A stretch of 36,042 nt of DNA from a virus, in the IMG/VR virus record IMGVR_UViG_3300027896_000122, positions 1 through 36,042 of that record; one strand, 5' to 3'. Made by a program: the position numbers and the translations under genes. The notes under the pieces were generated by a model. The model did no database searches. It was not told the origin of the DNA and worked only from the letters and a program-made list of their open reading frames with translations. How positions within the stretch are numbered: position 1 is the stretch's first letter; each line of letters opens with the position of its first letter. Positions 1 through 36,042 of the stretch are shown in pieces.

Positions 1-257
1 GGACCTTCTGATGTCGGTGCTGAAGTTGCAGGTGCAGTAAATACTGCTATCAATGGTACAATTAATGTTCTTCAAAAAATTGATCCTTCAAATATTCATA
101 AATTAGTTGATAGTCAGATAGCTGATAATGGTATAGTTCTTACTATAAGTACATATAGATGTACTATAGCTGGTGTTTTAAGTCTTTTTCCTGTAATAAT
201 TCAACCACCTGATACAACAGATCCTTATATTATAGATATGGATACAATAGGAGGTTC
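1..257. repeat. Terminal direct repeat, left copy (contig closes into a circle)
   Basis: Bases 1-257 repeat at 35786-36042 with three substitutions (52 A/G, 91 A/G, 136 G/C). The reading frame of the tail-fibre gene runs correctly across the junction. The overlap shows the molecule is circular, circularly permuted or terminally redundant, with a unit of about 35,785 bp. A P22-like headful-packaging phage gives this kind of overlap at assembly. Whether the repeat exists physically or only in the assembly cannot be decided here. Confidence 0.9.
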
Positions 258-498
258 TTTTCTACAAGTTGACAATCTTGATCATACTGCATCAAGAGAA
301 TTATGGACATCAAATGCACATACAGGCGATGTTTTGATCTTACAAAATGTTGGTTCATACGGTTTTGACATGCAAGAATTACCAAATTGTACATCAGCAC
401 ATTTTACAATACCAACATCACCAGCTTATGCAGTATATCAATTTTTATGCATTGATGGTGCAACTAATCATTGGGCGAAACTTGTACCAGTAGCATAA
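1..498 (+). CDS. Short tail-fibre protein, C-terminal part (continues from 35483)
   Basis: This is the end of a gene that starts at 35483; joined across the circle it gives 266 residues. The part here begins in frame with GPSDVG and stops at TAA 496-498. The last ~89 residues (from about base 229) resemble the C-terminus of the 958-residue collagen-like fibre at 15051-17927: both contain LILQN and end with CIDGATNHWA, and about half the aligned residues match by eye. A shared C-terminal domain in two fibre-like proteins suggests a receptor-binding tip or trimerisation module. The ATG of the next gene follows the stop directly. The tail-fibre role is inferred from the N-terminal half and from context. 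Confidence 0.8.
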   Translation, partial: GPSDVGAEVAGAVNTAINGTINVLQKIDPSNIHKLVDSQIADNGIVLTISTYRCTIAGVLSLFPVIIQPPDTTDPYIIDMDTIGGSFLQVDNLDHTASRELWTSNAHTGDVLILQNVGSYGFDMQELPNCTSAHFTIPTSPAYAVYQFLCIDGATNHWAKLVPVA

Positions 499-1017
499 AT
501 GGAAAGAACTATATTACAAATTATATTAGGTGGAAAAATACCTATCTATCTACAATCATGGATCAATTCAGTCATTGAATATGCTCAAAAAAATAACTGG
601 AAATATGAACAAATAACTAATTGTGATAAGTATTTTTCTGAACCTACTTTCGGATCTAATTTATCTAAATTCATTTGGTATCGACATGTATCAGACTATA
701 TAAGAACAAAAATTCTATCAACAATTCCTAATATATGTTATATTGATTGGGACGTATTTTTAGATCCTTTAACGTTTAAAATACCAGACGAATCAAGAAT
801 AGCTTTTGGTAAAGAATCATCTATTGACTGTATCTTATATAATGGTAATGATCTTGAGGCTTACAAATATATTCATAGTTTAATTGAATTACCTAATTTT
901 AACATGCATTACAATTTATCAGATACTTTGAAACAATTTAGTAAGAAAAATAAAGTCCAAATTCTCAACAATTATTGGCATTTAGATAATTGCAGATTTA
1001 ATTACTTAAACAAATAA
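499..1017 (+). CDS. Putative glycosyltransferase, GT32/GT-A-like, compact
   Basis: A 172-residue protein. The pattern SDYIRTKILS (from about residue 65) followed by YIDWDVFLD (81-89) matches the D-x-x-R plus DxD signature of the DXD-sugar (GT32-like) glycosyltransferases, where DxD (D83, D85 here) binds the metal and nucleotide sugar. It is shorter than most family members and lacks an obvious membrane segment, so it would act in the cytoplasm. ATG follows the previous stop codon without a clear ribosome binding site, which suggests translational coupling to the tail-fibre gene. It precedes a radical SAM gene and a second glycosyltransferase. Fold assignment rests on these motifs only; acceptor and donor are unknown. 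Confidence 0.6.
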   Translation: MERTILQIILGGKIPIYLQSWINSVIEYAQKNNWKYEQITNCDKYFSEPTFGSNLSKFIWYRHVSDYIRTKILSTIPNICYIDWDVFLDPLTFKIPDESRIAFGKESSIDCILYNGNDLEAYKYIHSLIELPNFNMHYNLSDTLKQFSKKNKVQILNNYWHLDNCRFNYLNK

Positions 1018-1028
1018 TAAGGTCTTCT

Positions 1029-1874
1029 ATGATAATAGTTGACTGGAACTTTAATAGATCTTGCAATTTTAATTGTGATTATTGCCTCAATGATCAAAGT
1101 GATAAAAAAGACAAAGGTCCCTCATTCAACATAATCAAATCTGCAATTGACAGACTCACTAAAAATTATTTCTTTGCTTTTACAGGTGGTGAATTACTCC
1201 TCAATCCTGACTTTGTCAAAATAGCCTCTTATATCACAAATCGTTTCAATATCAGTCTTTATACTAACTTATCATTACCTTTAGATAATTTTATTGCTCA
1301 TATAGATCCAAATAAAGTAAAATATATTGTAGGCTCTCTCCATATAAAAGAGAGAACAAGACTAAATATTCCTCAATCTCAAATAGTAAATCAATACAAG
1401 AAATTAAAAGATGCAGGATTTAAAAATATCTATATCATCCAAATTTGTGATGACTATGCTCTATCAATTTATGATGAATTATATGATTGGTATAAAGAAT
1501 ACAATATAATAATAATTCCCAATAGATTAAAGACATCTCCTTGGTATAAATTCAACTATACAGATCAACAATTAAAAGACATGAATAGACTGTCACAACT
1601 TTCAAATTGTGATATGTTTCCATATGAGATGGCAATATATAAAAATAATAAAGATCAACCATGTATAGCTGGTTGTCAATATATAGTAATTTTATCTAAT
1701 GGTCGGATTGTAAAATGTTGGGGTGATTTAAAATCATTAGGAAATTTTTATATCGCTCCTTATTTTGACGAATCAATATTTAAGGAATCAATATGTAAAG
1801 TTGAGAATTGTGCTTGTTATCCTTGTAGATTAAATATGAGAGTTTTGCAAGATGCAGATAATAATAATAACTAA
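1029..1874 (+). CDS. Radical SAM enzyme with SPASM/twitch-like cysteine-rich C-terminus
   Basis: A 281-residue protein. It has the radical SAM cluster motif CxxxCxxC at C12, C16 and C19 (CNFNCDYC), the GGE motif at 53-55, and a C-terminal set of cysteines (C212, C216, C230, C256, C261, C263, C266) around SNGRIVKCWG. That layout fits a SPASM- or twitch-type domain holding one or more auxiliary iron-sulphur clusters, common in enzymes that modify peptides or proteins. It lies between two glycosyltransferase genes in the virion-gene block, and its last 23 bases overlap the next gene. A protein- or sugar-modifying role is inferred; the substrate is unknown. The Asn-rich tail is largely a by-product of the overlap. 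Confidence 0.85.
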   Translation: MIIVDWNFNRSCNFNCDYCLNDQSDKKDKGPSFNIIKSAIDRLTKNYFFAFTGGELLLNPDFVKIASYITNRFNISLYTNLSLPLDNFIAHIDPNKVKYIVGSLHIKERTRLNIPQSQIVNQYKKLKDAGFKNIYIIQICDDYALSIYDELYDWYKEYNIIIIPNRLKTSPWYKFNYTDQQLKDMNRLSQLSNCDMFPYEMAIYKNNKDQPCIAGCQYIVILSNGRIVKCWGDLKSLGNFYIAPYFDESIFKESICKVENCACYPCRLNMRVLQDADNNNN

Positions 1875-2511
1875 GGACCAACGACAATATATACCAGAAT
1901 TCGCATATCAATTAGATAGTCAATTACCAGATATTAAAAGGTTATTTGTAATAGATAAAGATACAGATGAATCTAAATTAGTTTTAAAGGCATTACATGA
2001 AAATTTTATTGAACATACTGAGACATCAGGTTTTTGTGCTGGTAAATGCCGTGATATCGGACTTAATACATTCGGCATTGACGATACTATCTTTTTTGAT
2101 GGTGATAGAATCCCGCATGGATTAGGTTTAGAAATAGTTGGAAAAGCATTAGAATATGATGCCTGCTTAATGAAAGTTGAGAATGATTTTAGAAAATACT
2201 TTACTATAGACTTTATTAAGCATCCAAAGATAGGAATATATAGGAATGATTTTTTCTCTTGTGGTCTATTAATCAAAAAAGAATTAATTAATAAAATACG
2301 AATTTTACAAAATGGTAGACTATTTAATGATATATTTGATGGGATCTGGGGAGAGGAAGATCGTTATTTAGGTGACGTCATTCATACTTTAAAAGGATCA
2401 GTTGGATTATTTCCAAATAGTTGTTATGTTGAAGGTGGATTTAATTCAACTTTTGACCAGAATACTTATAGACAACAATGTCTTAAAAGAGCGGCATTGT
2501 ACAAAGGATAA
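1852..2511 (+). CDS. Putative GT-A glycosyltransferase
   Basis: A 219-residue protein starting with a beta-strand (MQIIIITKDQ), as in GT-A folds. DGDR at 83-86 is a DxD-type metal/nucleotide-sugar site, and WGEED at 166-170 matches the W-G-x-E-D motif of family 2 and family 7 C-terminal domains, where the acidic residue often acts as base. The start overlaps the radical SAM gene, so the two are probably translated together. The next gene, the gp4-like tail factor, follows after 3 bases. It probably transfers a sugar to a virion protein or another phage-specified acceptor; this is inference from context. Two cysteines (FCAGKC) near residue 61 are of unknown purpose. Confidence 0.65.
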   Translation: MQIIIITKDQRQYIPEFAYQLDSQLPDIKRLFVIDKDTDESKLVLKALHENFIEHTETSGFCAGKCRDIGLNTFGIDDTIFFDGDRIPHGLGLEIVGKALEYDACLMKVENDFRKYFTIDFIKHPKIGIYRNDFFSCGLLIKKELINKIRILQNGRLFNDIFDGIWGEEDRYLGDVIHTLKGSVGLFPNSCYVEGGFNSTFDQNTYRQQCLKRAALYKG

Positions 2512-2514
2512 AAT

Positions 2515-3375
2515 ATGACACAAGCAATTTATGGTAGTAATTATGAATATGGGTTAAGTCCTGTTTATAAAGATGATGAAATTCCTCCTGGACCTACACC
2601 ACCAGTTCCTCCACCAACTCCTATAACTTGTAATGATGGTACTATCATTACACCTACTAAAGTGCTCGATATTATTAGACGAGCATTAAGATTATTAGGT
2701 GTGTTAGTCACAAATGAAACAGTTGATGGACCGGAAGCTGCCGATTGTCTTGAACAACTTAACTGGATGGTAGATAGCTGGGCTAATGAAAAATTATTAT
2801 GTTTTGTCATAGACAATGAGATATTTAATCTTAATGGTGGACAGGGACATTATACAATTGGACCAGATGCTACTAAAGATTTTAATGCATATTTGCCTTT
2901 ACACATTGAATCTGCTTTTGTGAGAGATACTACATCTGGTTATCAAAATGATTATAAATTAGATATTATTCCAAATGCTAAATGGCAAGATGTATTCCAA
3001 AAAGGAATAGGTTCAACTTATCCACGATGGTTATGTTTTCATAGAACTTGGCCTTATGGTTCTATAGATATCTGGCCCGTACCTACAAGATCATTACAAT
3101 TATCATTATCTGTCTGGCATCAAGTACAGAAATGGTTAAGACTTTCTGATATTGTATGTTTACCACCAGGATATAAAACTGCTTTAGCTTATAATCTCGC
3201 AATAGCTATGGCTGGGGAATACGGTCAATCAATAAATCCTATCATTAGTAATGAGGCAAAACGTACAAAAGCGGTAATAAAAACTATAAATCAGGAACAG
3301 ATTTTAATGTCTACAGATGCATATGTATTACCAAGACGTGCTTTCAATCTATTATCTGGTCTCTATTCAACTTAG
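2515..3375 (+). CDS. P22 gp4-like tail accessory (head completion) protein
   Basis: A 286-residue protein. From about residue 48 (VLDIIRRALRLLGV) through ADCLEQLNWMVDSWANE to the end it resembles the tail accessory factors of the P22 gp4 type, which add to the portal after DNA packaging and link it to the tail. It is longer than P22 gp4 (166 residues) and carries a proline-rich N-terminal extension (PPGPTPPVPPPTP, about 25-37). Its place just before the gp10-like gene matches P22 order. Ribosome binding site AAGGA lies upstream of the ATG. Family assignment is by eye. Confidence 0.75.
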   Translation: MTQAIYGSNYEYGLSPVYKDDEIPPGPTPPVPPPTPITCNDGTIITPTKVLDIIRRALRLLGVLVTNETVDGPEAADCLEQLNWMVDSWANEKLLCFVIDNEIFNLNGGQGHYTIGPDATKDFNAYLPLHIESAFVRDTTSGYQNDYKLDIIPNAKWQDVFQKGIGSTYPRWLCFHRTWPYGSIDIWPVPTRSLQLSLSVWHQVQKWLRLSDIVCLPPGYKTALAYNLAIAMAGEYGQSINPIISNEAKRTKAVIKTINQEQILMSTDAYVLPRRAFNLLSGLYST

Positions 3376-3384
3376 GGAATATAA

Positions 3385-5166
3385 ATGACAACATTACCTT
3401 TTATAACTGGTACAGGACAAGGTAGATCTAGAGCCGTTGATGGTCAAGACCTCATCAACTTCTATCTAGAATACTATGGTGTAACTGGCCAGAAAATATC
3501 TGAATATTACGGTGCTACTAAACAAGCTAAAAGTAATATGGTAGCATATCCTACACCAGGATTAACAATTTTTAATCAAGACATTATTGCTGACTCTAAA
3601 GTCCGTTGTATTTATACGACATCAACAAATAGAATGTTTGCTGTTATTGGAAATCAATTTTTAGAATATAATATTCATGGTGCAAAAGTTTATAAAGGAA
3701 CATTGTTGACCTCAAATGGAACTGTTTCAATGATCGATTGTGGTAATGGTTCTGGTAGAGGTTTCGGTATTTGCTTAGTTGATGGAGAATATGGATATAA
3801 TTATAATTTAACAAATAATACATTCGAACAAATAACTGATCCAAGTTTTCCAAAATATCCTGGAACAGTTATTTTCATGAACGGTTTCTTTATTATAAAT
3901 GAATTAAACTCTGCTCGTTTTTGGTACTCTCAACAATATGATTGTCTTGACTGGGGCGATATTGATGTCCAATATTTAACTAAAGCATATTTACCTCTAC
4001 AAACAGGTTCTGTTGATATTTTATTGGAATTTGCAAACGGATTACCTGCTGTAAATGATACAATAATATCTGCTGGTATGTGGGTCACAATAACAAATCA
4101 GGCGTCTTATTTAGCTGGTGTCTGTCAATCTTATAATCCAACTACTGGTCATGCGACAATTTCTATTAATAATTTTGGCGGAGCAGGATCTCTAGATATC
4201 TGGACAGTTGATTTCTATCTAGGCACAACAAGATTCTATACAGCAGAAGGATTGCCTGACAGTATAAAAACAATAACTACTATAAGAAATGATTTGTGGA
4301 TAATGGGTGAGTTATCTACAGAGATATGGTATAATCCTATTGGTTATGATATAAATAATCCATTTGTTAAGAGAACTACATTCTTGAATAATGGAACTGT
4401 TGCGACAAATTCAGTAGCTACAAATGGAGATAATTTGTTTTGGTTAGGATCATCCGCTGCAGGATTTGGACAGATATGGATGAGTGATAATTATACACCG
4501 ATGAAGATATCGTCAAATTCAATAGATCATATGATTGAATCTTTGAATAATATAAAAGATGCAATTGGTTGGTGTTATACCCAAGATGGTCATAATTTTT
4601 ATGTCTTATCTTTTAACTCAGGCAATAAGACATTAGTATATGATATATCTACAAAAGAATGGCATGAACGGGCGGAGTGGGATGGTAAAAAATATAATAG
4701 ATATATTGGTAATTGTCATACATTATTTAATGATTTGAATTTAGTTGGAGATTATAGAAATTCAAATATATATAAGTTAGATTTGAATCAATATACTGAG
4801 AATAGTAGGATAGTTCGACGATTGATAACTGGACCACATATACATCAGGATAGGCAAAGAATATTTTTTAAAGAATTTGAGGTTGATATTGAGAGAGGTG
4901 TTGGTCTTGATGGTAAAAATTCTATAATGGTTGATCCTCAAGCATTTTTAGTCATGAGTGATGATGGTGGATATACATGGTCAAATGAATATTGGGGTCA
5001 GATAGGTGGTCGAGGAGCTTATAAGACAAGATTACATTGGCATCGATTAGGTATGAGTAGAGATCGTATATTCAGATTGATAATAAGTGATCCAGTAAAA
5101 ATAGTTTTAATCGGTGCACGCGGAGATATATCAATTGAAAACGCAAATGCACCTGTAGAAGGGTAA
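3385..5166 (+). CDS. P22 gp10-like packaged-DNA stabilisation protein
   Basis: A 593-residue protein resembling the P22 gp10 tail-hub/DNA stabilisation family: an early DGQDLINFYLE segment, YPTPGLTIF near residue 53, and late NEYWGQIGGRG and LHWHRLGMSRDRIFRL, which are typical of the family's end. It would close the head and form part of the tail tube. It is longer than P22 gp10 (472 residues). An insertion at about 207-278 contains GVCQSYNPTTG and ends in DIWTVDF; its pattern resembles the beta-domains found three times in the collagen-like fibre at 15051. AGGGA precedes the ATG. Confidence 0.75.
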   Translation: MTTLPFITGTGQGRSRAVDGQDLINFYLEYYGVTGQKISEYYGATKQAKSNMVAYPTPGLTIFNQDIIADSKVRCIYTTSTNRMFAVIGNQFLEYNIHGAKVYKGTLLTSNGTVSMIDCGNGSGRGFGICLVDGEYGYNYNLTNNTFEQITDPSFPKYPGTVIFMNGFFIINELNSARFWYSQQYDCLDWGDIDVQYLTKAYLPLQTGSVDILLEFANGLPAVNDTIISAGMWVTITNQASYLAGVCQSYNPTTGHATISINNFGGAGSLDIWTVDFYLGTTRFYTAEGLPDSIKTITTIRNDLWIMGELSTEIWYNPIGYDINNPFVKRTTFLNNGTVATNSVATNGDNLFWLGSSAAGFGQIWMSDNYTPMKISSNSIDHMIESLNNIKDAIGWCYTQDGHNFYVLSFNSGNKTLVYDISTKEWHERAEWDGKKYNRYIGNCHTLFNDLNLVGDYRNSNIYKLDLNQYTENSRIVRRLITGPHIHQDRQRIFFKEFEVDIERGVGLDGKNSIMVDPQAFLVMSDDGGYTWSNEYWGQIGGRGAYKTRLHWHRLGMSRDRIFRLIISDPVKIVLIGARGDISIENANAPVEG

Positions 5167-5171
5167 CTAAT

Positions 5172-6086
5172 ATGGCAAACACTCAAGGTTGGATAAATTT
5201 AGGAACTGATGTCGCAAGTGGTGCTGCAACTGGATCAGCTGCAGGTCCTTGGGGCGCAGTTATTGGTGGAGCAGTTGGACTCGGTGAAGGAATATACGGT
5301 CTCATTGCGGGAAGTAATGCAGAAAAAGCTCAACAGGCTGCTGCAGATGCTGCACAAAAACGCTTACAAGACTATTATCAGCAGGCTGCAGCATATGAAC
5401 AACCATATATGAATGTTGGATCTCAGGCTGCAGGACAATTGGGTAACATGTTATCTAGTGGTCAATTTAATATGCCAGAGGAGAATTTCCAATATAATTA
5501 TCAGCAAGATCCAGCTTATCAAAATCAATTGACTACTGGTAATCAACAAGTCATGGCCAATGCTGGTTCATTAGGTCAAATGTTCTCTGGTGCTACAATG
5601 AAAGCATTACAAAAATACGGTGTCAACATGGCCAATGCTAACTATAATGAAAATTATAATAGACAATTCAATCAATACAACACACAATACCAAAATAATG
5701 CTGCACAAAAACAAAACCAATTTATGAGACAATATAATACAGCAAATATGGGTCAAAATGCAGCAGCTGCATTATCAGGTGCTCAAAGAGGTTTAGGTGG
5801 TGAATTAGCAGGAATTGATATTCAAAAAGGTAATTTGACAGCAGCTAATGATATTGGACAAGCGCAAACTATAGGAAATATGATAGGATCTGCAGGTAGG
5901 ATAGTAGGAGGATTATTTGGAGGGAATCAGAGAATGACACAACCTCAGGATTTATCATCTGCAAATCAGATAGCTCCAGGAGAAATGATACCCGCATCAA
6001 ATAATTATGGATTGGGATTAACTAATAATAGTAAATATAATCTTGGTGGAGCCAATTATTATGATACTGGCTTAGGAGGTTTCTAA
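5172..6086 (+). CDS. Internal virion (ejection-type) protein, Gly/Ala/Gln/Asn-rich
   Basis: A 304-residue protein. It has a glycine/alanine-rich hydrophobic stretch near residues 17-47 (ATGSAAGPWGAVIGGAVG) that could insert into a membrane, then a Gln/Asn/Tyr-rich helical middle and a Gly-rich end. Similar composition occurs in the ejection proteins of P22-like phages, which leave the head with the DNA and form a channel through the cell envelope. Its place directly after the gp10-like gene and before two more Gln-rich proteins is where P22 encodes gp7, gp20 and gp16. No specific family is recognised. The stop overlaps the next start by one base (TAATG). Confidence 0.6.
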   Translation: MANTQGWINLGTDVASGAATGSAAGPWGAVIGGAVGLGEGIYGLIAGSNAEKAQQAAADAAQKRLQDYYQQAAAYEQPYMNVGSQAAGQLGNMLSSGQFNMPEENFQYNYQQDPAYQNQLTTGNQQVMANAGSLGQMFSGATMKALQKYGVNMANANYNENYNRQFNQYNTQYQNNAAQKQNQFMRQYNTANMGQNAAAALSGAQRGLGGELAGIDIQKGNLTAANDIGQAQTIGNMIGSAGRIVGGLFGGNQRMTQPQDLSSANQIAPGEMIPASNNYGLGLTNNSKYNLGGANYYDTGLGGF

Positions 6087-7303
6087 TGATAGCGAATTTA
6101 ATAGACTATAGCATTCCCAAAAGTTATAATTTGGGTGGGATGATTGCACAACAACAGGACATTGTAAGTCAAGACATTGCAAATCAAATGAGACAGCAAC
6201 AAATGGCTCAACAAGCTCAAGCTTTTCCTGTTGAACAACAAAGAGCACAATTGGCCAATATAAATCAGGCACAAGCGAATCAATTACAAGGAATGAATGT
6301 TGAAAAATTGGTGAAATCAAAACAGATATATCAGGATTCTCTTGACGAAAAAGGAAACCTTGATCCTAATAAATATAAACAGGAATTATATAAAGCTGGC
6401 TATGGTGATCTTGCACAAGCATATGATAAAACTGTTGCAGATATAGCAGATAAAACTGCTACTGCAAATATGCAGACAATGCATGCTAAAAGTGAGGGTA
6501 TTTCAAATCAAATTATGCAGGCTCAAAGTCAGGCAAATAAAATATATTTATTGACAAATTCATTTTTTACAGCTAGACCAGAACTTAATAGTGAGAATAT
6601 ATCTAAATTAGATCCGAAAAAGCAACCATTAACTCAAGGTCAATTAGATGCTTATAATTATTTATATAATGGTGTTCAAAAATTAGGATTACAAGATAAT
6701 ATTGATAATCCTGACCAATTTAGAGCAAATCCACAATTAGCAATACAAAAATTAGATGCTTTAACAAAAGAGAGTGATATTCGACAAAAAGATGCTCAAT
6801 TGGCAATGGAGAATCATAGAAATCAAATGTTGAATATATTTAGAGGATCTGAATTAACTTTAAAAAAGGAAGCATTAGAGAATAAAGAGAATAAGCAAGT
6901 AGAAGGAAAACCATTGACATCAAGATCACCTGCTGTGATTGATTCAAGAGCGCTTGATAATTATAGCGATATCTTAGATTTAGCTAAAGGTAAAATTACT
7001 GCGACAGTCGCAGGAATGATGATGAAAAAAGCTGAAGCATCTGGTGATCCTACATTATTACAAAATGTACAGAATAGATTAACATTCTTTACTGCTAATC
7101 CTAATGGTGTTTGGTCAGATGCTCAAAAACAAGATTTTACAGGAGCTATTAAGACATTAGCTGATGCAAAACTTAATAAAGTACAGTCATATAAAGAATC
7201 TATTTCAGATAAACAATGGGAGCCTATCCAATATACAGTTGATAGATATCAAAAATTAGCTAATTCTAAAGAGAGAAAATCTTTGGCAGATATTTTCAAA
7301 TAA
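6086..7303 (+). CDS. Internal virion (ejection-type) protein, coiled-coil and Gln-rich
   Basis: A 405-residue protein dominated by Gln, Ala, Lys and Asn. The segment at about 20-75 is strongly Gln-rich and predicted helical (QQQDIVSQ, MRQQQMAQQAQ). No membrane segment or catalytic motif is visible. AGGAGG sits within the end of the preceding gene, and start and stop overlap by one base, so the two are translationally coupled. By position it is the likely analogue of the second ejection protein of P22-like phages. The assignment is from context and composition, not from a recognised domain. Confidence 0.55.
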   Translation: MIANLIDYSIPKSYNLGGMIAQQQDIVSQDIANQMRQQQMAQQAQAFPVEQQRAQLANINQAQANQLQGMNVEKLVKSKQIYQDSLDEKGNLDPNKYKQELYKAGYGDLAQAYDKTVADIADKTATANMQTMHAKSEGISNQIMQAQSQANKIYLLTNSFFTARPELNSENISKLDPKKQPLTQGQLDAYNYLYNGVQKLGLQDNIDNPDQFRANPQLAIQKLDALTKESDIRQKDAQLAMENHRNQMLNIFRGSELTLKKEALENKENKQVEGKPLTSRSPAVIDSRALDNYSDILDLAKGKITATVAGMMMKKAEASGDPTLLQNVQNRLTFFTANPNGVWSDAQKQDFTGAIKTLADAKLNKVQSYKESISDKQWEPIQYTVDRYQKLANSKERKSLADIFK

Positions 7304-7312
7304 GGATAAAAT

Positions 7313-8845
7313 ATGGCTTATAGATTCACAAAAGACCAATTAATAGAGGCAAAAAATGTAGGTTATTCTTTAAGTGATATCGCAGATCATCTAAATGATT
7401 CTTCACTTAAAGAGGCAGCTGCAAATGATTATTCTATTGATGATGTACTTAATCATATGTCAGCTACTACTACTCCTCCTCCAATATCTCAAACTGGTCT
7501 TAAAGAGGATGTCATTAATTTAGCAACAGGCATTTCAAATATCCCTAAAGCAGTTGCTCAATTACCTGGTGCTGCTTTGGCTGCTAATACACAGCAAGGT
7601 GGTGTTGGATTAAGAAAAGGATTAGGTCAAAGTGTCATTAATACTGTCAATATGTTTACATCACCGGCTAGATTAATAACAGAATTTGCACCTGCTATTG
7701 CTGGTAGTTTAGCAGGTGGAGTAAATATAAATGATGCTTATAAAGCAGGTAAAGAGGCCATGACTGGTGGAATGATAGCAACACCAGAAATGTTACAAAT
7801 AGAAAATACATCTCCCGAACAACAAAAAGGTGCTGTTATTGGAAATATGATGGGAAGTGTATTAATTCCTACACCAACAAAATTAATAACACCTCTTGGA
7901 AAAGTAATTCAAGAAGCTGGTGAAACTTCTTATGGTAAAGCTTTATTAGGACAAACACCGGCAAAAGTCATTAAGAAAGCATCTGGCGCAACAACAGAAG
8001 CTAAACAAGAATCTATTTTAAATACTGTGAAAGATTATGATTTGTCATCTAATACTTGGAAAGGATCTATAAATAAAGCTCAACAAGCTTTTGATGATTC
8101 TTATAATGAAACAACTCAAAGATTAAAGGATCTTTCTACTGGTCCTAATCCACCAAAAGTTATTCCAACAGATGTTTTAAAGGCTGCAAAACATGATATT
8201 GTAGAAAGTCAAAACTATAATGATAGACCTGCAGCTGAAAATATCATCAATAATATTATAGCTCAAGCAACAAAAGACGGTATGGACAAACCTGTCACTT
8301 TAGATAAATTTAATGCAATCAAACAAAATATCAAACCTAAATTTACTAGAGGTGCTGCTACTAATGATGCTGATGCTTTATCAGAGGATGTGCAGAAACA
8401 ATTATATTTTTCTGTTATTAATAAATTGGGAACTTATGATGATCAGTTACCAAAATTAGGAACACAGCAAAAGAATTTGATGAATGCAAAAAATGCTTTT
8501 GAAGAAGCTGCAGCAAAACAAGCAAAAAAACCTGTGACCTCATTAAAAGATATTGCATTATCAACTATAACTGCTGGCGGATTAGGTGCTGGCGGTGGAC
8601 AATTTATAGGTCATAGTCCAGAAGTTGCAGCAGGATTAGGAATACCTACAGCGGCTATATTAGGAGCAAGATTAGCTGGTCAAGAAGGTCGTTATGGTAG
8701 AATGTTAGCAGGAACTGGACAAAGATTACAACAATTACAACAACCATTATATAATACATCATTAGGACTTGGAGCAGTTAATGTCCTTGGAAATATGATG
8801 CCAGCAGATGCAACAAATATCGGTAATATGCAACCTCAACAATAA
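7313..8845 (+). CDS. Internal virion (ejection-type) protein, gp16-position
   Basis: A 510-residue protein. The first ~50 residues (FTKDQLIEAKNVGYSLSDIA, then AAANDYSIDDVLNHM) form two short helical repeats followed by a Pro/Thr linker. Several Gly/Ala-rich hydrophobic stretches follow (about 125-140, and 415-450 with GGLGAGGGQFIG), which could be membrane-active. The C-terminus is Gln-rich. It is the third of a run of large Gln/Ala-rich proteins between the tail hub and the tailspike, where P22 encodes gp16. It probably enters the cell with the DNA. No enzymatic motif such as a lytic transglycosylase was recognised. AAGGA precedes the ATG. Confidence 0.55.
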   Translation: MAYRFTKDQLIEAKNVGYSLSDIADHLNDSSLKEAAANDYSIDDVLNHMSATTTPPPISQTGLKEDVINLATGISNIPKAVAQLPGAALAANTQQGGVGLRKGLGQSVINTVNMFTSPARLITEFAPAIAGSLAGGVNINDAYKAGKEAMTGGMIATPEMLQIENTSPEQQKGAVIGNMMGSVLIPTPTKLITPLGKVIQEAGETSYGKALLGQTPAKVIKKASGATTEAKQESILNTVKDYDLSSNTWKGSINKAQQAFDDSYNETTQRLKDLSTGPNPPKVIPTDVLKAAKHDIVESQNYNDRPAAENIINNIIAQATKDGMDKPVTLDKFNAIKQNIKPKFTRGAATNDADALSEDVQKQLYFSVINKLGTYDDQLPKLGTQQKNLMNAKNAFEEAAAKQAKKPVTSLKDIALSTITAGGLGAGGGQFIGHSPEVAAGLGIPTAAILGARLAGQEGRYGRMLAGTGQRLQQLQQPLYNTSLGLGAVNVLGNMMPADATNIGNMQPQQ

Positions 8846-8894
8846 TCTATAGATTTAATAATTCGATAATTACTATCATCAAAGGAAATATATT

Positions 8895-11354
8895 ATGATC
8901 ATTTTAAGTCCATATCCAAAACTCCAATTTGTTGATAACAATGGTGCTCCCATGGCTGGCTGTTTCTTATATACTTATGCAGCCGGAACAGATACACCAT
9001 TGGCAACATTTACTGACAATACTGGCACAAATTACAATACAAATCCCATCGTTCTTGATGCTGGAGGTCGAGCAAATATTTGGCTTGATTCAAATACCTC
9101 TTACAAATTCAAATTACTAAATTTTGATAGTTCTGTTTTATGGACTGTAGACAATATAAATAATACGACAAACGATTATGTCACTATTGTCAATATTATT
9201 GCTGACCTAAAAGCAATACAAACTCAATCAATGACACAAGGCGCTATTCAAGTTCTTGGTTACACATCTATAGGTGACGGCGGCGGAGGACTTTTCTACT
9301 TTGATCCTAACTCTACAGTTGTTGATGATGATGGTATGATATTTAAACCTACTTGCAATTATGGTCGCTGGTTCAGAATTGTTGGAGCTGACACAGAAAT
9401 CAACATCAAATGGTACGGTGCTACAGGTTCTGGAGCAGAGGATGCATCACCATTTATACAAGCAGCAAATGACTATGCTTTTGCACAATCACCTAAATGG
9501 GGAATATATTTACCAACAGGTACTTATACTTTAAATACTAATCCATCATTAACAGTATCTGTAAGATTAGCTATCGGTTCTTTCTTACAATGGTCTACTT
9601 TTACTTTAACAATAGATCCTGTATTATCTTTAAATGATTTCACTCAACATTATATTACAACTGGTGGAATTAATTTCTCACAAAAAATAATTGAAATTTT
9701 CCCAGAATGGTTCGGTGCTAAAGGTGACGGATCAATGAATGATAATACACCCACTACTGATGACACAGCTTTCATACAGGCTGCAATAAATTCTTGTTTA
9801 GCTGGTCAACGAGTGGTATTGAATTCAAGTAAAAAATATTGGTCTTCGCAATTATTAATGAAACCTGGTGTCAATATTATAGGAACTCAATCAAATGAGG
9901 CAGATTTAAATACTACACCTACAAATGAATTTACTAGTAATTTGGCTTTTTATGGAGCGGGAAGTACATTCCTTGATCTTTCAAATAGTATGGTCGGTGG
10001 ATTAAGAGGAATAACAATTAAAGACTTAATTATTGATGGTATAAGTAATACTGTTGTAGGTATTTATTTACAAACAACTGGATCAAATATACTGAATTGT
10101 ACTATAAGAAATTGTGGAACAGGTGCTATTGGTATTGAAGGCAATGCTTCAGTGACAAACAATACAGTAGCTTTTAATAATATTCGTAATTGTGTTATTG
10201 GTGTTTTTTCTTATGGTGCAGGTTGTTTAAATAATACTGTATGTGACAATACATTCATTAATTGCACAGATGATTTTGTATTGCCAGTAAGAACTGGTTG
10301 GAATATACACGATAATATTCAAAGTTCATTGCCAGTTATTGGACCTGTATCACACTTATTTGGAGTCACAAATTTCAATAATGAAACATTAGGAGCACCA
10401 GATTTATCATCAGTAGAATTAGAAAAACTTGGTGGCATCAATACTGAAAATGATTGGTATAGACAATATTTATTGAGATTTGGCAGTGAAGTAAGAATAC
10501 ATTCATCTATTGGTTATGATGCAACAAATATTACACCACGAGTTGATACTTTAGCATGGTATGAACAAAGTTTGAAAGGATCTCATCATTGGGGAAATTT
10601 AGATAAAGAATATATGACATTGGATGAGAATGGAATATTATCTTTTCCATCAAGTGCACAAAGTATAACATTTAAAATTTCAACTGATTATGTTTATACT
10701 CCCGTTACAACACCTGCTACATTATTATATCAAGGTAAATTTGTGACGATGACTATTGACGGTGCACAAAGCACATACAATACAGGTGATGGAAATCTAA
10801 GATTAATAGTTAATGGTAGTATTTCTACACTTACAGATTATGGTGCGCTTAATCCTACAGTATCAATAACACCACCAGGATCAACAAATACATTGACAAT
10901 TCCATCTGGTTATGGTTTTGTTACTGGACAAAAATTGACTATAATGATCAATGAATTTTTTAATGTGTATCATGACGATAATTATACCGAACAATATCAA
11001 ATGTTAGTGAATGTTGATTCTTATGTAGGAACGACATTATCATTCACTGTTATTTCTGCAGTCGGTATCGGTGCAGTATTACAGAAACCTCAAGTATTAA
11101 TTCAATTACCATTTGTGCCTCAAAATCCAGCAACATTATATCCATGCGTGGTCAATGTGAATAATGGTACGGCTTATCAAGCATCAGGTATGGCTAGAAT
11201 CACAAATGCGCAAGTAATTTTCTCAATAGCTACATCGACAACAATCTCAAGTAAGACAGTCATTACTTATGATCCTTATGGTTGGGCTACAGGAGCTGTC
11301 GGGACAAATTATAAAGGATTCTCTGGATTAACTGCACCTATTATCATAGTATAA
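8895..11354 (+). CDS. Tailspike, right-handed beta-helix (pectate-lyase-like)
   Basis: An 819-residue protein. Residues 1-90 (PKLQFVDNNGAPMAGCFLYT, VLDAGGRANIWLD) are the N-terminal domain common to many phage tailspikes and fibres. Two WYGATGSG / WFGAKGDG modules (near 174 and 273) begin beta-helix segments of the pectate-lyase type, followed by repeated short strands (IRNCGTGAIGIEGN, FNNIRNCVIGVFSYG). The C-terminal ~200 residues form a separate beta-rich region. It likely binds and may cut a surface polysaccharide. Catalytic residues cannot be assigned by eye. It follows the ejection genes, as P22 gp9 does. AAAGGA precedes the ATG at 8895. Confidence 0.75.
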   Translation: MIILSPYPKLQFVDNNGAPMAGCFLYTYAAGTDTPLATFTDNTGTNYNTNPIVLDAGGRANIWLDSNTSYKFKLLNFDSSVLWTVDNINNTTNDYVTIVNIIADLKAIQTQSMTQGAIQVLGYTSIGDGGGGLFYFDPNSTVVDDDGMIFKPTCNYGRWFRIVGADTEINIKWYGATGSGAEDASPFIQAANDYAFAQSPKWGIYLPTGTYTLNTNPSLTVSVRLAIGSFLQWSTFTLTIDPVLSLNDFTQHYITTGGINFSQKIIEIFPEWFGAKGDGSMNDNTPTTDDTAFIQAAINSCLAGQRVVLNSSKKYWSSQLLMKPGVNIIGTQSNEADLNTTPTNEFTSNLAFYGAGSTFLDLSNSMVGGLRGITIKDLIIDGISNTVVGIYLQTTGSNILNCTIRNCGTGAIGIEGNASVTNNTVAFNNIRNCVIGVFSYGAGCLNNTVCDNTFINCTDDFVLPVRTGWNIHDNIQSSLPVIGPVSHLFGVTNFNNETLGAPDLSSVELEKLGGINTENDWYRQYLLRFGSEVRIHSSIGYDATNITPRVDTLAWYEQSLKGSHHWGNLDKEYMTLDENGILSFPSSAQSITFKISTDYVYTPVTTPATLLYQGKFVTMTIDGAQSTYNTGDGNLRLIVNGSISTLTDYGALNPTVSITPPGSTNTLTIPSGYGFVTGQKLTIMINEFFNVYHDDNYTEQYQMLVNVDSYVGTTLSFTVISAVGIGAVLQKPQVLIQLPFVPQNPATLYPCVVNVNNGTAYQASGMARITNAQVIFSIATSTTISSKTVITYDPYGWATGAVGTNYKGFSGLTAPIIIV

Positions 11355-11364
11355 GAGGTATATA

Positions 11365-14300
11365 ATGGCCAACAAACCTGGTAAAGGTGCAAAGGGCAAA
11401 AGTTCTGCTCCTCAAAAATTAAAACCACCCATTATTACGCCTCCAGTTGAAGGTAGTGAAAAACTATTTTCAAATCCCTGGCAAAAATACTTTGACGAAT
11501 TATCAGAATTTGGTGGCTTATCTGGTTATTCAGGTACTACCGGTATAAGTGGATATTCTGGAATAGGATCTCAAGGACCTATTGGACCCAAAGGCGATCA
11601 AGGACAACAAGGTATACAAGGTAATGCCGGATTTAGTGGTTATTCGGGCATTTCAGGTTATTCTGGACAAAGCGGATATTCAGGCATCATAGGACTATCA
11701 GGATATTCAGGAATATCTGGATTATCAACTACAGGATTTCCTTATTATCTTCGAGTAACAGGATCAACTATTGATATTTATGGTAGTAATTATCCTTATG
11801 GTGATTCTCCTCAATATAAAGATGATGATGCAAGTCCCAAGCCTACTTATTTTGCTTTAACAAGAGAAACACCAACTGAAAGTCAAATAGATAATTCAGA
11901 TTCTGTGTCCTCAGGTACATCACCTATTTTAATCAAAACATACGTCACTAACCAAAATGATCCTAATGTAACAATTATACCTGCAGGACTTTGGCTCTTT
12001 AATTTCTATGCATATTCTAATAATGTAACTGGTTCTAATACATTACTTTATAAAGTTTATAAAAGAGCAATAGATAATACTGAAACATTATTATTTCAAT
12101 TGAATAGTTCAAATTTGTCAGGATCAACATCATTAATATCAGATAAATATTATGGTAATGCTTTTTCAATTATATCAACTGATAGAATTGTTTTAAAAGT
12201 ATATATTGCAACTGATCAAGTTTCAAGTAGGACTATTCATTATTTTAATTCTGGAACAACATATGCATCTTATTTTACATCACCTTTAACAGGTGCACAA
12301 CAAGGAATATCTGGTTATTCTGGTGCGTCAGGATTATCATTTTTAGATCAAAATAACAATCCACAACCAATTGCAAAACAAACATTATGGTGGAATGAGA
12401 ATGTACAAGCATTATTTGCATTAGTTGATGGTAGTGATAAATGGGTACAAATATCTGCAGGATCAAAACAAGGTGCATCTGGATATTCAGGAATGAGTGG
12501 AGATAATCCTGGTAGTAGTGGTATTTCAGGATATAGTGGAACTATAGGTCAATCAGGATATTCGGGAGTAGGAATTTCAGGATATAGTGGTCAATCAGGT
12601 TATTCAGGTATAGGAACTTCTGGATATTCTGGAGTAGGTCAATCAGGTTATTCGGGAAATAATGGAAGTTCAGGTTATTCAGGAATACAAGGATTTAGTG
12701 GTTATTCTGGACAAGTAGGAACTTCAGGCTATTCTGGAATTTCAGGATATTCAGGAATAGGAACTTCAGGTTATTCAGGACAATCTGGATATTCAGGTTA
12801 TTCAGGACAGATCGGTCCACAAGGTGATCAAGGTATATCCGGTTATTCAGGAATTCCTGGAACAATAGGAACTTCTGGATATTCTGGAATATCAGGTCTT
12901 TCAGGTTTTAGTGGTTATTCAGGACAATCTGGATATTCAGGCGTTATAGGCCCACAAGGTATTTCTGGATATTCAGGTCAAATAGGACATTCCGGATATA
13001 GTGGAATCGATGGTAGTACCGGTCAATCCGGTTATTCAGGTATAAACGGTACTAATGGAACGAATGGTTCAAGCGGCTATAGCGGCATAAGTGGCTTTTC
13101 CGGTTATTCAGGTATAAACGGTACTAATGGAACGAATGGTTCAAGCGGCTATAGCGGCATAAGTGGCTTTTCCGGTTATTCAGGTCAATCAGGATATTCA
13201 GGAATTAGTGGTTATTCTGGATCAATAGGAATAAGTGGATATTCCGGTATTGTTGGAACGTCAGGATATTCGGGTCAAAGTGGTTATTCGGGCATATCTG
13301 GTTATAGTGGACAATCAGGTTATTCGGGTATAGGTACATCAGGATATTCGGGATTGTCAGGTTATAGTGGCATAAGTGGATATTCTGGAATAGGTACATC
13401 AGGATATTCTGGACAAAGTGGCTATTCAGGCATATCTGGTTACAGTGGACAATCAGGTTATTCTGGTATAGGTACATCAGGATATTCTGGACACAGTGGT
13501 TATTCTGGATCAATAGGAATAAGTGGATATTCCGGTATTGTTGGAACGTCAGGATATTCGGGAATTTCTGGATATTCTGGAATAGGTACATCCGGTTATA
13601 GTGGCATTTCAGGCTTTAGTGGATATTCTGGAACAAATGGTACAACAGGTCAAAGCGGTTACAGTGGAATATCAGGCTTTTCCGGATATTCTGGCATTGG
13701 AACATCAGGTTACAGCGGTGCCCAATTTGTCGGTTCAAGCGGCTATAGTGGAATTTCAGGCTTTTCTGGTTATTCAGGTATAAGCGGATATTCTGGCATA
13801 GGAACATCAGGTTATTCTGGACAATCAGGATATTCAGGAGTAGGAACATCAGGTTATTCTGGGACATCAGGTTATTCTGGTGCTGGCATCAGCACTGCAG
13901 GTTCTCTGAATTATATGCCTAAATTTACAGCAGTGACTACTATAGGTAATAGTCAGATAATTGATGATAATACAAGAATAAATATTAAAGTTTCTACAAA
14001 TGCTTTTATAACTTTAAATCAAACTGTTAGAGATTGGTGGAAATTGGCAACATCTATATCTGGCAATATTTATGCCACTATTAATAATGGTGATATTTAT
14101 ATGCAAACAAACGGAATCGGAGACTTTATTGCACAATCACAAACATCAAGAAATTGGCACGGAATTTGTTGCGCACCAAATGGTAATATATATGCATCAG
14201 TGACATCTATTACTGTTGGTGATATTTATATGCGGACTGCGGGTTCAGGAACATTTAATCCTTTAAGTCAGACAGCTAGAAATTATTTAGGTATGTGTGC

Positions 14301-14907
14301 TACTGCTACTAATAATATCTATGTTGGTGAATATAATGGTGATATTTATATGCAGACTGCAGGTTCAGGAACTTTTAATCCTTTAAGTCAGACAGCTAGA
14401 AAATGGTATGGATTATGTGTTGCACCAAATGGTAATGTTTATGCATGTGATCGTGGTGGTGATATATACATGCAAACTGGTGGTTCTGGAACTTTTAATC
14501 CTTTAAGTCAGACATCTCGTGATTGGTTAGGTCTTGCTGCTGATACTAATGGTGATATTTATGCAACAACTTATAATGGTACTAATGGTGATATTTATAA
14601 ACAAACTGGTGGTGTTGGTAATTTTGTTGCATTAAGTCAAACTGCTCGTGGATGGGCAGGAATAACAATATCAAATGGTAATATATATGCTTCTGCTTAT
14701 GGTGCCAGTATCTATGAACAAATCAATATATCTTTAGGTAATGGTAAACTTAGTATTGGTATTCCTACACCAACTACTGCGATACAAATTCTATTAAGTT
14801 TAATTCCAAATTATGCTAATAATGCTGCTGCTATAGCAGGCGGTTTAACTGTTGGTGCTTTTTATAGAACAAATGGTGATCCAGATACTATTTGCATTGT
14901 TCATTAA
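11365..14907 (+). CDS. Giant collagen-like tail fibre with propeller-like C-terminus
   Basis: A 1180-residue protein. Gly-X-Y triplets, mostly Gly-Tyr-Ser alternating with Gly-(Ile/Gln/Thr/Phe)-Ser, fill about residues 51-122 and 371-843, interrupted by a globular domain (125-310). About residues 860-1110 hold five or more ~45-residue repeats (NGDIYMQTAGSGTFNPLSQT type) resembling beta-propeller blades. The C-terminus (AAAIAGGLTVGAFYRTNGDP) is a motif I associate with phage fibre proteins. Serine in nearly every third position replaces collagen's proline. It would form a long trimeric rod carrying adhesive domains. AGAGG precedes the ATG. Internal DNA repeats make length variation likely. Confidence 0.8.
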   Translation: MANKPGKGAKGKSSAPQKLKPPIITPPVEGSEKLFSNPWQKYFDELSEFGGLSGYSGTTGISGYSGIGSQGPIGPKGDQGQQGIQGNAGFSGYSGISGYSGQSGYSGIIGLSGYSGISGLSTTGFPYYLRVTGSTIDIYGSNYPYGDSPQYKDDDASPKPTYFALTRETPTESQIDNSDSVSSGTSPILIKTYVTNQNDPNVTIIPAGLWLFNFYAYSNNVTGSNTLLYKVYKRAIDNTETLLFQLNSSNLSGSTSLISDKYYGNAFSIISTDRIVLKVYIATDQVSSRTIHYFNSGTTYASYFTSPLTGAQQGISGYSGASGLSFLDQNNNPQPIAKQTLWWNENVQALFALVDGSDKWVQISAGSKQGASGYSGMSGDNPGSSGISGYSGTIGQSGYSGVGISGYSGQSGYSGIGTSGYSGVGQSGYSGNNGSSGYSGIQGFSGYSGQVGTSGYSGISGYSGIGTSGYSGQSGYSGYSGQIGPQGDQGISGYSGIPGTIGTSGYSGISGLSGFSGYSGQSGYSGVIGPQGISGYSGQIGHSGYSGIDGSTGQSGYSGINGTNGTNGSSGYSGISGFSGYSGINGTNGTNGSSGYSGISGFSGYSGQSGYSGISGYSGSIGISGYSGIVGTSGYSGQSGYSGISGYSGQSGYSGIGTSGYSGLSGYSGISGYSGIGTSGYSGQSGYSGISGYSGQSGYSGIGTSGYSGHSGYSGSIGISGYSGIVGTSGYSGISGYSGIGTSGYSGISGFSGYSGTNGTTGQSGYSGISGFSGYSGIGTSGYSGAQFVGSSGYSGISGFSGYSGISGYSGIGTSGYSGQSGYSGVGTSGYSGTSGYSGAGISTAGSLNYMPKFTAVTTIGNSQIIDDNTRINIKVSTNAFITLNQTVRDWWKLATSISGNIYATINNGDIYMQTNGIGDFIAQSQTSRNWHGICCAPNGNIYASVTSITVGDIYMRTAGSGTFNPLSQTARNYLGMCATATNNIYVGEYNGDIYMQTAGSGTFNPLSQTARKWYGLCVAPNGNVYACDRGGDIYMQTGGSGTFNPLSQTSRDWLGLAADTNGDIYATTYNGTNGDIYKQTGGVGNFVALSQTARGWAGITISNGNIYASAYGASIYEQINISLGNGKLSIGIPTPTTAIQILLSLIPNYANNAAAIAGGLTVGAFYRTNGDPDTICIVH
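13030..13173 (+). repeat. Exact 72-bp tandem duplication inside the collagen-like gene
   Basis: A 72-bp unit is present twice with no differences, encoding a 24-residue stretch containing INGTNGTNGSSGYSG. It keeps the reading frame. Looser copies of the 18-bp GYSGxS-coding unit surround it. Perfect identity, against diverged neighbouring repeats, points to a recent duplication. Confidence 0.9.
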
Positions 14908-14918
14908 TAGGAGGAAAT

Positions 14919-15047
14919 ATGGATAAAATATATCAACAAGAAGAATTCATTAATTACGATTATCATATGGTTAATGAACAATTAATTGATGATAATGAAA
15001 TTTTAGAAAATGAAGAATGTATTTTGGAAAACAATGTTAAAGGGTAA
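14919..15047 (+). CDS. Small acidic protein (42 aa) between the two fibre genes
   Basis: It starts at the ATG at 14919, with a perfect AGGAGG four bases upstream, and runs to the TAA at 15045-15047, three bases before the next gene. The product (MDKIYQQEEFINYDYHMVNE... ENNVKG) is rich in Glu, Asp and Asn, with one Cys and no signal peptide or membrane segment. The strong ribosome binding site and exact fit between two large genes argue that it is real. Function unknown; a small assembly helper for the long fibres is a guess from position. Confidence 0.7.
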   Translation: MDKIYQQEEFINYDYHMVNEQLIDDNEILENEECILENNVKG

Positions 15048-15050
15048 AAT

Positions 15051-17927
15051 ATGTCGTCATTCCCATTAAATCCTTATAATGGTCAAATATACACAAATGC
15101 TTTAGGAACAAGTTATCGTTTTGATACATCAGTGGGACCAGCTTTTGGTAGTTGGGTCATTGACAGTCAAGAATTAATTGGATTTTCTGGATATTCAGGT
15201 ATATCAGGCTATAGCGGATATTCAGGCTTAAGTGGCTTTTCAGGTTATTCAGGACAAATAGGACCACAAGGTTTGTCTGGATATAGTGGAATTGGAAAAT
15301 CAGGCTATTCTGGAGTTTCTGGCTTTGCCGGTGATAGATATACTACTTTTTCTACTACTACTCTTACATTAGCAGTAACACCAATAACATTGTTTGTAGA
15401 AACAGGATTGGCTTTGTCTATAGGACAAACTGTTATAGTAGCAAATGATGATACTCATAAATTTGAAGGTGAGATTACTAATTATAATTCAGGTACAGGA
15501 CAATTAGATGTCAATGTAACATCTATTACCGGCACAGGAACTTTTTCTTCTTGGGTAGTAGCACTTACAGGAGCACCAGGACCGCAAGGTATATCTGGTT
15601 TTTCAGGATTTAGTGGATATTCAGGACAGATAGGTGAATCAGGATATTCAGGAATAAGTGGACATTCAGGATATTCAGGAATTGATGGTGAGTCTGGATA
15701 TTCAGGAATAAGTGGGTTCTCAGGTTATTCAGGTCAGAGTGGATATAGTGGACAATCAGGATATTCAGGAGATAGTGGTATTTCAGGTTATTCTGGGCAA
15801 AGCGGTTATTCTGGATATTCAGGTCAGAGTGGATATAGTGGGATTTCTGGTTATAGCGGAGTCGGGACATCAGGATATTCAGGAGTCGGTTCTTCAGGAT
15901 ATAGTGGACAATCAGGAACATCAGGCTATAGTGGTAGGTCTGGATATTCTGGAATGTCAGGCTCAGGCGTTTCAGGCTATTCTGGCGCCGTAGGTGTCCA
16001 GGGACCTATCGGATTATCTGGATATTCTGGCAATAGTGGATATTCAGGTAACAGTCCTATATTGTATGGTAGTTCTATTTCTACATTAATATTAAGCCCT
16101 GGTAGTAAAAGTTTTGTCATAACTACAGCAAATCCTGGTTTTATTGTCAATCAATATGTAACGATAATGAATAGTGCGACAAATTACATGCAAGGTGTAG
16201 TATCTGCATTTTCATATCCAAATATGACAGTAGTAGTAGATTTTGTGTCAGGTGCTGGATCTTTCTCAGCATGGTTCATATTCTTGCAGGGACGACAAGG
16301 CTATAGTGGATATTCAGGCATAGGATTGAGCGGCTATTCAGGGACCAATGGATTGTCCGGATATTCAGGTGTTAGTGGTTATTCTGGGGCTCAATTTGTG
16401 GGAAGTTCAGGAATGTCAGGCTATTCAGGTTCTCAAGGAACTCAAGGTATATCTGGTTATTCGGGAATTGGTACATCCGGATATAGTGGAAAAATAGGAA
16501 CTTCAGGATATTCAGGAATTGGTACATCTGGATATTCTGGATTAAGTGGATTTAGTGGTTCTGGAATATCTGGCTATAGTGGAAAATCAGGACAAGGAGG
16601 TCCAACTGGTGAAAGTGGATATAGTGGTTATTCAGGTATTTCGGGAGCAGCTTTTGTAGGATCTTCAGGATATAGCGGAATGCCTGGTGCTTTTACTGCT
16701 TCTGGATATTCAGGAACTAATGGTGCATCGGGTTATTCTGGATATTCAGGAATGAGAACAAGTTATTATGGCACATGCAGTAATACTATTACAATGTCAT
16801 TAGGTTACTTATATTATATTGGAATAGAAAATGGAGCAATTCCAAATATAGAAGAATATGCATCTTTTCAAGTTGGTGATTATATATCAATTGCTCGGTC
16901 TGATCCAAATCAATCTACATATATGTTAGGTTCTGTTCTTTATGTACAATATAATTCATTTGCTATATTATCAGTTATAGTGAATGTAGATTATATGGAA
17001 GGTTCTGGAACTTATGATGACTGGACAGTTCATTTAATCGGCAAACAAGGTAGATCTGGTTATTCAGGAATGTCAGGCTATTCAGGAATATCGGGATTTA
17101 GCGGTCAAAATCCTGGTGCTTCAGGCTATTCTGGACGATCAGGTTATTCTGGCTATTCAGGTCAATCAGGTTATTCAGGTAAAGCTTTTGTTGGATCTTC
17201 AGGTTATTCAGGCATTTCTGGTTATTCTGGAATATCAGGATTTTCAGGTGCTAATCCAGGTCCTCAAGGTCAAAGCGGTTATAGCGGTTATTCTGGAATA
17301 AATGGCAGTGCCGCTATATCCGGTACATCTGGATATGTTGCGCAATTTACTGGCATATCTGGTATAGGTAATTCACAATTATTGTTAGCAACAGAGACAC
17401 CATTAATAACACAAATTGATGTTCAATCTGCATCATTAAATTTTACATTTCAAGGTGGATCTAATTTTACACAATTAATAGATGGTCGACTAGAAATATC
17501 TGGAACATCTTCTACTATTGACTTTGGTGATAATGGTCTTTCTGGTCAAGGTATCTATTCTACAACAGATGTAACTACTACTACACCAAGAATAAATGTC
17601 TCTAATGTATTTAATACAAATCCATTATTTGTTCAATTTCCAGATTCTTTTCCAGACTTTTATCTATTAGATATGTCTGTCGGTGCTACTTTTCTACAAA
17701 TAGACTCTTTGCAACATACTAATGATAAACAATTATGGACAACAAATTCTCATACTGGTGATATTCTTATATTGCAAAATATCGGTTCTTTTGCTTTTTA
17801 TATGATGGCTTTGCCAAGTTGTACAGCACAATCATGGTTAATACCTACTACACCTACATATCAAACATATATGTTTATATGTATTGATGGTGCTACTAAT
17901 CATTGGGCAGTAATAACGACACCATGA
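15051..17927 (+). CDS. Collagen-like tail fibre with interspersed beta-domains
   Basis: A 958-residue protein. An N-terminal domain (MSSFPLNPYNGQIYTN, then FGSWVID) leads into GYSG-type collagen triplets at about 43-98, 178-335, 420-575 and 673-770. Between them sit three beta-domains of ~80-95 residues, each ending in a pattern like GxGxFSxWxVxLxG, and the region from 771 is non-collagenous. The last ~89 residues match the C-terminus of the 266-residue tail fibre (CIDGATNHWA). This suggests a flexible rod carrying binding modules and a shared tip. It shares its triplet style with the preceding 1180-residue fibre. AAAGGG precedes the ATG. It ends in an ATGA overlap with the next gene. Confidence 0.8.
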   Translation: MSSFPLNPYNGQIYTNALGTSYRFDTSVGPAFGSWVIDSQELIGFSGYSGISGYSGYSGLSGFSGYSGQIGPQGLSGYSGIGKSGYSGVSGFAGDRYTTFSTTTLTLAVTPITLFVETGLALSIGQTVIVANDDTHKFEGEITNYNSGTGQLDVNVTSITGTGTFSSWVVALTGAPGPQGISGFSGFSGYSGQIGESGYSGISGHSGYSGIDGESGYSGISGFSGYSGQSGYSGQSGYSGDSGISGYSGQSGYSGYSGQSGYSGISGYSGVGTSGYSGVGSSGYSGQSGTSGYSGRSGYSGMSGSGVSGYSGAVGVQGPIGLSGYSGNSGYSGNSPILYGSSISTLILSPGSKSFVITTANPGFIVNQYVTIMNSATNYMQGVVSAFSYPNMTVVVDFVSGAGSFSAWFIFLQGRQGYSGYSGIGLSGYSGTNGLSGYSGVSGYSGAQFVGSSGMSGYSGSQGTQGISGYSGIGTSGYSGKIGTSGYSGIGTSGYSGLSGFSGSGISGYSGKSGQGGPTGESGYSGYSGISGAAFVGSSGYSGMPGAFTASGYSGTNGASGYSGYSGMRTSYYGTCSNTITMSLGYLYYIGIENGAIPNIEEYASFQVGDYISIARSDPNQSTYMLGSVLYVQYNSFAILSVIVNVDYMEGSGTYDDWTVHLIGKQGRSGYSGMSGYSGISGFSGQNPGASGYSGRSGYSGYSGQSGYSGKAFVGSSGYSGISGYSGISGFSGANPGPQGQSGYSGYSGINGSAAISGTSGYVAQFTGISGIGNSQLLLATETPLITQIDVQSASLNFTFQGGSNFTQLIDGRLEISGTSSTIDFGDNGLSGQGIYSTTDVTTTTPRINVSNVFNTNPLFVQFPDSFPDFYLLDMSVGATFLQIDSLQHTNDKQLWTTNSHTGDILILQNIGSFAFYMMALPSCTAQSWLIPTTPTYQTYMFICIDGATNHWAVITTP

Positions 17928-18130
17928 TATTATATATGATTTGTTATGTAATTTGTTGCTGTATGTTGACTGAAATTTTGTTTAGTAAAAAACAAATGGG
18001 ACCAAGAGAAAGTTTACTTAATTGTTGTTACATAATCTTGTTAACAATGGCTGTTGGATGTTTGTTATTTGCGATTATTGTTTCCTTTATAAAAACGATA
18101 TCATCAACTGGAATTAATCTCTTTAACTAA
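17924..18130 (+). CDS. Small two-helix membrane protein (lysis cassette candidate)
   Basis: A 68-residue protein read from the ATG at 17924, which overlaps the stop of the fibre gene (ATGA). An in-frame TTG at 17903 is a less likely start. Two hydrophobic segments are visible: MILYMICYVICCCMLTEIL at the N-terminus and CYIILLTMAVGCLLFAIIV near residues 34-53, separated by a charged loop (FSKKQMGPRES). It is cysteine-rich for a membrane protein. Followed by two more small membrane proteins at the end of the late block, it may be a holin-type or related lysis protein. No family recognised. Confidence 0.6.
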   Translation: MILYMICYVICCCMLTEILFSKKQMGPRESLLNCCYIILLTMAVGCLLFAIIVSFIKTISSTGINLFN

Positions 18131-18140
18131 AGGATGCATC

Positions 18141-18383
18141 GTGACAAAAAATACAGATCATCAAGGCAATATTGAGGAATGTAAATCAATATTTGTGTCC
18201 TGGACTTGGCTAGTAATAACAATTGTTGGTGGCTTAACTTTAGTTGGTGGAATGGTTTACGGATATACTAGAACAGAAACATTACAAGAATCTGCATTAT
18301 CTCGTCATGGTGAAAGACTTAACAATCTTGAGAAATATTCTCAAGATTTAGATACAATCAAAATGTTACTAAGGAGGAAATAA
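18141..18383 (+). CDS. Small membrane-anchored coiled-coil protein (lysis-associated?)
   Basis: An 80-residue protein from a GTG start at 18141 with AAAGGA upstream. It has one transmembrane helix (WTWLVITIVGGLTLVGGMVY, about 22-41), then a charged helical C-terminus with a probable coiled coil (HGERLNNLEKYSQDLDTIK). Phage lysis regions often contain such single-helix proteins, as spanin-like or holin-accessory factors. The stop overlaps the next start by one base (TAATG). The role is inferred from topology and neighbours. Confidence 0.6.
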   Translation: MTKNTDHQGNIEECKSIFVSWTWLVITIVGGLTLVGGMVYGYTRTETLQESALSRHGERLNNLEKYSQDLDTIKMLLRRK

Positions 18384-18637
18384 TGAATGCAAAATTTCTG
18401 TCTGTAAATGCTAAAGATTTTTTGAAAGGTTTAATTGTGGCCATTGGTGCTTCGATTATTGTATCTTTAGTAAATATTTTACAAACAGGTGCATTACCAA
18501 CAATTCCACAATTGAAAATTATTGGAATAGCTGGTTTAAGTGCTGGTTTATCTTATATTGGTAAGAATTTCTTGACCAATAGTGACGATCAATTTTTGAA
18601 AGCAGAAATTAAGAAACCATTAGAAATTAAAAGTTAA
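18383..18637 (+). CDS. Putative holin
   Basis: An 84-residue protein with two hydrophobic segments: FLKGLIVAIGASIIVSLVNI (13-32) and IIGIAGLSAGLSYIGKNFL (about 46-64), joined by LQTGALPTIPQLK, with a charged C-terminus. This layout, including the turn and the second helix ending in KNF, is common among small phage holins that form the lysis pore. AAGGAGG lies just upstream of the ATG. It is the last gene of the rightward block, and its end overlaps the end of a gene on the other strand by four bases. No endolysin gene was recognised beside it. Confidence 0.6.
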   Translation: MNAKFLSVNAKDFLKGLIVAIGASIIVSLVNILQTGALPTIPQLKIIGIAGLSAGLSYIGKNFLTNSDDQFLKAEIKKPLEIKS

Positions 18638-18822
18638 TCACAATAAAAATAATGTCCATAGCAACATTTTAAAAGAGTACGACAACCCCAACCATCACAT
18701 TCAGTTGTCACATAGATACCAAGCATACCATCTCTTGGACATTTACAATTCATACTTGATTCTGAAGTTGAAGAAAAAATCATTGTAATAAAAATTACGA
18801 TTCCAATCATTATTTTTTTCAT
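18634..18822 (-). CDS. Small secreted cysteine-rich peptide
   Basis: A 62-residue product with a textbook signal peptide (MKKIMIGIVIFITMIFSSTS) and a mature part with seven cysteines (26, 28, 42, 47, 53, 54, 61), suggesting a disulphide-knotted export product. A perfect AAGGAGG lies upstream of the ATG at 18822. It is convergent with the holin-like gene. Upstream lie a 36-bp promoter-like element and a fragment of the HNH gene, both duplicated from 19575-19803, so it sits in a recombined cassette and may be an accessory gene. Function unknown; action in the periplasm or outside the cell is inferred. Confidence 0.6.
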   Translation of the reverse strand: MKKIMIGIVIFITMIFSSTSESSMNCKCPRDGMLGIYVTTECDGWGCRTLLKCCYGHYFYCD

Positions 18823-18832
18823 ATATCCTCCT

Positions 18833-18868
18833 TATTACTATAATCATGTAGAATACATTGAAATGGCC
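18833..18868 (-). promoter_or_regulatory. Promoter-like element upstream of the secreted peptide (copy 1)
   Basis: A 36-bp block matches 19575-19610 at 32 of 36 positions. Read leftward it contains TCTACATGATTATA followed by TAATA, which could include a -10 box. No consensus -35 is evident. Both copies lie directly upstream of a minus-strand gene's ribosome binding site. Confidence 0.35.
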
Positions 18869-18877
18869 TAGCAAGCG

Positions 18878-19022
18878 TTGATCATATATTATCTTTAATA
18901 TAATTAAGCCATGATTGTCCAAATAATATAGTCATTTTGTCAATGATTAGTAATGTATCTAATGGATTATTTCTTGCATGAATCCTGCAATGGCATTTTT
19001 TACAAATAGGCACGCCATTCAT
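18878..19022. repeat. 145-bp perfect direct repeat (copy 1), duplicated HNH gene 3' end
   Basis: Identical to 19659-19803. It covers the last 46 codons and stop of the HNH endonuclease gene. Together with the 36-bp element to its left it makes a longer duplication that lacks about 39 bp found in the other copy. Confidence 0.95.
18882..19022 (-). pseudogene. C-terminal fragment of HNH endonuclease gene
   Basis: Encodes the last 46 residues of the HNH protein at 19663-19971, beginning MNGVPICKKCHCRIH, with the CxxC pair but without the N-terminal zinc ligands and the HH of the active site. An AGGA sequence lies about five bases upstream of the ATG, so the fragment could be translated, but it lacks the catalytic half. 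It arose by duplication of the 145-bp segment. Confidence 0.75.
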
Positions 19023-19034
19023 TTCTTCCTATAA

Positions 19035-19547
19035 TTATACAAATGGGCAAATATTTGTATCAAACTGAGGTTTCCATGTTGTTGCTCGTTTAACTAATTC
19101 TAATGTTTCAATTTGAAGAAATTCAGCATCACGATCGGGATAGATTCCTGCTTTAATATCTGCTTTAATTTGTGAAGAAACCCATCTTGAAATTGAAACT
19201 CTTCGATAATGTTTTAATATCATTGATGCAGTATCCCAAATATTAAATGTCAAAGCGAAAGCCTTATCATCTTTTGGTATTTCCACAGGTTGGATTTTAA
19301 AATTATAACAACAAAGGGACCATGGCATTTCTCCAAATTTATGAAGAAATATCATTAATCCCTTATAATTATAATAACCCATTTTTATATTTTCTGATTG
19401 TGCATTAATCAATTCTTCATTTGTCATATTTGGCATTGCTAAAACAACATTTAAAAAATTATCCATTACAATACCTTCATGATTTCTCCAACTTTCATCT
19501 AAATCCGGTTTAAAATAATTACAACCTTTAATTGTTACACTTTGCAT
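19035..19547 (-). CDS. Hypothetical protein, 170 aa
   Basis: No family recognised. The product starts MQSVTIKGCNYFKPDLD and is a soluble, mixed alpha/beta-looking protein with four cysteines (GCNYF, LCCYNF, NICPF). GGGGG lies just upstream of the ATG at 19547. It is flanked on both sides by the 145-bp HNH-derived repeat, so homologous recombination between the repeats would delete it. That makes it a likely exchangeable accessory gene. Composition is similar to its neighbours. Confidence 0.6.
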   Translation of the reverse strand: MQSVTIKGCNYFKPDLDESWRNHEGIVMDNFLNVVLAMPNMTNEELINAQSENIKMGYYNYKGLMIFLHKFGEMPWSLCCYNFKIQPVEIPKDDKAFALTFNIWDTASMILKHYRRVSISRWVSSQIKADIKAGIYPDRDAEFLQIETLELVKRATTWKPQFDTNICPFV

Positions 19548-19574
19548 ATTTCCCCCAGATTAATAGTTTATTCC

Positions 19575-19610
19575 TATTAATATAATCATGTAGAGCACAT
19601 GGAAATGGCC
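19575..19610 (-). promoter_or_regulatory. Promoter-like element upstream of the 170-aa gene (copy 2)
   Basis: Matches 18833-18868 at 32 of 36 positions. Read leftward, TCTACATGATTATAT and TAATA lie about 28-45 bases before the ATG at 19547. A role as promoter is inferred from its repeated place ahead of two unrelated genes. Confidence 0.35.
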
Positions 19611-19658
19611 ACTAATCAACGAATAAATCCAAATCAAACCTTCGTCAAAAAGTGGCCA

Positions 19659-19803
19659 TTGATCATATATTATCTTTAATATAATTAAGCCATGATTGTC
19701 CAAATAATATAGTCATTTTGTCAATGATTAGTAATGTATCTAATGGATTATTTCTTGCATGAATCCTGCAATGGCATTTTTTACAAATAGGCACGCCATT
19801 CAT
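19659..19803. repeat. 145-bp perfect direct repeat (copy 2), within the intact HNH gene
   Basis: Identical to 18878-19022. To its left lies an inverted pair AATGGCCACT (19604-19613) and AGTGGCCATT (19651-19660), most of whose intervening sequence is missing from copy 1. Confidence 0.95.
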
Positions 19804-19971
19804 ATAATCCCACCTTAATTTCTTTGACTGTCTTTTATGGATAAAATGATGTAAACAATGATAAGGTCCATGACACAAAATACAAAATGAATGAGTATTG
19901 GCACCCACTTCTTGATAATGTCTATCTTTTTCTTTTTTAGCCGAACGGCTTTGCCTAAGTTTTTTTGACAA
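19663..19971 (-). CDS. HNH endonuclease
   Basis: A 102-residue protein. A CxxC (CILC, near 30-33), an HH pair (CLHHFIHKRQ), the core Asn (YMNGVPIC) and a terminal CxxC with CHCRIH make up a zinc-bound HNH (beta-beta-alpha-metal) nuclease. The N-terminus is very basic (KKLRQSRSAKKEKDR). Small HNH proteins in phages nick or cut DNA in packaging, recombination or homing. This one lies at the end of the leftward early block, far from the terminase genes, so a role in packaging is not obvious. Its 3' half is duplicated at 18878-19022. It is read from an ATG about 164 bp downstream of the large hairpin at 20050-20135. Confidence 0.8.
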   Translation of the reverse strand: MSKKLRQSRSAKKEKDRHYQEVGANTHSFCILCHGPYHCLHHFIHKRQSKKLRWDYMNGVPICKKCHCRIHARNNPLDTLLIIDKMTILFGQSWLNYIKDNI

Positions 19972-20049
19972 GCTTATCTTTCAAATATTCATTGATTTCA
20001 GTCTGAAGATTCAATCATATATTATATTATCTTTAAATCCTTCAAAGTT

Positions 20050-20135
20050 AATAAAAAATAGCAAGGAACAAATTTAAAGGGGTATTTTCAGCAAAATGAA
20101 GTAACCCTTTAATACACCATTGCTATTTTTTATTA
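20050..20135. terminator. Large nested hairpin, probable terminator of the leftward operon
   Basis: A 15-bp outer stem (AATAAAAAATAGCAA at 20050-20064 with its complement at 20121-20135) encloses an inner 10-bp stem (TTAAAGGGGT at 20074-20083 with ACCCCTTTAA at 20104-20113). It begins directly after the stop codon of the 377-residue gene. The A/T-rich outer stem gives a U-run in either direction. Confidence 0.6.
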
Positions 20136-21269
20136 TTATTCAAAATTATGTCTTTCATAACGAATTAAATGATCGGCCATAGCAAGCAATGATTCAGTCC
20201 ATGAACCTGCAGTCAATCTAGGTCTATGACCCAAAGACTTAATGAAATATTTAATTGCTAATTTAATACCTAATTTTGCTGTCTGCCTTGCATTAGCCTG
20301 TGTCCGGGGATTTACATCCTCATGTTCTAAAGATTCAAATTCTTTTTCTTCAGCCATAATATTTACTAAATCTTCTGCTTCATCAGCAATTTCATTTTCT
20401 GTGATTGCTTTTTTCTTATGATCCTCGGCTATCTTCTTATAAATTTGTCCGGGATTTATTTTATGTGAAATTGTACGTCTAGACACCAAATCTTCATCAT
20501 TTTCGAATTGTCTTTCTTCAACTTCTTGCTTACCTTTCTTCTTTTCTAACAATTCAGTCAATTCATCGATGCTTAAATTATCAATCTGTTTATCCATGAT
20601 CTTTCCTTTCGATCTTAATTGTTGTACAATATCATCTTCATTATATTGATAACGCCAAAAACGACCCATCTTTATTCGACTTACTGGTGTCAATCTAGCA
20701 CAATTTATCCTTCTAATATTATATTTTTTCCGAGCTTCTTGTTTTGTAAGTAATGCCATACAATTATCCTTAGGTCTTATAGACCATTTAATGCGTAATT
20801 TCTCATCCTTATTCTTTAATTTAAAAGATGACAAACAATTTCTACTTTTCTTAATCGGTCTATCATCTAAAATTGCTTTAATCTTCTTTATCGCACAATT
20901 TTTATAATATCTAATTTTTCTTTCAGATAAATCTAAAATAAAACTAATTTCAGATAATGACTTTTTATGGAAAAAAGAAAGACCTATTATCTTACTTTCT
21001 AAATCATATAACCTATTCTGAATAATGTCAGTAATTATTCTTGCCTTTTCTACATTACTTTCATTTAATATTGTCGGTATTGCTTTTTCATCATTATGAA
21101 AAAAAGAATCTAAAGAAACATTATCAACATTAATTTCTTTACTAAAACCATGTCTTTTAAATTTTGATTTGACATATTTGTGATCACGACTTCTATTTAT
21201 CTTATTGTAACTATCTTCTAAAGCCTCATCAAAAATAGAAGAATAAGATTCAATCAATTCATTCACCAT
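20136..21269 (-). CDS. Putative transcription regulator with sigma-region-4-like and second HTH domains
   Basis: A 377-residue protein. Residues about 72-135 (RLYDLESKIIGLSFFHKKSL, then SEISFILDLSERKIRYYKN) resemble sigma-70 region 4 or a related HTH. Residues about 172-221 (LLTKQEARKKYNI... MGRFWRYQYNEDDI) resemble an excisionase/MerR-type winged HTH. A charged linker and a conserved-looking C-terminus (SLGHRPRLTAGSWTESLL) follow. It is the last gene of the overlapping leftward operon, directly before a strong terminator, as late-gene regulators often are. It may direct transcription of late genes. Its start overlaps the previous gene by 11 bases. No clear sigma region 2 is visible, so calling it a true sigma factor would go too far. 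Confidence 0.55.
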   Translation of the reverse strand: MVNELIESYSSIFDEALEDSYNKINRSRDHKYVKSKFKRHGFSKEINVDNVSLDSFFHNDEKAIPTILNESNVEKARIITDIIQNRLYDLESKIIGLSFFHKKSLSEISFILDLSERKIRYYKNCAIKKIKAILDDRPIKKSRNCLSSFKLKNKDEKLRIKWSIRPKDNCMALLTKQEARKKYNIRRINCARLTPVSRIKMGRFWRYQYNEDDIVQQLRSKGKIMDKQIDNLSIDELTELLEKKKGKQEVEERQFENDEDLVSRRTISHKINPGQIYKKIAEDHKKKAITENEIADEAEDLVNIMAEEKEFESLEHEDVNPRTQANARQTAKLGIKLAIKYFIKSLGHRPRLTAGSWTESLLAMADHLIRYERHNFE

Positions 21270-21447
21270 TAGTTAAATTTTCTTCTGGGCTTATTTTCCT
21301 TTTTCTAGAACCTTCTATTGGTCGATCATTAATGCTTTTGTTAATATCCGTATGATAACCAGTCTTGATCCAAGATCTTAATTGTGGCCAATCTATCAAA
21401 TCATCTATATTTTTGATATCTAACCATTTAAAGGTCGGTGTTTTCAT
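21259..21447 (-). CDS. Hypothetical protein, 62 aa
   Basis: Begins MKTPTFKWLDIKNIDDLIDW; hydrophilic, rich in Lys, Asp and Ile, with a basic end (GSRKRKISPEENL). No domain recognised. It lies in the leftward operon and overlaps the start of the 377-residue regulator by 11 bases, so the two are probably co-translated. Its length and tight fit support a real gene; the function is unknown. Confidence 0.5.
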   Translation of the reverse strand: MKTPTFKWLDIKNIDDLIDWPQLRSWIKTGYHTDINKSINDRPIEGSRKRKISPEENLTNGE

Positions 21448-21472
21448 TTTAGTCTTTCGGTAAATTTTCTAT

Positions 21473-21763
21473 TTATAAATGACCTATACATACACATCTT
21501 GAATGACAATACCATTCGCCAATGCCATGCCATAAATAATGTAATAAATTTGCAGTATAACCATCGCAGCAATTGTTAAAAACTAATTCCATTAATTCAA
21601 AACCGCCGATTTTATTAAGTTCTTTACCTAATTCTATTATGTGAAATTCTTTTGGTTCAATATATTTAACATAAAATTGACAATAATCATCACATTTATC
21701 TTTATCATCATATGAAAGAATTTCAATTAATTCTACTAATATTTTAGCTTCTTTTAATTTCAT
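21473..21763 (-). CDS. Hypothetical protein, 96 aa, cysteine-rich
   Basis: A helical N-terminus (MKLKEAKILVELIEILSYDD) is followed by several cysteines (CDDYC, NNCCDGY, CHSRCVC) that could bind metal. No family recognised. The ATG overlaps the stop of the upstream gene (ATGA), showing it belongs to the same operon. Confidence 0.5.
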   Translation of the reverse strand: MKLKEAKILVELIEILSYDDKDKCDDYCQFYVKYIEPKEFHIIELGKELNKIGGFELMELVFNNCCDGYTANLLHYLWHGIGEWYCHSRCVCIGHL

Positions 21764-22146
21764 TTGGTAATGTCTTTTCGTTGTGGTTTATTCATACTTT
21801 CTTTCTTTATATATTTTAATAAATCATTGCCAAAGTTTAACATTACATCGGCCATAAATTTTCTTGTCTCAATCAAATTATTCATAACATTTTTAGACCA
21901 TCTTTTTTCATTTGATCTTCTTTTTAAAGCTTCTTTAGCCATTTGTTTATGAATACCAATTACATTTTTAGCTGCCCAAACCACATATTGTCTATCAATT
22001 TTCAATATAGTTCCTAACTTACGACCCTTATGTGTCTGACCTATATTCCACACAAACAATTGCCAATCCTCTTTAGGCTTATTCTTACCACGACGTTTTG
22101 GACTATCATCAATTTTACCAGCTAAAGCATCACCTATTGTAGGCAT
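21760..22146 (-). CDS. Protein with DRQYxxW motif (exonuclease-X C-terminal/DUF3820-like), 128 aa
   Basis: The motif DWQLFVWNIGQTHKGRKLGT followed by IDRQYVVW (about residues 26-55) resembles the short G-K-x-x-G-x-x-L...Y-x-x-W module seen at the C-terminus of exonuclease-X-type nucleases and in DUF3820 proteins, where it is often linked to nucleic-acid processing. The N- and C-termini are basic. A paralogous motif occurs in the 150-residue protein at 23890-24342. Only four bases separate its ATG (22146) from the stop of groES upstream. The role is unknown; binding of nucleic acid or of a partner is inference. Confidence 0.55.
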   Translation of the reverse strand: MPTIGDALAGKIDDSPKRRGKNKPKEDWQLFVWNIGQTHKGRKLGTILKIDRQYVVWAAKNVIGIHKQMAKEALKRRSNEKRWSKNVMNNLIETRKFMADVMLNFGNDLLKYIKKESMNKPQRKDITK

Positions 22147-22147
22147 A

Positions 22148-22462
22148 TCACTCTTCCAATATACAAAATATATCTGACTCGTGCATTACAAGTAAATCTT
22201 CTTTATCATCTAACTGAATTGCAACAAATCTATTGTATAGAACAATATCACCTACTTTTACTTGCATTGGTATTCGAAATTCTTTTATATCTGTTCTCTC
22301 TGCTATAGACGTTATAGCTTTACCAGGTCCAATAGCTACAACAATACCTTTTTCAGGATCTGGTTTAGATGTTGCGGATTGAGGTATATAAATTCTGCCT
22401 ATTTTGTCAGGATTTTGAATTCTCTTAACTAAAACACGATTATCAAGTAGTTTGGATATCAT
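22148..22462 (-). CDS. groES: GroES-like co-chaperonin
   Basis: A 104-residue protein read from the ATG at 22462, which has AAAAGGAG just upstream; a longer frame opens at 22507 but lacks such a signal. It has the Cpn10 layout: LLDNRVLVKRIQN, then GRIYIPQSATSKPDPEKGIV with VVAIGPGK, then VKVGDIVLYNRF and a final LLVMHESDIFCILEE. GroES caps the GroEL folding chamber; phage versions such as T4 gp31 adapt host GroEL to fold coat protein. No GroEL gene is present, so it would work with host GroEL. Its first 28 codons are duplicated upstream in a chimeric reading frame. Confidence 0.85.
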   Translation of the reverse strand: MISKLLDNRVLVKRIQNPDKIGRIYIPQSATSKPDPEKGIVVAIGPGKAITSIAERTDIKEFRIPMQVKVGDIVLYNRFVAIQLDDKEDLLVMHESDIFCILEE

Positions 22463-22482
22463 TTGTTCTCCTTTTAAACTCA
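22381..22482. repeat. Source copy of ~102-bp groES 5' segment
   Basis: Covers the first codons and ribosome binding site of groES. It is repeated at 22736-22838 with few substitutions, one inserted T and an 18-bp inverted block (22427-22444 here is the reverse complement of 22783-22800). Confidence 0.9.
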
Positions 22483-22817
22483 AAATTAATACAACCAAAT
22501 TCTGCATTAGTGACTAAATTTCCTTGATATTGTTCACCATCAATAATAGTAGCTTCTCCTTTTTGGGGTACTTTAAAAAATGATAATTTTGGTGATAAAC
22601 AAATTTTTGCTAATGGTAATTGTGTAACATCACCATTATTACAATCATCTAATGGATATAAAACATTCGATATTCCTATTGGAAAATCAATAATAACATT
22701 ATCAGGTATTTGCCACCATTCACAATTTTGACAGTGAGGTATATAAATTCTGACTATTTTGTCAGGATTTTGAATTCTCTTAGATAATCGTGTTTTAGTT
22801 AGTAGTTTGGATATCAT
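22443..22817 (-). CDS. Chimeric reading frame: GroES N-terminus fused to the body of an interrupted gene
   Basis: A 124-codon frame. Residues 1-28 (MISKLLTKTRLSKRIQNPDK...) copy the GroES N-terminus. The remaining 96 (from CQNCEWWQIPDNVII) belong to a different protein whose own N-terminus survives at 22814-22915. Removing the 137 bp between the two CQNCEWW copies would restore one protein of about 111 residues. The GroES part cannot fold alone; the other part has a CxxC and no recognised family. The ATG has AGGAGA upstream, so the chimera could be expressed. It may be a genuine rearrangement or an assembly product of two strains. Confidence 0.6.
   Translation of the reverse strand: MISKLLTKTRLSKRIQNPDKIVRIYIPHCQNCEWWQIPDNVIIDFPIGISNVLYPLDDCNNGDVTQLPLAKICLSPKLSFFKVPQKGEATIIDGEQYQGNLVTNAEFGCINFEFKRRTNDIQTT
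22701..22733. repeat. 33-bp direct repeat flanking the groES insertion (copy 1)
   Basis: Identical to 22838-22870. The pair brackets the inserted groES copy and encodes CQNCEWWQIPD on the minus strand. Confidence 0.9.
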
Positions 22818-22838
22818 TTTGTTCTCCTTTTAAACTCA
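22736..22838. repeat. Inserted copy of the groES 5' segment with internal 18-bp inversion
   Basis: Copy of 22381-22482. It abuts the 33-bp repeat at 22701-22733 on one side and its second copy (22838-22870) on the other. The inverted block is 22783-22800 and changes DNRVLV of GroES to TKTRLS in the chimera. Confidence 0.9.
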
Positions 22839-22915
22839 TCAGGTATTTGCCACCATTCACAATTTTGACATGCAATAAATTTACTTTTAAATTCTGAAAA
22901 TGTTAAGTTTTCCAT
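22814..22915 (-). pseudogene. N-terminal fragment of the interrupted CQNCEWW gene (33 aa)
   Basis: The frame begins MENLTFSEFKSKFIACQNCE, continues WWQIPDEFKRRTK and stops. It overlaps the chimeric gene by ATGA. The first 26 codons are the natural start of the protein whose remaining part now follows the GroES copy; the last codons come from the copied groES ribosome binding site region. It is the 5' half of a gene split by the groES insertion. Confidence 0.6.
22838..22870. repeat. 33-bp direct repeat flanking the groES insertion (copy 2)
   Basis: Identical to 22701-22733, 137 bp apart. Resembles a target duplication or a template-switch footprint. Confidence 0.9.
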
Positions 22916-23018
22916 TTATTTTCCTCTTTTTGCTAAAGTATTCATTGCATCTATTAACCAATCCTCTTCTATATCATCTTCATCTTCACATTTCTTCTTG
23001 CTACTTTCTCTTTTTCAT
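22916..23018 (-). pseudogene. Possible frameshifted small gene
   Basis: An ATG at 23018 opens MKKRK and stops at once, but a one-base shift gives a continuous acidic product containing KKKCEDEDDIEEDWLIDAMN and ending LAKRGK at the TAA 22916-22918, just before the next ATG. The 103-bp length is one base more than a whole number of codons. It may be a frameshifted gene or a sequencing error; it has no convincing ribosome binding site. Confidence 0.25.
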
Positions 23019-23024
23019 TATTTT

Positions 23025-23333
23025 CTATTCTAATGGATTTTTTTGCATAATTTTAAAAACTATCTTCCTAATAAATTTTGATGTACTTAAATCATCAAAT
23101 CCAGCAAAAGTTCTATGCATTGCAATATAATCTAAAGGCTTATGCTTTTTTAAAACTTGATCAACCGCCCAATCAATATCATCTAATTGATTTCTCCATT
23201 TTTCAATTTGTTCTTTAATTTCATTTTTTGTTTTTTTAGAATAATGTTTGCACAAGTAAAAAATAGCATGTTCTCTTTTACAATGTTCACAATATCTACC
23301 CAGTACATCTTTTGTTATTTCTTCATTTTTCAT
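23025..23333 (-). CDS. Hypothetical protein, 102 aa, with N-terminal zinc-ribbon-like cysteines
   Basis: Begins MKNEEITKDVLGRYCEHCKR, followed by FYLCKHYSKK; the three Cys plus His residues could bind zinc. The rest is basic and helical (KNEIKEQIEKWRNQLDDIDW). No family recognised. The ATG at 23333 overlaps the stop of the upstream gene (ATGA), placing it in the same leftward operon. Confidence 0.55.
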   Translation of the reverse strand: MKNEEITKDVLGRYCEHCKREHAIFYLCKHYSKKTKNEIKEQIEKWRNQLDDIDWAVDQVLKKHKPLDYIAMHRTFAGFDDLSTSKFIRKIVFKIMQKNPLE

Positions 23334-23779
23334 TTTGGATCTCCTTTTTCATGCATTTCTGGTAATTTTGCTAATTGTTGAGCTTTAAATGATTCTTTCT
23401 TAGTTAAACCAACTTCTTTCAATGTAGGCACTTTTTCTATAAATTCTTTTTTCTCTATTGGTTCTTTTTTAGGCTTCTGTTGACTGACTGTCGCATCTAC
23501 TGGTTCTTTTGGAGAACTGGTAGAGGCAATATTGCTAGTACGATAAGGTTGACCACCAGAAGCTTTTTGAACTTCTTGTAACATTTGACCCATTTTGCGT
23601 TCAGCATCTAAAGCATAACTTTTTGCATATTGTATAGCCTCTTCACCCATGCCTTTCCTTTTTGCCCAATCAGCAGCAGTTAATGCTAAATCTTTTAATT
23701 CTTTAGCTTTCAAAATAGTATTTGCTTCAGCTAACATTTTTGAAGCTTGTGTGAATATAATAAGTGAATTTTCAGACAT
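23330..23779 (-). CDS. Phage protein of the ParB-associated 'ERKMGQML' type
   Basis: A 149-residue protein. Its N-terminal half (ILKAKELKDLALTAADWAKR, then AIQYAKSYALDAERKMGQML) matches a helical pattern often seen in phage and plasmid proteins next to, or fused to, ParB-like nuclease or DNA methylase domains. The middle is a Pro/Lys/Glu-rich linker (KKEPIEKKEFIEKVP), followed by a short helix (VGLTKKESFKAQQLAKLPEM) typical of the same proteins. No ParB domain is encoded nearby. It lies in the leftward operon, overlapping genes at both ends. A DNA-related role is inferred from the family's usual company. Confidence 0.6.
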   Translation of the reverse strand: MSENSLIIFTQASKMLAEANTILKAKELKDLALTAADWAKRKGMGEEAIQYAKSYALDAERKMGQMLQEVQKASGGQPYRTSNIASTSSPKEPVDATVSQQKPKKEPIEKKEFIEKVPTLKEVGLTKKESFKAQQLAKLPEMHEKGDPK

Positions 23780-23915
23780 TTTCTTGACCTCTTTTAATTT
23801 TTTCTAACCATTCTTTATTTCTTTGACGTTTTAATTTATATAGCACTTGTGATATAGTTCTTTTTCCTTGAAAAATTTCTTCAAATAAATTAGGATAATT
23901 TTTTATTGTCTTCAT
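23772..23915 (-). CDS. Small basic helical protein, 47 aa
   Basis: ATG at 23915, stop TGA at 23772-23774. The product starts MKTIKNYPNLFEEIFQGKRT and continues ISQVLYKLKRQRN to GQENV. The Y-P-x-L...G-x-x-T-I-x-x-V pattern resembles the helical segment that follows ParB-like domains and fits with the ParB-associated-type protein immediately downstream. It overlaps that gene's start by 8 bases and the upstream gene's end by 26 bases. Confidence 0.55.
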   Translation of the reverse strand: MKTIKNYPNLFEEIFQGKRTISQVLYKLKRQRNKEWLEKIKRGQENV

Positions 23916-24342
23916 TTAGCCAATCATAATCTTTTAATTTTGATTTATCTTCCAAATTATCATAACCTTTTTTCCAATAAGCATTTAAATCATCAAAAGC
24001 TTTATCTTGTAATCGTTTATTGTAAATATAATTATTTTCAATATGTTGACCAGATTTTGGATCTATTCCAGTCGCTACTTTTATACAATAAATTATTCTT
24101 CTCTGTTCTGCATCAGGATCTTCTTGAATTTTGTCAACTATTTTTTCAGATTTTTCAGATGATAATGCTAATTTAGCCATTGCTTTACATTTATTTGATT
24201 GTGTAGAAAATGATTTATTACTATTAACAAACCATTCTAAATATTGTCTATCAGTCAATAAAATATCAAATAACTTTTCTCCAATATGTTTACCAATTAA
24301 CCATATAAATTCTTTCCAATCTTGTTCATCATTTTGATCCAT
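23890..24342 (-). CDS. Protein with DRQYxxW motif, 150 aa, paralogue of the 21760 gene
   Basis: DWKEFIWLIGKHIGEKLFDI followed by LLTDRQYLEWFVN (about residues 7-40) matches the same motif in the 128-residue protein at 21760-22146. It resembles the exonuclease-X C-terminal/DUF3820 module. The C-terminal half is charged and probably helical (CIKVATGIDPKSGQHIENNY... AFDDLNAYWKKGYDNLEDK). No catalytic nuclease residues are evident. It overlaps genes on both sides (24329-24342 and 23890-23915), so it is an integral operon member. Function unknown. Confidence 0.55.
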   Translation of the reverse strand: MDQNDEQDWKEFIWLIGKHIGEKLFDILLTDRQYLEWFVNSNKSFSTQSNKCKAMAKLALSSEKSEKIVDKIQEDPDAEQRRIIYCIKVATGIDPKSGQHIENNYIYNKRLQDKAFDDLNAYWKKGYDNLEDKSKLKDYDWLNEDNKKLS

Positions 24343-24517
24343 GAATATCTCCTTTTAATTTTTCTTCCTGAATATATTTATAAATAATGTATTCTAAATG
24401 TGTTTTGTATGGTCTACTATGTTTTTCTTTTTTTGCATCATTTTTTAACCATTCCATATTTTCAGTATCAATATGAACAGTTGCACCATGATATTTTTTA
24501 TTATCTTTTATTATCAT
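24329..24517 (-). CDS. Ribbon-helix-helix-like small protein, 62 aa
   Basis: YHGATVHIDTENMEWLKNDA followed by KKEKHSRPYKTHLEYIIYKY has the order of a ribbon-helix-helix DNA-binding protein: one short strand (ATVHID), a helix, then R-P-x-K-x-x-L-E-x-I-I-x-x-Y. The 58-residue protein at 25205-25381 has the same layout. It is the first gene of the main leftward operon (24517 to 20136) and could regulate it. The assignment is by pattern only. Confidence 0.5.
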   Translation of the reverse strand: MIIKDNKKYHGATVHIDTENMEWLKNDAKKEKHSRPYKTHLEYIIYKYIQEEKLKGDIHGSK

Positions 24518-24948
24518 ACAATTCCTTTCGATCTATTTTGTATTATTTACATTTATAAAACAATTATTTACAATTTACTAATAGTCGTAGTAAAACTTCT
24601 AGAGAATCTATATATATAGGTAGTAGTACATGAAATTTATTTAAAAGTCCCTGGTGTATCTATATATAGGTAGTAGGATTGGAGTAGTATTACTCTTAGT
24701 ATTATAAATCTCTCTTAATACTACTACTACTCCCGACGACTTGCGTCGTCGGTCCTCTATAGTAATCGATTTATTCGATTCAGTTTGTTAGTATACTATG
24801 GCGAGGGAACGCGGACCGAAGGTCCAGTAGCAGCAACAAAGACAAAGAATTGAAATTTTAAGGCTGCTGACATTACATTTAGTTTATTTAGATCGCCGAC
24901 AGATCACTCACCTGGTAAATCGCAAAAATGCAAGCTTTTGGGTTTTTC
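24518..24948. other. Non-coding control region 1 (431 bp)
   Basis: No gene is supported here. It holds the 119-bp repeat A (24691-24809); two copies of CTATATATAGGTAGTAG, near 24614 and 24660, reading GTAGG/GTAGT at the end; an inverted pair joining GGAGTAGTATTA (24681-24692) to the start of repeat A; and a small hairpin GGACC-GAA-GGTCC (24813-24825) just to its right. Near 24921-24940, downstream of the 87-residue gene, GCAAAAATGC/GCTTTTG could be a weak terminator. The layout suggests leftward transcription control for the operon beginning at 24517. Confidence 0.6.
24691..24809 (-). repeat. Structured non-coding repeat A (119 bp)
   Basis: Matches repeat B (25972-26093) except for one extra ACT triplet in B. 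It contains a hairpin AGTATTA/TAATACT (24698-24722), a GC-rich hairpin CCGACGAC-TTGC-GTCGTCGG (24733-24752), a small hairpin AATCGA/TCGATT (24764-24780) and an enclosing pairing CCTC..ATAGTA with TACTAT..GAGG (24754-24806). Read leftward it carries a perfect TATAAT (24701-24706 on the complement). Its left edge is 174 bp from the start of the first leftward gene. Confidence 0.9.
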
Positions 24949-25212
24949 TCACTCATTTTTAAGATCTTTATCTTTGTCTATTAACATATGATATTGAACG
25001 ATGTCTAAATTATCAAGAATAGCTTGAAAATCTTCTTTATCTAAAGCTTTCAATTTACCGGGCTTTAATTCATTAAGATCATTATAATAATATTCTTGAG
25101 AATAAATTTTTGGTTTACCTTTGCCAAAACTTGAAATTTCAAGTCTATGTACTTTATCATGTCGTGGTATGTCTAATAAAGTTACATACACTTTTTTCCC
25201 ATAATTAGGCAT
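24949..25212 (-). CDS. Hypothetical protein, 87 aa
   Basis: MPNYGKKVYVTLLDIPRHDK opens a basic, beta-rich-looking protein (VHRLEISSFGKGKPKIYSQE) with a helical C-terminus (ALDKEDFQAILDNLDIVQYH). No family recognised. It is the last gene of the short leftward set 25805-24949, and its start overlaps the end of the ribbon-helix-helix gene by 8 bases. An RHH gene overlapping a small partner also occurs in toxin-antitoxin pairs, but nothing toxin-like is visible. Confidence 0.5.
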   Translation of the reverse strand: MPNYGKKVYVTLLDIPRHDKVHRLEISSFGKGKPKIYSQEYYYNDLNELKPGKLKALDKEDFQAILDNLDIVQYHMLIDKDKDLKNE

Positions 25213-25381
25213 TATTTATTCCTTCTTCTTTTAATTGATTCATTTTATCAATATATTCTAAGACAATTTTTTCGATATAATTTTTAACTGGTCGTCTTTC
25301 TTTCTTTGCTTCAGTTTCAATAAATTTAATAACTGATTTCGGCAATGTAATTGTCTTTTTTTGTTCTAATTCATGATCCAT
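25205..25381 (-). CDS. Ribbon-helix-helix (CopG-like) DNA-binding protein, 58 aa
   Basis: ATG at 25381, TAA at 25205-25207. The product reads MDHELEQKKTITLPKSVIKF, IETEAKKERRPVKNYIEKIV, then LEYIDKMNQ to GINNA. The strand KTITLP followed by two helices with a basic turn is the classic RHH repressor fold. AAAGGAAT lies upstream of the start. An inverted repeat TATACA-TTT-TGTATA (25409-25423) lies upstream and may be its operator. It probably autoregulates the short leftward gene set. Confidence 0.6.
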   Translation of the reverse strand: MDHELEQKKTITLPKSVIKFIETEAKKERRPVKNYIEKIVLEYIDKMNQLKEEGINNA

Positions 25382-25408
25382 ATTGTATTCCTTTCTAAAA
25401 ATATTTTA

Positions 25409-25423
25409 TATACATTTTGTATA
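25409..25423. promoter_or_regulatory. Inverted repeat TATACA-N3-TGTATA, possible operator
   Basis: A perfect 6-bp palindromic pair between the HTH gene (25431) and the RHH gene (25381). Two related direct copies of ATTGTATA occur just upstream of the HTH gene near 25807-25824. The spacing is suited to a small dimeric repressor. Confidence 0.4.
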
Positions 25424-25430
25424 CAATGAT

Positions 25431-25805
25431 TTACTTTAAAAAATTATCACATTGACGTCGAAGTAGTCTAGTTTGATAACCAATTTTTATAAAAGCTTTT
25501 AATTTTTTCTTTTTAATTAGACGTTTAATAGTAGATGAACTTAAATTATATAATTTTGTTGCATCTTTAATAGTTATAATATCATCATTAATAATTGCTT
25601 TCATTGTTTCAATGATTGAATTAATGCCATTATTAAAATGCTTATATTTATTACATCTAGTAAACATTTTTTTAAGTAAATCATCAGAATACTGATTCAT
25701 AAATAATTTCAATGAATCTAATTTGATTTGCAAATATTCATCATTTATTGATGATGTTTTTTGCCATTCTATTAATTTTAACATTATTTCATCAGGTATA
25801 TTCAT
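25431..25805 (-). CDS. HTH DNA-binding regulator, 124 aa
   Basis: The C-terminal ~50 residues (ITIKDATKLYNLSSSTIKRL, then KAFIKIGYQTRLLRRQCDNF) match excisionase/MerR-like helix-turn-helix domains (I-T-x-x-x-A-x-x-x-x-x-S-x-x-T-I-x-R-x-I). The N-terminal ~75 residues are helical, with one Cys. It is the first gene of the leftward set running to 24949, and lies 167 bp from the structured repeat B. It is probably an early regulator or excision-type protein; no integrase is present, so regulator is more likely. TTGATA and TATTAT lie upstream with a 16-bp gap, very close to the ATG. Confidence 0.6.
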   Translation of the reverse strand: MNIPDEIMLKLIEWQKTSSINDEYLQIKLDSLKLFMNQYSDDLLKKMFTRCNKYKHFNNGINSIIETMKAIINDDIITIKDATKLYNLSSSTIKRLIKKKKLKAFIKIGYQTRLLRRQCDNFLK

Positions 25806-25971
25806 TATTGTATAATATTGTATATATTAATAATATCAAAGAATTTACATTGAACAAAAAATAATACAGGGGTAGACCAGGGGGTAGGCCAAGCTACGCT
25901 GCGGTTTGGAATTGTCTGAATGCACATGTCGAGAAAATCGTTGTAGTACTGAAATGTATTTTATTTTAATA

Positions 25972-26093
25972 TACTCTTAGTATTATAAATCTCTCTTAAT
26001 ACTACTACTACTACTCCCGACGACTTGCGTCGTCGGTCCTCTATAGTAATCGATTTATTCGATTCAGTTTGTTAGTATACTATGGCGAGGGAA
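25972..26093 (-). repeat. Structured non-coding repeat B (122 bp)
   Basis: Second copy of repeat A (24691-24809), same orientation, identical apart from one extra ACT in the ACT run. It has the same hairpins and leftward TATAAT (25982-25987 on the complement). Its left edge is 167 bp from the start of the HTH gene, nearly the same distance as repeat A from its own downstream gene. Confidence 0.9.
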
Positions 26094-26149
26094 TGCAACT
26101 GACAACAATGCAGGAAATAATGAAATTGATTGCTGATTTGCAGATAGAT

Positions 26150-26296
26150 TTAATCTTCAGGAAATAATACATCATAAACTTCTTTAAGATGTAATAATTC
26201 ATAAGATGGAGAAGCTAATTTTTCACTATACATTCCAATAGGTTGTTTATTTTCACCAAGAATAATAAAACCATTTTGCCATTTTGGTCGATCAAT
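26150..26296 (-). pseudogene. Probable remnant of a small gene
   Basis: A 48-codon open stretch contains PKWQNGFIILGENKQPIGMY and ends VYDVLFPED, which looks like natural protein. It has no ATG, GTG or TTG start in a suitable place: a stop codon lies just before the ATT at 26296, and the first in-frame Met is halfway through. It is either a decayed gene or one starting at a rare codon. Confidence 0.35.
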
Positions 26297-26398
26297 TTAA
26301 TGTCATAGAATGATCTACATGTCTCTTTCAACGACATGTAAATACTTATTTGATAAAATCAAATATCAATGTTAAATGTTTCAAGTATCTTCTCGGGG

Positions 26399-26433
26399 AA
26401 TTACCGGTAATCTTATACGGCTTATCGGTAATT
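26399..26433. promoter_or_regulatory. Hairpin AATTACCG/CGGTAATT upstream of the terminase operon
   Basis: An 8-bp inverted repeat with a 19-base loop, about 60 bp before the small terminase gene. The left arm itself overlaps the palindrome ATTACCGGTAAT. It may be a regulatory or packaging-related site; nothing here decides which. Confidence 0.35.
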
Positions 26434-26493
26434 TTCTTACAAAAGTGTAGCGGCCACTAAAAATAAAAACCGCGTTCAAATCCACTTTAATTA

Positions 26494-26985
26494 GTGACAC
26501 AGTTGATGAACAGTATGAATGATCTACAAATAAAACCTAAAAAGAAAAGACCACCTCGTACAACTCATAGACAGAAAACTGGCCGTCCAGTGCCTAAAGG
26601 TCTCACACCTTGGAAACCCGGAGTTTCTGGAAATCCACATGGAAGTTCTGGTCCACGTTTCTCCACTCTTTGTAAAATAATCGGTGAAAAACCAGTGCCA
26701 GAAGTTTTCATGAAAAAATTAAAACAACGATGGCCCGGTTTTTATGATCATATGACTTTTGAAGAAGCTCTAGCTCTTGTCATACGTTATCAATCACTTA
26801 ACGGTGATCATCTGAGTATAGAAAGGCTTTTAGGTAAAGTCACGGACAAATTAAATATCGAAGGTGGAATAAATGATAAAATCGATATTACTGTAAAATT
26901 TGTCAATCCTCAGGTTCAAGAACCCAAAATAGAAACAAATCTAAAAGAAGTTGAAGGAGAAGATAATGAAATCATTAAAAATTAA
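26494..26985 (+). CDS. Putative small terminase subunit (DUF5681-like N-terminus)
   Basis: A 163-residue protein if the GTG at 26494 is used. ATGs at 26506 and 26515 are alternatives, and none has a strong ribosome binding site. The basic N-terminus followed by TPWKPGVSGNPHGSSGPR (about 39-56) is the W-K-P-G-x-S-G-N-P motif of DUF5681-type proteins found before large terminases. The remaining part (MTFEEALALVIRYQSLNGD, then IERLLGKVTDKLNIEGGIND) is helical and suits a terminase small subunit that recognises DNA and forms a ring. It is the first gene of the rightward operon and precedes terL. The family is inferred by motif and place. Confidence 0.65.
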   Translation: MTQLMNSMNDLQIKPKKKRPPRTTHRQKTGRPVPKGLTPWKPGVSGNPHGSSGPRFSTLCKIIGEKPVPEVFMKKLKQRWPGFYDHMTFEEALALVIRYQSLNGDHLSIERLLGKVTDKLNIEGGINDKIDITVKFVNPQVQEPKIETNLKEVEGEDNEIIKN

Positions 26986-27247
26986 AATTTTATATAGATT
27001 CTATAGATTTAAAGATTTTATTGAAAATTTATTTTTCAAATTACATACAGAATGCAGTCTAACAGATAAGGAATGGTTTGAAAAAGATAAATTAAAATCT
27101 ACTTATTCAAAAGACTCCAGAAATTTAACATTAACAAAAGAACAAACTAAAGTTAATTTGAATCCAGAAAATAAAATTGTAATGTTTTGGGAAGAAAATT
27201 TCAAAAACGAAGGTGAAAAAGAATTTTTTACCACATCAAATATGTAA
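26966..27247 (+). CDS. Hypothetical protein, 93 aa
   Basis: Read from the ATG at 26966, which has AAGGAG 9 bases upstream within the end of the small terminase gene; the frame itself opens at a TTG at 26951. The product (MKSLKIKILYRFYRFKDFIE...) is strongly basic and aromatic at the N-terminus, then Lys/Glu/Asn-rich. One Cys. No family recognised. It overlaps the small terminase by 20 bases and is probably translated with it. Confidence 0.5.
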   Translation: MKSLKIKILYRFYRFKDFIENLFFKLHTECSLTDKEWFEKDKLKSTYSKDSRNLTLTKEQTKVNLNPENKIVMFWEENFKNEGEKEFFTTSNM

Positions 27248-27255
27248 CTTGAATT

Positions 27256-27414
27256 TTTTCACTATACACCGACAAAAAACTGTAATACAACATCTACTGT
27301 CTAACTCACAAGAATGTTGACTGTGCGTAAAGCATTCTAACTTATTGATTTAATGACTCGTTTACTATTAAATTGTAAATAAATATTTTGTGTTGGTACT
27401 TTTTATAGTGAAAA
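27256..27414. repeat. 11-bp inverted repeat flanking an intergenic segment
   Basis: TTTTCACTATA (27256-27266) and TATAGTGAAAA (27404-27414) face each other across about 137 bp with no supported gene. The same TTTTTCACTATACA also occurs at 26219-26232. It may be a regulatory motif. A TTGACT at about 27320 in the segment could be part of a promoter for the zinc-finger/terL genes, but no good -10 is evident. Confidence 0.4.
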
Positions 27415-27433
27415 TCTCAACCAAAAGATAAAA

Positions 27434-27571
27434 ATGCCAATTTGCTTTAATTGCGGTAAATCTTATGAATCAGATAGAGATGACGGCTACTGCTCTGATT
27501 CTTGTTGGGAAATAGATAATTGTATAACACCTACAATTACAGAAGATATCGAGGACGACGATGCAGATTAA
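27434..27571 (+). CDS. Small zinc-finger-like protein, 45 aa
   Basis: Starts MPICFNCGKSYESDRDDGYC and continues SDSCWEIDN to an acidic end (DIEDDDAD). A CxxC plus CxxxC pair at the N-terminus is a typical small zinc ribbon. It ends inside the first codons of the large terminase gene (11-bp overlap), so the two are probably co-translated. It may bind nucleic acid or the terminase; this is inference. The upstream ribosome binding site is weak. Confidence 0.55.
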   Translation: MPICFNCGKSYESDRDDGYCSDSCWEIDNCITPTITEDIEDDDAD

Positions 27572-29018
27572 TGGCATAAATGTCGATATAGAAATACCAA
27601 TAGCTTACAATTATCTATTCCAACCAGCTAGATATAAAGTATCTTACGGTGGTCGCGGTGCTGGACGTTCTTGGAGTTATATTCGGGCTCTTATCATACA
27701 ATCTCTATCTGCAAAAAAGCTTATTCTTTGTTGTAGAGAAATCCAATCATCAATTAAAAAATCAGTATATACTCTTCTAACTGAACAAATTGATGTACTC
27801 AAATTATCAAAATATTATAGAATCACAAATAACTCAATCGTTTGTAATCGTACAGGTTCTGAATTTATCTTTCAAGGCCTCTTTCGCAATCAAACTGCAC
27901 TCAAATCTATTGAAGGTGTAGATATCTGCGATGTAGAAGAAGCAGAAACTGTATCAGACGAATCATGGAATATCCTACTCCCTACTATACGCTCTAAAAC
28001 AATCCATGACAGATCTGAAATATGGATCAAATTCAACACTCGTTATGAAGATGATCCAACTTATATACGTTTTGTTAAAAATAAACCTCAAGGTGCTATC
28101 GTTAAAAAAACTAGTTGGCAAGATAATCCTTGGTTCCCTGACGTTTTAAAAGACCAAATGAAAGAGGATTTTGCTTTCCGTCCAATAGAGGCTAAAAATA
28201 TATGGAACGGTGAACCTATTGGTGCCGGTAGAAAAATATATCCTGATTTCAAAGATGACTTACATATCCGCTCATTCAATTTTCAAGAAATCAGAGAAAA
28301 ATCTCAATGTTTTATGTCTATTGATCCTGCACAAAAATATTATGCTGCTTGTATATGGATTGCTCAATGGCCAAATAATATGGGCGGTCTAACTAAATGG
28401 ATTTATAATGAATATCCTCAACATAATGATTTACCAGACTTTTTTCATAAATGTAGAAATACAGTTTTGTGGCCCGGTACTCTAAAAGACATGGCTACTC
28501 AAATATATGCACATGACAGGACTGACAGCGGCCTTAAAGTTACTAAAAGAGCAATAGATACAAGATTTGCTAAAGGTACTGGCGGTTCAGACTATGCTTC
28601 AGATACTCAAGGATTAGTATCTGAATTTGCTAAACAACAGAATGGTGGATTGAAGTTTGAATGTCCATGGGAGAAAACGATTGATCAACAAAGATCGAAT
28701 ATAATAAGGGACTTACAATATAATACTTTACTTCCAATATCTGCATGGAATGAGCCGAATTTATTTGTAGCACCTTGGTGTCATAATATGATACAATCTT
28801 TTAAGAATCATAGATTAGAAGAGGGATCGGAAGCAGAGTCACCAACGTATAAAGATTTCTCTGATGCATTAAGAATATGTTATGCAATAATGGATAAAGT
28901 GCAATATAAGAATGTGTATGGTCAAACTCAGCAAAATCAATCTCAACCAAATAGACCAAGAATTGATACTGGTGCTGGATATGGTGGAGGAAATTCAACT
29001 TCTTGGTTAGGAGTATAA
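27561..29018 (+). CDS. Large terminase subunit (ATPase/nuclease)
   Basis: A 485-residue protein. The ATPase part has a Walker-A-like YGGRGAGRSWS (29-39), with Arg where Lys is usual, a pattern seen in P22/PBSX-type terminases. Walker B is GVDICDVEEAETV (about 117-129), followed by a coupling-type motif (IKFNTRYEDDP). The nuclease part has an Asp at SIDPAQK (about 255) and a late acidic residue in KDFSDALRICYAIMDK. It packages DNA through the portal into the prohead and cuts the concatemer. GAGG lies upstream of the ATG. The next gene starts two bases after the stop. Confidence 0.9.
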   Translation: MQINGINVDIEIPIAYNYLFQPARYKVSYGGRGAGRSWSYIRALIIQSLSAKKLILCCREIQSSIKKSVYTLLTEQIDVLKLSKYYRITNNSIVCNRTGSEFIFQGLFRNQTALKSIEGVDICDVEEAETVSDESWNILLPTIRSKTIHDRSEIWIKFNTRYEDDPTYIRFVKNKPQGAIVKKTSWQDNPWFPDVLKDQMKEDFAFRPIEAKNIWNGEPIGAGRKIYPDFKDDLHIRSFNFQEIREKSQCFMSIDPAQKYYAACIWIAQWPNNMGGLTKWIYNEYPQHNDLPDFFHKCRNTVLWPGTLKDMATQIYAHDRTDSGLKVTKRAIDTRFAKGTGGSDYASDTQGLVSEFAKQQNGGLKFECPWEKTIDQQRSNIIRDLQYNTLLPISAWNEPNLFVAPWCHNMIQSFKNHRLEEGSEAESPTYKDFSDALRICYAIMDKVQYKNVYGQTQQNQSQPNRPRIDTGAGYGGGNSTSWLGV

Positions 29019-29020
29019 AA

Positions 29021-29257
29021 ATGGATTATAAAATTATTGTAGCATCACCTATGGAAGCTTTGATTGAAAAGACAAATAGTCAGATTAAAGATGGATGGAG
29101 ACCTATAGGTGGATTAACTGTAGATCAGGGATATTTTTATCAAGCATTGATAAAAGAAGAAGTATTAATTCCTAAAGATTCAATTCCAATTGATTCTGAA
29201 AAAAAGGAAAATGTCATCAATAATGTAATGAAAGTCAACAAACTTAAAATCAAATAG
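29021..29257 (+). CDS. DUF1737-like small protein, 78 aa
   Basis: Read from the ATG at 29021, two bases after terL; the open frame begins earlier. MDYKIIVASPMEALIEKTNS and KDGWRPIGGLTV with YFYQALIKEE match the DUF1737 pattern (Y-K-I-V ... E-x-V-N-x-x-I-x-x-G-W-x-P-I-G-G ... Y-Q-A). These small proteins are common in phages and bacteria, with unknown function. The C-terminus is Lys/Asn-rich. Confidence 0.65.
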   Translation: MDYKIIVASPMEALIEKTNSQIKDGWRPIGGLTVDQGYFYQALIKEEVLIPKDSIPIDSEKKENVINNVMKVNKLKIK

Positions 29258-29266
29258 GAGCAAATT

Positions 29267-29668
29267 ATGTCACTTCAAAATGATACATCATGGTTTGCTA
29301 AAGAACAAAAGAGACGCCTAAAATCAGCTGATTTACCTACACCAGAAGATCATATATCTCAAGCTCAAGATCACATGTCTGCTGCTAATATGGTCAAAAA
29401 TCATGATCATGAAGCTGCTGCTGAGCATCTTGCTAAAGCAGGCATTCATACTCAAGCTGCTGCTAAGCATTATGAAGCTCATTCAAAACATTGGATTCAA
29501 AAGGCAATTAAACATCCCGGTGCATTTACAAAACAAGCTAAAAAAGCTCATAAATCCGTTGGTGGAATGATTTCTTCTGTTAAAGCTCATCCAAATAAAT
29601 TCTCCTCTACTACAAAACATCGTGCAGCTTTAGCAAATACTTTACGCAAAATGCATAAGGAAAAATAA
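29267..29668 (+). CDS. Basic His/Ala/Lys-rich protein, 133 aa
   Basis: MSLQNDTSWFAKEQKRRLKS leads into a helical His/Ala-rich segment (EAAAEHLAKAGIHTQAAAKH), then KHPGAFTKQAKKAHKSVGGM and a basic tail. The KHPGA(F/L) motif recurs in small phage proteins near head genes. It probably binds DNA or has a structural role in the head; not proven. AGGAG precedes the ATG. It lies among small genes between terL and portal. Confidence 0.55.
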   Translation: MSLQNDTSWFAKEQKRRLKSADLPTPEDHISQAQDHMSAANMVKNHDHEAAAEHLAKAGIHTQAAAKHYEAHSKHWIQKAIKHPGAFTKQAKKAHKSVGGMISSVKAHPNKFSSTTKHRAALANTLRKMHKEK

Positions 29669-29669
29669 T

Positions 29670-29846
29670 ATGAAAGATTCTACCTGGCTCAAAAAAGAAC
29701 AATCAGCTAAAATGGCAAAAGTAATGGGTGAGTTTAATAAAGGCAATCTACATTCGGGCAAATCAGACAAAATAGTATCAAATCCAAAACAAGCAATCGC
29801 TATAGGCTTATCTTATCAGAAAAAAATGAAAAAGAAAAAGAAATGA
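29670..29846 (+). CDS. DUF6496-like small basic protein, 58 aa
   Basis: Starts MKDSTWLKKEQSAKMAKVMG; the core EFNKGNLHSGKSDKIVSN and KQAIAIGLSY match the DUF6496 pattern (V-M-x-E-F-x-x-G-x-L-x-S-G ... K-Q-A-I-A-I-A-L). The end is a run of lysines. Such proteins are frequent in phage head regions; function unknown. It overlaps the next gene by ATGA. Confidence 0.65.
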   Translation: MKDSTWLKKEQSAKMAKVMGEFNKGNLHSGKSDKIVSNPKQAIAIGLSYQKKMKKKKK

Positions 29847-30016
29847 CATATACTTTTCCATTTGAAATACGACAAAGGGTAAAGATAATCGAATTAGATG
29901 TACCAGGTCGTATTGTTGAAATAAATCTAATAGGTGACAATATTTATTACAAAGTACAATATTTCATTAATGGTAAATGTGAATACACAAATTTTGAAAA
30001 AGACGAATTAAAATGA
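29843..30016 (+). CDS. Small KOW-like beta protein, 57 aa
   Basis: MTYTFPFEIRQRVKIIELDV followed by PGRIVEINLIGDNIYYKVQY and FINGKCEYTNFEKDELK. The pattern V-x-x-x-x-x-x-x-G-R-I-V-x-I ... Y-x-V-x-Y-x-x-x-G is that of short KOW/SH3-like proteins common in phages. It overlaps both neighbours by ATGA, so the three small genes are translated together. Confidence 0.6.
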   Translation: MTYTFPFEIRQRVKIIELDVPGRIVEINLIGDNIYYKVQYFINGKCEYTNFEKDELK

Positions 30017-30204
30017 ATAGACAACAAAAACATCATTGTACTTTTGCTGAATTAGAAGAAGCTTTGGCTCTTAACTACGTAAATAAAAAGTTAGAAGAGT
30101 CAAAGAAAACAGGTAAAGAGCCAGAGTTTAATCCATTAGAATTTAAGGAATTACTTGAGAAATATCTTGAGGAACATCAAAAAGAATTCTTGTCACTAAA
30201 TTAA
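30013..30204 (+). CDS. Hypothetical helical protein, 63 aa
   Basis: MNRQQKHHCTFAELEEALAL then NYVNKKLEESKKTGKEPEFN to EHQKEFLSLN: charged, helical, Glu/Lys-rich, with no membrane segment. ATGA overlap with the preceding gene. The portal gene follows after 53 bp. Function unknown. Confidence 0.55.
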   Translation: MNRQQKHHCTFAELEEALALNYVNKKLEESKKTGKEPEFNPLEFKELLEKYLEEHQKEFLSLN

Positions 30205-30257
30205 AAGTTTCTTTATTTATTCCCATCTCTTATTGGAAACTTTAACAGGATAAAAAT

Positions 30258-32348
30258 ATGCAAAAAGCAGAAACATCTTATGCAAATCAAATTCAAGGCC
30301 TTGAAGGTGATGCCAAAACTCTCAAAATAGCTGACATTCGCTTAAGAGATTGCATCAATATTCTTGACAAAATTCATAGAGAAGCTCTTGAAGATCTTAT
30401 GTTTGTAGATGGTCAGCAATGGCCTGAAGATATACTACGCCAGCGCAATGATGATAAAAGGCCTTCGGAGACAATAAATAAGATTCCTCCAACCATTAAC
30501 CAAGTTGTTAATGATATGAGGCAAAATAAACCACAAGTAAAAGTAAGACCCATAGATTCAGTGACAGATCCTAAAACTGCTTCTGTAATTGATGGTCTCA
30601 TTCGCAATATAATGACAAATGCTTCTGCTAAATCTGCTGTAGATACTGCTACATTCTATCAAGTCGCTGCTGGTTTTGGCTACATTCGAGTATTAACAAG
30701 ATATATAGATGAAACATCTTTCGACCAAGAGGCTTACATTGAAAGAATTGAGAATCCTTTCTCGGTATATATGCCAATTCATCTCATAAATCAGTTAGAT
30801 TTTTCAGATATGCCATATTGTTTTATTAGAACAAGAATGTCAAAAGATGAATTTGCTGAAGCATATCCTGATTCTGATATGACATCTTATGATACTGCTG
30901 GTGTTGGTGAAGATTACTGGATCGGTCAAGACTTTATCTATATTTGTGAATATTTTGAAAAAGTATGTGAATACGAAACACTCTATCAATTATCTAACAA
31001 TGAAATAACAAAAGATAAAGAAAGAGTAAAAAAGGCAGAAGAAGAGGGAATAACTGTTAAGAATAAAAGAGAAGTTGAGAAAATAACTATTGTATGGCGA
31101 AAGATAACAAAGAACGAAATTTTAGAGGAGCAAGAATTTCCTGGATGTTATATACCGATAGTGCCTGTTTTGGGTCAAGAATTGAATGTTAATGGTGAGA
31201 AAAAGTGGCATTCTTTAACACGCTTTATGAAAGCTGCACAAAGAATGTATAATTATATGTTTAATGCTTTTGTTGAGATAGTGGCATTAGCACCAAGAGC
31301 ACCATTTGTTCTTGCACAAGCTCAAGTTGAAGGTTATGAAGATATTTGGAAAACTGCAAATGCAAAGAATCATGCATTTTTGCCATATCATCCAGTGACA
31401 GAAGATGGTGCTTTATTACCACCACCTCAAAGAACTGCACCTCCAGAAGCAGGTAATTCTGTCTATCAAGGTATTATGATTGCTATAGAACAAATGAAAG
31501 AATGTTCTGGAATATATGATGCCTCTTTAGGTGCTAAAGGTAATGAATCTTCTGGAAAAGCAATCATTGCTCGTCAACGACAAGGTGATACTTCTAATTT
31601 TCATTTCTCTGATAATCAAGCACAATCATTAAAGCAAGTTGCAAGAATTCTTGTAGATATTATACCTGAGTTGTATGATATGCCAAGAGCAATTCGTATT
31701 CTTGGTGAAGATATGACTGATTCAGTTGTGAGTATTAATCAAATGCATCAGGATCCATCAAATCCGAATAAATTATATGATATGTCAGTTGGTAAATATG
31801 ACATAATGATAGATATCGGTCCTTCATACGAGACACGTCGTATTGAAACTGCTGAACAATTAATGCATATAATGCAAGCAAATCCTCAAGCAGCAACACC
31901 TTTAATGGATCTTATTTATAGAAATCTTGATTTTACATATGCTTCTGAAGCTGCTGATAGAATGAAGAAATTGATACAGACTCAATATCCTGGTTTAATT
32001 GCTGATGATTCTCAAGCAGTTGAAGATCCCGAGAAACAGATACAAGCAATGGTTCAAGATATGCAAAAATTAATGCAAGCTCATCAATTAACAACACAGC
32101 AAAATATACAAATGAAACAGATGATAGATGCTTTGCAAACACAATTGAAATCAAAGAATGATGAATTACAAGTAAAGGCTGATGGACAAGTTTTGAGAGC
32201 TCAAGCTGAAAGTCATAAAGCTGAGATAGATTTGGCTAAGACAATGATACATGAGCATATGAATCAGCAACAGCCTGGATTAAGAATGAATCCGATAGAT
32301 TTGGGAAATAAAGGTAGTGGCCCCATGACCACGCAAAATCCACTTTAG
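30258..32348 (+). CDS. Portal protein, P22 type
   Basis: A 696-residue protein, close to P22 gp1 (725). Recognisable parts: LEDLMFVDGQQWPEDILRQR near 45-64, the NKIPPTINQVVNDMRQNKPQ segment (about 75-94) typical of P22-type portals, AAGFGYIRV, and a central FMKAAQRMYNYM near 325. The C-terminal ~110 residues (IQAMVQDMQKLMQAHQLTTQ onward) form a long coiled coil rich in Gln, comparable to the P22 portal barrel. It forms the ring through which DNA enters and leaves. AGGA precedes the ATG. Confidence 0.85.
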   Translation: MQKAETSYANQIQGLEGDAKTLKIADIRLRDCINILDKIHREALEDLMFVDGQQWPEDILRQRNDDKRPSETINKIPPTINQVVNDMRQNKPQVKVRPIDSVTDPKTASVIDGLIRNIMTNASAKSAVDTATFYQVAAGFGYIRVLTRYIDETSFDQEAYIERIENPFSVYMPIHLINQLDFSDMPYCFIRTRMSKDEFAEAYPDSDMTSYDTAGVGEDYWIGQDFIYICEYFEKVCEYETLYQLSNNEITKDKERVKKAEEEGITVKNKREVEKITIVWRKITKNEILEEQEFPGCYIPIVPVLGQELNVNGEKKWHSLTRFMKAAQRMYNYMFNAFVEIVALAPRAPFVLAQAQVEGYEDIWKTANAKNHAFLPYHPVTEDGALLPPPQRTAPPEAGNSVYQGIMIAIEQMKECSGIYDASLGAKGNESSGKAIIARQRQGDTSNFHFSDNQAQSLKQVARILVDIIPELYDMPRAIRILGEDMTDSVVSINQMHQDPSNPNKLYDMSVGKYDIMIDIGPSYETRRIETAEQLMHIMQANPQAATPLMDLIYRNLDFTYASEAADRMKKLIQTQYPGLIADDSQAVEDPEKQIQAMVQDMQKLMQAHQLTTQQNIQMKQMIDALQTQLKSKNDELQVKADGQVLRAQAESHKAEIDLAKTMIHEHMNQQQPGLRMNPIDLGNKGSGPMTTQNPL

Positions 32349-32357
32349 GAGTGTGTT

Positions 32358-33188
32358 ATGTCAACAGAGAATGAAAAAGGAACGGAAATCCCTGAAACTG
32401 AAGTAAAGTCAACAGAAGCAAATGTAGTAGAGGCTGTCAAAGAGCCAAATGAACAAGAGGTTGATAAACCAGAAAATAGTGTAGAAAGTAAGGATCAGGA
32501 AACTGAACCTAAAGAGAGTGAAGAAGAAAAATTAGATTCTGAGCCTGTAAAGAAAAAGGTTGATAAGCATAGTTGGCAAGGTCGCGTAAATAGTTTGACA
32601 AAGCGTTTACGTGAAGCAGAGGGTAAAATAGCCCAATTGCAAACTCCAACACCTACACTAACAAAGCCTGTTCGATCTTCTTTTACAGATGAGGAATCAT
32701 ATATTGATGCACTTACGGATTTTAAAATATCCCAAAAGTTGCCTCAATTACAAGAAAAGATTAATAGTGGTTCTGTAGAGCAGAAGTTTTCTCAGGTAGA
32801 AGATCAAGTTCGTTCTGAGATTGAGGATTATGATGACATTGTTGCTGAGCCGATAGTGCTGCCTCAAATGGCAATAGACGCTATTGTAAGTTCCGACATT
32901 GGTCCTCGAATCCGATATTATCTTGGAACTCATCCAGATGAGGCTGAAGCGTTAAATAAATTACCTCCTGTTTCAGCTGCAAAACAGATTGGCAAACTTG
33001 AGGTAAAATTAGAATCTGAACTTGCTGCGAAAAAATCTCAACCTGTAAATCAGGTGTCACAAGCTAGACCACCTATTAAACCCGTGAAAACGGTTGGATC
33101 AACGGCAAAGATCGATGAAAATAAACTATCAGATGCCGAATGGTTCAAATTAGAACAAAAGAGAGCAAAAGAAAAACTAAAAATCTAA
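32358..33188 (+). CDS. Scaffolding protein
   Basis: A 276-residue protein, very acidic at the N-terminus (EIPETEVKSTEANVVEAVKE), then basic and helical (HSWQGRVNSLTKRLREAEGK), with a Pro/Gln linker and a basic C-terminal helix (DAEWFKLEQKRAKEKLKI) that would bind coat protein, as in P22 gp8 (303 residues). The order portal-scaffold-coat matches P22. It guides prohead assembly and leaves before maturation. AGGAG precedes the ATG. The assignment rests on composition and place. Confidence 0.75.
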   Translation: MSTENEKGTEIPETEVKSTEANVVEAVKEPNEQEVDKPENSVESKDQETEPKESEEEKLDSEPVKKKVDKHSWQGRVNSLTKRLREAEGKIAQLQTPTPTLTKPVRSSFTDEESYIDALTDFKISQKLPQLQEKINSGSVEQKFSQVEDQVRSEIEDYDDIVAEPIVLPQMAIDAIVSSDIGPRIRYYLGTHPDEAEALNKLPPVSAAKQIGKLEVKLESELAAKKSQPVNQVSQARPPIKPVKTVGSTAKIDENKLSDAEWFKLEQKRAKEKLKI

Positions 33189-33204
33189 AAAAGGATTAAA
33201 TATT

Positions 33205-34470
33205 ATGGCAGATACCAGAGTAACTCCATTAGAAATTACGCGAAAATTCCTTGCTGTTTTCCACAGCAATGTTGTTTTCGCTAAGAATCTCAATCATGAC
33301 TATGAAAAGAATTTCGGTTCTCAAATGGGTTTTGACGGACAAAAAACTGGTCCTGTATTAAACATTCGTGACCCGATTCAGGCAACTGTTCGTACCAGTT
33401 GGGCAATGCAGCAGCAAGATATCACTGAAACTTATCACACTCTTACTATTGATACAGTACGTGGTGTTGATTTGAAATTCAGTGATGCAGATCTTGCTCT
33501 TAGCGTTGATGATTTCGTTCCTCGTTATATTGAATCACCAGCAAAAAAACTTGCCTCTATAGTAGACCAAGTAACTGCAACATATATGCTTGCAAACATT
33601 CCTAATGCTATTGCTGCGTCAGGTCTTGCTGTTCCTACTACTATTGATACTTGGATGGATGCAAAAGCATGTTTGGGTGCACAGTTAATACCTCAGGGTG
33701 ATCCGATTAATTGTGCTATTGGTCCTCAAATGGAACGTAAGATGGTTGCTGGATTAACACCTCTCCAGTTCAATCCTCAGCAATCTATCAGTGACATGTT
33801 CTTAAAAGGTGCTTTCTCGAATGCTATCGGTGTAGATTGGTATATATCACAACTTATTCCTGCTCTTACAACTGGTTCGGAAACTAACACATCGCCAGTT
33901 GTTGGAACATTTGTTGCCGGTGCTCCTACATCTCTTCCTTATGCTTCAGCATCTACTTCCACAGCAACTTGGGCTGCTGGTCAGACTTTCACTATTGCTG
34001 GTCTTTATGACATCAATTTTGAAACAAAATCAGTATATCCTTGGTTAAAACAGTTCGTTATTACAACTGCCAATACAGCTTCTTCGAGTACTGGTACTTT
34101 AACAATTCTTCCTGGAATTGTTTTTGATACTACTTCTCCAGTCCAGAATTGCTATAAGGCAAGTGGTTCAATTGACGGTGTTGCAATTGTTCTTGGCGCT
34201 ATGACTACACCTACATCAGTTCCTACAACTGCATCAACAGCTTATCAGAATGCTTATATGTGGCATCCTGATTCATTTGCCTTTGCATCTGTGCCGTTGA
34301 TTCAGCCTAAGGGACTTGATATGGCTTCGGTTGCAACAGTTGATAATCTTTCCTTCCGTTTCTTAAGAGGTTTTGATATTGCCAATGCTAGAATGCTATC
34401 CCGTATGGATATATTCTTCGGTGTTGCGCAAATTCGTCCTCAATGGGCTGTAAAGATTCAAACAGTATAA
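33205..34470 (+). CDS. Major capsid (coat) protein, P22 type
   Basis: A 421-residue protein, close to P22 gp5 (430). The beginning (PLEITRKFLAVFHSNVVFAK) and GQKTGPVLNIRDPIQATVRT are typical of the P22 coat family with the HK97 fold. A DVDFVPRYIE-like segment (DDFVPRYIESPAKKLASIVD) and the late SFAFASVPLIQPKG, RIF-type end (RMDIFFGVAQIRPQW) also fit. It has a higher share of C- and G-ending codons than its neighbours, as expected for the most expressed gene. AAAGGA precedes the ATG, and a strong terminator follows 12 bases after the stop. Confidence 0.9.
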   Translation: MADTRVTPLEITRKFLAVFHSNVVFAKNLNHDYEKNFGSQMGFDGQKTGPVLNIRDPIQATVRTSWAMQQQDITETYHTLTIDTVRGVDLKFSDADLALSVDDFVPRYIESPAKKLASIVDQVTATYMLANIPNAIAASGLAVPTTIDTWMDAKACLGAQLIPQGDPINCAIGPQMERKMVAGLTPLQFNPQQSISDMFLKGAFSNAIGVDWYISQLIPALTTGSETNTSPVVGTFVAGAPTSLPYASASTSTATWAAGQTFTIAGLYDINFETKSVYPWLKQFVITTANTASSSTGTLTILPGIVFDTTSPVQNCYKASGSIDGVAIVLGAMTTPTSVPTTASTAYQNAYMWHPDSFAFASVPLIQPKGLDMASVATVDNLSFRFLRGFDIANARMLSRMDIFFGVAQIRPQWAVKIQTV

Positions 34471-34482
34471 GCAATAAAATTT

Positions 34483-34504
34483 AGAGGGATAGAAATATCC
34501 CTCT
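34483..34504 (+). terminator. Intrinsic terminator after the coat gene
   Basis: A 9-bp perfect stem AGAGGGATA/TATCCCTCT with a GAAA tetraloop, followed by ATTTTGTATT. Placed just after the coat gene, it may lower expression of the following genes or protect the coat mRNA 3' end. Confidence 0.8.
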
Positions 34505-34560
34505 ATTTTGTATTACTTTAATTTTGTAACAAGTTAACAATTAAAAAGGATTAAAATATT

Positions 34561-34779
34561 ATGGCAGACACTGAAAGAATTGGACATGGAACACCTGACG
34601 GAATGTATTTTGGTCTCACTGCGACAGAGAAAATCGGTTTCTACGGAAAAGCACCGGTTGTTCAACCAATAACTATTACTGCACTTGTACCAACGACTGA
34701 GACGACAACTACACTCGGTACATGTGTCAATACGATCATTGCTGATTTGAAAACATTGGGATTGATTGCATCGGCTTAA
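34561..34779 (+). CDS. Small head fibre/decoration-type protein, 72 aa
   Basis: MADTERIGHGTPDGMYFGLT then ATEKIGFYGKAPVVQPI: the P-D-G ... G-x-x-A-T-x-K-I-G-F-Y-G-x-x-P-V-V-Q-P pattern is widespread in phages, often at the end of head-fibre proteins or as short decoration-like proteins after the coat gene. The C-terminus is a helix (CVNTIIADLKTLGLIASA) suited to trimerisation. AAAGGA precedes the ATG, and the leader strongly resembles that of the coat gene. GTG of the next gene lies 8 bases after the stop. Confidence 0.65.
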   Translation: MADTERIGHGTPDGMYFGLTATEKIGFYGKAPVVQPITITALVPTTETTTTLGTCVNTIIADLKTLGLIASA

Positions 34780-34787
34780 GGAGAAAA

Positions 34788-35486
34788 GTGAAGTTAGCGA
34801 TAGCGACACCATTTTATAAATCTGCGGAAGTCCCATATGTGACATCTCTTATTAAGAGTGTCAAGTTACTTGATGATCTAAAAATTACTTGGGACTTTTT
34901 CACAGTAAATGGTACATATATCGATAATGCGAGAAATCTACTTGTCGATAAATTCTATCAAACTGACTTCACTGATCTCTTATTCATTGATTCTGATTTA
35001 TCTTGGAATATAGAGGGACTCTTACATTTATTGCGGAGTCCCTTTGATTTAACTGGTGGTGCATATCTAAGAAAAAATGATTGGGAAAGTTATACTACTA
35101 AAATTAAACAAGATGAAAATGGAATTATAATTCAAGATCCAGAAACTGGTTTAATTGAAGTCAACTTTCTCTCAACTGGCTTTTTAAAAATATCAAAATA
35201 TTGCATCAATAAAATGATTGATGCTTTTAAAGATAATTGGTATTTTGATAAAGGTAATAAAATAATTAATTTGTTTGAATGTCCTATTAAGAATAATACA
35301 CGATATTCTGAGGACATAACTTTTTCTGAAAAATGGATATCATTAGGCGGTAAATGTTACCTTGAACCCAGAATAAATTTCGGTCATACAGACATCAAAA
35401 CTTATTCTGGAAATTTTCATAAACATTTATCAAAACAAATTGAAATTGAGAGAATTCAACAAGCAATTAAAGGAGCAAAATTATGA
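34788..35486 (+). CDS. Putative family 2-like glycosyltransferase
   Basis: A 232-residue protein from a GTG start (34788) with AAGGAG upstream. The GT-A layout is clear: MKLAIATPFYKSAEVPYVTS, a DxD in LLFIDSDLSW (D68, D70), NARN near 47-50, and a late SEDITFSEKW (E175, D176) with PRINFGH ending in His200, matching the E-D ... H signature of many GT2-like phage glycosyltransferases. It lies between the head-decoration gene and the tail-fibre gene and overlaps the latter by ATGA, so it may act on one of these virion proteins. Donor and acceptor unknown. Confidence 0.7.
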   Translation: MKLAIATPFYKSAEVPYVTSLIKSVKLLDDLKITWDFFTVNGTYIDNARNLLVDKFYQTDFTDLLFIDSDLSWNIEGLLHLLRSPFDLTGGAYLRKNDWESYTTKIKQDENGIIIQDPETGLIEVNFLSTGFLKISKYCINKMIDAFKDNWYFDKGNKIINLFECPIKNNTRYSEDITFSEKWISLGGKCYLEPRINFGHTDIKTYSGNFHKHLSKQIEIERIQQAIKGAKL

Positions 35487-36042
35487 CAGCATATAGAGGT
35501 TTTAATCTAAATGATCCATCAACTCCTCCTCCTTGGGGAGCTACTGAACAACAAGTATTTGAGGACATGGCAAATACTATGCTTGCTGACTCTATCGGCG
35601 GAGTAAAAGACAATGCAGGTCATAAACATGGAACACTCTATAGTCCATCTGCTGGTGCTGTCATATCTGTAGACGGATCTTCAAATGTAGGTGTCGGTGT
35701 TGCTTCTACTGGCAATAAAGTCCATGTTGATGGTGATTGTAATATCACTTCCGGTCATCATTACAAAATCAATAATGTAAATGTGGGACCTTCTGATGTC
35801 GGTGCTGAAGTTGCAGGTGCAGTAAATACTGCTATCGATGGTACAATTAATGTTCTTCAAAAAATTGATCCTTCAGATATTCATAAATTAGTTGATAGTC
35901 AGATAGCTGATAATGGTATACTTCTTACTATAAGTACATATAGATGTACTATAGCTGGTGTTTTAAGTCTTTTTCCTGTAATAATTCAACCACCTGATAC
36001 AACAGATCCTTATATTATAGATATGGATACAATAGGAGGTTC
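35483..36042 (+). CDS. Short tail-fibre protein, N-terminal part (continues at base 1)
   Basis: ATG at 35483 with AAAGGAG upstream; open to the window edge and continued at 1-498 through the overlap, giving 266 residues. MTAYRGFNLNDPSTPPPWGA and GHKHGTLYSPSAG, then NVGVGVASTGNKVHVDGDCN with SGHHYKINNV, are typical of small phage tail-fibre proteins (G-H-K-H and V-x-V-D-G motifs near the start of the shaft). The shared C-terminal domain is described with the left part. It is placed inside the glycosyltransferase/radical SAM island, so it is one candidate substrate. Confidence 0.8.
   Translation, partial: MTAYRGFNLNDPSTPPPWGATEQQVFEDMANTMLADSIGGVKDNAGHKHGTLYSPSAGAVISVDGSSNVGVGVASTGNKVHVDGDCNITSGHHYKINNVNVGPSDVGAEVAGAVNTAIDGTINVLQKIDPSDIHKLVDSQIADNGILLTISTYRCTIAGVLSLFPVIIQPPDTTDPYIIDMDTIGG
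35786..36042. repeat. Terminal direct repeat, right copy
   Basis: Same as 1-257 apart from three substitutions (35837, 35876, 35921). Each changes an amino acid of the tail-fibre protein (Asn/Asp, Asn/Asp, Val/Leu). Confidence 0.9.

Follow-up and report, generated by a model that had tools for sequence, protein, structure and literature searches.

A cassette of three putative glycosyltransferases, a radical SAM enzyme and a fibre gene lies inside the virion gene block of a P22-like podovirus, and this cassette is real, conserved and linked to virion genes. The window, meaning the whole 36 kb contig (36,042 nt; IMG/VR record IMGVR_UViG_3300027896_000122), carries it between the coat and gp4 genes. 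We assign a probability of about 0.5 to the reading that the cassette glycosylates one of the phage's own proteins at a late stage (its fibre, a collagen-like protein or a decoration protein), with the radical SAM enzyme altering the sugar or, with lower probability, the residue to which it is attached.

The left border is a P22-type major coat protein (33205..34470, + strand; PF11651, 4.9e-17; phrog_283, 5.3e-50) and the right border is a gp4-like head-tail adaptor (2515..3375, +; phrog_12985, 1.5e-45; phrog_637, 2.3e-10), followed by a gp10-like head-closure gene (3385-5166; match to phrog_578). Between them are a 72-aa small protein with a KIGFYG motif, a candidate head decoration protein that is kept in the slot of close relatives (34561..34779, +); a GT-A-like enzyme, GTc (34788..35486, +); a fibre whose gene crosses the contig ends, with its N-terminal part at 35483..36042 (+) and its C-terminal part at 1..498 (+), the latter with a domain like that of the fibre at 15051-17927; an enzyme with a GT32 motif (SDYIRTKILSTIPNICYIDWD; 499..1017, +); the radical SAM enzyme (1029..1874, +); and a GT2-type enzyme, GTa (1852..2511, +). 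GTc and the fibre overlap by 4 nt, the radical SAM gene and GTa overlap by 23 nt, and the fibre and GT32-motif genes abut. A preliminary description had reported consecutive, mostly overlapping or abutting genes between P22-type coat and gp4 genes; every open reading frame of the block is present where it had been placed, and together with the overlaps and border profiles this confirms the observation of an enzyme block inside the virion genes. Its circular order also holds, despite the linear class of the record in IMG/VR. In particular, the contig ends (1-257 and 35786-36042) overlap over 257 bases with an identity of 254/257, and the join is independently supported because GTc, fibre, GT32, radical SAM and GTa genes are contiguous in the related contigs L003 and L008. 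The three mismatches in the overlap each alter one residue of the fibre protein (N/D, N/D and V/L) and are probably strain variation within the assembly. Elsewhere, the window has a gene for a GroES-like co-chaperonin (22148-22507; PF00166, 3.6e-15), and a GroES gene is likewise annotated in DSL-LC05 and MW202520.

Scanning with the coat protein brought up seven related contigs. L003 and L008 contain the same genes in the same order and place as the window (coat, small KIGFYG-type ORF, GTc, fibre, GT32, radical SAM, GTa and gp4), showing the cassette to be linked and syntenic in related phages rather than scattered. Their cassette proteins have 46-57% protein identity to those of the window, while the coats of the cassette phages are 76-81% identical to the window coat at the protein level, with synonymous sites saturated. 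In the L003-L008 comparison, the one unsaturated pair, as those with the window are saturated at synonymous sites, dN/dS is 0.115 for GTc, 0.114 for GT32, 0.148 for the radical SAM gene and 0.094 for GTa, compared to 0.071 for the coat and 0.053 for gp4; the four enzyme genes are under purifying selection. Because three divergent phages share the gene order and the enzyme genes have dN/dS values of 0.09-0.15, the cassette is more than a product of chance. Further, the GT32, radical SAM and GTa genes are found only together, in the window, L003 and L008, and a tblastn search of 50,697 phage records returned no match to these three proteins or to the L003 fibre.

The coat-gp4 junction is a variable slot. 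L006 has GTc as its sole cassette enzyme and L004 and L007 have no cassette enzyme there, and none of these three has a cassette-type fibre or extra glycosyltransferases; in L052, and in L053, which nearly duplicates it, the slot contains GTc, two small ORFs and a fibre that shares the N-terminus of the cassette fibre, next to which lies a different GT2-like gene. Among the more distant INPHARED phages compared (coat identity about 22-31%), the slot of MW202691 combines a gene for an HNH-type endonuclease with one in which GTc and a methyltransferase are fused, in MW202573 the methyltransferase is a separate gene next to GTc, and the remaining phages examined mostly have small hypothetical ORFs. 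The fusion gene occupies 3528-4805 of MW202691.1 (locus L044) and joins GTc to an apparent SAM methyltransferase. Judging by these slot contents, genes of the transferase type recur at the junction. Such variation, from methyltransferases in MW202691 and MW202573 to small ORFs only in other relatives, is what would be expected if the junction were merely a moron hotspot and the cassette genes were hitch-hikers without a joint pathway. That explanation is improbable, however, as four enzymes and a fibre keep an identical order in three divergent phages, three of the enzymes were found only together, and the recognisable inserted enzymes are mostly sugar or methyl transferases.

The three glycosyltransferase calls differ in strength. 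GTa, with its FFDGDR and GEED motifs, aligns to a GT2 family set of 30 sequences with an hhalign probability of 95.9 (E = 5.4e-9, 194 columns), where its DxD-type and ED motifs are aligned, compared to E values of 0.06-0.56 for other profiles; this profile comparison confirms the GT-A call of the preliminary description and assigns the enzyme to the GT2 type. An AlphaFold model of GTa from a three-sequence alignment had a pLDDT of 41 and was discarded. GTc, which has an ARN...DSDLSW motif, was described as GT2-like: it belongs to phrog_1574 (1.4e-18), a PHROG with no assigned function, and its phage relatives bear the depositor names glycosyltransferase, A197, mnn9-like and polysaccharide biosynthesis, but its own match to the GT2 profile is weak (hhalign probability 9.8), with two homologues matching the GT2 HMM at 1e-4 to 9e-4. 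The 499-1017 product is probably a GT32 enzyme, a motif-level call. All three phage copies retain SDxxRxx[IL]L...YxDwD, and a pattern of this type, composed after the sequence had been seen, occurs in 14 of 19 PF04488 proteins and in none of 1012 background ORFs; on the other side, the protein has no PF04488 hit and no whole-length profile match, and its profile-profile match covers just 21 columns (E = 0.018). Direct hhalign comparison of GTa or GT32 with GTc found no match, PDB sequence searches with the cassette glycosyltransferases gave chance-level hits or none, and 145 genomes of the phylum of G002 (Omnitrophota, locus L032) contained two weak GT2-like hits to GTa and none to GT32. Some phage glycosyltransferases are known to hypermodify DNA (excerpts of PMC12619734), and the same could be supposed here; this is hardly credible, since the genes sit in the head operon and no hydroxymethyl-pyrimidine pathway gene was recognised among the window ORFs scanned.

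The radical SAM call at 1029-1874 was upheld. The protein matches PF04055 at E = 2.5e-10, which passes the threshold set by Pfam; residues 12-19 read CNFNCDYC, and the three cysteines of its CX3CX2C cluster (C12, C16 and C19) are invariant in 12 aligned sequences. An AlphaFold model from that 12-sequence alignment has a pLDDT of 86 and a pTM of 0.86. The best Foldseek matches in the PDB are CteB (8.9e-10), a viperin-like enzyme, DesII, BlsE, anSME, SuiB, AbmM and BtrN, a set whose substrates range over peptides, nucleotides and sugars; the best viral matches are phage radical SAM proteins, including those of Campylobacter phages CP21, CPt10 and CP220. On the Pfam match and the predicted structure, membership of the superfamily is firm. 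A sequence search of the PDB gave only weak hits, and NCBIfam models matched weakly, none at cut-off, with the curated maturase models far below. Further, the description of the enzyme as SPASM-like is half borne out. The first half of the motif is present as C212-X12-G225-X4-C230, invariant in the three phages and within the CX9-15GX4C of the subfamily, but the second half is C256-X4-C261-X-C263 in place of the canonical CX2CX5CX3C and last C. Because this spacing is non-canonical, the protein was filed as a radical SAM enzyme with a C-terminal auxiliary-cluster domain rather than as SPASM; cysteines 194, 212, 230, 256, 261 and 263 are invariant across the three cassette phages.

The substrate of this enzyme is the point on which two readings diverge. 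It may modify the protein itself, for example by oxidising, epimerising or cross-linking residues in the fibre or the Ser/Tyr-rich collagen repeats, with the glycosyltransferases acting separately on the same protein. The fold matches to CteB, anSME and SuiB, which act on peptides or proteins, are consistent with this, as is the fibre gene within the cassette, and the closest Foldseek match in the PDB, CteB, speaks against a sugar substrate. CteB and SuiB carry a RiPP-recognition (RRE) domain. In contrast, the 281-aa cassette enzyme begins straight at the core strand, its model has no N-terminal RRE domain, no precursor peptide gene was recognised, the second half of its SPASM cysteine motif is non-canonical, and glycosyltransferase genes flank it on both sides, making modification of the protein itself a doubtful account of the enzyme, if one that merits attention. 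A sugar is somewhat favoured over a peptide as substrate by the absence of an RRE domain and by the glycosyltransferase genes found beside some distant relatives, and DesII and BtrN, which act on sugars or aminocyclitols, are among the structural matches. In particular, distant relatives adjoin glycosyltransferase genes at L030 (on both sides) and L032, both by Pfam, and at L016, L064 and L074, and others have no obvious such neighbour (L063, L065, L066 and L068) or lie in viral radical SAM arrays with no match to the cassette glycosyltransferase profiles (L011, L013 and L017). A consistent glycosyltransferase neighbourhood of the cellular relatives was considered and rejected, as it is present in some only. 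On the viral contig L016 (7303-9508), the radical SAM gene is between two short GT-like genes, with epimerase- and aminotransferase-like genes nearby; separately, L067 (361-3756), from a genome sample drawn around L032, encodes a 1131-aa protein with a radical SAM match.

Another account is that the cassette enzymes change the host's surface polysaccharide during infection, for superinfection exclusion or receptor masking. Pelagimyophages, whose genomes likewise contain cassettes of radical SAM genes, have glycosyltransferases for which such a role has been proposed (PMC7029224), and an Aerophobetes relative of the radical SAM enzyme is located between two glycosyltransferase genes in an LPS-like gene run. 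The cassette genes, however, overlap with virion genes and are placed among them, a position for which late expression would be expected, and the window has no recognised flippase or polyprenyl-linked Gtr-type partner; we consider the host surface an unlikely target.

The support for a virion protein as the target is gene position, co-occurrence and the presence of collagen-like proteins. The window encodes two giant collagen-like fibres that are candidate substrates, one with Gly-Tyr-Ser type repeats (11365..14907, +; PF01391, 2.2e-55) and a second at 15051..17927 (+; PF01391, 4.2e-45). Serine occupies 126 of 173 Y positions in the first and 106 of 144 in the second, together 232/317. SGYSG repeats occur across 11365-17927, with tyrosine in about one third of X positions and serine in most Y positions. 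Of the 7 phages that have GTc at the junction, 5 contain Gly-X-Y runs, and the 9 complete or long genomes lacking GTc contain none, a co-occurrence with a hypergeometric probability of about 0.005 if the phages were independent, which these lineages, mostly of one clade, are not. For example, the cassette fibres of L003 and L008 have a GPT/GPA collagen shaft, L052 has a collagen-like fibre rich in Gln-Thr, and L006 has SGYSG repeats in the KIGFYG-type protein adjoining GTc; MW202691 and MW202573 have GTc and no collagen run. Glycosylation is known for collagen-like bacterial proteins such as BclA (excerpts of PMC8968730). Because of this precedent, the co-occurrence of Gly-X-Y runs with GTc and the collagen repeats of the window, collagen-like or fibre proteins are the leading candidates for modification. 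Against a collagen target, the shaft has been replaced in the window's cassette fibre, which has none. Virion glycosylation is favoured by the pattern in which extra glycosyltransferases accompany the fibre in L052 and L053 and both are missing from L006, L004 and L007. It was also considered whether the small KIGFYG protein has a Thr-rich segment that tracks with GTc; this was rejected, as relatives without the glycosyltransferase are similar in Ser/Thr content.

Directly after the coat gene is a terminator-like hairpin with a T-rich tail (34482..34505, +, by folding), and a hairpin follows the coat in the window and in all seven relatives folded, with or without the cassette. Because of this hairpin, the cassette may be transcribed less than the coat, which would fit genes for enzymes.

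Overall, the proposed mechanism is a self-contained virion-modification cassette in which three GT-A-type enzymes would be made late, together with the head genes, and would assemble a short glycan on a virion protein at its hydroxyl residues, with the cassette fibre, the giant collagen-like fibres and the small KIGFYG protein beside GTc as the candidates. As the window has no recognised nucleotide-sugar genes, the sugar donors would come from the host. The radical SAM enzyme would add a step beyond ordinary sugar enzymes, most likely by oxidising, deoxygenating or epimerising the sugar independently of oxygen and less likely by acting on the attachment residue, and this step would precede completion of the glycan. 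Four elements of this scheme are inferences: that the genes are expressed late and together, that the target is a virion protein, that the steps occur in this order and that the radical SAM enzyme acts on a sugar. The preliminary description had proposed a phage pathway that modifies its own virion proteins; as a whole it is partly supported, with the linkage to virion genes and the collagen-like co-occurrence in its favour and the evidence on the radical SAM substrate leaning towards a sugar rather than a peptide. The more specific proposal, a virion glycan or sugar-protein linkage on fibre or collagen-like proteins that needs radical SAM chemistry, which would be an undescribed type of virion modification, is put forward tentatively. 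Phage radical SAM genes are common and their substrates are mostly unknown; here the substrate can be guessed and tested because gene order locks the enzyme to glycosyltransferases and a fibre in the head operon of three divergent phages. If the proposal is true, radical chemistry would join the few kinds of phage virion modification, and the cassette would offer a compact enzyme set for modifying collagen-like or fibre proteins.

Capsid glycosylation in mycobacteriophages is already known, as is the presence of radical SAM genes in pelagimyophages and in Campylobacter phages. In the open-licence literature, we found no paper tying a radical SAM enzyme to virion glycosylation, a weak negative. 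Che8 and Rita are the precedent for glycosylated phage capsids (cited in PMC11256854, in excerpt), and these actinobacteriophages and their relatives resemble the cassette phages in encoding glycosyltransferases, and their virion proteins carry glycans, as is proposed for the cassette phages; the excerpts mention no radical SAM enzyme there, a distinction drawn from description only. Pelagimyophages and Campylobacter group II phages share phage radical SAM genes with the window, including the structural match to the CP21, CPt10 and CP220 proteins, but have many such genes in hypervariable or interchangeable modules; the viral relatives L011-L023 have about 20-26% full-length identity to the cassette enzyme and no match to the cassette glycosyltransferase profiles. 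CteB, anSME, DesII, BtrN, AbmM and BlsE have a similar fold, with a radical SAM core and a C-terminal Cys-rich domain, whereas the cassette enzyme is at most 20% identical to them, has no RRE domain and carries CX12GX4C followed by CX4CXC. Bacillus BclA and mimivirus collagen, with which the source excerpts mention no radical SAM enzyme, are glycosylated and likewise Gly-X-Y proteins, whereas those of the window, whose Y position is often Ser or Thr, are phage fibres and candidate glycosylation targets.
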